64,000 nucleotides of DNA from Ligustrum vulgare (lineage: Eukaryota; Streptophyta; Magnoliopsida; Lamiales; Oleaceae), in NCBI GenBank assembly GCA_963555705.1, contig OY743170.1:14485096-14549095 (forward strand), given 5' to 3'. The notes beneath the pieces are model-generated. The model had not been told where the DNA came from, searched no databases, and worked only from the letters and a program-made list of their open reading frames with translations. Positions 1 through 64,000 of the stretch are shown in pieces. The first letter of the stretch is position 1; every line of letters starts with the position of its first letter. A program made the translations under genes and the position numbers.

Positions 1-1114
1 TTAATTTGTGACATTGACCGTGCAAATTTAATTTCACTTGACTATCGTACATGGAACCTTAATCCTAATCGGATAATGAATTTCGATTACTAACTTGAAA
101 TTCTTTGAGGTATCAATGAGTGAGATCAAATTGTTGGTCAATATCTCGGTACTTTGGGAATTAAAGTAAAATAACGAGGAACATATATTCGTATTATGGA
201 ATCCGTCACCATTAGGTATGATCATGATCTCACTAGTTCTTCTAGTGAACAATTAAATCTGAGCTCAGTAATTCGACAGTGATTGTTGAATTCTATGATG
301 TGATGTGATCACATAGAACTGTCAGATAGAAGATGGGAGTCGAGAATTTATGAATATTCAGATAAGGGTATTTTGGTCATTTAACCTTACTTCGAATATT
401 CCAGTTGATCGACGGGGGTAACATGTAAAAGCGGTAAGTCAGAGGATATAATTATTGGTTATTGCTTCAGTAATTACAATTTTACTAAGAGTGCAATCTC
501 GTTCTTTTAGTGGAATAGAACGTGATTAATAAATTATTTTGATTGGTCAAGAGTTGACTGGATCAGAATTAATTTATTGGAGCTTAGTTTAATTGGGTTC
601 GATCAGGTTCCCTTGGTGACTTCAATATAACAGGCATATACAGGCTTATAACTTGTATTGGGCCGTGCAGAAATGGGCATGAGTTATAGTATTAGGGTTG
701 GTAGGGTTTTAGAGGGTAAAGAAGTTATAAATAGTCTTCTAAGACTATTTTTCTTAACCTAATACACTTGTGGGCGGGACACACACTAAAGTGTGAAGTG
801 TGTGTTTTCTTCTCTTGATAAAAATCCTAACCCTAGTGTAACCAAAACCTAGAAAAAAGTGACCACACACTTGCATAGCCTCTGTTGGAGAACACCAAGG
901 AAAACTTGAAGGTTTGGAGATTGGTGGAATCAAGAACAACACAGATAATTGTCAAAGCACGCTACAAGGGTAACGATTACTAAACTATTATCTGTTCAAA
1001 ATTATTTAATCTAGTCAAATACATAAAACAACGAATTCCTACTATGGGATGATCCAAATCACAGGAAATTAATTTTTGTGATTAGATATCCCGTTGCACT
1101 ATTTTTTCCCAACA
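1..1114 (+). mobile_element. Ty1/copia 5' LTR, left end outside or not resolved
   Basis: This AT-rich stretch ends in TTTTTTCCCAACA at 1114, immediately before a tRNA-Met primer binding site, so it is the right end of a 5' LTR read on the + strand. A TATA box lies 380 bases before the end, as expected for LTR promoters. I could not find the left LTR end; it may lie before base 1. No second copy of this LTR is seen in the window, so the element is truncated on the right. Confidence 0.75.
726..734 (+). promoter_or_regulatory. TATA box of the copia LTR
   Basis: TATAAATAG is a canonical plant TATA box, placed inside the LTR so that transcription would start near 755-765 and include the last part of the LTR (R-U5). 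The position fits LTR promoters; activity is inferred only. Confidence 0.5.
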
Positions 1115-1115
1115 A

Positions 1116-1130
1116 TGGTATCAGAGCGCC
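1116..1130 (+). other. Primer binding site, tRNA-Met
   Basis: TGGTATCAGAGCGCC starts two bases after the LTR end. The first 12 bases are the standard complement to the 3' end of plant initiator tRNA-Met used by copia and many other plant retroelements. Confidence 0.85.
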
Positions 1131-2918
1131 AGGTTTTTGATACTGTTTTATGTATTTAAGATTAAATAATTTTGTTATGCATGTGTTAGTGGAGCGGTGT
1201 AGGTTTTATGTGATTTGATTTGTTGTTGGTTGAATGATATTTTAATGAACTGATTTATGACCTTAGATTGTTTGTTGTGAATTATGTATTTTTATTATCG
1301 AGTCATGTAACAAAGGGGGTGGATTACGACTCCATGTTTTCCCTTTTGATTTTGATTTTACAATAGAATTAGGTTTTGTGTAATTCCAATTGTAATTGTA
1401 AATTCAGAGGACCAGGTAATGCAATTTCAGATTGAGGGACTGTTGCTGCAAAATTCGGATGACCTCTGTTGCAATTTTGGACAAGGGACTTGACTTCACC
1501 ATCTTCAACAAAAGGAGGACTTTGCTTGCAATTTCTGGAAGTGAGCCATGAACGACATGCAGGCAGTGGAACGCACTCTTGAGTGCTGCAGATGCGATCG
1601 GCGGTGGATGGTGGCATTTTTGGTGCTGTGAATCCTCCTTGTTCGTGGCGGAGGCGGCGCTTGTGAATGTCGCTGCGATCTGTGGTGGATCGCGCCACTT
1701 TTGGCGCTGTGACCCCACGAAGAGTGGCGGCAGCGGCACCACTGCAGCGCTGCTGGTTCCAAAATGGCAGCACCCATGGTGCTGCTGCCATTGCATCGCC
1801 GACTCACTACCATGTGGGGATGCTGTTGTGGTCACAACGGTTGTGACGTTTTCCCGACGATGGCAGTTCCACAGTTGGCGGCTGAAGCTTTGGTATCAAC
1901 AGAGGAAGAGATGACTATTTATTTGGGCTGTGATTTTAAGTTGGGCCTCACCTTCTTCTTGGGCCGGATGGACTCAATTAAAATTGCAGATTGGACCAGT
2001 TTAATTTTGGGCCAGATAATTATTATTTGAAGAGTTCGAGTAATGAGCTAGACACTTGCAAATGGAAATTGAAGAATTGGGCCGGGTATTGGCTAAATGT
2101 AATCTTTAATTAGTTTGTAATTTTTTGTCTAGGTTTTGGCCATAAATCATGTTCTAGTTTATTTTATTATTGCATTTATTTATTGTTTTAATTGAATTGC
2201 GGATGAATGTCATTTGATAACCTGTCATGTAGATCGCATTAACACCGCTCTAGGAACTATACTGTCATGCATGGTTTTATATTTTATTTTCTTTTCTAAA
2301 TGTTAGATTAGAAAATAATTTTGATAATTATTAAATTGATTTTAAAAGTTAAAATTGATTATTTAATTATTAAATGAAAATCCAATAATTTAAAAATATT
2401 AAGTGAGTGAGGGTGCAAATCCTTGAACCCACGGCCTCCCTTGTTAGCCCATTAGTAAAAATTTGTGCATGCCTCGTGCTAATTTATTTAGTCTCCCTAT
2501 AGGAGGGCTGCACTGTTTTGGTTACTGGTTTGGGCCCAATTAGGTGATGATTTATTTAAGTTTGAATTAATCATGATTACCCTATAAGTAACGTAATTAA
2601 TTTGGTACTTGAAAAATTATCAATATGACTTCCTATAGAATATCCAAACGATGTCAATGATGGTCAAATTTTAACGACAATAGAATTAATATTGCACGAG
2701 ATGCTAGATATATTAATTTTAGTGGGAGGGTCTCAGCCTAGCCATAAATCTCATTTATTTCTCCTATAGAGAAATGTGTTTAAGATTTTGGGGTTTTAGG
2801 ATGTCGTCATATTATAGTAGTTTTGAGTCTACTTGTGCATAATTTTGTATTCATGCATCATATATGAAATCATTGAATGCATAGCTCATTTTCTTTATTT
2901 TATTTTATTTTCAGAAAA
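1131..2918 (+). other. Long untranslated leader of the copia element
   Basis: This is non-coding DNA between primer site and gag. At 1560-1870 it contains a GC-rich island made of an imperfect duplication of about 95 bases (unit core GGTGGAT..CACTTTTGGYGCTGTGA). Short open frames across this island on both strands have no recognisable protein and are treated as chance. The rest is AT-rich. A comparable GC-rich island occurs in the leader of the second copia element near 41040-41220. Confidence 0.55.
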
Positions 2919-3026
2919 ATGACTGGAAATTCACTGTCCATTATCTTAACTAAAAATCAACTGGTTGGAGAAAATTTCATTGATTGGAAACGTAATTTGA
3001 ATTGGCAAACAAGCATTTTCATTTGA
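2919..3026 (+). pseudogene. Truncated copia gag, N-terminus only
   Basis: From ATG 2919 the frame reads MTGNSLSIILTKNQLVGENF followed by IDWKRNL. This is the typical start of a copia Gag (UBN2 / Retrotran_gag family), including the GENF.DWK motif. Homology stops near codon 28-30 and the frame closes at TGA 3024-3026. The remaining gag and all of pol are missing, so this is a 5' fragment of an element. What follows at 3027 is unrelated DNA, which suggests a deletion breakpoint at about 3003. Confidence 0.75.
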
Positions 3027-3706
3027 ATTATCCCTTAGCTTAACAGGTATTTCAACTAAGTTATGATAATCTGCAACAAACAAAACAAACTACATCAATT
3101 TCAAAAAACAATCAACAAATGAGCAGAAAGACACAACAACAAAACATTACTCTCTTCTATTACACTATAATCAGCCATAACAAGAACATTACATACGGCT
3201 AATAGTCGAGACCAGTTGCCACAAGATTTCCGAGTAAACATATAATAAACAATGGAAAAATTATGTACAGAATAATCAACGGCTAAATTGGCAAACATAT
3301 ATCATTGTTAGCATCAAATGTATCATGGCGATCAGGCCTACCGCTTCCTACTTCAATCTGCCCAACCTGCCGTCCCTCCTTTTCAACAAGATGAAATCTC
3401 GTTATGCAAATATTCCTTTTTGCATGTGTTTTTCTATGTTCATCATACAACTCATCAAGCCTTTTGTTTTATAATTCTTACTCCCTTATTAGAGCACAAT
3501 CAAATATCAATAAATAATTACTTTAAAGTAAAAATAACAATTTTATACAATATATGAATCATATGAAAACTAATGATAAAGAACTAGCCTCATTGTAGCA
3601 AGAAAGAAGTTGAAAACCACTCACAACAGTTCTGCAATAAACCTAGCATGAATAGTTTGAAGCATTGTAAGTGTTCTTACATTAAAACAATGATTGAAAC
3701 AAGCAA
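3027..3706. other. Intergenic DNA between two copia elements
   Basis: This is AT-rich unique-looking sequence. It holds one candidate terminal exon on the - strand (separate entry) and otherwise nothing recognisable. TSD base block CAAAT (3707-3711) closes it on the right. Confidence 0.4.
3283..3397 (-). CDS. Possible last exon of a host gene, unidentified
   Basis: On the - strand a short open frame runs from a possible splice acceptor (AG at 3398-3399) to a TAG at 3283-3285. It reads HLVEKEGRQVGQIEVGSG and ends DICLPI. The composition is more protein-like than the surroundings and codon use looks balanced. I do not recognise the family and cannot find upstream exons, because the copia element 3712-11793 is inserted next to it. 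It could equally be a chance frame in 3' UTR or intergenic DNA. Confidence 0.25.
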
Positions 3707-3711
3707 CAAAT

Positions 3712-4201
3712 TTTTGGGAAAAATTTAGAGAATCAAATAAATAAATCAAACCGAAGGCCCGTGTTCACACGGTTTCCTTAAATCGAATTAGCCGCCTCAC
3801 CGGGGTGCACGAGGTTTTGATCGGTGTTCGATTCCCAAGATACAATCGGTTGTCGGTTCACGTTGCACTACGTTAACCGCCTGTCGAACTAGCTGTGATA
3901 TACTCTCCTTTTCAAGGAAATCAAAAGACGGGAACGAAAATGAAGGATAAAACTTGCTGGAAAGAAGAAAACTGTTGTTTTGATTTCCATTGTTTTTTTG
4001 CTTCACTGTTGCGTGTATCAGCCGAGAAGGGAATGGCAATTTATAGCATAAAATCACTGATGAGAAACTAATGAGATTTAAGTCACAATTTAAAGCTGAT
4101 TTCCATTAAAAAAAAACTGTCCAGATTTTGAAACTGATTTGAAACTGATGGAAGTTTTGAAACTGGTGGTGATGTAATTTTCATTCAATTCATTTCCAAC
4201 A
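3712..4201 (-). repeat. 3' LTR of the - strand copia element
   Basis: It shares long near-identical blocks with 11253-11793 (for example AGAATCAAATAAATAAATC and CACCGGGGTGCACGAGG). It ends TTTCCAACA, the complement of the TGTTGG LTR start. It is about 50 bases shorter than its partner, which carries an extra duplication of the GATGGAAGTTTTGAAA and CATTCAATTCATT blocks. Confidence 0.93.
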
Positions 4202-4202
4202 A

Positions 4203-4215
4203 TCCCCCACATGAA
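4203..4215 (-). other. Polypurine tract of the copia element
   Basis: On the - strand TCATGTGGGGGAT directly precedes the 3' LTR. A G-rich tract in this position primes plus-strand DNA synthesis in copia elements. Confidence 0.75.
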
Positions 4216-4639
4216 TGAAAATTTGCAGAAATCAGAATCTCAAAAGAGAGAGTAAGACGAATCAGTCCTGCATAGGATAGGTAGCGTTTAGCTTTGAACC
4301 TTCCCTTGTGAAACCTATCGAGTATTACTAGCAAACCAGTGGATCTGATGCCTTGAAATGTTTCGCCATTTGTGTAAACCAAGATAATAGACCTCACACA
4401 GGATCATTCTAGACACAGCTTAGTTCTCAATGTTGTGTTCGTTTTGGCCATGAACACGTCACCTAGTTCTGCAAGTGTTTGTTCAAGGATGTAGCCTTCC
4501 TAATCCTTATAGAAGCGGCCCCACTTCACACTCACATAGGTGACCTCTTAACTCAGCGTTTCACCACCACGCTTAAGAGTCATTAAAAGCATAGCTTAAC
4601 CTGCATCTTCCAATCACTGTAAGCAACAAAGGAATGAGC

Positions 4640-5134
4640 AGAAGGAGAACCTTCTCAGTGATTTACACAGATATACATGGTTTAGTTGTCCCTTTGAACC
4701 TAGATCCTGGGATCTCCATTCAGCTATGTTGGGTTTCCACCATGACACCTTTCAACGTCATAGGCTGCAAGCCCATTCCCCTCGATGCTTTGACAACTAG
4801 TTCTCGAGTTAACCCTTTGGTTAGCGGATACGCAATATTATCCTTTGACTTCACATAGTCCAGAGTGATAATACCTTGTGAGAGTAGTTGTCGAATGGTA
4901 TTATGTCATCTTCGAATATGTCGAGACTTACCATTATACATATTGCTCTGTGCCCTGCCATTTGCTGATTGATTATCGCAATAAATGCAAATTGCAGGCA
5001 CAGGCTTTGACCATCTTGGAATATCCTCAACAAACTACCGAAGCCACTCTGCTTCTTTGGCTGCTTTATCCAACGCGATAAATTCTGATTCCATTGTAGA
5101 TCTTGCGATGCAAGTTTGTTTGGACGATTTCTAA
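4640..5134 (-). pseudogene. copia RNase H, C-terminal part, frameshifted
   Basis: This continues the reverse transcriptase/RNase H protein in another frame, after a frameshift near 5135. Recognisable copia motifs include the [18 protein letters not shown] block (5118-5065), CDNQSA (4984-4967) and a degraded ADPLTKGL-like motif near 4830-4810. At least one in-frame stop interrupts it. It lies directly upstream of the non-coding tail that leads to the polypurine tract. Confidence 0.8.
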
Positions 5135-6423
5135 GAGACAGCTGCACCCCCAAGAGTGAAGACATATCCACTAGTAGACTTGGAGTCAGACATATCTGAT
5201 ATCCAATTTGCATCAACATACCCTTCGATTACTGCAGGGTATCTAGAATAATGCAGTCCAAAATCACGAGTGTACCTCAAATCATGTAACACCCTGAAAA
5301 TAGCTTTCCAGTGGATAGCACCTGGGTTACTCGTGTAGCGACTCAGTCTGCTAACTGAGTATGCTATGTCCGATCTCGTAGAGGTCATTAAATACATTAA
5401 ACTCCCTATTATCCGAGAATATTCTAACTGTGACACGCCATCACCAGTATTCTTGGATAAATGGATACTCAAATCCACTGGAGTCCTGGCCACAGTGGTA
5501 TCTGATTTGTTGAACTTGTCTAGTATCTTATCAATATAATGAGATTGAGATAACACAAGTCCATTCGGAGTTCGAGTAATTTTTACTCCCAAAATGACAT
5601 CCGCGAGACCCATATCTTTCATGTCAAACTTTGAGTTTAACATATTCTTAGTGGCTTTGATAATCTTATCAGAACTTCCGACAATGAGCATGTCATCGAC
5701 ATACAGACACAATATGACATATCCATCATTAGTGTCTTTAACGTATACACACTTGTCGCATTCGTTGATTCTAAAGCCACTAGAAATCATAGCATTATCA
5801 AACTTTTCATGACATTGCTTCAGCCCTTGCTTTAACCCATAAAGTGATTTAACCAGTCTACAGACTTTCCTTTCTTGACCTGGAGCCGAAAACCCCTCTG
5901 GTTGCTCCATGTAGATTTCTTCATTCAAATCTCCATTCAGGAAAGCTGTTTTTACATCCATCTGATGTATTTCCAGATTTCGCAAGGAAGCAATAGCAAT
6001 TATCATCCGGATAGATGTTATTCTCGACACGGGAGAATAAGTATCAAAGTAATATAAGCCTTCTTTTTGCTTATAACCTTTGATTACTAGTCGAGCTTTA
6101 TATTTATCAACGGACCCATCCGCTTTCACCTTCTTCTTGAAGATCCACTTGTAGCCCAAAGGCTTACAACCCGGTGGAAGATCTACTAATTCCCAGGTAT
6201 GATTCTGTAAGATAGAATCAATTTCACTCTTGATGGCTTCTTTCCACAGTTCACCATCGGGAGAAGATATAGCTTCTTTATAGCATTGATGATCATTTTC
6301 TATCAAATATATGAGAAAGTCAGGGCCAAAAGTCTTAGAAGTTTTGGTCCTTTTACTCCGTCTAGGCTCATCCTCACCTTCTTCAACTGGATCTTTACTG
6401 CTGCCAGAAGCAGAAGATTCCAT
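5131..6423 (-). pseudogene. copia reverse transcriptase / RNase H N-part
   Basis: This 430-codon open frame has the full copia RT: WKEAI..E..S, the KARLV.KGY block, [13 protein letters not shown] with the first catalytic Asp (residues about 154-166), LYGLKQ, and the active site LYVDDMLI (about residues 240-247). The start of RNase H follows ([16 protein letters not shown]). The catalytic motifs look intact. The initiating Met here is only the first Met after the stop at 6424 upstream, because in life RT is released from a Gag-Pol polyprotein. The frame is lost at 5131 by a frameshift inside RNase H. Confidence 0.92.
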
Positions 6424-6444
6424 AGTCCGTTTAATAGGAGTTAA

Positions 6445-6712
6445 CTATTTAGGAGATTTATAAGGAAATATATTCTCAAAGAATTGTGCATTCCTAGACT
6501 CCATGATCGTGTTTGGGTCAATATCAGGTACATTCGAATAATGCACAAGAAACCTATATGCAATACTATTTTGTGCATAACCAATTAACACACAGCCAAC
6601 TGTCTTAGGTCCAATCTTGACCTTCTTGGGAGGAGGCACTGCGACCTTCGCAAGACACCCCCACATTCGTAAGTATTTATACGAAGGTGTTCGGCCTGTC
6701 CAAAGTTCATAG
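6445..6712 (-). pseudogene. copia integrase C-terminal region, after the solo LTR
   Basis: It encodes the copia integrase tail with WGCLAKV, KIGPKT..CVLIGYA and a YRFLV-type motif, in the order expected between integrase and RT. It is separated from the integrase core by the inserted solo LTR at 6718-8000 and from RT by a stop near 6440. Confidence 0.85.
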
Positions 6713-6717
6713 GAGTC

Positions 6718-8000
6718 TGTTGTGTTTGAAATCGCAAGTGTACGATATCGTAATCAAGTAATAAAGTGGACCTTAGAGTCCGGATTATCGTTCCCACGAG
6801 GACTGCTATTAATTATCGAAATATTTCAGTTCTTAACTTTATTTGAACAAAGGAAAATCGTTTTAAGAATAAAGATCTAGAATTAAGAAATGGAACTAAT
6901 GAATTAAAAAGAATTGTTAAATTGTTTTGTTTTCAAATAAGATTGTAAAGTAGTTGGGATTCATGAACTCATCTAGCTAATTAAATCAATTCCAATTCCA
7001 GTTTTATTTCCGATTTGTGTGTTCGGTCGAATTCACTAATTTAAATTGAGATTCCTCTCTCGAGTTTAAATCAATCCTACCTAAATAAGTCAACCTTGTA
7101 TCTCTACAGCGGGTCCGAATATTCCTTAACAAGATGCATTACACACAAGAATTCACACACGACCGCAATAATTACAAGAGTATATCTCTATCTCTCGTTC
7201 AATTACCGGATTTATTAACTAGATCTATGTTATTAACTCACCTCTCGGATTATGGAAATAACACATGAAATCATGAATAAGTGGCCAGTTCATTCACGCA
7301 TTAAATGCAATAATAAATCAACACATGCATTAAAGCGTTAAAACAAGGAATATGGCATTAAAATAATTAACTAGGCTACATCGTTCATCCCAACGTTAGA
7401 ATTTAGTTACACATCATCAATAAATAACAATAAAAATAAAAATTAACGTTCATTAAAGATAATATAAAGAATGGAAATCTTGCACCAAGTTTTGATTCTT
7501 CAATTATCTTCAATCCTAGCGATCGCGTGCTTGACCCTAAAACTCTCGGGTTATATTATTGCACCATCTCGCGATCGTTTGGTGTGTAACCAGCGATCGC
7601 GACTTCATCTTTCTTCCGTTTGTGCAAGTTGGTCCCTGACTTTTAATTGCACCTTCAGTCCTCAACTTCCAATTGTTGTACTTTAGTCCCCAAACTTTAT
7701 CTTCTTCTTGATTTGCCCATTTAAGCTCTCAATTCATTCAATTAGGTCCTCCAACCTCTGATTCAATTTCTTTGGCACCAAGCATGTTTCCGGTTGACGT
7801 CACAAACTCCTCACTTGTCCAATTTAGCTCCAATTAACATCCAATCGTGTCATTTTTCCATTAATTACTTCATTCTTCTTCAATTGGAACATTTTCTGAA
7901 AAGTAAACAAATAAACATAAATTAAATAGAAAATATTCTCACACGAAAATAATTAATCCTAATTTAGACATACAAATAAGTATATAAAATACGCTTATCA
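6718..8000. mobile_element. Solo LTR inserted in the copia integrase
   Basis: This insertion starts TGTTGTG, ends CTTATCA and is flanked by the exact TSD GAGTC at 6713-6717 and 8001-8005. The 1283-bp block has no coding capacity, so it is a solo LTR left by LTR-LTR recombination. The GAAATCGCAAGTGTACG start and the TTCCCACGAGGA block recall plant gypsy LTRs, so a Ty3/gypsy source is likely but not proven. It contains several TTTAGTCCCCAAACTTT-type short repeats (7620-7790). A related, more degraded copy lies at 45138-46409. Confidence 0.9.
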
Positions 8001-8986
8001 GAGTCTTACCCATATTCTTTCTTAACACTTTATTTAAAATGTAATTCGCAGAAAGAATAGCTTCTCCCCACATGTTCTGTGGTAATCCAGAACTAATCAA
8101 CATAGCATTCATCATTTCTTTTAAAATTCGATTCTTACGCTCAGTGATTCCGTTCTGCTGAGGTGAATAAGGTGCAGTGGTTTGGTGAATTATTTCATGT
8201 TTAGCACAAAATTCACCAAATGGTGATTCATATTCACCACCACGATCACTTCGAAACACCTTTATTTTCTTGCTAAGTTGATTTTCAACTTCATTCTTAT
8301 AAAGAATGAATTTTCGATAGCTTCGTCTTTACTTTTAAGCAAGTACACATAACAATATCTCGTGCTATCGTCGACAAAAGTAATAAAGTACTTATTGCCG
8401 CCTCTTGTTTGAACAAATTTCAAGTCACACACATCACTGTGGACTAGTCCCAACGGCTCGGTACTTCTTTCAATACACTATGAAACGAAGACCTTGTAAG
8501 CTTTGCCTCAACGCAGGTTTCACATTTGTGATTTGAATCAATTTGAAACCTAGGCAAGTAGTTTAGCTTGCTTAGTCTACGTATTGCATTATAATTTACG
8601 TGACCTAATCTACCATGCCATAGATTAGGAGACTCAAGCAAGTAAACAGAAGGAGTTTTCTCATTATTCATAACAGTTGGGGTTACAACAATTACATTTA
8701 ATTTAAATAGGCCATCATTCATATAGCATTTCCCAACATAAACTCCTATCTTGGTAATCACCAGCTTGTCCGCCTCAATGACCATACGAAAATTATTATT
8801 GCTTAGAAGAGACCCAGAAACCAGATTCTTACGAATCTCTGGCACATACAGCACATTGGTCAGAGTAAGCTCTATACCAGAGGTCATCTTCAGGATCACC
8901 TTGCCTTTACCCAGCACTTCAGATGTTGCGGAGTTTCCCATGAACAATTTTTCACCATTTGTAACTGGTGTAAAAGTAGTGAACAT
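8001..8986 (-). pseudogene. copia protease end, GAG-pre-integrase and integrase core
   Basis: The first part (8986-8444) holds the protease C-terminal half (NVLYVPEIRKNLVS) and the GAG-pre-integrase zinc domain: LWHGRLGH at about residues 123-130, then CETC at about 156-159. After a frameshift near 8450 the integrase core follows with HSDVCD and FVDDSTRY. After a second frameshift near 8300 comes FRSDRGGEY and HQTTAPYSPQQNG with the catalytic Glu region. All integrase acidic residues appear present, but the protein is split in three frames and cut by the solo LTR. Its first Met (8986) is in the same frame as the gag open frame upstream. Confidence 0.9.
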
Positions 8987-8998
8987 GCTCCTGTTGGA

Positions 8999-10276
8999 TT
9001 AGAAATGGCAAGTGGCCCCAGTGTCCAGCCACCACTCCTTTGGGTTAGATCCCACCAAGTTAACCTCACTAATCACCGCAGTAAGGTTTAGGTCTGACAT
9101 GTCATCTGAGAGATGATCTCTCTCATTTCCAACCATATTAGCTTGAGGACGCTGCTTGTTATCCCTCCGAGGCTGGCGGCAGTCTACTGATCGGTGCCCG
9201 ACTTTATCACAATTGAAGCAGTTTCCATTGAACTGGAACTTGGTCTTCTTTCCTACCCCACCGGTAGGCTTCAACTGAGACCCTTTTGTGGCCTGCTTTT
9301 TATCATTTCGATTCCCATTACCCTGCTTGGCTTTAAAGGATTGACCTTTCTTAGTACCAGAGCTTTGTCCGTGCTCTAATATATTAGCCTTCTCAGAGTA
9401 AGAATTCTCCGATTTACGTTCAGTCAGTTTGTTATCCTCCTCAATCCGCAACTTGATAATTAAATCTTCGAAAGACATCTCTTTCCGCTTATGTTGCAAA
9501 TAGCTTTTGAAAGCCTTCCACTGAGGAGGTAGCTTGTGAATAGCAGTAGCCACTTGTAGGGATTCTGACATAGTCAAACCCTCAGCATGCATTTCCTGCA
9601 AAAGCACTTGATACTCTTGCACTTGGCTCACCACTGAACGAGAATCCACCATTTTTAAGTCCATACACCGACTGGCTAAGAATTTCTTAGACCCAGCATC
9701 CTCGATTTTGTACTTATTTTCTAAGGACTCCCAAAGCTCCTTAGCAGATTTCTTTACCGCATACACGTGATACAGAGAATTTTGTAAGCCATCTAGGTCA
9801 TAGTTGTGACACAGAAAATCAGCACTTTTCCATACATCCCAAGCAGCACGCCTATGCAAATCAGTGTCGTTTTCGACCACAACAGGGGCATCCTCGGTGA
9901 GGAAACGTGCAAGGCCCAAAGTTGTAAGATAAAAAATCATCTTGTTCTGCCATGTTTTAAAGTCAGTCCCCGCAAACTTGTCCGGTCGAATCGCATGATT
10001 CACAGGAAATGGAGCCGGAAACGATGGCAAAGGTACCGAGGCCGCAACCCTAGGTACTGGCAAAGGTATTGTGCCAAATTGGATTGCTGAGGCTGCAACC
10101 GTAGGCAAAGTGGGGTTCATTCCAACATTAGGAATACCGCCACCAAGTATCCCATCAACGGGAGGAACGGCAGTCGAGGTCTCAACAGGGTTCACCGCAG
10201 TCATTGTAGGATTTGGTACACCGGTACCAATAGTGTTGCTTCCGTTGTTCACATCATCATTTCCATGAGAAGCCAT
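8999..10276 (-). CDS. copia Gag with zinc knuckle and protease start
   Basis: This 425-codon frame carries the copia Gag core ([13 protein letters not shown] at about residues 100-112, then [13 protein letters not shown]). A CCHC zinc knuckle [14 protein letters not shown] (C-x2-C-x4-H-x4-C) lies at about 353-366. The aspartic protease signature [10 protein letters not shown] is at the extreme C-terminus. The TAA at 8999-9001 falls just after the DTGA catalytic motif, and the same frame continues past it into the rest of the protease. This is therefore a single nonsense mutation in what was a Gag-Pol polyprotein. Gag itself is intact and could in principle still be made. Confidence 0.9.
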
Positions 10277-11252
10277 TGAACCTTAGAAAAAGCAACAATA
10301 ATTTAGAATATTAATAATAACGTTGTAAAATGTGAATAGATTCAAGATCTATGTTATCAATACGAAATAAAATAACTGCAAACTTGAAATTATAGGAATA
10401 TATTATTTTTTAACTTAGCAATTATTTAAAATTGATTATATAAATTATTAAGCAATCAAAATCAATTATGAAAATAATCATACACCAATGATGAGGCAAT
10501 TATTTGATTATTATAGAATGATTTGACCGATCATTACCAAATAATGATAAATCATGCAAAACCACTACAAAATCGTAAACCTTTTAAAATCTTGTAGAGA
10601 GAGAGACTATTATAATATGTAAAGATCACCAAAAAATTCATGCAGGTTAGTGATTATGCAGACACAAGTACAAAACCATGGACATAACTTTCTAAAGTGA
10701 TTCATGCAAACACTGTAGACCATGCAAATCTAAAACCCATGCAAACCATATTTTCTCAACTTATTCATGCAGACAAACTTTTGAGATAAAAACCATGCAG
10801 AGACATAAATCCGTGTGTAAACTCATGAAGAAGGAAAATCATGCAAACCGACAGAGACAACTTCTTTAACTGTAAACCAAATTTTTTTTTCTCACGATAA
10901 GTTTGCTGCAACAAGTATATTTTAAACTTACTGAAACTTTATCATAAATAGTAACAGAAACCTAGAAACTTATGGGAGAAAATAACCAGAACTGGATTTT
11001 TTTTTTTTTTTTTTTCAAAACTAAAACCAAGCTAGAACCAGACGCCGGGGGAAAAAAAGATGGTTTTTTTTTTCTCTTCTCAAATACGAGTATCAACCTT
11101 CTTGGCCTAATTAACTTTACTGTAAGTACACAGTAAACATAAACATAAACATAACCTGAGAATTTAACCAGTAAACAGAAACTGAAAAATTAGCCAAAAA
11201 AAACCTGATTCTCTAAAGTTCAAGAAACGGGGAGAGAAATTCTATTTAAGCT
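10277..11252 (-). other. Leader of the - strand copia element
   Basis: This is AT-rich non-coding leader between the 5' LTR and gag. Directly next to the LTR the - strand reads AGCTTAAATAGAATTTCTC. It does not start with TGG and does not match tRNA-Met, so the primer site is either unusual or destroyed. Repeated GCAAACCATG / CATGCAGAC words occur at 10570-10860, and there are poly-T runs at 10998-11017 and 11065-11075. Confidence 0.6.
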
Positions 11253-11793
11253 TGTTGGGAAAAATTTAGAGAATCAAATAAATAAATCAAACCGAAGGCC
11301 CGTGTTCACACGGTTTCCTTAAATTGAATTCGCCGCCTCACCGGGGTGCACGAGGTTTTGATCGATGTTCAATTCCCAAGATACAATCGGTTGTCGGTTC
11401 ACGTTGCACTACGTTAACCACCTGTCGAACTAGCTTTGATATACTCTCCTTTTCAAAGAAATCAAAAGACGGGAACGAAAATGAAGGATGAAACTTGCTG
11501 GAAAGAAGAAAACTGCTGTTTTGATTTCCACTGTTTTTTTTGTTTCACTGTTGCGTGCATCAGCCGAGAAGGGAATGACAATTTATAGCACAACATCACT
11601 GATGAGAAACTAATGAGATTTAAGTCACAATTTAAAGCTGATTTCCATTAAAAAAAAACTGTCCAGATTTTGAAACTGATGGAAGTTTTGAAAGTTTTGA
11701 AACTTGAAACTGATGGAAGTTTTGAAACTGGTGGTGATATAATTTTCATTCAATTCATTGGTGATGTAATTTCCATTCAATTCATTTCCAACA
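11253..11793 (-). repeat. 5' LTR of the - strand copia element
   Basis: It starts TGTTGGG and ends CCAACA on the + strand, a perfect terminal inverted hexanucleotide. It matches 3712-4201 and is followed by TSD CAAAT (11794-11798). Confidence 0.93.
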
Positions 11794-11798
11794 CAAAT

Positions 11799-12898
11799 AA
11801 AAATAAAAATAAAAACTTCGAAATCATAGTTCTGATGGAAATAATAAGCAAAAACAAACCTTAAATGCAACTGAAAGCAATCTAACCTTCTAAAGATAGC
11901 ATAAATAAAAAGGCTACAGTAATCCACAATATAAAATAAATAACTAAATCAAATATTTATAGATAAAAAATAAAAAAATTAGATAAAAAAATCATACTTC
12001 AAAATAGCCAAATCTAATAACTCAACTCCACCACAGTATAAAAATTCTTTCATAAAATTAACATTTGATGATAATATAGTAAAATAAATACAATATTTGA
12101 AAATAAAAAATATGACTAACACATGAGGAACCCATAGAAAATAAACAAGAGAAATATCACAAACACTATTATATATTTGTATGGTTTTTACAAAATAATA
12201 ATTTTGTCGTATCTTACCTTACAACCTCAAAGGGAAGAACAAAACATGCGAGAACTAAGTCAATGTATAAATTTCAACAACAAACACTTAATTTGACCAC
12301 CACCACCACCACCAACCGCCACTTCTTACTAATATTATGGTAAATACTAAACAACAGTTAATATTTTTTAATCATTTTTTTATTTTAATAATCGTGCAAA
12401 TATTATATAATATAATAATTTCTTGATCTCCAATGTTGCTTAATTGTCATGTATTTGATGGGTTAAGAGTAAACACATATTTATAATTATTGTGATTTGT
12501 GTTTTTGAATGAAAATTGAGAAAAACGTTAAATATGTGAGGCAAATGCATAAATTATAATAAATATATTGATACCTTGAACAAGTATCAATATTTGTACT
12601 CATAATATTACATTAAACATCATATAAAATTAAAAAAACTACAAGATTTTCAATGAAGTTAATAGTAACTTATAAAAATTATTGAAATCAACAGTCGTAT
12701 ATTTTTTAAATATATAAATTGACATTTAATGTTCAATGAAGTTTTTGATAATTTGGATTAGTTATATTGTTTTTAAATCTTAATAATTATTGTAATAGAA
12801 AATTATTTTATATCTTTTGTATTTGTTTTGATTATGTAAAATCATTAAATTTTATGAATGCTTATCGATATTACGCATAGAGATTTCAGTTTATCGCA
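11799..12898. other. AT-rich DNA, nothing recognisable
   Basis: It is very AT-rich with short poly-A/T runs and a (CCA)n stretch at 12298-12315. I see no gene or element with defined ends. Confidence 0.5.
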
Positions 12899-14089
12899 CT
12901 AGTAAAAATATATAAGATATATAAAAGTAGGATAGTCTGACAGAATTTTTGTGAGCCGTTAATTTCAATATTCATGTGATGGACAAAACAACAGATGACA
13001 TGTTTGTAGGTGGAAAAATTTTGAGCACTATTTTGGTCCATGTAGCAGGATCATTTGTAACATATGTTTGCTTTCAACTTGAAATTTCACTAGAAGTTAA
13101 GTGACTTCAAGTGTTTTTAACCCTATTTTACAATTATTGTATAGAAGCTTATCGTACTGATATTTTAAAATATTTAATTTCCCTTTTCTATTCTCCATCA
13201 GATTTAGCACAATTTTGATATGCAATCAATTGGAAATGATATTGCTTATACTCTTCTAAGTGAGACAAGACTTAGCAATCATCGTAGAATAAATAAGGCA
13301 ATTGCTGGTCTTTCAACAACTCTGATGGGTGATGTTTTAACTGGTGGAAGAAAATTAGAGGAAAAATTAATTGTTGGTAATTAAGGTCAGATGTTTGTTT
13401 CAAGAGAATCCATTTTTGGTCATGGGGATGTTGCTTATGGTGGTAGTCTGGAAGCAACCCTGAGGAATAAAGACCATCCTTTAGGGCGTTTCTTATCATC
13501 AACTTTGGGACTCTAAGTCATGGATTGAGATGGAGATCTTGCCATTGGATGCAATTCATAGACTCAAATCCCTATTGGATGACATACAAATTTGATTGGT
13601 CGTGACATTATAAATAAAAGGGGGTTTGGACAAGTTAGTATTCATATCAACAACATCGAACAACTTCGATAGCCTTGATCAGCTTAATTCCTCTAACTAA
13701 AAAGTTGCTTAGTTATTCTCATCCCATGTAGTGTGCATAATGATTAAAATTGAATCATCCATGATGTGGCTGCTGTTGGATCTATCGAGTTTCTTTTTTG
13801 GTAACCATCCTTTGTGGATTACAACTTAGGTTTCAAGGTCCATTCTCCCTTCCTATCAAGTTGTCTTGGTGGTGGCAAATGCTGAATTTTTCACTTCATT
13901 ATTTTTAGTATGTTATTTAATGTTGGCACTTCTTGTTGTTACTTTTTTTATTTTATTTTATCCAATTGTTTCATGTCATTACATTATATTCTGTCAATGT
14001 AGCCTCTGTTTAGTGACATTACTTATAAATTGGTTTATTTACGATTTTGAGGCGTAACATATCTGTGCATTGCATGGGTGAAAAACTAG
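12899..14089 (+). mobile_element. Non-autonomous Helitron carrying a gene fragment
   Basis: The right end reads TGTGCATTGCATGGGTG then AAAAACTAG before T. This is the plant Helitron 3' terminus: a short GTGC..GCA hairpin about 10 bases before CTAG, inserted before T. The left end near 12899 has CACTAGTAAAAATATATAAG then ATATATAAAAGTAGG, resembling Helitron 5' ends, but the exact first base is uncertain. There is no Rep/helicase gene, so it depended on an autonomous Helitron. It contains the TOC-like pseudogene described separately, a typical case of Helitron gene capture. Confidence 0.65.
13210..13725 (+). pseudogene. TOC120/TOC132-like receptor fragment (TOC159 family M domain)
   Basis: The three-frame translation contains the end of the membrane (M) domain of a TOC159-family chloroplast protein import receptor. 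Blocks are FDMQSIGNDIAYTLLSETRL (near 13215-13270), GDVAYGGSLEATLR.KDHPLGR (13430-13492), GDLAIGCN (13533-13556) and a degraded TNLIGR..INKRGFGQVSI block (13590-13645), in the family's order. In plants this GTPase receptor sits in the outer chloroplast envelope. Here only the last part of the M domain is present and several stops and frameshifts break it. The GTPase domain is absent. Because it lies between Helitron ends it is probably a captured fragment. The choice of TOC120/132 over TOC159 rests on the CNxQ..IPIG and DHPLG wording and is less sure than the family. Confidence 0.82.
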
Positions 14090-14732
14090 TTATTCTTATA
14101 GACAGTAAAGTTTCGTAGTATATTTGTATGTAGCTCCATAATTTAGTTTCTTATTCTCAAGAATGTATGGAATTTTCTGACTCCTGCGTCCATGTATTGA
14201 AGGGAGATGTTGCTCTATCTTCAACTAATTCTGGTTCATCTGGAAACATAATAATTCACTTCTACAAGGTGAGCTTCTTAGCAGCTTATTACATTCACTT
14301 TCTTCTATTTGATTGGCTATTTATGAATACCTTTATAGCTTTTAATGGATAGAACTATCAGTAGCATGTCATGAATCCTTTATATTTGGTCAAGCAGTCA
14401 ACGCTCTATGCACTCTGAGACATGGATTCTAACCCATTCATTTATTTATTGTTCAGATTTGAAAATAAACTAAGTTACTTCTTTTTTTAAGATTTTTTTT
14501 TCCTTTATATATTCCATTTGAATCTAATCATGGCCTTAGTGTCAAACTGGTTGTGCTAGATAATTATTTTAATAAAGAGGTGGTTATTTTAATTGTCTTC
14601 TATCGCTTTTTGACATTTTCTTTTTTCTTCTAGGAACATTACTTATTTTGGTATTCAAATGAGGTTGATTATCTTTCAAGAATTTTAGTCTTTTACAATT
14701 GTATGCTAATGTTTTCTGTTGTTATTGGATAA
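14090..14732. other. Unique DNA with one candidate exon
   Basis: At 14167-14268 a + strand frame reads FSDSCVHVLKGDVALS..NSG and ends at a good splice donor (AAG then GTGAGC at 14269). I do not recognise the product. The remainder is T-rich and featureless. Confidence 0.3.
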
Positions 14733-14765
14733 CTAGTGTTACACCCGTACAATGCAGGGTCATTT
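14733..14765 (-). other. Helitron 3' terminus on the - strand
   Basis: The + strand reads CTAGTGTTACACCCGTACAA then TGCAGGGTC. Reverse-complemented this is ACCCTGCATTGTACGGGTG, then TAACACTAG before T: the hairpin and CTAG of a second Helitron running into higher coordinates. Its 5' end is not found, and the gypsy insertion at 16508 may separate it. Confidence 0.5.
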
Positions 14766-15385
14766 GTTATTCACATATATCGAATTTATATATTAACATA
14801 TGAAATGAATATTTAGTTGAAAATGAGAAATGAAAGAAGACAATTAATTACAAAAAAAGTATAATTATACATACCTTAATTTTTATCACGGTATGTGTTT
14901 TTACCGTTCCAGGAAATTTACGCTTAGAAATTTATTAAAATGAAAATGAAAATAAAAAATAGATCAATGAACGCTCCTATTATATTCTCTTTCATTTTCT
15001 ATTTTTAAAGGAAAAAATATTTATGTGATACAAACAATGTCTTATTATTATTTTTTTTACTAATTTTTAAAAAATTATAATTAATTTTCATATAAAATGA
15101 ATATTTAATTAAGAATGAGAAATTAAGGAAGACAATTAATTATACAATTTTCAAGAGCAGAAGGCAGATTAAGAAACTTCGAGACAATTTGATATTTGAT
15201 ACGATTTTATGGACAATATAATTTCAGATGCTGAGCTACCTCACATGATATGCACATGGGTAGCTCAGCATCCTTCAGAGTGGTGAACTACCATGTATTC
15301 ATGAGCAACATAAGAGTTGCCCACCGTAAGCAACAGATCAAATCCGCCACCGCCACCACTATTATTATTATTATTTTGTATAGAT
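14766..15385. other. AT-rich DNA, presumably inside the second Helitron
   Basis: No coding frame or element ends are seen. A short inverted motif GATGCTGAGCTACC / GGTAGCTCAGCATC occurs at 15227-15240 and 15258-15271. Confidence 0.35.
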
Positions 15386-15579
15386 ATTTTATTTAGATTT
15401 CCAAATTTAGAAAGTGATTTTGGGTAGGAAACTATATGCATATTATTTTTGGCATGTATATTATTATTATGTATTGATAGATAAAAGATTTTCAGATTTA
15501 GAAAGTGATTTTGGGCGGAAAACTATGTGCGTATTATTTAGAATAGATAGATAACTATTACAAAAAACTATATATATAG

Positions 15580-15636
<57 letters not shown>

Positions 15637-16240
15637 GATTTCCAGATTTAGAAAGTGATTTTTTGTGGGAAACAATGTGTGTGTTATTTTTGGCATGTGT
15701 TTTGTTATTATTTATATATAGAAAGATTAGATTTCTAAATTTAAAAAGTGATTTTGGGCGGGATACTATGTGCATATTATTTTTTGCATGTATTTTGTTA
15801 TTATATATTGATAGATAGAAGATTTCCATATTTATAAAGCGATTTTGGATGGAAAACTATGTACGTGTTATTTTTGGTATGTATTTTGTTATAAAGCTTA
15901 AAAGATTTGATAGGTACTACTCATACCAACAAGGTGTACCTTCTTTTTCGGAAGTTCATCGTTAGAAACTTAACAATTAAGTGTACTTGGCTTGGAGCAA
16001 TTCTATGATAGGTGACCTCCTGGAAAGTTTTCTCGGGGAGCGCGCGAGTGAGGACAAAGCATGCTGAAAAGATCCATGTTGGTACAGTGTAGACAGTACG
16101 TCGTCATCTAACGGTCGAGACAGCCTGTTAAGTGGGACCCGGGTCGTTATATATATAAGTGATTTTTGGCGGGAAACTATGTGTGTTTTATTTTTGACAT
16201 GTATTTTGTTATTATATATAGATGTATAGATAGATTTAGT
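15386..16240 (+). repeat. Array of about six 90-bp imperfect repeats
   Basis: The unit core is AGATTTCCAGATTTAGAAAG then TGATTTTGGGCGGGAAACTA, TGTGCGTATTATTTTTGGCA and TGTATTTTGTTATTATATAT. Copies start near 15396, 15490, 15640, 15727, 15820 and 16155. A pure (ATT)n microsatellite occupies 15580-15635. The last two units are separated by the Cassandra LTR at 15887-16150. Confidence 0.75.
15887..16150 (+). mobile_element. Cassandra TRIM solo LTR with 5S rRNA-like domain
   Basis: It contains the conserved Cassandra LTR blocks CTCATACCAACAAGGTG, TTCTTTTTCGGAAG, TTGGCTTGGAGCAA, GGTGACCTCCTGGAAAG, GGGGAGCGCGCGAGTGAGGA and AAAGATCCATGTTGGT. The CATACC...TTAAG.GT.CTTGG...GGTGACCTCCTGG series follows 5S rRNA, including its internal pol III control region. 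Cassandra elements are known to carry a 5S-derived sequence in their LTRs. It ends GGGACCCGGGTCGTTATA where CGTTACA is expected. Only one LTR is present and it sits inside a repeat array. It is not a functional 5S gene. Confidence 0.82.
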
Positions 16241-16502
16241 TTCATTTGATGAGCTTAAGCATATCTATCCAATATTTAATAGTTTAGAGATACAATTAGG
16301 GAAGTATCATGTTTTGAAGGTGAGCAAGTTTAAAGTAAAAACTCTTGGTAGTTATCATATGCTCAATCAGTTATCAAATGCAGGCATTCATTTGTAAATA
16401 TATGATAGTGAGTCTAATATAAATTCTATGTTCAATTTCTAAAGGGCAGTAGGAACTTATGGAGATGGTCAAGAATTTCACAAATATGTTCTCAGGATAA
16501 TG
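16241..16502 (+). pseudogene. Gene-like fragment left of the gypsy insertion
   Basis: A + strand frame at about 16446-16498 reads AVGTYGDGQEFHKYVLR after a possible acceptor AAAG. It looks protein-coding but I do not recognise it. The sequence is cut by the gypsy element at 16508 and resumes at 25523, so it belongs to the same unit as the fragments at 25612-25840. Confidence 0.3.
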
Positions 16503-16507
16503 CATAT

Positions 16508-19500
16508 TGTGAAGATCCCAAAATTTAGGTTATTTTTTGGCGGAAGAAGGCTACCAGTAGCTATCAGTTGAACTGAATACATAGCTATAGGAGGCTACTA
16601 GTAGTATATTTTCAGAAACATGGCAGAATTGCTATATTTGTGAAAAACTCTTTTTAAACTTGTTTAGAACAAATTTAATTATTGTAAACAATAAGTTTAC
16701 CTGTTAACCTTTTTAGGATCATCATCCCAACTTCAATTTTGTCATTTTAATAACGACAAAGTTAAAAACAATTTCAAAACTTAATAAGAATAATATTTAA
16801 ACGTCAAGCAAAACTTCAAAATACAAGACCCATTTCTTTTCATAAAAATATACTTATAGATTTCAAAACTGAGCTCCTAATACTATTTAACTTTTAAATA
16901 CTAAAAGAATAAGATTTTCATCCCAAAATAGCTCTCAAGTACAAAGAAGCTTAATCATTCATCTGTTTTTGTTACTAATAAGTACTCTTCATCCTTGGAC
17001 GGAATCCTCCATAGGAAATTCACACAAAAAAATTTATGCTCTATTACTTATAAAGAAAGTCATGAAACGACTATGAATCGCGAGGTCCAGTGACTAAAAC
17101 TTGATACATGTAATAAGAGGTTAGTTTCAATATAAAGTGTATAAAATTATATAAGTATCTATCATCTTCAATATTTTATTGTGAGCCTTTAGCATACTTA
17201 TACGTGAATATAAATCATACACTTCACTTCTTAACTTTAACATTATCTCTCAATATAAATGAATAAACTCACAATCAATTCAACATATCATTTGATTATG
17301 AATTCATATCATAGTCACAACATTTAATTTCATATAATCACATTTAAATAATAAATGTAAATGATGGATGCATGAAGTGATCTCATACTTTCTTTCTTTC
17401 TTTTTTCTTTCTTCTTTCTTTGAAAAGCGATATGCATAGTGATAATCTTTTTTACTTATCTCATTCTTTCATTGTCTTTTACTTTGGTCCCTCCCATATT
17501 AGGGCCGTGCATCTCCCGCATCATATGTGTAACTAAGACACAAGGTCACCATTAGTAAATAGTTGGCGTGCTTTTACGCCTCCGAGTACAAAAGACTTGA
17601 CCTTCATTCCTTTGGGCTTGCTAACATAAAAGAGACATTTTCTCCCGAAGGGTGTCTCATGAGATACTTATCCCCGAAGGGTACGTCATAGCCCGTGACC
17701 AATTAGGGAGCCTTTTTCCCTCGACGCAACTATCAAAATAGGGACATTCTTAATATTCATGATCATTTCTTGAAAATATCATTTTTTTTCTTAGATGCTT
17801 TACTAATCACAAATGCTTATAATGTCATGATGCACATAAAACATCAATAATCATGCAAATCTTGTTTGAAAGGTCACGCACATAATTATCTCTTCATATA
17901 TGGCTTAACAATTTGCACATAACTATTCATTTAAACATGATATTACAATTTGCACATAATTTATATTTAAGACATCAATATCATACTATCATCACATAAA
18001 AATTCTCCACATAACCATAGCACCAAAGTGATATGTCTATGTATACAATTTAAGAAAATCATATGAATCTCATCTTAACATAGTTCTTTCTCATATATGT
18101 TAGACATATAATATATCTTGAACTTATGATAAGATTTATTTATCAAGTCCAATATCATTTAGTCACAAATTCTCTTGTTAAACATATACAAGGGAATATT
18201 ACAATTGAGTAACTCAACCAGCCTTGTAAACTAAATTTGGTACTTATTACCACATTTCTAATAATTTTTACTAATAGATCATCGCTTAAGCTAATAACAA
18301 GTTTTAGACATAAAATTCAATATCCTTAAATCTCAAAATCTAATTTTAAACACTTGCAAAGTGGTAACTTTATATGAGGATTTCCAGCAAATTTTAAAAC
18401 CATGTTAAACACCTCTTAACACACTTCTAATCATGTGAATTAAACATAAAATATAACTTAAGCCTTTAACAAGTTTTAATCATCAAGTCCAACAATATGT
18501 CACCTCAAAATCTACTTTTAAACACTTGCAAAGTGATAACTTTGTATGATAATTTCTAGCAGAATTTCAAAGCATGTTTATAACATCTTAACATAATTTT
18601 AATCTTGTATATTGAACATAAAACAACACTTAAGCTAATGACAAGTTTTAGGTATAAAATCCAACATCAACTAACATCAAATTTCCAAGTTTCAACACTC
18701 ACAAAGTGGTCTTTTGAGTGTGGGACTCCACCAGATTTTTAGACTGCTTTTGATGCTTTTTATCACTCTTCTAATCATGTGCATTTAATTTAGAATGTAA
18801 CTTGAACCAATAACATGTTTTAGACATAAAGTCCAATAATATTTAACTTCAAAAACTAGTTTCAAACACTTGCAAAATGACCATTTTAAACAAATAGTTT
18901 CAGCATATTTTTTAAAACATGTTGAAGACATCTCAACGCACTTTTAAACATGAGTTTTGAATATAGAACATGACTTAAACTAATAATAATCGTTAGTCAT
19001 AAGATCAACTACTCTTTAGGCTCAAAACCCTTTTAAAACTTCCTTTAATCCTTCAAAAGTCTTAGATTTATTTAAGTCAAGATAATCAAATGTGAAGCTG
19101 AATTTTTAGTACTTGCAACTTCATAAGAAAGATAAATCAATAGATGGATCACAAATAATGTTCAAATCTTATTTAACTTCTTAATCTATAACTCCACTTA
19201 GAAAATCAGGTTTCAAACATGAATAAATCCATCAATAAATGATGATTTGAGACTATTAAACATAAAAAACTGCACTTCAAATTCAGCAGTTTTTGGTAAT
19301 GTATCATAGTTCTAACTTTTCGTCAAATCTACACATTTTGAACATCATTAGAATCTGTACCAACATATAGTTAACTATAAAAAGGTTAAACTCTAATATG
19401 AATATAGAAATTCAGCAAGTGAAGGTAAATACTAACATCATCAACACTTTTACTTCACTCACACATTTCATCGAACACTTAAAAAGCATTAGTGTTCTTA

Positions 19501-21221
19501 ACTTTCAATCATAAACATAGTTTATCAAATAAATCATAATCAATAAGAAACATATTAAATTATGTATTTAAGAATAATACTTCAACACTATATGAAAAAA
19601 TTAATACAATATTACACAAATTAAGTTTCACTCACCTCTTGAAACTAAGAAGGAAAAACCATACTTTGAGAAGTCAAGTATCAAACAAAGCTTCTCCTAT
19701 TTCTTCCCCTTTCTTTACTTTCTATTTTACTTCTCTTTTTCCCTCTCAATTTTATCCAGAATTCTGCCCTCTCAGTTTATCTCTTGTCTCCACCGAATTG
19801 TGTTAGAAAATAGGTTAAATCATTCCTAGAATCAATTGTTTTAATCATCTTCAAATTTAACTTCAAACTTAAGTTATCAATCCAAAATCCTAATTTAAAC
19901 CTTAAGCATCAAGAAGAGATTACTCTGATTTACCTTAAGAGATTGAAGAGAGTATTCAAGAACCCATTCCTAGCTCAACTAGATAGCACTTAAAGGTTTC
20001 ATCATCTTGGTTTCTCTATTTCCCTCCTCTAGGTCTCTCTTTCTCTCCTCTGTTTTTGGCCGACATTTTGGAAGAAGAAATGGGCCAATTTCATGCTATA
20101 TAGATAGATATAAGATAAATTTGCAAATCAGCCCCAAAACTTCAAGTCTACACAAATTGGTCGTTATAAAATTGAAACTAAGTCCTCTAAACTTTCTCCT
20201 TCTATCATCCAAGCCCTATAACTTATGATAAATAGTAGCTTCTAACTAAAATAAGTTGATTTCCAAACATTCCTTTAAGCTTAGAAATTGTAGGGTGACA
20301 TGTGTCACCTTCTTGCAATATTTTAATACAAAATTTTTCAAATTTTCTATTTCAAGGTGCCTCCTTCAAGTCAATATTTAAAGGTCAATACAAGGTTCAT
20401 TTAGGTCACTCTTTATACCGTTGAAAAGTTCATACTTCAAACTTTACAACGACTGCACATGCATCGAAAATGGACCATTCTACAGCTTGTACCATTTGTC
20501 CAATAAAGGTTGTTGAACTGAATTTCCATACTTGGCCAATTTTCTAAATTTTCTCAGCACTTTTATCATTTATGTAACTTCAACTCGATATTTGAAGCAC
20601 GTTCCAACCTCAATTGTGTTCAAATTTAATACTAATACGTACATCTCATTGTGGACTATAAGGTAGTATAACATACAAAGACATAAGATTACCATGTTGT
20701 TCGTACCATCATCTCAAACATGGCTACTCAATCACAACTTTACACTTAGAATTATTTTGAAAATTTTCAACATTCCAACTACTTCTTACATGCAACTTTA
20801 GCTCGGTTTTTTAAGAACTTCTCGAACTCAAATGTATCCAAATTTGATATTAATGCTTAGGTCTCATCACGAGCTATAAAATGGTATAACTTGCAATGGC
20901 TAAAGATCACTACATAATCCACCAAATGATCCCAAAGTCATGTTCATCAAATGGAAAAACTGTAATTATTAGGAGTTTCTAAAATTTTCAGCTTAGTCCT
21001 CAAATTTGAAATTCAATCCGATTGAGTTCAAACAGCGTATATAACTTTCTTTTATGACAATTTAGTCTCCAAAGTTACCAATATTGCAAATTTCTCCTAT
21101 TTTCTTATAAATTCTATACTATCTCGCCGAACAACACGTGAATTGGCTCTTTCATAAGAAAATACTTGAATCCAACTTTCTCAATAAATGAACTAAGGTA
21201 CGAAATTTTCAGGTTGTTAAA
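16508..21221 (-). repeat. 3' LTR of the gypsy element, 4.7 kb
   Basis: Its end from about 20146 to 21221 aligns to 23272-25517 once the insertion at 24077-25254 is removed. Shared blocks include GAAACTAAGTCCTCTAAACT and TCCAAGCCCTATAACTTATG. A CT-rich run occurs at 17388-17422 and a tandem repeat at 18290-19010. The short frame at 20007-20228 is treated as chance. Confidence 0.85.
18290..19010. repeat. Tandem repeat inside the gypsy LTR, about 175-bp unit, four copies
   Basis: Each copy carries AACAAGTTTTAGACATAAA, then a CCAA.AT..T.A.CTCAAAATCTA block, then AAACACTTGCAAAGTG and a CTTCTAATCATGTG-type block. Copies begin near 18296, 18470, 18645 and 18815, with a trace near 18985. Divergence between copies is substantial. 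Confidence 0.7.
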
Positions 21222-21236
21222 ATCTCCCACCTTAAG
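21222..21236 (-). other. Polypurine tract of the gypsy element
   Basis: On the - strand TTTCTTAAGGTGGGAGAT precedes the LTR. Upstream of it AATTTCGAGTACAAAATT is the decayed form of the chromovirus-type sequence AATTTCGAGGACGAAATTT that often ends gypsy polyproteins. Confidence 0.7.
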
Positions 21237-23271
21237 AAATTTTGTACTCGAAATTTACGCCTTCATAGGAATCATTTTTAGAAATATATGTTCTCCTACC
21301 ACATTTCTATTGCACGAATCTGATAATATCTTGCCACTATAATCAAGGATCACATTCTTATATACCAGAAAAATCCATTGTTATGTCATCAATAACATTG
21401 AGGTCTATGCTTAAATATAACATTCCAAGGACCGAGATATAAGGTCCTCAACTTTTCACTTAATCCAACTTAAGAGATTCAAAATTTCTCGCTTTAAAAC
21501 TTAAGAATGTTACTTCTCATGTTCTCCAAAATTTCAATTTATGTTATCGCTTGATTCATCTCTTAATCAAGTTCTATTTCTTTAACAATGATTAAAAATT
21601 TGATACCAGATAACTTTCTTTTATCATCTTTATCGCAATAGAAATAAATTCTCCAAATATCTCAGCATCATATATAACCTCAAAATAGTAATTTCCATCG
21701 AATCCTTATAATCAAATCCATAATCATTCAATGGTAGATACTCAACCAAATCATTGACAACATATTACTTGAACTCTAAATCATGAGTTTCAATCATGTC
21801 TTTTCACGTCAATCCATAACATTTATCATTTCACTTAGGACACTTCTTAAAATCCCAATCTAAATTTTTACCACCAATTGAAAATCTATCACCAAAAGTT
21901 CATTTTATCTTAGAACTAAGTTTCACAATCATAAGTCATATTTCACAATAGGATTAACTTTAACAACCCAAACATATCATCACACTATTTTTCAATAGAA
22001 TAACCATAACATTCATTATCTAGTTGTTAACCATACCTTGTAGAAAATTATGTAACACTTGTCATCACATTATATGACCTCGATATTTAATCATATCAAT
22101 TTCCTTATGATCACAACGTAATAACAATCATATTCATTGCATGAACTTTTTAATACATCACTATACCACTAAGATTTCATATATTAATCTCTCAATCTTC
22201 ATGAGTATTGAATTCCATAATCCTTTAATTTTTCCTTAAGAAACACACTACCTCAAAACAAGATATTATTGTGAAATCCATCCTTATTTTTTTTCTCACA
22301 TCTCTTATAATCAAATAATTCAGCATAAAACTTTAGATGGGTCACCCTATCATCTCTTAATATTTGGGTTGACCCAAATCATAATATTGAGTATTGATCC
22401 CAAAATTACCACTTGTATTTTTTTTATTATCATCTCATGTCATAATGCAATTTAATCACGTCTCAAAATATCAAGTTACACTATTTTAACCCAAATTTGA
22501 TAATTTCGTTTCTTGATCATCTGTCTTTCACTTATCATCAATCAATCAAAATCGTCAAAATCCTTCCTTTCTGTAGAAATCCACTGTCTGATTAATGACT
22601 AAATGACATTAAGTCAGTATGCTTATCACAAAAAAATCATATTCTTAACTAAAGTATTCAAAAACAAATTGTCAAAACCGTCACTCTAAATCAATAAACA
22701 GTCCAAAGTTGCACACTTTTAATATACTAGGTTACAGGAATCACAACGCTTATAAATAATTAATAACTCTTTCAAGAAATTCATCATACTGATTTCTTAA
22801 GACCATACCAAAATATCCTCTCATGATCTCGACTTTCATACATTCGAGTAACAATATGAGCTTAAGATACAAATAAGAGCATGCATTTTCAACCACCAAG
22901 ATATGTGGTTACAAACAAAATATTCAAGAGATGCTAATGCATAAACATTATATATAGGTAAAAGTGCACCATAAATGCCTTATACTACTCCACATAGGCT
23001 TTAAGTCAATGCCATCCAGGTCCTAGATTACGTTATGTGCACTCTTAACTTAATCTTTTCTGATATTTTCCACGTTGTATACACCTCTTGCTCATAATGC
23101 GTGTAACTTTGTTTAGCTCAACAATTCAAACTTAAGCATTTAAGGTTTACTTATAAGCCCTTTATACTTAAGAGACAAATCATCAAATGACTATACTTAA
23201 GAGAAATTGACTCTCATCATTCTTAAAATCCACATTTTTACACAGTCTGCACCTTACAAAACTTAATGCAA
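21237..23271 (-). pseudogene. Remaining interior of the gypsy element, no open frame
   Basis: About 2 kb between the LTRs should be the 3' end of pol, but it has so many stops that no motif is readable. It ends abruptly at 23271 where the truncated second LTR starts. Confidence 0.5.
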
Positions 23272-24076
23272 CCATAAAATTGAAACTAAGTCCTCTAAAC
23301 TTTCTCCTTCTATCATCCAAGCCCTATAACTTATGATAAATAATAGCTTCTAACTAAAACAAGTTGACTGCCAAACATTCCCTTAAGCTTAGAAATGGTA
23401 GGGTGACAAGTGTCACCTTCTTACAATATTTAATACAAAAGTTTTCAGATTTTCTATTTCAAGGTGCCACCTTCGAGTCAATATTTGAAGGTCAATACAA
23501 GGTCCGTTTAAGCCATTCTTTATACTGTTGCAAAGTTCATACTTCAAGATTTACAACGACTACACATGCATAAAAAATGGACCATTCTACAGTGTGTACC
23601 ATTCGTCCAAAAATGGTTGCTTGACTGGATTTCCATACTAAGCCAATTTTTTGAATTTTCTCAGCACTTTTATCGTTTCAAGTATGCAACTTCAACTCAA
23701 TATTTGAAGCACTTCATGACCTCAATTCTGCTCAAATTTAATACCAGTACCTACATCTCATTATTGACTATAAGTAGTACAACATGCAAAGAGATAAAAT
23801 TATCATGTTGTTCGCACCATCCTCTCCAACATGGCTACTCGACCACAATTTTACACTTAGAATTATTTTGAAGATTTTCAACATTCCAACTACTTCTTAC
23901 ATGTAACTTTAGCTCAATTTTTGAAGAACTTCTCAAACTCAAATGTATCCAAATTTTATGTCAATGCTTAAATCTCATCATGAATTATAAAATGGTATAA
24001 CTTGTAATGGCTAAAGATCACTACATAATCCCCAAAATTATCCCAAAGTCATGTTCACCAAAATGACAAAAATATA

Positions 24077-24817
24077 GGCCTGTTCTCTTTGCTGTTTTCA
24101 GCCCGTTTTGAGTTTTTGATTTTTGGAAATATCGAAAACGCGTTCACTTTGCCCATTTTCAGAAACGCGTTTTCCAAAACACCAAAAAAAATACAAAGGA
24201 AACTCAAAACGAGTTTATTGCGTTTTGGATATTTTGTGTTAAAAAATTCAAAACGACCAAAACACACGTTTTTTATTTTTTTGTCGTAAATGTGAGACAC
24301 TTCCTTCACTTGAAGTTCGTATATTATTTTGTCATTATATATAGATCCATGTTAAGATTTTTTTTTTGTATTTTTTTTTTATTATTATTTTTTAAATGTG
24401 AGACACTTCCTTCATTTGAAATTCTTATGTTATTTTGTCATTATATATAGATTCATGTTAAGATTTTTTTTTTTTTTTTTTTTGTAAATTATTTTTTATT
24501 TTTATTTTTATTTTTTTGTAAAAGTGAGACACTTCCTTCACTTGAAGTTATTATGTTATTTTGTCATTATATATAGATCCATATTAAGATTTTTTTTTTT
24601 GTAATTATTTATTTATTTATTTTTTATAAAAGTGAGACACTTCATTCACTTGAAGTTCTTATATTATTTTGGAATTATTTATAGATCCATTTTAAGATTA
24701 TTATTATTTTTTTTTGTAATTTTTTATTTTTTTGTAAAAGTGAGACACTTCCTTCACTTGAAGTTCTTATGTTATTTTGCCATTATATAGATCCATGTTA
24801 AGATTTTTTTTTTGGTA

Positions 24818-24884
<67 letters not shown>

Positions 24885-25254
24885 AATGTGAGACACTTCA
24901 TTCACTTGAAGTTCATATGTTTTTTTGCCATTATATATAGATACATGTTAAGATTTTGTTGGTATGGAGTTAAATTTTTGTTTAGCTGAAACAATATTAA
25001 TGATGAATTTATTGACATAGAGAACTAACTGATTTATTAACATTAAAATTAATGTAATTCAATAAACCAACCATTTTTTACATATAAAATATCACAAAAT
25101 AAATATATCAAAAAATTACAAAGTAAACGTATTTTTCAGTTTTCTATTTTTGAAAACAGTTTTTCAAAATTACAAAGAGAACATGTTTTCAGCAATCCCA
25201 AAATAAACAATCAAAATCCAAAACTCAAAATCCAAAATCGAAACATAAAGAGAA
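24077..25254. mobile_element. TIR DNA transposon (MITE-like) in the gypsy LTR
   Basis: It interrupts LTR sequence that is continuous near 20960-20985. Its ends are inverted: GGCCTGTTCTCTTTGCTGTT at the left and TAAAGAGAAC at the right, with AAAACG..TTTTG-rich subterminal inverted sequence further in (24090-24260 and 25130-25250). It encodes nothing. The superfamily is uncertain; GGCCTGTT ends are seen in several plant MITE families. I could not fix a TSD with confidence. Confidence 0.65.
24290..24960. repeat. Six-copy tandem array, about 115-bp unit
   Basis: Each unit reads GTGAGACACTTCCTTCACTT then GAAGTTCTTATGTTATTTTG, TCATTATATATAGATCC and ATGTTAAGATT, followed by a variable T/A-rich run. 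Copies start at about 24292, 24397, 24523, 24631, 24738 and 24887. The linker of copy 5 has expanded into (ATT)n at 24822-24882. The array is the core of the TIR element. Confidence 0.85.
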
Positions 25255-25522
25255 CGTAATTAATAGGAGTTTCTAAAATTTTCAGCTTAGTCATCAACTT
25301 TGAAATTCAATCTGATTGAGTTTAAACATCGTATATAATTTTCTTTTATGCCAATTTAGTCTCCAAAGTTACCAATAATGCAAATTTCTCCTCTTTTCTT
25401 ATGAATTGTATACTATCTTGTCGTACAACACGTGAAATTAGATATTTCCTAAGAAAATACATGAATCCCAACTTTCTCAATAAATGAACTAAGGTACGAA
25501 ATTTTCGGGTTGTTACACATAT

Positions 25523-26777
25523 GGTTCTTCTTAATTAAATGTTCGTGTATGAATTTTAGGATATAATATGTGACAATGGGTTCTTAATTTTATTTGAAGC
25601 ATGTTGTTATAGATAATTTGAGTAAATTAGATGATGTTCCTACTGGACATATTGTGGTTATGGTGCAGGCTGGAGGGCAGGTTCCTATTATTATTGTGCT
25701 AACATGGCTTGTTGGACCGAGGCTATGTTAGAGGAGGATCTAGAGGGTGTTAAGATTGCTGGATTGTTTTGCTTCAGGGGGAGATTCCTGATTCTATTAA
25801 CATCCATGTTGCAAAAGTGAGGCACATCTCATTTGGTTCTTGATTTAAGAGTTCTATTATAATGCTTGAATTTTGAATTAATGGATAAGATCTAAAAGAT
25901 GGATCTTCATTTGGATTGAAGTTTGAAAATCCAAAATGTTGTCTCCTTTTTATCTGATACAATTTATCTATTTTTGGAAGTGAAAACAAGCATTTTTATG
26001 TCAATAATATGTAGATAAGTAGTCTCGTACGTCAACCTATATTATGGAACTTATTTTTTACAAATCCTTTCACTGGCGAGCCCATGTGAAACTTGTTTTT
26101 GTTTTCCATATATATTGCTTCCCTATTTTTCATCATCTCCATTTGGTCCTTATGCTCACATGATTTGTAATAGAGCTCAAGCACTCTTATTTGGTTTTAT
26201 TTTTTGTCTCTTCTTCATTTCTCATTCTTTCAAAATATTATTTTTCAGGTATTAGAAGAATGTGATGATCAAATTTTAGAAGTGTAGGATGGTCTAAAAA
26301 CTCCCAATGTATGTAACTTCCAAGAAAACTCTACAAGTTTTATGCAATTATGCTTTAGCACATGTAGTTTATATGGATATTATTGATTGAATTGCGAGAT
26401 ACTTGTAGCGTGTTTGGACTTAAAGAACACTCTACAGGGTTAAGAAAGAAAAAGGTATCTATCTTCAATTAATCAATTCTGTATATGTGATCTTGCTTTT
26501 CTTTCTATTCTCAATTCTTTTTATGCTTACAATTTGAATTTTCAATTACGTTTGTTATTACTTAAAGTGTACAATATTTACGTAAATGTTCACACTAATC
26601 TATAAAAGAATTCGAACACCGTACGTGCTTTACATGTGCGTATTGTAGTAGTTATCAAGTATTAGTTCACATATAACCCAAAATTTAAAATTAAATAAAA
26701 TGTTTCATAATTTTTGTAACAAGTTACATATGTAACACATTAATGAGTTACACATTGTATTATGCAAGTAGAACATA
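25523..26777 (+). pseudogene. Gene-like fragments right of the gypsy insertion
   Basis: At about 25612-25674 a + strand frame reads HVVIDNLSKLDDVPTGHIVV. At about 25715-25830, frames shifted against each other read EAMLEEDLEGVKIAG and GEIPDSINIHVAKVRH. A further short frame VLEECDDQILEV stands at 26250-26285. They look like decayed exons of one gene. I do not recognise the family. They are interrupted by stops and frameshifts. Together with 16446-16498 they form a unit split by the gypsy element. Confidence 0.4.
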
Positions 26778-27207
26778 TCTACACTACCTTAAAAGAATAA
26801 ATAGGGGACATATTTTAGTTACCTGATTTTCCCTCACATATTTCATTAATAAATTAAACGAAATATCAAAAGTTGTCATTTTAAACCAAAAATCGAATGA
26901 CCTCTCCATCATCTCTGTCACATATCCTCACCTCCTTGTAGACTCTAATTTAAACCTAGAAATAGATCGAAACCCCATTCTCTCCATCATCGCAGTCACA
27001 GATCCCCACCTACTCCCATCTCTATCCATTTATCTCTCCATCTATATAGTAAAAGTAAATACTAATCTATTTTTCGTGATGAAGGTATCAAATATTTTTT
27101 TACTTTTTGGGATTGATGGAATCTCTAGAGAGGGGGAAGTTAGTCGTGGAGATGGGGTTTTTGGCGAGGGACGACTCTATGTCGTGCTAGTCACCGACTA
27201 TGCTGCT
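26778..27207 (+). other. Possible Helitron-like 5' end and non-coding DNA
   Basis: After A at 26777 the sequence TCTACACTACCTTAAAAGAA resembles Helitron 5' ends (TC start, inserted after A). No matching 3' end was found before the MULE. The rest is non-coding with CATC/CTC-rich runs. Confidence 0.3.
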
Positions 27208-27300
27208 ATGGCTTCATCGAAGACTAAAATCCAAGTTGCCACCACCGGCTACCGTTGAAGAAATCAAAGACAGGCTTCGGGACTTTGATCTTTACTCTAG
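27208..27300 (+). pseudogene. First exon of an unidentified gene, frameshifted
   Basis: ATG 27208 opens MASSKTK, and after a 1-base frameshift in the run of A residues the next frame reads SKLPPPATVEEIKDRLRDFD then LYSR. It stops at a consensus donor (TCTAG then GTATGT at 27301). The protein-like composition and the donor suggest a genuine first exon. I do not recognise the product. The MULE at 27599 lies in what would be its first intron. Confidence 0.45.
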
Positions 27301-27589
27301 GTATGTATTTCTTCTCTTCCAGTCTTTTGAACATGGTTGATTCATAGCCACTATTTGGTAGAGATGAAAATCAGATTTTTAACTAATTTTGATAAAAGTT
27401 GATTAGATGTGTTGTTAAAAAGTTGTGGAACCCATAAAATATATGGTCGTGATTAATTTTTTACTTTGACTTTAATAAAAATTTGATTTTTTTATCAAAA
27501 ACAAACAAGCCCATAGTATTAAATAGGATTGGCACTATGATATTACGATGGAGGGAAATTTAATTCTTTTTTATTCTAACAGTATCCAT
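27301..27589. other. Intron-like DNA before the MULE
   Basis: T-rich, non-coding. It ends at the possible MULE TSD TTCTTAAAG (27590-27598). Confidence 0.4.
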
Positions 27590-27859
27590 TTCTTAAAGGC
27601 TGCTTTGTTTAAAGGGCATGGTCAAACAAAAATTTCATTTAAAAAGACCCCTTCCATGATTTATTAGTTCAATAGCCTCTTAGTTGAGAAAAATGAGAAA
27701 ATGATTTATACAATTACCCAAATGTCCTTGAGTGCCAAACAAAACCTAATTCTTTCTTCCAATTCCCAAACGTAACCAGATGGGTCTCCTTCCTCTCCCA
27801 CAAACGAACATTTTAGCGCCAAACAGTTCTCCCTGCTCTTCCCTCTTCTCGAACCCAAC

Positions 27860-28560
27860 TGCACTTCCTTCTTTGAACCAAGAAATACATTGTCTTCCTT
27901 TGAGTAATAATCTTGTTGAAGTTTGGGAATCTATTTTGCAACATTGGTATTGGGCATTTGGAGAAGAAGAGAAGATAAGGTTTAATATGAAAAATATGTA
28001 ACCATTTTATATAAGCAATGTCTGAATCAAAACCTTCATGGTGTATTTTTGATTTTATGTTGTGATTATGCGCGTAACGATTTCGAAGTCGTTTTGGGCA
28101 TACGGATGTCGTTATTCTGAATGTATTCTTTTCATCGATATTTATGATAGTTGAAGTAATATTTATGTTGGTAAATACATGCTTCTAATCATATCTAAAA
28201 GTTGGAACAATATCTCCTTCTTTGAACCAATAAATACATTATCTTCCTTTGAGTGATTATCTTGTTGAATGTTGAAAATCTATTTTGCAACATTGGTATT
28301 GGGCATTTGGAGAAAAAGAGATTTAAAGGTTTAATCTGAACAATTTTAACCACTATATCTAAGCAATGTCTGAATCAAAACCTTCATGATGTTTTTTTTT
28401 ATTTTATGTTGTGATTCTGTGTGTAACGATTTCGAAGTCATTTTGGGCATACGGATGTCGTTATTCTGAATGTATTATTTTCATCGATACTTGTTATTGT
28501 TGAAGTAATATATATGTTGTTAAATACATGCTTTGCATCATATCTAAAAGTTGGAAAAAT
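27860..28560 (+). repeat. Two-copy tandem repeat (about 345 bp) in the MULE left subterminal region
   Basis: The block CCTTCTTTGAACCAAGAAAT...TTGTGATTATGCGCGTAACG...ATATCTAAAAGTTGGAA occurs at about 27867-28215 and again at about 28219-28562. Each copy includes GTAACGATTTCGAAGTCGTT then TTGGGCATACGGATGTCGTT, that is, the AACGA...TCGTT motif also found many times in the central inverted repeat. Confidence 0.85.
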
Positions 28561-28645
28561 ATCTGAAGCATGTTGTTTGCATTTCTGTTTCACCGCAGTA
28601 AGATATTGCATGTTTTACTTAAAAAAGCTATTTTGAATTGCAGTT

Positions 28646-31119
28646 ATGGACAATGTGGATATGGTGTGGATATCAGCATGTTACCCAGGTGAGTTTGAGC
28701 AGAATCTTGAAGGTATATGGATATGGAAATATGTGGGGAATGAAAGAGGGAGAACATTTCCTATTCTTGTTTCGAGGATGATTTCGTATGTAGAATTGTA
28801 TGACAAAGTGAAACAGGAGCTCAACATTGATTCAAGGCTACATGAAATAGAGATGGCATGTCCTTCCCCAATGATATCTAAGATTTCAATAGCATCGATT
28901 GTCATTGATTGTGATAACAATGTGAAGTGGTTTATGTCGGTATGTGGAGAAACACCTCTATGCATAACTCTTTTGAAAAAATCTCCTAGAAATCGAGAAT
29001 GGATTGATCTTGATACATGTGTATCGCGAGTGGGGCGTGAGAAAGAAGTTGAAAATATGAACACAGAGGGAGATGTTGTGCAAAAGGACAATGTTGCGAT
29101 CGATGGCAATGATTGTGGAATGTTGTTAGATTGGGACGATTTTCATGTAATTCGAGATAGCCCTCAAAGGCCAACTGCACAATGCTTGGGAGCCATGGAT
29201 GATGTCGGGTTGCCTGAAATTGAACCTTTTAGTCAGACAGGAGCAGGTGACAATAATGCTGATTTGAGTGAACCTGACTCCCATACTCAGAATCTTGCAG
29301 ATGAAAATATTGATGGCCAAACAAATTAGGGCTATTCGCAGGCTGTAGTTTCAAGTTTTCCTTCTGTCCATTACGGTTCGTCTGTAAGAATTCCAGAAGA
29401 CGAAGATGTTCAAGCAAAACAGTTGTTGTTTCCAACAAAGAATGCCTTGACAGAAAAATTGCAGTGGCTTGCTCTGAAGTGTCACTTTGAATTCAAAGTT
29501 AAAAAGTCAAATAAGAGCATTTATATAGTTGTTTGTGTAGAGGAAAACTGCAAGTGGTGGTTGCGGGCAACCAAAATGAAAAATTCTAATATCTTTCAAG
29601 TTCGAAAATATCAAGGTCTTCATAATTGCTCTAAGAGTGTTCGTCGCAAAGACCATAGGCATGCGTCCTATATGGTTATTGGAAATCACATTGTCTCAAA
29701 GTATCAAGATGCCAACCGAATTTATAGGCCGAGAGATATTATTAACGATGTTCGTCGAGAACTTGGCATAACGATAAGTTATACCAAGGCATACATGGCG
29801 AAAGATTATGCTACTGCATTGATTCGAGGGAATCCCCGTGAAAGTTATGCTAAATTGTCATCGTATTGTCATATGTTGGAGTTGCAAAATCTAGGCACCC
29901 AAACATTCATTCGGACTACTAGAGAGCAGCGTTTCAAATACTTTTTTATGGCATTGGGACCAAGCATATGTGGATTTCTTACCTCGATTCGACGAGTAAT
30001 TTCTGTGGATGGGACATTCTTGACATCGAGTCGAAAAGGTACTCTACTTTTAGCAACTTGTTAGGATGGAAATTACCAAATATATCTGCTCGCTTGGGGA
30101 ATAGTAGATTTAGAAAATAATAAGTCGTGGACATGGTTCTTTAGGAAGTTGCAAACAATTACAGGTGATACAGATGACCTTGTGATAATTTCCGACCGTG
30201 CAACAAGCATTAAACATGGCTTTCAAAAAGTTTTCAAGCTTCCCCATCATGGAAATTGTATTTACCACATCCAAATGAACCTGAAAAGTCGATTTCCACG
30301 TTGTGATCTTGTACATTTGTTCATGACAACAGCGAAGGCTTATACAGTCCCTGAATTTGAGAATTATTTGGTAGCATTGTTAAGTAAGAATGACAGAATT
30401 AAGGACTACTTGCTAGAAGAAGATTATCGTTATTGGTCTAGAGCGCACTTTGATGGTATACGGTACAATATCATGACCACAAACAATGCAGAGACACTGA
30501 ATGGTTTGCTGAAGAGTGTTCGATATTTTCCTATAATTGGTTTGATTAACCATATCCGAGAGACACAACAAAGGTGGTTTTATAAAAGACACGTCGAAGC
30601 AGGGAAATGTGCGACCATTCTCACCCCAGCTTTGGAAAAGAAGATGTGCATGAAATATAATGAATCGAATGGTTTGGACGTAAATCCCATTTCTCCGAAC
30701 ATTTATGATGTTGGTAACAATTTGTGCCGCCACATTGTCGACTTGGATGCACAAAGATGTACATGCAAGAAGCTTGATCTTGACAGGTTCCCATGCGAGC
30801 ATGCAATTGCTGCGATAAGATATAAAGGGGATAATGGTTACAGTATATGCAGTCCCTTTTATACTACTACTTATTGGAAGCAAGCATATTCTGAGTTTGT
30901 GTATCCTTTGCCGAACGAAGCTGAATGGAAAGTTCCGGAGCATGTGATGTCCAGAAATGTATTACCACCTTTGAAGCGAAAAACAAAGTGGTCGCCCATC
31001 AAAAAAAGAGGAAAAGATCGGCTGGAGAATCACGCAATCCTCGCAAGTGCAGTAAGTGCAAAAAATCAGGTCATAATAGGTCCACTTGTACGAGTGAAAA
31101 ACTTCTTTTTTTATTATAA
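28646..31119 (+). pseudogene. mudrA-like: MULE transposase (mudrA type), broken by two TAG codons and a frameshift
   Basis: One + strand frame runs from ATG 28646 to about 31000, interrupted only by TAG at 29327-29329 and TAG at 30062-30064. Order: an N-terminal domain typical of these transposases (residues 1-140), an acidic linker, the DBD-Tnp-MUT DNA-binding domain (about 260-345, with C..NCKWWLRA), and the MULE catalytic domain. Its DDE residues are present: Asp in SVDGTF (codon at 30008), Asp in ISDRAT (30194), Glu in NNAETLN (30491). A SWIM zinc finger follows, with CTCKKLDLDRFPCEH near 30768-30812. A frameshift in the run of A residues near 31001-31015 moves the C-terminal zinc knuckle CSKCKKSGHNRSTC (31048-31090) into the next frame. 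The enzyme would cut and paste the element in the nucleus. The second TAG replaces a residue inside the highly conserved DGN.QIYPLA-like strand, most simply by a C-to-T change in a Gln codon. Confidence 0.92.
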
Positions 31120-31191
31120 TTTCACTTTCATATGCTCTTTTGCTATTGTATTTGTTGTATTGGAACGATGTTGTAGTCAATTTATATCGTT

Positions 31192-34100
31192 CTAAATTTG
31201 TGTTCAATGATCACGTACAGAAATTGTCATTTTTTGTCCAGAAATGATAGCTTTAATGTTCTAGTTATGAATGTACCATGCAGTGTTTAATCTACGCATA
31301 ACGAGTTCTAATTCGTTACTTTGTACACAAAAGGATTTTAATGCCGTTCCCGTCAAACAAGACAAATAACAACATCGAATTCGTTCTGAACTATATTAAA
31401 TATGGTTACTTAGTAAACCACACTGCCTCTTACATTTTCAAAGTAACGACTTCAGTGTCGTTCTCAACGACATGAATGTCGTTACAGTTGAAAAACCTTT
31501 CTGCTTAACTGTTGCTCATAACGACATATAAGTCGTTACTTTGTACACAAAACAATTTTAATGTCGTTCCCGTCAAACAAGACAAATAATAACATCGAAT
31601 TCGTTCTGAACTTTATTAAATGTCGTTACTTAGTAAACCACACTGCTTCTTACATTTTCAAAGTAACGACTTCGGTGTCGTTCGGAACGACATTAATGTC
31701 GTTACAGTTGAAAAACCTTTCTGCTTAACTGTTTCTCATAATGACATAGAAGTCGTTACTTTGTCATACTAACGACATAAATGTCGTTACATATATTTAC
31801 AGATATACCCTCATCGTGTCTTATTTCCCAATGGTCGACAAATTCACACTAACTTCTGAAGAACGATGTTGAAGTCGTTGTAACGACTTCAAATCGGTTA
31901 TCATCTGAAAGGTCGTTCCATTGTAAATGTAACAACAATGAGCTCGTTTACGTAGAAAAAAGCCTAAAACGATGTTGATGTCGTTCACGTTTCAGCAGAA
32001 CGAGTTATAGATCGTTATGTTTCAGTGTCATAAAGTCACGTAACGATAATTATATCGTTTGTTTGTACATTTAACGACATTAAGCTTGTTCCAGTGTACT
32101 TTACTACTAAAACAATATAAATACCGTTTCTTCAATAACAAAACTATATTGGAATCGTTATGTTCTTGGCCGAATAAATATCATAATGAGTTAAATGTCG
32201 TTCTTTTGTGATTCTAGCGAAATTCATGTCGTTCCAGTGTAAATTATTACTATAACATGGTATATATCGTTACCTCGTGTGAAGCACAACATGTATATCA
32301 TTATGGCGCAAATCGTCGATTTGATCGTTCCTTGTCGTCCAAAGTTCCTCCAACAAACGTAATCTATCAAAAATGGGTCATAGAAGGTGATTCAAACACC
32401 TTGTAAATAGACATGATGAGGAAGACTTGATCAAAATGAGATGGAGAAGTTCCAAGGTAATAGTTATCTAAAGGAACTTATTTTGATCATCTCTTCCTCA
32501 TCATGTCGATTTACAAGGTGTTTGAATCACCTTCTACGACCCATTTTTGATAGATTACGTCTGTTGGAGGAATTTCGGACGACAAGGAACGATCAAATCG
32601 ACGATTTTTCGCCATAACGATATATATGTCGTGCTTCACACGAGGTAACGATATATACCACGTTATAGTAATAATTTACACTGGAACGACATGAACTTTG
32701 CTAGAATCACAAAAGAACGACATTTAACTCGTTATGATATTTATTCGGCCAATAACATAACGATTCCAATATAGTTTGGTTATTGAAGAAATGATATTTA
32801 TATTGTTTTGGTAGTAAAGTACACTGGAACAAGCTTAATGTCGTCAAATTTACAAACAAACAACATAATTATCGTTACGTGACTTTATGACACTGAAACA
32901 TAACGATCTATAACTCGTTCTGTTGAAACGTGAACGACATCCACATCATTTTAGGATTTTTTCTACGGAAACTAGCTCATTGTTGTTATGTTTACAATTG
33001 AACGACCTTTCAAATGATAACGGATTTGAAGTCGTTACAACGACTTCAACATCCTTCTTCAGAAGTTAGTGCGACTTTGTCAACCATTGGGAAATGAGAC
33101 ATGACGAGGGTATATCTATAAATATATGTAATGACATTTATGTCGTTAGTATGACAAAGTAACGACTTCTATGTCGTTATGAGAAACAGTTAAGCAGAAA
33201 GATTTTTCAACTGTAACGACATTAATGTCGTTCCGAACGACACCGAAGTCGTTACTTTGAAAATGTAAGAAGTAGTGTGGTTTACTAAGTAACGACATTT
33301 AATATAGTTCTGAACGACTTCGATGTTGGTATTTGGCTTGTTTGTCTGGAACGACATTAAAATCTTTTTGTGTACAAAGTAACGACTTATATGTCATTAT
33401 GAGCAACAGTTAAGCAAAAAGGTTTTTCAACTGTAACGACATTCATGTCTTTGAGAATGACACTGAAGTCGTTACTTTGAAAATGTAAGAGGCAGTGTGG
33501 TTTACTAAGTAACGACATTTAATATAGTTCTGAACGACTTCGATGTTGGTATTTGGCTTGTTTTCCTAGAACGACATTAAAATCGTTTTGTGTACAAAGT
33601 AATGACTTATATGTCGTTATGAGCAACAGTTAAGCAGAAAGGTTTTTCAACTGTAACGACATTCATTGAGAACGACACTGAAGTCGTTACTTTGAAAATG
33701 TAAGAGGCAGTGTAGTTTACTAAGTAACGACATTTAATATAGTTATAAACGACTTCGATGTTAGTATTTGGCTTGTTTGCCTGGAACGACATTAAAATCG
33801 TTTTGTGTACAAAGTAACGACTTATAACTCGTTATGCGTAGATTAAACACTGCATGGTACGTTCATAACCGGAACATTACAGCTATCATTTCTGGACAAA
33901 AAAATGACAATTCCAGTACGTGATCTAGAGATGGCAAAAAAATCCGATCCGCCCCATCGATCCGTTGACCCGATCCGATCCGATCCGAAAAAATCCCGAT
34001 CCGTGGATCGACGGATCGAAATTTATGTGATCCGCTCCGATCCGAAAATTCACGGAGCGGATTTAGATCGGGGCTGATCCGATCCGCCCCGATCTGCGAT

Positions 34101-34515
34101 CCGAGATTTTTTTTTAATATAATTTTTTTATCATGTATAAAATTCTAATATGTAAATTTTGTAGCAAACTTTAATTTCTGGGAATAACCTACAATCTTTG
34201 CATTTTAAAGAAAACACATTTTTCATGTTATTCATTTGAAGAAAGAATTCCAATAAGTGATCGCAAAAAAACTCGATCCGCTGAATCGGCGAATTGGCAT
34301 CTATACGTCTCGTTTCAATAAAATAAAAAAAATAATTTTTCTAAATTTTTTTAAAAAGATTTAATTTAAAATATATTTAAAAAATTTTAAAAAATTAAAA
34401 AAATAAAAAATAAAAATTGGCGGATCGGTCCACGGATCGGTGGACCGATCCGCCCCAACCCGAACCCGATCCGCCCCATTACCAACACTAACGTGATCAT
34501 TGAACACAAATTTAG
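31192..34515. repeat. Giant inverted repeat between the convergent MULE genes
   Basis: The left arm, 31192-32453, starts CTAAATTTGTGTTCAATGAT. It is inverted in the right arm, 32473-34515, which ends ATTGAACACAAATTTAG. A loop of only about 19 bases (32454-32472) separates them. Without the hAT MITE (33926-34490 plus TSD) the right arm is about 1.47 kb against 1.26 kb. The excess is one extra copy of a 220-bp internal unit (three copies near 33170, 33390 and 33610; two in the left arm near 31480 and 31720). Both arms are built from dozens of AACGAC / GTCGTT motifs, many forming small palindromes such as AACGACATTAATGTCGTT. The transposase frame ends at the arm boundary. The transcript would fold into a hairpin of more than 1 kb. 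Confidence 0.93.
33926..34490. mobile_element. hAT-type MITE with GATCCG subterminal repeats
   Basis: It is flanked by the exact 8-bp TSD ACGTGATC at 33918-33925 and 34491-34498. Its terminal inverted ends are TAGAGATGGCAA and (inverted) TAGTGTTGGTAA. The 8-bp TSD and TAG...GGCA-like ends are hAT characters. Both subterminal parts are rich in GATCCG/CGGATC repeats (33945-34110 and 34420-34480); the middle is AT-rich and non-coding. It inserted in the right arm of the MULE inverted repeat after the arms had formed. Confidence 0.92.
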
Positions 34516-34729
34516 TTAACTGCTATATACAATCCACAGCCAACAAAAACGTTCATTGTTTTCATAACTACCACATAACATTCATATCCTAAATATACTT
34601 GTTCATTGCTAGCCTAACTGCCACGAACGAGACACTTCACAATACAAACCAATCAACCATCAATCCATCTAACAAAAATGCTCAAAAAGATTATGTCTAA
34701 AACAAAACCGCCATATACATCGGTAAACA

Positions 34730-37509
34730 TTAAGGCTCGAAGTTCCACGCCAGTAACTCTGCAACTAATTTCTTCCGCCACATTGGTATGCATTCAATGC
34801 GGATTTCATTGACGTCCATTTTGGCTTGGAGAAATTCAATATACTTCAATGCAAGCATCCCACAATCAGATCTACGCAATTGAAAAATTGTTAGGTTACT
34901 TATCAAGACGGCAAATAGAAACTAGGTTTAAAAAAAAATTGTAATCTTACCCATTTCTTTGTTGCGGCACCTTATCAATCTTCACAAAGTTGAACTTCTC
35001 CGTGCTGTAATGCTCATTCGATGTGGCATGAAATTTAATCAACAAGGGAATAACCTCCTGTAATGGCAAGATGAATGTCTCCAAAGCCGCCCTACGCATA
35101 TGACCCTTCAAACTATCGAACATGAAAATCGTGCGTTGCTCCAAATCGATTTGTAATGCAAACCAGTGGTCGTTGCTATTGCATGGGAGATACAAATGTT
35201 TGCAATCCTTTCAAGGCTTTCCTAGTTCTGGAGCAGCTCCCAAGACGTAATTCAGCAGACTCTTACTGCATTTGAATTCCTTCGTCTGTGACAACGCTTC
35301 ATGTGCATTCCAAATGAACCGGTAAAAGTATGTGTCCAAGATACTGCAGTTTTGTTGGAACACATTTGGATACAACCTAGCTCTGTCACGCATTTGGTAC
35401 AGGGCCTCTTCAATAATCTGTACCTATAAAAGTTTTTAGTGGAAAATAACTTCATTAGCACTGTTTTGTAAGAGCACTGAAATTGATTACTTAAGTTTCC
35501 AGTTAACCAACTGTCCTCATTCAAAAGGTTTATCAAATTTTCTGCGGAAATATTGGTACAATGTAGTGGTATAATCTGACTACACACATAACAAAATAAT
35601 TACAACATGCTTCATATTATGAAAAAAATTGTTAATTTCAAATGTAATATAAGCTATATGTATCAGATTACCACGAAGATACATCTTGAAGCCATCTATC
35701 CAGCACTTCCAATTTTGAAGGATCAACTTCGCGATATGGATCAAACTTGTCAACCACCTCCAGCTTTCTCCTCTTTGTCAGATCCATGAAGGGCGAACAT
35801 AAATATTGTATTTTTCTCTTTGTTCGATGCCCCCGTCCTTTCGGTGGGTCAGATCCTACCTCTTGGATCTGTACACTTTCACCTACATTTTCATAACAAT
35901 TGAGTAAATAATGACTTTGTGTTTGATGCGATTATATGAAAATTAACTAATGACTTATTAACTAACATACCTACACTGGACTGGGTAGCATCCCCCTCAC
36001 CTATCTCTGGTGTCTGAAATCTAGTTTCTTCCTCTCCCTCCTCTCCTTCAACATCCACTTGTTTTCCTTTCTCAATCTCCTATCTGACTTCCTCCTCCAT
36101 CTTTCTGGTCCCTTTGTTATCCATCATATCACTGCTCGGTACATAGGATGCACTGCTAGTGCCACCCAAAAATGCACTAGGTGTTGAATGAGATTGACTT
36201 TTCTCGGCCAATTCAATGAACCGATCAATTTTGTGCTCCATGCGATCAAAACGGGCAGTTAACACCCCTAGTAGCCTTCCCTCAACTTTCTCCATTTCAA
36301 TTCTTACCAAGTTTGCTAAGTTGAGGTCAGAAGGTACGGATGGTGGTTGAGATGGCCGAGGTGAGTGTTGCTCGTCAACTTGCTCAGGCTCATCTCCCTC
36401 AGACTGATGAGAATCATTCTCATCTTCTTCCTCATCCACTGTCAATTCTTTCCAATATGTCTCCTCCATTTCAGCTTCGTTAGGAACCAGTCTAGATTTA
36501 TCCTCCAACTGCAAATATTAAGTTAAACAGAAAATTAGGGATTAAAGTAATTCATTTCCACAATCCAAGCCTATTATATTTATTTTAAAATCCCAAATTT
36601 ACCTCTCTTGATCGCAACACCTTGTCAACAGCAATCGATCTCAATCTCTTCGGATATTTCCAGGCAACCATTCTTGGAGTTGCATCTTCATATTTCTTGG
36701 CAAACTTCATTCCCAAGCTTGGAATTGCCTCAAACGCCCAAATCTGTTTTAAGTAAAATGAACATCATTATCTCACGAAAATAAATTTATAGTCATAACA
36801 TAAAACAAAGATAGGTGTATAGTTCAATCATACCATAATTGATAGGGGAAAGCCGTGTAAGGAATATCTCCAACGAGTTGCTCCCCCTACATCTGAATTT
36901 TTTACTTTACTTCCCATCTCGCGCTTGAATACATTAATCGTGTATTCAAAACATAACTTCCCCCATGGATACTTCTCGAACCTGTCGAGATCATCTACAA
37001 GTTCAAACCACCATAGATCCGTGTATGTGTTCTCCCTGGGGCCCATAGGACGTATGCCAGTATAACGAGCAAACCCAACTTGTATTTATCAGTCTTCCGC
37101 TTCTTGCAACTTAGAAATGCACTATACACATCCCACTTTGTTATTTTTCCCTTACTCTTCTTAAATTATTCCTTTACAATCCTACACTCTGCCCCCAACG
37201 TCTTATCAACATGTGTAGTCCCTCATGCATTTAACCCAGTGACTAATACGAATTCCTCAATCTCAAACCTAGCACGCTTCTCTCCTATCTTAAACCATAC
37301 TTCATTTTTCTTCAAAGTCTTCGCCACTCTCAAAAGTAATTGATGAACAACTTGCGAGGCCAACTTAATATCTCGTAATCTTAGAAGAGATCCAAAACAA
37401 CTCTCCTAAAATTTATTCTTATGATTTGGATCCAGCTTCTCAAACACCTTATTCACCATTTTCAATTTGCATCTTGTTGTTATTGTAGCATCGGTCTGCA
37501 AATTCTCCA
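34730..37509 (-). pseudogene. Ulp1-like cysteine protease gene of the MULE (DUF1985 + peptidase C48)
   Basis: Read on -, a degraded DUF1985-like N-terminal region (about 37509-36828; LYFELV-like and DLDRFEKYPWGKL..EYTI blocks) is followed by exons at 36746-36604 (KFAKKYEDATPRMVAWKYP), 36514-36080 (acidic, EEDE-rich), about 35880-35668, 35580-35480 and 35430-34951. The last exon is 34871-34730. The catalytic domain has His (codon at 35166-35168, NDHWF), Asp (35116-35118, FDSLKG) and Cys (34862-34864, SDCGM). The final intron 34872-34950 has GTAAG...GTAG borders and splits the Gly codon before SDCGM. A TGA at 35211-35213 replaces the Trp of the usual GKPW motif. Ulp1 proteases cleave SUMO-like modifiers; the role in transposition is unknown. 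DUF1985 contains several stops. Confidence 0.87.
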
Positions 37510-38749
37510 TAGCACTGCAAAACATAATCTATCATATAATTAGTTTCAAAATACAAAACAATTAATTATGATAGTTGCAGTATATAACAGTAAGAACCTA
37601 CAAAAGTTTTGATGTCAATGGCACTCATTATTTGCTTACACTCTTTACTCTTGGGGCATTAACTAATGGCCATGATTATTGTCAATTTAATTCTCCTAGT
37701 TATAAATTAGGTTGTTTTATACGAGGACAAGGCATAATGTAACTAGTGTCTAACTATAGTGATATTGAGAAAATTTTGTGAACAAGATGCGAGTTACTTG
37801 TGTAGTGCAACAGTTTCAACGTGTTAATATGTAAAATAAATAGAAAAATGGGGCTTAAACAAGGGCAAGGATTGCAGGGTCTTTCACTCTTAGGTCCAGT
37901 TACTCTAATCAAAAGTCCACGCTCATATTTTCCTAAAATCAAATGACTAAATACAACACCCCGTATAATAATAATAATCTAAAACCGAATGAATCTAAAA
38001 CTCCTATAACCAACTCATTTCTATGATAAAGTATAAAATAGATCAATCAATTAAGTGAATCATAACAAAATAAATTAGAAAAAATTCTTACACAACATGA
38101 ATAACCTCATTACGAAAATCAGCAAAATGAAACATTTCAGCCATCAAAACATCCAACCCAAAAACTGTGCTTCTGTGTATGTGTCTCTCTGTCCTCATGC
38201 GTGCGTGTGTGAGATAGAGATAGATATAGAGATTGGGTTGGGTTGGGTTGGGTTTGGGGCAGGGGAGATGCTGAAGGGGGTGGGGAACACACTGCTTACC
38301 TTCAAATCTTCCGCCGATTGCAGAGGTTGCAGAGAGTATTCGGTCGGAACCTTAGCAAGCAAATGAAGAAGAATGGCAATTGCTATCGACAGAGATGCGG
38401 CGTGCCTAGATGGGAGAGACAACAGATATGCAAAGTAGAAAGCTTTCTATTTCTTTCTCTGAAAAAATGGTCGTCTTCTTCGCCCTATAAAAGTTGGAGA
38501 CGGGCCACTATCGTTGGAGAAACAAGAGATGGAGGCGTCGCTGTTCTTGAAGAGTTTGAGCCCGCAAGAAAATTGGTTGAAAATGAGAAGGAATTCAAAA
38601 ATATTAGGTTTAGGCATTTGGACAAAGTAGTCTTTTAACACGTAACTTAATTTTCCTCTTTTTATTTTTTGCTCTTATTTATTAATTTTTGGTCAAAGGC
38701 TATTTAGACAAATATTTTGTGTATGAGGGTCACCCCAACTAATTCCCCT
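37510..38749. other. Upstream region of the Ulp1-like gene and right MULE end
   Basis: No convincing gene. It holds a run of TTGGGTTGGG repeats at 38235-38258 and AG/GA-rich tracts at 38205-38232. Short frames on both strands between 38195 and 38640 are mutually overlapping and unrecognised. It ends at the possible TSD TTCTTAAAG (38750-38758). It is probably the promoter side and degraded TIR of the element. Confidence 0.45.
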
Positions 38750-38810
38750 TTCTTAAAGTCAACCTTAACCTATGAGATATTTCTATGTTTGTTGTTTCAA
38801 TGTATATGCA

Positions 38811-39053
38811 GGTCCTTCTAGCAAGAATCATCTTTCTTTTAAATGGTATAATGTTGATATCCTTGGGAAAAGGACAAAGGTAAGATATTTCTTTATCTAT
38901 ACTATTGTATATCTTAACCATTTCAGAGCATTTAAATTGATGGGAGACTATGAATCCGTTATCTACAATAGGATTGAATGCGATTCTGTGTTGCATTTGG
39001 CATACATTCCGGGGGACAGGATCTGTACACTTGTATTGGAAGGATTTCACCCT
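38811..39053 (+). CDS. Two possible exons of an unidentified host gene
   Basis: After a good acceptor (ATATGCAG at 38803-38810) a 69-base segment ends at AAAG before GTAAGATAT. A 47-base intron-like stretch ends TTTCAG at 38926. The next segment contains ATGGGAGACTATGAATCC, encoding LMGDYESVIYNR..CDSVLHLAYIPGD (to about 39053). Splice signals are good but the frame before the acceptor is not fixed, and I do not recognise the protein. It may be downstream exons of the gene whose first exon lies at 27208-27300, with the MULE inside an intron, but the frames do not join cleanly. Confidence 0.35.
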
Positions 39054-39109
39054 CAAAACTCAAAATTGTATATATATGTAATTATGATTATTTGTGTATA
39101 AAATTTATT

Positions 39110-39607
39110 GTTTAAAAGGTTTTGGGAAAGCTTTTTATTAGATTTGATGAATTGAAGTTGATACCTCAATTATTTGGGTGAGTGTTTAGAGTTTCGTGCA
39201 TATATTTTATATTTATGCATCCAAGCAAGCATAGCTGTTTGCTTTCATAAAATGGTTATGTTTTTTCCTTTTTCTACCAAATTTCTAAGGGTACCCTTGC
39301 GGTATAAACTTTATATTGACAAATGTCGTTTTGGGATCTGAATCACCAATCTTTATCTTAATCTTTTGGTATTGATAGCCAACTAAAACAATTAAAAAGC
39401 AACAGTCCAATTTTTTGTTATAACTCATTTTAATTTCAGGGTAACATTCGTTTCTGGTTCCAGAGATTTATTTTTATCCAAATTATGTAGTTAGCCATAC
39501 TGATATTGCTTAAAGAAATACTTGTGTTTAGTAGTAGCATTTAATGAAACTCCAAATATTGAAGAATAGAGACTTATCTAATAAATTGGCAAGTTTCGTG
39601 GCTTCTC
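39110..39607. other. AT-rich DNA before the second copia element
   Basis: I see no gene or element ends. It is non-coding and T-rich, possibly intronic. Confidence 0.4.
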
Positions 39608-40034
39608 TGTAAGATTTTAATTAATCATGTGGGCATATATGTGAATTATTGTGCGTTGAATCAAAGACTATCAAATTCGATTAAGCTCATTTTAAGTGAT
39701 CTAATAAGAATTTAGTAAATTGGGCTTTTATGTATCTGATTAATGTATGAACTTTTATGTGTGGATACCAGGCCATTATTCCTAATTTCATAATGGGGCG
39801 AATTTGGTTAACAGGAAATTCAGTATATAAGTCGGTTATGGCCCCTGAATCAGACGTACTAATCATTTTGTTCTGACATCCCATCATCAGAGAGAAAATA
39901 AGGACTAAGTGTTGATTTGAAAGACCCAACTTGATTAAGGTACATTTTCGCTTCAGTTATTGAATCTTGATAATTCCAGCATGATGATTTTGGATTATAG
40001 ATAAACAATTATCCATGTAATAAATTTTCTAACA
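39608..40034 (+). repeat. 5' LTR of the second copia element
   Basis: It starts TGTAAGATTTTAATTAATCA and ends TTTCTAACA, just before the primer site. Its first 150 bases match 48198-48351 (AATCATGTGGGC, GTGAATTATTGT, TTAAGCYCATTTTAAGT). Length is 427 bp. Confidence 0.9.
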
Positions 40035-40036
40035 AG

Positions 40037-40051
40037 TGGTATCAGAGTCAA
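40037..40051 (+). other. Primer binding site, tRNA-Met
   Basis: TGGTATCAGAGTCAA lies two bases after the LTR end. The first 11-12 bases match the tRNA-Met 3' end complement. Confidence 0.85.
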
Positions 40052-40320
40052 TCATCTTGTTGGATTATCATATTTGTTTTTAATCGTATGATTTGGATTG
40101 AAAATTCAAAGTTTTAATTGATTTCTAGAAATATTTAATCTGATTAGATTATGAATTGAGTATTTTACATATGAAATTGTCAAAATCGTGTGCAATTTCT
40201 TCTGCTAACTGTTATGAATGTGTATCTTTTGCTATATGGATGTAATCGGTTATGGATTTTTGCATGTATGTATATGTCCGGTTGGGTTATTTTTGGATCT
40301 GAGTTTGAATCTGTTTTGGC

Positions 40321-40893
40321 TAGGGGTGGGCATGGGTTGGGTTGGGTCGGTTTTTTGCCCAACCCGAACCCAACCCACTATGGTCGGGTTGATAAAAAAT
40401 CAACCCAACCCAACCCAACCAAAAAATGAATTCAAACCCAATTCAACCCAACCCAACCCAATCAAGTTTCGGTCGGGTTGGGTTTCGGTCGGGTTGGGTT
40501 GGGTTGGGTGGTTTAGGCTTTGGTCTAATTAAATAAAATTCTTAGAAAATTAAAAAATTATGCAGATAAATCAACTATTAACTCAAATAAATTATATACA
40601 ATACAATAAGTTCAAATATAATAAATTGAATACTTGCTAATAAAACTAAAATATGTTCAAATTATATTTGAGTTTCATCCAAATTAAAAATGGATTTAAG
40701 ATTCTTGAAATTTAAATGGTCTTATATTTTTAAAATCTTGATTGGGTCGGGTTGGGTCGGGTTGGGTTGGATTTGTCATCCAACCCACAACCCAACCCAA
40801 CCCAACCCAAACAATTTTTTTTTATAACACAACCAACCCAATTTTCATCAAAACCCAACCCGATTGGGTTGGGCGGGTTGATGCCCACCCCTA
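40321..40893. mobile_element. hAT-type MITE with GGGTTGGGTT subterminal repeats
   Basis: The ends are TAGGGGTGGGCA and (inverted) TAGGGGTGGGCATCAACCC, a well-known plant hAT end. The TSD is 8 bp, GTTTTGGC (40313-40320) against GTTTTGGA (40894-40901), one mismatch. Arrays of CCCAAC/GTTGGG fill both ends (40335-40510 and 40740-40880). The core is AT-rich and non-coding. Confidence 0.92.
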
Positions 40894-41269
40894 GTTTTGG
40901 ATGTTGAAACATTGAATTCGATTGGGTATTATTCACTGAAATTCGGGTTTTGAATCTGATTTTTTGGTGTTGAATATGGATATCATCTGGGTTTTGATAT
41001 TGGGATTGAAATTAAGAAATTTGGAGTTCGGGTGTTGAATTTGTGGATGATTAAGGCGTGGCCGGTGGCCACAGCCATGGTTGCCACTATCGGCAAAGGG
41101 CGGAGAGCAGCGTCGGGGATGGTGCTGCATTGCAGAGGGGGTCGCCGGTAGTAGCGGCCGCGTTCTCCGATTTTTGCGGTTGCAACTATGGTTTGTAACC
41201 CTAGCTTGCGATTCTGAGGCAAGGGCATTCACTGGAAATTAGAATTCTTCAGGGGTTTTTGTGCAATTT

Positions 41270-41790
41270 TGGATATTTTGAACTATTTGCACCTCGGGAC
41301 TTTTTGTTTATTCTATATTTATGTTTAAACCCTAAAGTTATGGGATAATCTAAGTTGTCCCTTAAGGTTCTGAATTTTTTAAAATCATCCCCTAAATTTA
41401 TAAAATTATTTAAGTTGGGCCTTTTAAAGTTCTAAATTTTGTAATTCAGTCCCTAAAGTTCGAAAATTTTCAAAATTGGTCCTTACAGTTTGAAAATTTT
41501 CTAATTCAATCCATAAATCTTGAAAATTCTCTAATTTGGTCCCTAAAGTTAAATAATTTTCTAAATTAGTCCCTAAAGTTTAAAAATTCTCTATTTTGGA
41601 CCCCAAAGTTTGATATTCTTTCAAATTGGGACCTAAAGTTTGGAATTCTTCTAAATTGGCCAATAAGGTTTTGGAAAATTTTAAATTATGTCCTTCAAGC
41701 TTAAAATTTTTCATAATTGGCCACAATATTGCAATTTGACCACCCCAAATTAAGGATTGCTTTATTATAAAGTTTTTAATTCTATAATTC
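41270..41790. repeat. Short imperfect repeats, TTTGGTCCCTAAAGTTT type
   Basis: About ten units of 35-40 bases around TTGGTCCCTAAAGTTTGAAA then ATTTTCTAA. The same kind of motif recurs at 7620-7790 and 60300-60540 in LTRs of other elements. Confidence 0.7.
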
Positions 41791-41949
41791 AAATCCTAAA
41801 TTAAAAATATATGCAAATCAGTGATTTTAGTTTCAAAATTTGGTACAACAGACTCTTTTAAGAAATATAATATTCGAAAGTGAGTTACTTGAAGTAACAT
41901 GTTTCCAAAACAACCTCTCTTGTGAATATTAATTAACTTAGAATATTAG

Positions 41950-42350
41950 AAGGTATTTGTGTGTGTGTTATTCATTGCGGATGTTGATTAACCCAAAGGA
42001 AGTTCAATGTTTGGCTCGAATTTCACATGCACTTGTGGTGATGAACACGTGGCAATTATTTGGATTAACGGGTGATCAATAAATCGGTCCAAAAAAAGTT
42101 TATTGGTTGACATGTTTTATTGTCAATATTTGATCACTACACTCAGAGAAAATTAGGCGTTTGTGTTTTATTCATGCGGATATTGATCGGCCCAAAGGAA
42201 GGTCAATATTTGGCTCGAATTTCACATGAATTGTGGTGATAAACATGTGACAGTTATTTGGTTTAACGTGTGATCAATAAATCGGTCCAAAGAAAGGTTT
42301 ATTGATTGACATGTCTTACTGTCAGTGTTTGATCACTACACCAAGAGTAC
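41950..42350 (+). repeat. Two-copy tandem duplication in the copia leader, about 205 bp
   Basis: The block GCGGATGTTGATTAACCCAA then AGGAAGTTCAATGTTTGGCT...TTTGATCACTACAC occurs at about 41977-42143 and again at about 42177-42344. It lies just upstream of gag. Confidence 0.8.
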
Positions 42351-42527
42351 CACTTACAAGTCAATTTTTGTTCAAAGACTAAATATTGATGTTGTGCTAG
42401 GTATCTTGTGACGGGCCCTACCATTATTTGAAACTATGATTGCATAATAAGGTACTTATCTGAGCTATTTTGTTTAAGTGTTCTCTATTCTGTTTCAAGT
42501 TCTGCTACTAGTATCTTTGATAGCTTA

Positions 42528-43070
42528 AATTCAATCCCTGTGTTTATGGGGACAAACTTCAAGGATTGGAAAGAGAACATTCAAATTGTTCTTGGCTGCA
42601 CGGTTCTGGACCTTGCACCAAGGATTGAGAAACTCGCTCCTTTTACGGATGAAAGTTCATCTGATCAAAGGAGGAACTTTGAGAAGTGAGATAGCTCAAA
42701 TCGAATGAGTCTAATGAAATTTATGTGTAGCATTCCGGAAGCCTTTGGGGCACAGTATCTAAGGAGGTAAATAATGCCAATGAGTTCCTTCGCCAAAATT
42801 AAGAAACATTTTGCGAAAGAAGACAAGGCTGAAACAAACGCGCTTATGCAAAGCTTGATTTTATTAAAGTATAAAGGAAATGGGAACATAAGGGAGTACA
42901 TCATGCAGATGACTCACATGCTTCAAAAACTTAAGGCACTAAAACTCGAGTTGTCTGATGACTTGCTCGTACATTTGGTATTGATATCGCTTCATGTACA
43001 ATTAAGTCAATTTAAGGTTAATTATAATTGGCAAAGGGAGAAATGGACTCTCAATGAGCTCATTTTATAA
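42528..43070 (+). pseudogene. copia gag of the second element
   Basis: One + strand frame (ATG at 42546) encodes the UBN2-type Gag: MGTNFKDWKENIQIVLGCTV near the start, then NALMQSL, YIMQMTHMLQKLKAL and DDLLVHLVLISL. Two in-frame stops break it: TGA near 42687 (in place of a conserved Trp) and TAA near 42767. It ends at 43070. Compared with copia Gag the order and length are normal up to the zinc knuckle region, which follows at 43158. Confidence 0.88.
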
Positions 43071-43157
43071 TGTGTAAGCTTCTTGTACAATTCAGTCAAT
43101 TTAAGTCGGTTATAACTGTCGAAGGGAGAAATCGACTCTCATTGTTCTCATTTTATT

Positions 43158-43522
43158 TTGTGTGCAAGAGGTAGAAAAGTTGAAGCAGACAGAACTGAAA
43201 GTGTTCACATGGCAAGCACCTCTAAAGATAAGGGCAAGAAAACAAGTAAAGAACATAAAGTTACTAAGGGTTTAGAACAAAAGAGACCACATAAAGACAT
43301 TGGGAGTTGTTTCTTTTACCAGGAATCTGGACATTTAAAGAAAGATTGTACAACGTACCAATTAAAGCAGGTTCTAAAACTCCTTATGAACTTTTGACAG
43401 GCAGAAAGCCTAGTCTAAAGCATTTCCATATTTGGGGGTGTCTAGCTAAGGCTAGGCCTTATAGGCCACATAAAGAAATTGAACTCCAAAATAGTAAGCA
43501 GCTAATTTATTGGTTATTCTGA
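43158..43522 (+). pseudogene. copia zinc knuckle joined to integrase tail by deletion
   Basis: The first part ends in a damaged zinc knuckle, CFFYQESGHLKKDC, where the second Cys of C-x2-C is Tyr. Immediately after it, in a shifted frame, the integrase C-terminal motif TPYELLTGRKPSLKHFHIWG then CLAKARPY appears. The protease, GAG-pre-integrase and integrase core (about 1.5 kb normally) are missing, so this is an internal deletion with breakpoint near 43360. Confidence 0.85.
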
Positions 43523-45137
43523 GCGATCGAGGGGCTATAAGTTTTATAATCCCACACTTAAGTCAATTTTGAAATGGGAATTGCAAGATTATTTTGAGGG
43601 AGTTGAGTTTGGGGGAGAAATAAGGTTAGAGATGTTGTCTTTAAGAACTTGAGGAAGGGTCAGTTTTGATTCCTACTGTCGGTTTTGACAATGTGCAAGT
43701 TTCTATACATGTCATTGATCAAGAAGCATATCCGGAACCTCAACTAAACAATGTTGAGGAACCTCCCATCCAAAATAAGGTAATTATATAGAAGTACAAA
43801 CTTAAAAATTAAGGAAAAATGTTATTCCAGATAATTTAAACAGTATTTTTTCAAGAACAAGAGGAAATAATGGAATGGTGGAAATGATCCAATCAATCTC
43901 CATCAGGCCATGCAGGGTTCTAACTCTCAAAAATGGATTGATGTCATGAATGAGGAGTATAAGTCTGCAAGACACTAAAGTTTGGGATCTTGCCAATTAC
44001 CAGAAGGTGCGAAGCCCATTGGTCTTAAATGGATTTTTTAAACCAAGAGGGATTTGAAAGGTAATGTGAAAAGATATAAGGCTCGTCTTGTAACTAAGGA
44101 CTTTACACAAAAAGAAGGCATCGACTTGAAAGAGACTTTCTACGATACAACGAAAGACTCTTTCAAGATGGTTATAGCGTTTATTGCATTTTGATATTGA
44201 GTTACATTAAATGGATGCTAAGACGGTGTTTCTCAATGGCGATATTGATGAGACGATATATATGGTGCAACTAGAAAACTTTGTGTCTCCTGACCCAAAG
44301 CATATGGTTTGCAAATTAAAGAAATCCATTTATGTTCTCAAGCAAGCTTCTTGTTAAGGGTAATACAAATTTCATCAAGTAATTATCTCATTTGGTTTTG
44401 AGATTAATGTTATTGATGATTGTGTGTATTACAAGTTCAGTAAGAGTAAGTATATTTTCCTGATTTTGTATGTTGATAACATATTGCTTTCCACCAATGA
44501 TATAGGCATGTCACATAAAATTATGAGATTTTTCGTCAAGGAATCTTGAGATGAAAGATCTTGGTGATGCCTCTTTTGTATTAGGGATTAAGATACACGG
44601 AGATCGCTCGAGGTATTTATTGGATTGTCACAAAAGAGTTATATCAATAAAGTACTTAAGAGGTTTGGCATGCAAGATAGTAAACTAGGGGACACCCATG
44701 TCGCTAAGGAGACAAATTTAGTCTCAACCAATGCCCGAAAAGTTATCTTGAAGTTAAGAAAATGCAGAGGATCACATATAGTTCAGCTATAGGGAGTCTG
44801 ATGTATGCTCAAATTTGTATGCGTTCGGATATTGCATACATTATTGGGATGGTAATGAGATATTTAAGTAACCCTGGGATGGATCATTTGGAAAGCAGTC
44901 AAACATGGGTTATAAGGTATTTAAAGAGAACAAAAGATTACGTGCTCACATACAGAAAATCGGATCAGTTGGAGATCATATGGTATTATGATTCCAATTT
45001 TACTAGATGCCAAGAAAGTAAGAGATCCACATCAGGCTACATCTATCTACTAGTTGGAGGAGTTATTTTCGGAAGGAGAACTAAAATTAACAAAATAAAA
45101 AGTAAAATAGTAATACGAACTTATGATTTTCTTAAGT
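43523..45137 (+). pseudogene. copia reverse transcriptase / RNase H of the second element
   Basis: Motifs appear in several frames: KWIDVMNEEY near 43935, MDAKTVFLNGDIDETIYM near 44213-44266, then LYVDNILL near 44467. The catalytic YVDD has become YVDN, which would inactivate polymerase even without the stops. From 44762 an open frame carries YSSAIGSLMYAQICMRSDIA and the RNase H start (STSGYIYLLVGGV). At least five frameshifts or stops are present. It stops at the solo-LTR fragment at about 45138. Confidence 0.88.
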
Positions 45138-46409
45138 GATGTTTAAAGGCGTCGGGACATTCGATTTCACATAAGTCAATATTATTAATCCCAATCATCG
45201 AGTTTTACTCTTATCTATGTGCTCGATCGAATTCACGTTTGCATATGAAATTCCCTTCTCAGGTTTAAACTAACTCTACCTAGTTAGTCTACCATGTTAA
45301 CGAACAGCTGGCCGTAATGACTAAGTGCATGGAACGCAAGAATTCATGTAATGATCGCAATAATAACGAATGTATATCTCTATCATTCGTGCAATTACCA
45401 AATTTTTATCCCTAGATCTAAGTGTTAGCTCCTCTTTCGGATTATGAAAATACTCATGACATCGTGAACAAGTGATCAATTCATTCACACATTAAACACG
45501 AAGATAAAATCAATACATGCAAAATATACGTAAAACTCAAATCATGAAATTAATAGCATTCAAACTTATACTACATTGAATATCCCAACTAAATATTTAG
45601 CTACGCATCACAAAATAATTAAAAGCAAAATAATTAAATATAAACATGTTAAGCATATCAGATTAACAAAGAGAAAATAAACTCTTGTACCAAGGAATTC
45701 TTCCATGTTGATATTCTTCAATCCTCTCCCTTTGCCTTCCATTTCCTCCCAAAAATTTGATATTAAGAATGCGAGGTTATGATTTTTTTTAAGCTCTCAA
45801 AGGTTCCCCAATTCGTGCATGAGAAGTGGTATTTACAGGTTGTTGAAAACCCAATTCATGCATGAGAAATGGTATTTATATGTTGTTGAAAAAACCTAGT
45901 CTTTGGCACAAGAAATCGCACATGGGCCTGATTCTGCTTGGCTTCGGAAAGCTGCGCGGTCGTGCAGGCCAAACTGTAGTGGCCGCGCAGGTTAGGTAAA
46001 TATGGTTTGGTTAATTCTAGTTTTGACGCGTGGCCACCAGGTTTAAAATACGTGACCGCGCATGCCAATTACTTCAGCGGGATTTCACCTTTCATTCTTG
46101 TTTAAGTTGGTCCTCCTTATTCATTTGCATCCAAGTTCCAATTGTGACATTTTGATCCCTATACTTCTGATTTATTCTCTTTTCTTCCTTGTTCTTCTCA
46201 ATTAGCTCCTTACACCTCTTCATGTTCACAATTTAGCTCCAAAACTTATCCAATTCTTCACTATTTGCCTCATTTGCATTCATCACTCAATTTTGGGTTG
46301 TTTTCTGAAATATAAACAAGTATAAACCAAATGAATAGAGAATATTCTTAAATAAACACATAAAATCCTACTTTTGGCATATAAATAAGTGTGTAAAATA
46401 AACTTATCA
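45138..46409. mobile_element. Solo-LTR fragment related to 6718-8000
   Basis: From about 45220 it shares order and wording with the solo LTR at 6718-8000: TCGAATTCAC, CGCAATAATNACNA.TGTATATCTCTATC, CGGATTATG and an end of GTAAAATAAACTTATCA. The first roughly 200 bases of the LTR are missing or unrecognisable, and no TSD is visible. It splits the RNase H region of the second copia element. Confidence 0.75.
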
Positions 46410-46640
46410 ACTAACTCAGCAGTTTTATATTCCAGTAACAACAGGAACTCAGCTAAGTCAAAATACATTGACATAAGTTCCTGTTGTTAAGGATATAGTT
46501 CAGAGTGGACATGTATCAATAAGAGTACATTGGAACAAACTTCATAATTGCAGATCCACTTACTAAGGTATTACCACCCAAGGTCTTTCATGAGCACATT
46601 GCTCATATGAGTGTTGTATTTCTTAAAGATGTTTGATTTC
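46410..46640 (+). pseudogene. copia RNase H end of the second element
   Basis: It resumes the copia protein with IADPLTKVLPPKVFHEHIAH (46549-46608), the usual C-terminal motif ADPLTKGLP. A perfect 14-bp inverted repeat TAACAACAGGAACT / AGTTCCTGTTGTTA lies at 46437-46492. Stops interrupt the frame. Confidence 0.8.
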
Positions 46641-46922
46641 AGTGGAAGTTTGTATTTTGTGTGCTTTTACATTAGACACATTTATTGTCCTTTTAGATAC
46701 GGTTTAAGGTTAAAGTTATTTACAATTGTAAGGTTTCAGGTTTATTATCTCTGAACTTGTTTGAGAATGATCTCACTAAGGTATAAGGTTGGACCCGTTG
46801 AAAATAAGCATGTTAAAGATCACATTACATGTAATTTCCATGCTACACAATCATACTTGATCCATGTCATTCAGTTATGTCGATATACATAACCATTGAT
46901 GGGTTTAGTTGTGATAAATGTA
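46641..46922 (+). other. Non-coding tail of the second copia element
   Basis: Between the end of pol and the hAT insertion; typical copia 3' untranslated region. It continues at 48058-48183 up to the polypurine tract AGTGGAAGAT. Confidence 0.6.
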
Positions 46923-46930
46923 GCGAAAGC

Positions 46931-48049
46931 TAGGCCTGGGTATTTTAATCGGAACCGAACTTCCCGAACTGAAACCGATCCGAAATCGGAGGTTCTGGTC
47001 CGGTTCCAAAAAATATATATTAGGAATCAAAATCGAAGACCGAAAACCAATTGGGTCAGGGTAGGTTCTTATTTCTTGAAATAGAACCATGGGTACCCGA
47101 ATTGAATCGATTTGTGTATAGTTTTTTATTTTTTACAATTTATACACTAAACAAAAAAAAATACATAACTTAAAAATATAATTTAGGTAGTAATTTTTCT
47201 AAAACTCTAGACTATAACACTAAAAAATTAAGGCTCGCTCCTACTCTTTTACCTCTAAACTCACATTAGATTGTTACATTTCATGGGTTAGTTTAATAAT
47301 CTTTGCAATTTGAGTTAGTTTAATAATCTTTGCAATTTGAGCTTTCTCTGAATCAAAAGTCCAAGATTGTGTTGTAATTTAAGTTGATAAATTAAAGTTT
47401 TCATTAATTTACAATTTAGACTTTTATTTTCATGCATTGTTTACAAACTTAAGTGATTTTAATTTTTTTTTTTTTTTTTAGCAATGCGTTACAATTAAAA
47501 TTGATATATTCATAGTTTGGATTGTAGTGTACCCTTTTTGTTATCTCGAGTTCATTATTCTATGTTTAATGCTCTGTTTGTTAAAATTTTTGTGTTTAAA
47601 AATATGTTTTTTTATATTTTCGAGGTGAGATGTGTGATTGAAAAGTGGAGAGAGAAAATGTGTATAGTTAAAAAGTGATTTAGGGAATTGTGATGTTTTA
47701 AAACATGTTTGCCAAACCTAAAATATAATTAGTCTTCACTATAGAGTCAAGTAATTGAGTTTCTTAGCTGGATTTTCTCCCTTACACAAATATTGTCGAG
47801 TAGTAACGTATTCAGTATACGTATTGAAATGGCTTAAATGAAAATATTTATTTAATGTGTATATAAAGAAAATATTATGGGTATAACCGAACCCGGAATC
47901 GAACCCGAATTGAAACTGAAGGTTTGGGTTTGAATTTGGTTCCAATAATTATAAGGATCCGAATTATTCCAATTTTGAAATACCCAAAGTATAATAGGTG
48001 ATTTTGGGTATTGAAATACCCGGACCAACCCACCAAACACCCAGACCTA
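46931..48049. mobile_element. Non-autonomous hAT element with CCGAACC subterminal repeats
   Basis: Ends TAGGCCTGGGTA and (inverted) TAGGTCTGGGTG. The 8-bp TSD is GCGAAAGC (46923-46930) against GCTAAAGC (48050-48057), one mismatch. Subterminal regions carry GGAACCGAAC / GAACCCGAA / GGGTATTGAAATACCC words (46945-47110, 47880-48020). The 900-bp core is AT-rich and codes for nothing. Confidence 0.9.
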
Positions 48050-48197
48050 GCTAAAGCCGCTTTGATCCTATGTTGATATGATTGATGGACCGGGTTGTTT
48101 GGGGATGCATTCAGTATTGATAACAACATTCTGAATACTCATAAGGTTATGATTGATACACAATTGTTAGGTTACACATATAGCCCAAGTGGAAGAT

Positions 48198-48351
48198 TGT
48201 AAGGTTTTAATCAATCATGTGGGCTTGTACGTGAATTATTGTATATTGAATCAAATGTTATCAAATTTGGTTAAGCCCATTTTAAGTAATCTAATAGGGA
48301 TTTGGTATATTGGATTTTTATGCATCTAATCTATATCTATATATCTATATG
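48198..48351 (+). repeat. Start of the 3' LTR of the second copia element
   Basis: TGTAAGGTTTTAATCAATCA follows the polypurine tract and matches the 5' LTR at 39608. It is replaced at about 48352 by other sequence after 154 of 427 bases. Confidence 0.85.
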
Positions 48352-48905
48352 TGCGGATAATATGATAGAACAATAATCAAAATACAGAAAAAGATTCAAC
48401 TGAAATGAAACAATTTAAAATAACTTGAACAACAAATTATGAATTTGAAAGTATATTGAATTATAACGCTGAACGTTACAATAAATTTAGAAAGAGAAAG
48501 CTTTGGATAACATATGTTTTCAGTAGTCAAATGGTATCAGAGCCAAGTTGAAAGGCTTGTGATCCCAGTGGCGAGGGTTCGAAACTCTTTGGCAGCGGAA
48601 TTGCATAAGTCCATGGATGAGGAGTAGGTAATCAGTCCTTTAAAGCTGGGGGAATGGCTGAGATATAAGGTTATGGGATCGATTACTATCAACATATGTT
48701 TTCAGTAGTCAAATAAATAGAACCCAGGTTAGATAGATCAAGGATAGTGCGGATAATATGATAGAACAATAATCAAAATACAGAAAAATATTCAACTGAA
48801 ATGAAACAATTGAAAATAACTTTGAACAACAAATTATGAATTTGAAAGTATATTGAATTATAACGCTGAACGTTACAATAAATTTTGAAAGAGAAAGCTT
48901 TGGAT
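48352..48905 (-). repeat. Duplicated intergenic block of the caulimovirid-like element
   Basis: GTGCGGATAATATGATAGAA...GAGAAAGCTTTGGATAAC occurs at 48352-48508 and 48748-48905 with a handful of differences. Between the copies lie the SINE-like insertion and the 40-base sequence AATAGAACCCAGGTTAGATA then GATCAAGGATAGTGC, which is also present at 63410. The arrangement resembles terminal repeats or tandemly joined ends of an integrated circular genome. Confidence 0.75.
48532..48688 (+). mobile_element. SINE-like insertion with 23-24-bp flanking direct repeats
   Basis: The direct repeat AACATATGTTTTCAGTAGTC then AAAT occurs at about 48508-48531 and 48690-48713. Between them, TGGTATCAGAGCC and 40-45 bases later GGGTTCGAAACTC resemble a tRNA-related head with a B-box (GGTTCGANNC). 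A long exact flanking repeat suits target-primed insertion. There is no poly-A tail, so a small LTR-type or recombination product is possible. Confidence 0.45.
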
Positions 48906-49228
48906 AACTTATTCTCAAAGAGAATGTTTAACGCTCACTAACTCTCAGATATTTTGAAGGAGATATTAATTGGTATAACTCCAAAAGACTCTTGGACTTA
49001 CAGACTCAATTAACTCTTCCTGACAATTGAAATGAAACCTTACATTTATAGAAACCTAAAAATGAAAAGTTACATTGAAGGAATCTTAAATAATTGAACT
49101 ACAGCTGGAAAGTCTTGATTGAATAGTGATTGAACAGTGCTATGTCGACTACTTTCCAAAAAGTAGGAATCTTGAACAGTGATTGAAGCTTGAAAGTTGT
49201 TGATTGAATAGTGACTTGTCTGAAGCTT

Positions 49229-49798
49229 TTAAAAAAGCTTGCCAACCACTCCACCAACTCCATCGAAAGTTTGAAAAGTTAGCTTAAGCAAATTTTTTAC
49301 CTCATTTTTCAAATGATTGAATCCTTGAAGAGGGAGACTGGGTAGAATACTCTCTTCAAGTCCAAAATAATTAAACCAATTTTGAAACCACTTGGGAAAA
49401 TTATTTTGGCAATTTTGATGAAAAATGATGAACCAAGAATGATTCACTGGTCTAAACAAAAAAGCATTAAACCAGGCATCTTGATAATCCAAGTAATTGA
49501 AGCGAGATGAGAAAGTTTCACCTTTTGCAAGGTTCATCCTTTTCTCAATCCAAGGTTGTTGTCTCCGGTCATCATATGACAAAACCTTGACAATTGAACA
49601 TTTTGAAAAATCAATATTTTGAGGATTCTCCTTGTTTGGAGTATGAGTAATAATGGCTGATCCTGTTTTGAGAAGGATCTTTTCATAGAATTCACGGGTT
49701 TTTTGAATTGAAGAAGGCATGAAATGGAAATTAGGAGGAAATATATCTGATAAACAATTATTGATATCAGAATATTTTTTGATCCAAGAAGGTTCCAT
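49229..49798 (-). pseudogene. C-terminal frame of the caulimovirid-like element, function unknown
   Basis: An open frame of 189 codons, rich in aromatic residues (motifs SWFIIFHQNCQ, FPKWFQNWFNYFG). Similar Trp/Phe-rich frames accompany this type of endogenous element downstream of the polymerase in many plant genomes, to my knowledge without assigned function. It ends just before the intergenic block. The overlap with another frame starting at 50535 shows a frameshift near 49600-49800. Confidence 0.5.
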
Positions 49799-50047
49799 TG
49801 TAAGGACAGAAAGAAAGGGATTTTTTGTGAAATATTGAAAAAGATTTTTATTGATTTCTGGATGTTTTCCAGAACCTGTTTGAACGGCTTTTTTGTAGTT
49901 TGAAGGTCTTGGTTTTTCTGGAGTCTGAGGGACTTTACCAAGAATTGAAAAGTTGTTTGAAGTGGAAATTTGAGGTAAGTTTGAAGCAGATGAAGTTCTG
50001 CTGGAATTTTGAACAAAAGTTTTGATTGAAGGAAGAGGAGTAAGAGC

Positions 50048-50084
<37 letters not shown>

Positions 50085-50756
50085 AGGAAGTGGCCATGGA
50101 GGAAGTCATGTCTTCAAGAACTTTGTTGTACCAATCAATCTTGATACCTTTTGTTTGATAACTCTTTTGGTGTGGCCTTTTAGTCACTCGGAATCTCTCT
50201 AATTTATAGGGAAATTTCTTCGTGAAACAGGTATCCCAAAAATAATTTTGAAATTTCTTGATTTTTGAAAAGTAATTTTGAAAACAGTTTTTGTTACTGA
50301 AATAATAAAAATACTGTTGTTTTTGGATTGTTTCAAAATGAATTTGTTGTAGGTTTCCCCCAATAATTCCACCGAATCCTATTTCTGCCACAACTGTTTG
50401 GACTGAGAATTTGGTCATTGAAGCAATAATGAAGAGGATACCAATGATGACACTTTTGACAATTTGGATGACAAAGGTGTTTTCTGGACCCACGAATTTT
50501 GACGATTTTGGTTTCTTTTGAGGAGTGGGTGACATGAATGAATGTCTTTTGAAAAGGAATTAATAAAAAAAGATTCTTTATTAATGGATCCAAAGAGATT
50601 TTGAGAAAAGAGATCTGTCAATTTGTCTTTTTTGAAAATTGAAGATTTCTTAATATTGAAATTTCTAAAATTAATATTATTAATCTGAGAAATTGATGCA
50701 TTTTTGAGATCATGAACATCTTTGAAAGATGGAGGATGCATGAATTTGAAAATCAA
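49799..50756 (-). pseudogene. Frameshifted region after the protease, no reverse transcriptase motif
   Basis: Two overlapping frames (50756-50415 and 50535-49534) cover this region. A 33-base T run at 50051-50083 encodes poly-Lys on - and is a likely slippage site. In this element type RT and RNase H should follow the protease, but I see no YVDD/YIDD-like active site or RNase H residues in any - frame. A hydrophobic segment (VIQIVKSVIIGILFIIAS) stands at about 50462-50409. The region is either rearranged or derived from a different internal part of the element. Confidence 0.5.
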
Positions 50757-51268
50757 ATTTTGACCAAAAATATTGGTATGAAGACCATTTTTCGTTAGCT
50801 TGAAATGGGTAAATTTGAACTATGAAAGGAGTACCAAGAATGACTTCTTGATCCAAATCTTTCACCAAGTAGAAATCATTTTTGAAACAAATGTTTGAAT
50901 TGCAAACATGAGCTTTTGAAAGTTTATATTGAATGTTGAGTTTTTTTACCACTAGCACCGTAAAGACGCTCAGTAGTTTTCTCAAAGTATTTTGTAGGTA
51001 TTAATCCTTCCCGGATGCAGTTTTGATCTGCTCCAGAATCAATTAAAACCCTGGTTGTAATTTGAAAATTTTTATCAACGACAATTGTCATTTGACAATA
51101 CCACTTTTGAAGTTGAATACGATTAATAACATTAATCCGTTCTTCATCAGTTTGAAGAGAGATTAAATCATTAATACGATCAGGAATTGAAGAAGAAGAT
51201 TCTGATTCTTCTTGAATTTTTGAAGATGATTTTTTTAGAATGGTAACATCAAGTTTAATGTCTTTAAC
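50710..51268 (-). pseudogene. Aspartic protease of the caulimovirid-like element
   Basis: The active site IDSGADQNC is encoded at about 51043-51020 (Asp codon 51040-51038). The flap and second half follow with VKDLDQEVILGTPF near 50860-50820, in another frame, so there is a frameshift near 50950. Such proteases process the viral polyprotein. The D-S/T-G-A core is present; the enzyme as encoded is split. Confidence 0.8.
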
Positions 51269-52610
51269 CTAACGTTCCAAAAAGGAAATTTGAGACTTCA
51301 TTTCCTTCACTTCTGATTTCAAATCAGAACTTGAAGATTTAGAAGTAGATTCTTGATCAAATCTTTTTAGTATTTCTTTCATACTAAAAGATTCGTGGGT
51401 TTTTGAAGAAGAAGGAAGGAGCGAAGAGAACCTTTTCTTTAATTGAGGGTTGTCAATCCTCTCAATTACTTCTTGAATAAGTTCTTCTTCTTTTGTAAAA
51501 ACATTTATGGTTTTGCAACCACAAATCTCTTTACCTTCACAAGGATAAGAGGAGGAGGAAGAATTAGATTCATTATCAGAATCTTCTTGATGCCGATAAA
51601 TTTTCTCTAATTCGAAGTCATCATCAGATGATGAATTGAGTATATTAAGAAGTTCAAATTTAATATCTTCATCAATTTGAAGATTATTAATCTTATTCTT
51701 CATGGGACATTTGTTTGAATAATGACCAATTTGATGACACTTGAAACAAGTGACTTTGACTGAATCAAAAGTTTTTTGAAAATGCTTTGGTTTTGAATGA
51801 AATTTTTGATGAGAATTCTTTTGAAAGGATTTTTGAAATTCAGGAGAAGATTTTGAAGAAAATCTTTTGAAATTTTGAAAATTTCGTTTCCTAAGGAAAG
51901 AAGGAAACTTCTTTTTATTTTTTGAAGGAGGAAGAATTTTTTTCAAAACCGTATTGTTCACAGAATGAACCTAACTCATGCTTAGACCCAAAACTTTCAG
52001 ATTTGAGTTTGGCTTTGAGTTTGATATCATTACAGAGGGCTAACCCTTCCTTATTGACGTAACTAACAAGTTCGCCATAAGTTAAGTCACCATAGGGAAT
52101 TGAATTGTTATATTGAAGTTTGATTGAATTGCGAACCTTTTTTGCAAAAAGTTTAGGAAATTCAGATAGAAATATTTCTTTCCAGAACTCTTGGTTGTAG
52201 TGGTCGCGAAGCATGACTCTGGTTAGGAAAATATCCTTATACCATCTGAAGTCGTGCAATTTTGGACAAGGCAAATTCATCAGAATTTCTGAAGATCTAT
52301 CTCGAAGGAAAATTGGAGAACCGATGAAATGTTTGACAATGGCAAAGACAAGGGTCGTCAATGTATCAGAAACAATCTGACCATTTTCGGTTTTTGTGGC
52401 ATTAAGAACCTCTAACCGACTTTCATCAGTGAGATAATTAGACCACCATCCCTTTAATTGTCCAGTGAAACCAATAATAAGATTATTACATGCATTCACT
52501 TCTTCAATCCTTTGCCATCTGTATGCATTGAAGCACACAAACATTTTCTCGATAGTTTGAATAATCTGGAATTCTGTAATTCCATCAATATTCCATTCAA
52601 CGGATTTCGT
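51269..52610 (-). pseudogene. Capsid protein with zinc knuckle, caulimovirid type
   Basis: The capsid core carries FTGQLKGWWSNYL (about residues 28-40 of the frame at 52544-51915), a motif typical of caulimovirid capsid proteins and their endogenous relatives. After a frameshift near 51930 a basic stretch and the zinc knuckle CFKCHQIGHYSNKC (C-x2-C-x4-H-x4-C, near 51741-51700) follow, then an acidic Ser-rich tail (SSSSSYPCEGKEICGC). The zinc knuckle binds the RNA during packaging. The two frames are each long, so decay is modest here. Confidence 0.8.
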
Positions 52611-53549
52611 CGCCTAAGTATGTCTCAGTGACTTTCATTTTAAAAGATGATTCTTCTAAAAGTAAATCTGGTTGAGAAGGACGAGGATAAAATGTTGGAA
52701 GTTTTGAAGTTTGAAGTCTCAATTTGTTAACTTGAAGAGGCTCTTCTTCAACAAATTGGTTTTCGACATCTGAAATGTCAATTGTATTGATATTTTTTGA
52801 AGATGCAGATAGTTTTGAAAATTGAGCGGCAAGCTCTTTAATCACTGAAGAATCAGTGTCTAAAGGTTTCTTACCAAGATCAGGAGTAAGATTGGTAGGT
52901 TGAAAGAGTAACATTTTATTACTTGAAGAAGATGAAGAGGAGGGAGAATATCTAATGGCAGAAAACACATTAGAGGGTATTTTGGATTTGGTTTCAGTTT
53001 CAGAATTGGCTTCAATTCTAGTTAACTGAGAACTCATAGAATGAAGAACAATATTTGTGTAATTGTTCTGAATTTTAAGATTCTTGACATCAACAGTTTT
53101 GGCTGCTGCATTGTCAACTCTATCTTCAGGAATTTGTTTGAAAGGAGATGCAGTAACTTCTGGATTTCCATGAGGAAAAATGATTTCTTCAAGAGGAGGG
53201 TATTCAGATTTGAAAGTTTGATTTGAAGAATTTTTCCAAATTTTTTCTTTTGAAGATGAAGTTTGAATGGATTTGGATTTCGAAGGAGATTTTGGTTTGG
53301 AAGATTTTGAAGACTTCTTTTTCTTACCAAAAATTTTGAAATTAATCCATTTGTAAAAACTTAAATCTTCTGGTTGAGTAAAGAACTCTTCCCAATAAGA
53401 TTCAATTTCTTCTTTTGAAAATTTTTGACGGAAAAGTTTCTGAAGATTTTTGACTTTGGGAGTTTGATCATTTTTGAATTCAGATCTTCTATCAATGCTA
53501 GAAGAAATGACATTGAGTTGAGAAGATAAACTTCTTCTGTAATTTTTTG
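52597..53549 (-). pseudogene. Linker between movement protein and capsid, caulimovirid-like element
   Basis: Two frames (53330-53034 and 53037-52597) encode Ser- and Lys-rich sequence without a recognised fold, with YPPLEEIIFP-like and SSQLTRIEAN motifs. It is probably a polyprotein linker. It is cut at 53549 by foreign DNA; the upstream continuation is expected beyond 62470. Confidence 0.55.
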
Positions 53550-53745
53550 TAACGACCCGGCTCCTTCGCTAGGGCCTTCTCCGAGTCGTACTCATGGTCT
53601 TTCCACTCCCTCCTTGGTCGTCCTGGTCCTCAAGGGCTGCCAGCCTCGTTTCCAAGAAGTGGATTTTGCCTTCCGCAGGGATCGAACCTGGTACCTAGGG
53701 GTTAAGTACAAATATTCTTAAATCTCTGCTACCATTAGAATTAAT
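53549..53745 (-). mobile_element. SINE-like or LTR-derived fragment at the insertion border
   Basis: On - it reads AATGGTAGCAGAGAT, then CCAGGTTCGATCCCTGC about 30 bases later. That is a pol III-like A-box region and a perfect B-box (GGTTCGATCC), and it ends GGGTCGTTACAAAAAATTAC. This suits a tRNA-derived SINE. On + the same DNA begins TGTAACGACCCGG, like a gypsy LTR start, so it may instead be an LTR remnant. Confidence 0.4.
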
Positions 53746-54263
53746 CAGAGTATTGTTTATAGTGTGACATGAATTGAAGTTTTGGGAGAACAGAAAAAAT
53801 TAAATCTTGAACTTCAGATTTGGAAAATTAGTGAGGTTTCTTAAGTTTGAGAATATCATATCTGATCCTTATGATACTGCTTTAAGTTAGTATCTTAGCC
53901 CTCAGCTAGAATGAGTGTGTGACACCAAGTACTTGATGCATGATTTTGAAGTATGGACCAAATGATTTAAGTTTGAATTCTCCAATTTTGAAAATGAAGT
54001 TTCAGTCGAATTTAGAAATGATTTTATTTGTAAATCTTTTCAGAAAGAGTTGTCTTATGAAGAGGCACTTATGTGCATATTAGAAAGAGAAAAGTCCATG
54101 TCTTAAGAAAACAAAGAGATTCTTTTAGTCAAAAGTCCAGTAAGGTAGATATAATAGTGATGATATTACTTGGGAAATGAAGAGAAGATCATATCCGAGT
54201 ATCCAGAAATCATAGATCGAGTAAGTTTAATTTCGAGGACGAAATTATTTTAAGGGGTAAGGT
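53746..54263 (+). pseudogene. 3' coding end and polypurine tract of a chromovirus (Ty3/gypsy)
   Basis: The + strand carries decayed integrase/chromodomain-end sequence with NKEILLVK and, at 54207-54255, a frame reading KFNFEDEIILRG. This is the characteristic last peptide of plant chromovirus polyproteins. It overlaps the polypurine tract TTTTAAGGGGTAAGG (54248-54262), directly before the LTR start TGTAACG. Many stops are present. Confidence 0.75.
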
Positions 54264-56259
54264 TGTAACGACCAAGAATTTTTACGCATTTAATAATTAT
54301 TTTAAATCGTTGTCGCTGCTATGTCACCCATTTTTATTAAGTTAACGCCACGACGCGTTCGTCTAGCCAAGTCGAGAAATGTTAAATCCATTCGATTTTA
54401 ATTTAATTTTTCGAATTTCTAAAATTATATTATTTTAATTATTTATTCAAAGTATTATTTTCAAAATCATTTTAAATTCCAAATTTATTAAAATATCTCA
54501 ATTTTCCTTATTAAATTATTTTAAGTCCAAGATACGTAATTCAATTTTATCTCAAAAATTATTTATTCTCAAATTTATTTTAAGTCCAAAATATATCAGT
54601 TTTAAATACATTTTCAAATCGAAGTTAGTCTAATTTTTAGTTAATTATCCTAAATTTAATCCTACCTAATTAAACCAAATTTTCTCCACATGTTTTCTTC
54701 TTTCCACCAAGGCAACAAATCTTTACACCAAAACATCATCATTTTGTATAAAGAATTTTACACCATTTTCCATTTCATATTCCACCTAATTCTCCACTAT
54801 CCTATTCTATAATACCTAATCAATACATATATTCCTCTTCTTCCCCATCACAACTCACATTCACAAACACCAAATTTGTCCTCCCCCCCCCCCCCCTCCC
54901 CCAAACATGTTGCTCATTCTTTCTTTATTCTTCTTTCCACCTCATTATACAATCACCAAAGCATTTCCCACTAATCTTTACACAATTCCATCATCCTTCC
55001 ATATCAAACAATCATGATGTCTTCCATTAATCATTTATTTTTCTTTCTCTTTTCCTTTAAGACATCTTCCTCCCACCTTCATTTTCCATCCTCTCTCCCT
55101 CTGCACAAACCACACCCGAGCACCCACTTCATCCTCACACTCCAACCTAACACAATCTCACCAAACTCCCATCACCTATATCATCATCATCACCCAACCG
55201 AGACTAGAACCAACCTGCACCATCATCACCATCACCACAATCAACCATAGCCAACAACACCACCACAATTCTAAATTTCAGCAAGCAGCCAAAACTCGAC
55301 AAAGAACAGTCTCACCACCACTCTGCCTCCTTCCTAATCCAACCACCATTACCACCAACGAATCTATATCAATCCGCCACTTTCACCACCAGTTTCGCCA
55401 ACCAGCAACCATGTCACAACCATCCTCATTACAAATTTCAATACAACCAAATATCACTCCACCAATCACCACCGGTGAGTTCCTTATTGCTTGCCCTGCC
55501 TTCTAACTGTAAGGGTCAGAGGCAGATCTATACTATTGATCTATATCCCTGGCAAAGGCCAATTCTATGATCCATCAAGGGCTTCAGCTGAATATACTAA
55601 GCTCAAGCTTTCATTATGCCACCTAGCAGCAAGCTCCAAAAACGCCCGCCAACAACCACCTCAACCAAGCCTCATTTGCAACCAGTCAGAAACACCACAG
55701 TGCCACCACCACGCTGCCAAACCATCTCCAATTGAACCCCAAATCAAACCAAAAACCCAATAATAAACGAATCCCAGTTACTTACCTCGACCGCAGACTG
55801 AGTTACCGAAATTTTACCACCGAAAAATCGTGATTTTGAGCTTCGATTCAGCCTCGGTCTTGCACCCAATCAGCCCCAGATCCTAGCCTACTTGCACCCT
55901 CACCGCTCGTTGTAACCGGCGCCGGCGAAAATCACTGGCCGGACACCATTTTCGCGAGAGGCAGCTCCGGTGAAAAAAAAAAAAAAAAAATCTCCAGCCT
56001 CTGGGTCGTGAGAGAATAATGAGAGAGAGAGAGAGGGAGAGAGATAAGAATCTGATGTTTAATATTTGGGAAAAGTACATAACTATACAACTAAAACTTT
56101 CATTTTTTAAACATAACAAACTTAAATTTTTTTTGTAAAAATCAGGTCTTAGTATGTTAATTAATTAATACAATATTATAATAATTATAATGAGTTGACA
56201 AAGAAAGGTATAATATTAAATAATAAAATAAAAACAATATCTAATCCACAACCACTCCA

Positions 56260-57955
56260 TCCCAATCTAACTCTCCACCCACCCCACCCCACGGGCACCC
56301 ACCCCACTCCACCCCACCCCATAAAATAACTTTTTTCCTTATACTTTTCCACACTCACCCCCACCCCCAACATCACCTTACCCACCCCACCCAACACTCC
56401 TCCCCAACCCCACCCACCCACGCACCCAACCACCCCGCCGCCACTCACTCACCCACCAACCCCACCACACCACACCACACCACAAGAATGATGTTACTTC
56501 TATTTTTTTCTCCCCCCACCCACCCACTAGTCCCATCCCATCACACCCACCCACCCACCACTCCATCTCAACCCAATCCAACTCAACCCCGCACTCACCT
56601 CACTCCACCCCGACAACCCACCCCCACCCCTATCCCACCCACCCCACGACCCCACCTCAACTCAATAAATGAATTTTTTCCTTCTACTTTTTCACACTCA
56701 CCCCTACCCCCGACACCAACTTATCCACCCCACCCCATCGCACCCCTCCCCAACCCCACCCCACCCACCCCCACTCACACACCCCACCTCAAATCAATAA
56801 ATGAATTTTTTCCTTCTACTTTTTCACACTCACCCCCACCCCCGACACCAACTTATCCACCCCACCCCACCCCACCCCACCCCCACTCACCCACCCACCC
56901 ACCCCCACCAAATCACACCATAAAAATAATTTTACTTCTATTTTTTTCTCATCTCAAACACCCACCCGTCCCATCCCACCCCACCCCACTGCTCCCCAAA
57001 CCCAACCCACCCACCCCTAATCCCACCCCACCCTATCCCACCTCCACCTCACCCAAAATGATTTTTTCTACTACTTTTCCACAACTCGCCTAGACCCTAC
57101 CATATCCTACCCCGCCACCTACGCCAACCCCACCCACCCCACCCCACCCCACCAAAAATTAAATTTTTTGCACTAATTTTAGACTCCCCCATCAGCCTTG
57201 CCCCAGACCCTACCCCAACCCACCTCATCCAAAATGATTTTTTTTACTACTTTTTCACGACTCACCCAGACCCTACCCCGTCACTCATCCCCAACCCCAC
57301 CCCACCCAAAATTAATTTTTTCTCCTAATTTTTCACTCCCGTACCCACCCCCGCCCCGACCCTACCTCGCCACCCACCCACCCCATCCTACCCCACCAAA
57401 ATATGATTTTTCTTCTATATTTTCACACCCCACCCTAACAACCCCACCAGACCCCACCCTAGCAACCCCACCACAACCCACCCCACACAAAAATGATTTT
57501 TCTTCTATTTTCTCACACTTCACCTCAACCGCCCCATCCTATCCCACCATACCCCCATCCAAAAATGATTTTTCTTCTATTTTTTACACCCCTCCCAACC
57601 ACCTCCACTCCATCCAAAAATATTTTTCCCCAACCACCTCATCTCATCTCACCCCACCCACCCCACCCACCCAAAAATTAATTTTTTTCTTCTACTTTTT
57701 CAACCCCCAACCCAACCTAGACCCCCACCCACCCACCCACGCCACTCCAAAAAAATTATTTTTTTCTTCTACTCTGACCCACCCTACCCTACCCCCACCC
57801 ACAAAAAAATGATTTTTTTCTTCTACTTTTTCAACCTCGATCCCCCCACCAACCCACCCACTTCGACCCTACCTCACCACAAAAAAATGATTTCTTCTAC
57901 TTTTTCTAGCCCCACCCAACCCCTACCCCACCATCCCCACCCCCAAAATCACAGT
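56260..57955 (+). repeat. CCCACC-type minisatellite, 1.7 kb
   Basis: C-rich blocks (CCCCACCCA, CACCCCAACCC) alternate every 50-110 bases with AAATGATTTTTTCTTCTACT then TTTTCACAC. There is almost no G on the + strand. Pro/Thr/Ser-rich open frames (56488-57093 and 57198-57812) are produced by the repeat and are not genes. The - strand has many closely spaced GGG/GGGG runs able to form G-quadruplexes. Confidence 0.9.
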
Positions 57956-58960
57956 CAGTCACGTAAGTTGACACGAGATCGCAGTTAAGTTACACAGAGT
58001 CACAATTGCAAATTTAGTTGTAAAATCTCACCCCTCCAAAGTCACAGTTGGTCACACAAGGTCAAAGTTCGATCACACAAAGTCGCAGTTTGGTCAAACG
58101 TGGTCACAGTTAGGTCACAATTAGGTCAAACGAGGTCACGGTTAGATCACACGTGGTCACAGGTCGATCACATAAAGTCACACTTCGTTCTTACAAAGTC
58201 ACACTTCGGTCACACATAGTCATATTTGACACAATTGTAGGTCACATCACGTCCTCGTCCAATGGTCACACCAAGTCACAATTGGTCACAAAAAGTCACA
58301 GCTGATCACACAAGGTCACAGTTCCATCACACAAAGTCACAGTTAGGTCACAATTGGTCACACAATGTCACGGTTTGGTCACACAAGGTCACAGTTTGGT
58401 CACACGAGATTACAGTTCGCTTACATAAAGTCACAGTTCGATCACACGAGGTTACAATTCAGTCATACAAGGTCGCAGTTAGGTCACATAAAGTCACAGT
58501 TTGCATACACACATTTACAGCCCAATCACATAAAGTCACAATCACCCATAATCTCACCTAGACACTAGCCTACCCACCCACGAAAATGAGTTTTTTTCTT
58601 CTCTTTGAATGTTTTCTCACCCTACCTTGTCACCCCCACCCCAACTGACCTCACCCATAAAGTGACAATTGATCACAAAAAATCAAAAATCACAATTGTA
58701 TGTCACATCACGTCCTCATCCAATAGTCACACAAAATCAAAGTTAACACAAATTGTAAATCACAATTACAATTTTACTCACAAATCAAATTTTGTGATTG
58801 ATAATTTAATTAAATTGATCACATCTCATGCTCGTCACAAGTCGCACAAAGTTACAATCAATCAATAATTGGTCACAATTACCTAATAAACTGGTCACAT
58901 TTTGTACTCGTTACAAGTTGCAAAAGGTCACGCTCGCCTAATAATTGGTTACAATCATCC
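57956..58960 (+). repeat. GTCACA tandem repeat array, about 1 kb
   Basis: About 40 or more short units of the type CACAAAGTCACAGTTNGATCA / GGTCACACAAGGTCACAG, average spacing 13-28 bases, degrading towards the right. It directly abuts the C-rich minisatellite. The short frames it produces (VTVRSHKVT-like) are repeat artefacts. Confidence 0.9.
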
Positions 58961-61209
58961 ATAAAAATAAGCCGAGCTGGAGCTAAAGCCGAAATAAAAC
59001 AAGAGATGCCTTCCAAAACCTGTAGGTGGACTTGGACCAACTCCATTCTAGCTAGCTAGTGACAGCTCAAACAAGCTCCTATACCCATGCCATCCCACCC
59101 CACCCCACCCCACCCCACCCCACCCCCACCTATGTACCTCTCACTCTCAAATGTCCATACTCGCACAATACACATACAGATTCCTTGTGATTCACTCTCT
59201 CTGTTTGAATCTACGAAACCCCCTCCCAATTTGCATTCCCATAATTGGATTTTACAGTGGAGGTGTAACATCCCATTAACTATTTCCTCCACTTTCTCTC
59301 TCTAAATTCATTGCAGCACCAACATTCATGCAGAAGATAATTTTGTGTTCGTCCATCGAATCTAGAAAAGGTATAATCAATTTTCTCATTTCTGCTAGAT
59401 CTTCTTCTTCCACCTCTACCGCCGGTATTTCCAGAATTGAAGTTAGAATTTCCAACGGAGTATTGAAATGCTAGGTGGAAGAGGACTCCAGAAGCAGCAG
59501 TAAGAGTGAGAGATTTGGGGACAGAGATGAAGTGGTTGAAGAGATTAGCAGTAGGAGGCAGAATAGGAGGATTTATGGTTTTGGGAGGAGGTGGCTAGAG
59601 GGTGCAGATTAGATTGGATAATGGAATTGGAGGGGATATTAGTGTTGATGGTGGAGGTGGTGGTGGAATTACGAGGGATGGGAGGAGGTCAGGTGGAGGA
59701 GGCAGGTCGGCGCGGCCATCGACGCCATTGTCAATGGATGACGAAATTGAAATGTAAGAAGCGCGGGTCTTGGGGAAAACAGTAGAGAGAACTGGGAGGA
59801 AAAAAGGTAATTTAGGGGAAGAGATATACTAGACTCGACACTGAAGCACCGACACCACCAACACTATGCATCACTGAGACCCTCGTCACTGCTAGCGACC
59901 ATCTTGCCGCTGCGATTTCCAGCGCCGAGATCGTCTACGCCTCGGCGATCTCCCTGGCCAGGTTGTCTTCACCTCCGGTGAGGCTTGCAGCTAATCACTC
60001 TCGGAGGTGGCGATCTCGCTGTAGTGGTCGGGGAAGGAGGAGTTGAGATTCTTGAGAGAGACAGGCGGTAGAGAGAGAAAGGAGCAATTGGGAGAGATGA
60101 ATGTTGTTTGATTTTTGTACAAGAACGGTAATTAATACTTGTTAGATTTAATTGATTAATTATGTATTAGTTAATTGTTAATTACCACCTGAAATTTGAA
60201 AAAAAGATTTCCTTCACATGATTTTTGAATTGCATCTTTAAAATACAAGGTTCTATGTAATTTTCCCTTAATATATATTAATTTTCAAAAAATTCACTTT
60301 GGTCACCAACTTATCAAAATGATTTAAATTAGTCCCTATAGTTTTAAACATTTTAATTTCAGCCCTTAAGTTTTAAATGAGTTTAATCAGTCCTTCATTT
60401 TTAAAATCTATTATTTTCAACCCTATTGTTTTGAGTTCCGACTCAACTTTCAAAGTAGTCATTTTAGTCCCTCAACTTTCAAAGTATTCATTTTAGTCCA
60501 TCAACTTTCAAAACATCAATTTCAGTCCTCAAATTGTAATTTATCATTTTTGAACTGTAAATTTCAAAAGATTAATATAACTTATGGGCTAGACGAAGCG
60601 TACGGAGATTTAAAGGATTTAAGTCGTTTCCCTCTCAACTTTGCACTCGTCGGATTTAAGGTAGATTCGCCCTCACTAATTGATTTATATTATAATTGCA
60701 TGTGTTATGTGGATTTGTGTGATTTTATGCTTAATTGCATGAGAAAAGAATGTCTCTTTTGAGATAAAGAATTATGTTATGCTGGGCATAACTTATCTGC
60801 TAGCCAAGAAAAGAAAAGAATGTCACTACATTATTTGCATAATTTCTTGTCCAATTATCTTGTAGATTAATTATTGGCGATGAGTCTACTGAGTATTTCA
60901 TTTTGAAATGTTCAACCCGTTATTTTAACAATTTTTGCAAATTTCGGAGACGGTGGCGAGTGATGGACAATGACGAAAAATTACAAATTTATATTTTTTA
61001 AAAGTAGTGAACTTTGAAATAATTATTTCATTTTATCAAGAATTGTCATTTTTATAAATTGTACGAATTTACTTATTCAAATTTGAATTATCGCTAAACT
61101 TTTATTCAATAAATGCGATATTTAATATTTAGTCATTTTCCGCAACAAAGTTTATTCAAGAATTTAGAAAAGTGACGTTCCCGCGCTCCTCGGAACTCGG
61201 GACGTTACA

Positions 61210-62469
61210 GATGTGGTATCAGAGCCAGTCTGCGTTTCTGTAGACTGGAAAATTTCCAAAATTAATTTTCAAGAAACATTTTCCATTATGTAATTATTAT
61301 TAATGAAGATTGTCACTTCCATCATTCGTTCCACCAACTCCGAGGTAAAGAAGTTTATGATGTTTAATGTTATTTCGGATACTTATTTTACTGATTTATG
61401 AGAAAGAATGAAGAGAAAGAGAAAGAGATTGTATCCGAATAAGAAAGAAAGAAAGAAAGAAATGAGTTTTGGAGCATAACGAGAAATTTTTTTTGAAAGA
61501 AAAAGAAAAGAAAGAAAACGAGTGTTGAGCATAATGGGAATAATATGATTTAAGAATGATTTTATAATAATTTTTGTCCTCGAACTTAGAAATGATGAAT
61601 CCTAGCTGGACTTTGCATAATTGATTTTAGACATGGCACCATTTACGAGAAGTCAACAGAAAGGATAAGACAATATTTTTGAAATATATATCGTTTAGAC
61701 TAAACGAGAAATAGCAAGTTAGTTTTATGAAGTTGTGATGAGATGTTGAGATTATAAGTGATGTGATTTTATTGAGACTTTTATGAGAAGAATTATGAAA
61801 TTAGATGTTTAAAGATTTGGTTCTTAGTTATTGGGAATTAAGTAATGGATATTGTGTTGAGTAAGTGAATTATTCCTCTATTTTGAGAGAAATTTATAAT
61901 GTAGTTTGGCCTTGTGATTAAATTTTGGGATTTATGATTTGTGTCATAAGTATGACTAATGGGTGATCATTCGAGCCAATTAATGTATTGAAGGAAGTGA
62001 GATATTGATATTGGAAACTAGGATTTGAAATTGTTATGTTGAGGAATTATGAATTGATTTTATGGGATATTTTTTGGTGATATTGAAGTTTGTTGGAATT
62101 GTTTTCAATATTTAAATCGTTGTGGACTAATTTGGAGTTATTTGTTATTGTTAGTTATGAAGTATACTTACGGATTTGATAAGTCCAAATTACAAGGGAG
62201 ACTCTGCCTAGAATTTTATCACTTGGAATTAAGAACATAATATGGTATGCAACCACTAAGGGAATTGAGGTTAGAATTGCAAGTTCATTTACACCATAAG
62301 CGAGATTTAGTAAATGATAAGTTATATTTTGAAAGATGAGTGAAGACAAGTATTATGGCGTTATTGGGAAGAATCTTAATTATTCTTGGGAACGGACTGA
62401 TCACTAGTAAGAAATGATCACTTGTATTGGAGAATATTATAATTTATGAGGATAAGAGATAATACTGTT
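61210..62469 (+). pseudogene. Primer site, leader and gag remains of the chromovirus
   Basis: TGGTATCAGAGCCAG at 61214-61228 is a tRNA-Met primer site four bases after the LTR end. After a purine-rich leader (GAAA repeats 61443-61465), ATGGCACCATTTACGAGAAG at 61633 encodes MAPFTRSQ, a usual gypsy Gag start, but stops follow at once. From about 61700 to 62469 only decayed AT-rich sequence is seen. It abuts the movement protein end of the caulimovirid-like element. Confidence 0.65.
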
Positions 62470-62472
62470 AAT

Positions 62473-63168
62473 TTATTTTGGAGACGAACGAAGAGCACGA
62501 ATGTTGAGATTCGTACCCAAGAGTTTGTAATATGCTCTGTATATTACAGTGAGTGAATTTGATTCATCCAAACTAAGATTCTTAGTTTGAACATGAAGTT
62601 TGAGAGTCTTAAGGATATGTTTATCAAAAAGACCGACTGTGAAATTTGGATAGCAGTTTGAAAAGATTGGACCACTTTCTAGATTTGATTCTAGAACGGT
62701 CAAGAGTGAATTCTCGAAGTTTGAATGTCTTTGATCACGAAGAGTAATCAAGACAGGAATGTCAAGTCCAAGTCTGAACAAGGGCTTGAGAGCAATTTGA
62801 ACAAGACCAATGTGTAAGAACTGAAATTTCTGACGATGTTCTTGTATGGAAATTTTTGAAAAGAGAGCAATCTCAGTATTTTGACCCAAAACATGCATGG
62901 TTTGTTCATGAGTTTTGATGATGTAATTTTGAGAAAAATCAAATCGACCAATTTCATAGATAGATCATTTGTCTACCTTAGGAATTGTCCAATTATGAAG
63001 TAATTGTTCAATTTGAGAAATTTGAAGTTCACTTGTATTTTGAAAAGTTTCAGAATCATTTTGAAGTGATTCTTCAGTATTTTGAAAATTGTTTGACAAA
63101 TTATTAGCTCTATTTTTAGAACTACCAAATCCTTTGAACAAACTGGAAAAAGAGGACATTTTTAACAA
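62473..63168 (-). pseudogene. Movement protein (30K superfamily), caulimovirid-like element
   Basis: A single - frame covers 63168-62473 with one in-frame TGA at 62965-62967. The N-terminal part is Ser/Asn-rich and ends NWTIPKVDK. The C-terminal part has the 30K movement protein core: GLVQIALKPLFRLGLD, LRDQRHSNF, and then GPIFSNCYPNFTV. These proteins enlarge plasmodesmata for cell-to-cell spread of plant viruses. Its presence separates this element from ordinary gypsy retrotransposons. The copy is non-functional because of the stop and its loss of context. Confidence 0.82.
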
Positions 63169-63396
63169 AGTAAGCTTGAAAGGTATTACTACCTACAAAT
63201 TGAAGGTATTTTGATGGTTTGTAGTTACTATAATTGGAGCACCGAACCTACTCCCCCATGTGGTCTTACTCGGGTCTTACTGAACTCGACTGCCCCTGCT
63301 CCCGGGTTTCATGTAACTCTCCCAGCAGTACCTAACATCAAAACACAAATAAAATAACAGATAACAACACTCTCCAAGGATAACTTGAACCTAAAT

Positions 63397-63409
63397 GGCT
63401 CTGATACCA
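63397..63409 (-). other. Primer binding site (tRNA-Met) of the caulimovirid-like element
   Basis: On - TGGTATCAGAGCC follows the terminal sequence AACCTGGGTTCTATT. Caulimovirids prime minus-strand DNA from tRNA-Met at such a site. Confidence 0.75.
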
Positions 63410-64000
63410 AATAGAACCCAGGTTAGATAGATCAAGGATAGTGCAGATAGATCAGCAGAAATTCCCGCCTGAAGTTTCCCGTCCATTCAAAATACTTTAA
63501 TAAAAAATAAAATAAAATAAAAGTATCTATGCACAGGTTCCCGCCCCCTTGTTTTCCACAACAATTCAAATTTCTGCCAGTACAGACAACATTAAATGCC
63601 AATTTCAGAATCCATTAAATGCCTGTCAAACTAGCTTTAGTCAATATAAAAAAATAGAAAAAACAGGCACCATGCTCTCTCTGCTTCGAAGTCCAGTATC
63701 AACGAAAACAGGCTTTACCATTTGTTCTCTGTTTCAAGTCATTCTCTATCTGCTTCCAAGTCTTCTGATGTCATGTTTTAGAGTCTCTGTGAGGGTTTTC
63801 ATCCCGTCCTTCATTTACGAATGATTATGCTTCTTTTTCTCACCGATACAATCTGGGTGTTGCTCGAGGGAAACACACGACCAAATCTTGCACTAAATAT
63901 TTTACAGGTATCAATTCTTTTGGCGATGTTTGTAAATAGTTTTTGGGGAAGATGGCTGAAGGCGTAGTGGGTTTTATTGGGTTGGATGAAATCACCATGG
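63410..64000. other. Flank after the caulimovirid-like element, nothing recognisable
   Basis: The first 40 bases match 48716-48755. After that the sequence is different and holds no gene that I recognise; a short frame at 63549-63824 is probably chance. It may be the rest of a terminal repeat that continues beyond the window. Confidence 0.4.

Follow-up and report, generated by a model that had tools for sequence, protein, structure and literature searches.

In Arabidopsis, the VANC proteins of VANDAL elements contain a DUF1985 domain, bind short motifs arrayed within tandem repeats of noncoding DNA, and remove methylation from the element; different VANCs recognize different motifs (PMC5735166, PMC10398659). 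The motif of VANC21 is a 9-mer, and its published occurrences lie in one orientation (PMC5735166). KAONASHI/KIU genes are described as Ulp1-containing VANC genes that act in a similar manner (PMC13317346). Long MULE TIRs have been linked to siRNAs (PMC6446971), VANDAL noncoding regions are RdDM targets (PMC10398659), and Mu killer carries inverted mudrA/TIRA (transposase plus TIR) sequence (PMC3440606). These statements, like the comparisons below, follow the accessible portions of the respective sources.

We analyzed a stretch of 64,000 nt from Ligustrum vulgare (the window), which contains a MULE with a transposase gene, a convergent DUF1985-Ulp1 gene, and, between the two, a giant inverted repeat built of arrayed copies of the 18-bp dyad AACGA-N8-TCGTT. 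Like the KAONASHI (KI)/KIU Vandals, this is a non-TIR MULE whose Ulp1 gene runs opposite to the transposase (PMC13317346, PMC2528002); it also has a central palindrome, which the accessible portions of their descriptions do not mention. With the VANC21 and VANC6 arrays it shares a MULE without clear TIRs, a DUF1985 protein, and a dense short motif in noncoding tandem repeats whose copy number changes and whose units evolve together. It departs from VANC21, with its one-orientation 9-mer, in that its dyad is symmetric and lies within a giant inverted repeat between convergent genes. In the accessible open-licence literature, we found no MULE described as having a central palindrome of dyads. 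The first-pass annotation had instead compared the repeat to Mu killer (PMC3440606). Both are MULE-related inverted duplications able to form a long hairpin, and this part of the analogy stands, if the repeat is transcribed. Unlike Mu killer, the repeat is present in many elements rather than in one rearranged copy, and no 16-mer of its arms recurs in the remainder of the window's element (genes and ends), which weakens a role as silencer and makes a Mu killer-like attack on the genes unlikely. We rejected assignment to this class of silencers, since the arms are not inverted transposase or TIR sequence. The features of the element are as follows (window coordinates):

27589-27597, + strand: left TSD, TTTCTTAAA, identical with the right copy at 9 of 9 positions
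27598-38748, no strand: whole element, an 11,151-bp non-TIR MULE
27866-28564, + strand: tandem repeat of ∼350-bp units, each with a single dyad, upstream of the transposase
28637-31119, + strand: MULE transposase region (DBD_Tnp_Mut, MULE, SWIM), from ORFs and Pfam
31192-32456, + strand: left arm, 19 dyads at ≤1 mismatch
31300-31757, + strand: tandem ∼220-bp units in the left arm, dyads at 31300, 31520, and 31740
32441-32476, no strand: spacer of 36 nt between the innermost listed arms
32457-34515, − strand: right arm (interrupted), 22 dyads at ≤1 mismatch
33918-33925 and 34491-34498: the two copies of the 8-bp TSD ACGTGATC of the hAT-like insertion
33926-34490, no strand: hAT-like insertion of 565 bp in the right arm
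34733-37405, − strand: KIU/VANC-type gene (DUF1985 plus Ulp1 protease), from Pfam
34733-34921 and 34950-35210, − strand: Peptidase_C48 pieces of this gene, from Pfam
36831-37085 and 37226-37405, − strand: DUF1985 pieces of this gene, from Pfam
38749-38757, + strand: right TSD, TTTCTTAAA, 9 bp

The bounds of the element were obtained from alignments of its copies, and both ends are present: it starts with GGCTGCTTTG and finishes with CTAATTCCCC. Ungapped comparison of the ends in inverted orientation yielded 45% identity over 20 nt and 39% over 200 nt. Long terminal inverted repeats are absent, as in non-TIR MULEs, and the TSD lies within the 8 to 11 bp of the Mutator superfamily, to which the element belongs. 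Perfect 9-bp TSDs flanked five of the seven copies tested (the window copy, C3b, C2, C7b, and C6; C21, C11, C5, and C12 lay outside this test). The TSD of copy C7a matched at 8 of 9 positions, and none was found for copy C1.

Pfam bore out the earlier claim of a MULE with a transposase on the + strand and a convergent Ulp1-like gene on the − strand. PF10551, PF03108, and PF04434 all scored above the Pfam cutoff in the transposase region. The window's transposase is broken by an in-frame stop inside the transposase domain and by a frameshift near the C terminus, as judged by comparison of the zinc-knuckle frame with copy C11. In the opposite gene, PF02902 (C48) scored 59.2 bits; the two DUF1985 exon pieces reached 32.1 and 26.0 bits singly, below the cutoff of 35.1. 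Among the matches listed, DUF1985 scored 83 to 95 bits, above the cutoff, in seven other copies of the same family (e.g., 93.0 bits at C6:7138431). A DUF1985 plus Ulp1 (C48) gene opposite to the transposase is the arrangement of KIU/VANC-carrying MULEs, and convergent transposase-DUF1985 pairs within 10 kb, read by eye among the matches listed, accompanied at least 12 of 40 transposase matches. Since the zinc-knuckle frame stops at 31119, ∼70 bp short of the left arm, and ∼220 bp separate the right arm from the end of the C48 frame, the 3′ space between the genes is mostly occupied by the repeat.

The repeat had been annotated as a giant hairpin-forming inverted repeat, and ungapped arm pairs of 91 to 94% identity together with RNA folding confirmed this. 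The pairs comprise 31297-32312 with 32606-33621 (1,016 nt, 93%), 32310-32440 with 32477-32607 (131 nt, 94%), and 31230-31470 with 33663-33903 (241 nt, 91%). Folding of the central 996 nt (31960-32955) as RNA gave −742 kcal/mol compared to a mean of −210 for shuffled sequences (n = 20; z, −69), so that the repeat between the genes would, as had been proposed, form a long hairpin if transcribed. Arm identity and the folding energy relative to shuffles ruled out a chance palindrome. The dimensions given earlier needed correction: the right arm is interrupted by the hAT-like insertion, and the innermost listed arms are separated by 36 nt, part of which pairs further inward in the predicted fold. 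The insertion belongs to the window copy alone and lies outside the family's repeat, as alignments of other copies jump from ∼33925 to 34491. The repeat proper thus measures 2,759 bp. In some comparisons the cut made to skip the insertion was placed 5 nt late, so that the right arm of the window was five bases too long there; the border listed above is exact. The right arm exceeds the left by about one ∼220-bp tandem unit, which is likewise made of dyads. The sequence of the 565-bp insertion is rich in GATCC.

Exact AACGA-N8-TCGTT occurs 20 times in the repeat, whereas exact pairs of AACGA and TCGTT at spacers of 0 to 7 or 9 to 23 occur there zero times. At ≤1 mismatch the repeat contains 41 dyads, compared to a first-order Markov expectation of ∼0.25. 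Elsewhere in the window (60.7 kb) there are two, both in the ∼350-bp tandem repeat upstream of the transposase (28076, exact; 28425, with one mismatch), and the part of the element to the right of the repeat has none. Genome-wide, 6,143 exact dyads were counted versus 1,859 for the reversed control pattern. Dyad starts are spaced by 31, 38, 31, and 43 bp or by 31, 37, 77, 21, and 54 bp, within tandem units of ∼143 and ∼220 bp. Helical phasing at 10.5 bp was moderate (mean cosine, 0.29 to 0.49 in the four AACGA loci examined) and serves as no argument for the reading that we favor below. The observed/expected ratio of CpG was 1.59 for the whole repeat, 0.79 with the dyads masked, and 0.55 to 0.75 in genes and flanks; the CpG excess therefore comes mostly from the motif itself. 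Dense occurrence of a short, family-specific motif in noncoding tandem repeats that vary in number characterizes VANC target arrays, and the repeat shows it. As the motifs are not in one orientation, being symmetric dyads in inverted arms, the array is a variant rather than a plain VANC array.

The genome (1.385 Gb in 51 contigs) was searched for related MULEs with the same central repeat, and these were found. Ten copies selected by matches to the repeat were fetched with 10 kb per side. In all ten, the repeat occupied the same position, flanked by the transposase and, on the opposite side, by the − strand gene or at least a portion of it, and nine retained both arms. Copy C12 had lost one arm and part of the − strand gene; in copy C21, whose two halves were joined with base C21:37561150 absent, a long insertion had split off the right arm, the inner end of which is missing. 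Sampling was also based on the transposase: 40 of 357 candidates were scored, 21 of these 40 adjoined repeat matches, and 5 of the remaining 19 without a repeat match were fetched (L035 to L039). All five contained the dyad array, which was reduced in two: L035 has just the outer portions of arms like the window's, with inserted sequence between them (13 dyads), and L038 has a shrunken repeat (12 dyads). L036, L037, and L039, here called family D, carry a different-looking but equally large palindrome (best self-match, 94.5%, 95.9%, and 87%; 49, 60, and 46 dyads, respectively). Its dyads are kept while the intervening sequence has turned over, and blastn against the window arms yielded fragments only. 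No MULE copy with the same genes and without the repeat occurred among the ten repeat-chosen and five transposase-chosen copies. In L036 to L039, the 3′ ends of the transposase are 91 to 93% identical to the window's and the DNA of the Ulp1 gene is only ∼72 to 80% identical; the two halves of these elements differ in their histories.

With the repeat at the same place in 10/10 copies and the dyad array in 5/5 transposase-chosen copies, the repeat is not a later insertion, and the earlier suggestion of a fold-back element that had inserted into the MULE between the genes was rejected. The repeat also arose before three related families diverged, as a tree built from 35 arms showed. The 21 arms of the window's family (family A) formed one clade (100/100) and the 6 family D arms another (100/100), each with left and right arms mixed; right arms of a further family, B (L018, L029, L030, and L031), were sister to A, and B left arms fell outside. 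The topology indicates that the palindrome predates the split of families A, B, and D, and that the arms were rehomogenized in A and D, not in B. Conversion between arms also continues within single copies. Derived states present in exactly two of 18 arms numbered 44 (columns with ≥16 letters; copy C3b was left out of this count), of which the two arms of a single copy shared 17, while arms from different copies shared 15 (same side) and 12 (opposite sides), compared to a chance split of 9:72:72. In copies C1 (L017/L018) and C7b (L023/L024), the palindrome loop is flipped with respect to the genes on either side, a sign of recombination between arms.

Constraint on the dyads was most evident in family B. 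Between the arms of L018, half-sites differed at 19 of 200 positions (9.5%), other positions at 156 of 516 (30%), and dyad spacers at 60 of 160 (37.5%), and none of 875 circular shifts of the labels gave a half-site divergence as low. Ungapped blocks yielded 19/180 for half-sites, 115/434 for other positions, and 54/144 for spacers (0/757 shifts as low). Since each dyad contains two CpGs, which should be the first to go in methylated DNA, conservation of half-sites runs counter to neutral decay. Family D and window arms were ∼60 to 64% alike in a forced alignment, with half-sites again best kept, although such A-to-D comparisons may be biased by a motif-driven alignment. In family A, half-sites had no clear advantage over the rest: with left-arm classes, the window arms differed at 24/250 half-site, 112/816 outside, and 9/200 spacer positions, and with right-arm classes at 33/270, 100/780, and 12/216. 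CpG transitions made up 75 of 188 single dyad mismatches in nine family A repeats (the window and eight fetched copies, with C21 and C12 left out), 11 of 49 in family B, and 19 of 79 in family D. We read the family A pattern as probable post-insertion decay of silenced copies, combined with conversion.

Family B looks young, as its four copies are 98.3 to 98.8% identical over the repeat; in L018, where the two arms were compared, they match each other at just 73%, and near-perfect arm complementarity is thus not required for spread. To the left of the repeat, L018 has sequence resembling the right end of the element (5940), and to the right a ∼150-bp stub of the Ulp1 (KIU) gene followed by the inverted 5′ region, which runs off the fetched DNA ∼100 bp before the terminus. 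For the transposase, tblastn gave no significant match in L018:5091-10000. L018 is probably a nonautonomous derivative composed of ends and palindrome. If the other B copies resemble it, these parts would suffice for spread in trans.

Considering the integral position of the repeat, its dyad array, the conserved half-sites of family B, the conversion of the arms, and the presence of both genes, we regard it as probable that the central inverted repeat is the cis target array of the element's own KIU/VANC-type anti-silencing system. Which protein binds, its dimeric binding, and hypomethylation are the parts that we infer. The DUF1985 plus Ulp1 protein would most likely read AACGA-N8-TCGTT, probably as a dimer, and ∼40 dyads between the genes would concentrate the predicted reader there. 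From the array, the whole element would lose its DNA methylation in cis, as would relatives in trans. With a symmetric motif, the array could function in both orientations and palindromic doubling would be tolerated; the palindrome could then convert its own arms, so that sites stay alike while the array expands and renews itself. Against this stand the one-directional motifs of VANC21, the scores of the window's single DUF1985 pieces below the cutoff, the clear array in only one of six other DUF1985 loci (below), the half-sites of family A, not clearly better kept than the rest, and the much-reduced arrays of L035 and L038. If the anti-silencing reading is true, it offers a directly testable, sequence-specific demethylating system with a symmetric site, and arm-to-arm conversion in a palindrome would be a second route of target turnover. 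It provides a predicted recognition site for an anti-silencing protein of the KIU/VANC type, together with a naturally occurring array, for which the sister families and the probable nonautonomous derivative can serve as internal controls. A giant hairpin in a transposon, moreover, is not necessarily an RNA silencer.

The same dyads might be sites of the transposase, forming an internal assembly or titration platform for transposition. L018, which seems reduced to ends, repeat, and ∼150-bp KIU stub, and the ∼98% identity of the four B copies over the repeat indicate that the array travels with the ends, and two dyads lie upstream of the transposase. However, MURA-type transposases act at element ends, whereas the array is central rather than terminal and the stretch from the repeat to the right end lacks any ≤1-mismatch dyad; we consider this explanation unlikely. 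Sites of MYB-like proteins have an AACG core, and for a host factor of this kind the array could serve both genes as enhancer or insulator, in agreement with symmetric, dense sites between two genes and some helical phasing (0.29 to 0.49; 0.71 at L040, see below). A different DUF1985 family has a different motif array (GTCACA), and since element-encoded readers fit this better than a single host factor, we hold a host factor to be distinctly unlikely.

The strong predicted hairpin, as well as the ties of long MULE TIRs to siRNAs and of VANDAL noncoding regions to RdDM in the accessible literature (PMC6446971, PMC10398659), would suit the view of the first-pass annotation, in which read-through hairpin RNA yields siRNAs limiting the element or its relatives. 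Yet the arms share no 16-mer with the coding regions or ends, family B has spread with 73% arms, and what is conserved there is the 10 half-site positions of each 18-bp dyad rather than pairing itself, and we give this view little credence. Satellite expansion and palindrome formation without coding constraint, a neutral by-product, would be consistent with the varying number of tandem units between arms and copies and with the family A half-sites. It is already disfavored by the half-site comparison in L018, where the two-CpG half-sites are the best-kept positions, and is most improbable. Small RNAs from the hairpin are plausible in themselves, and the palindrome may combine protein sites for anti-silencing with a source of hairpin siRNAs as a built-in switch, with conversion keeping the sites uniform. 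This dual role is a tentative possibility, rather doubtful on present evidence; if true, it would represent an inverted-repeat route to target arrays, as opposed to the tandem-repeat route in Arabidopsis.

Across the genome, 150 of 2,382 candidate DUF1985 loci were scored, and six beyond the families above were sampled (L040 to L045; L044 and L045 spanned only 3 kb and could miss a distant array). All six had a convergent transposase match (31 to 58% identity by segment), and one, L040, had a clear motif array: 25 GTCACA in one orientation in three clusters, with 9 scattered in the opposite orientation. The clusters lie between the genes, in a gap of the transposase match (maybe an intron), and before the C48 match. 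Phasing at 10.5 bp was strongest here (mean cosine, 0.71; 12 gaps), and L040 contained no palindrome. In L041 to L045, no array exceeded the control stretches of the window, and the largest palindrome was 58 bp (L042). From the AACGA families and this one family, we infer that a symmetric site may permit a palindromic array, while a directional site would stay tandem.

A 21-bp satellite at window positions 57999-58894 is dense in GTCACA in one orientation, and its core is the same as in the L040 arrays; no match to the transposase query was found near it. In Arabidopsis, AT9TSD1 comprises motif-bearing repeats affected by VANC6, according to the accessible part of its description (PMC5735166), and like AT9TSD1 the satellite is a motif-bearing repeat outside a VANDAL-type element. 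Adjoining the satellite, C-rich CCACC/CCCAC tandem arrays occupy 56278-57932, and the GC skew of 56001-58000 is −0.79.
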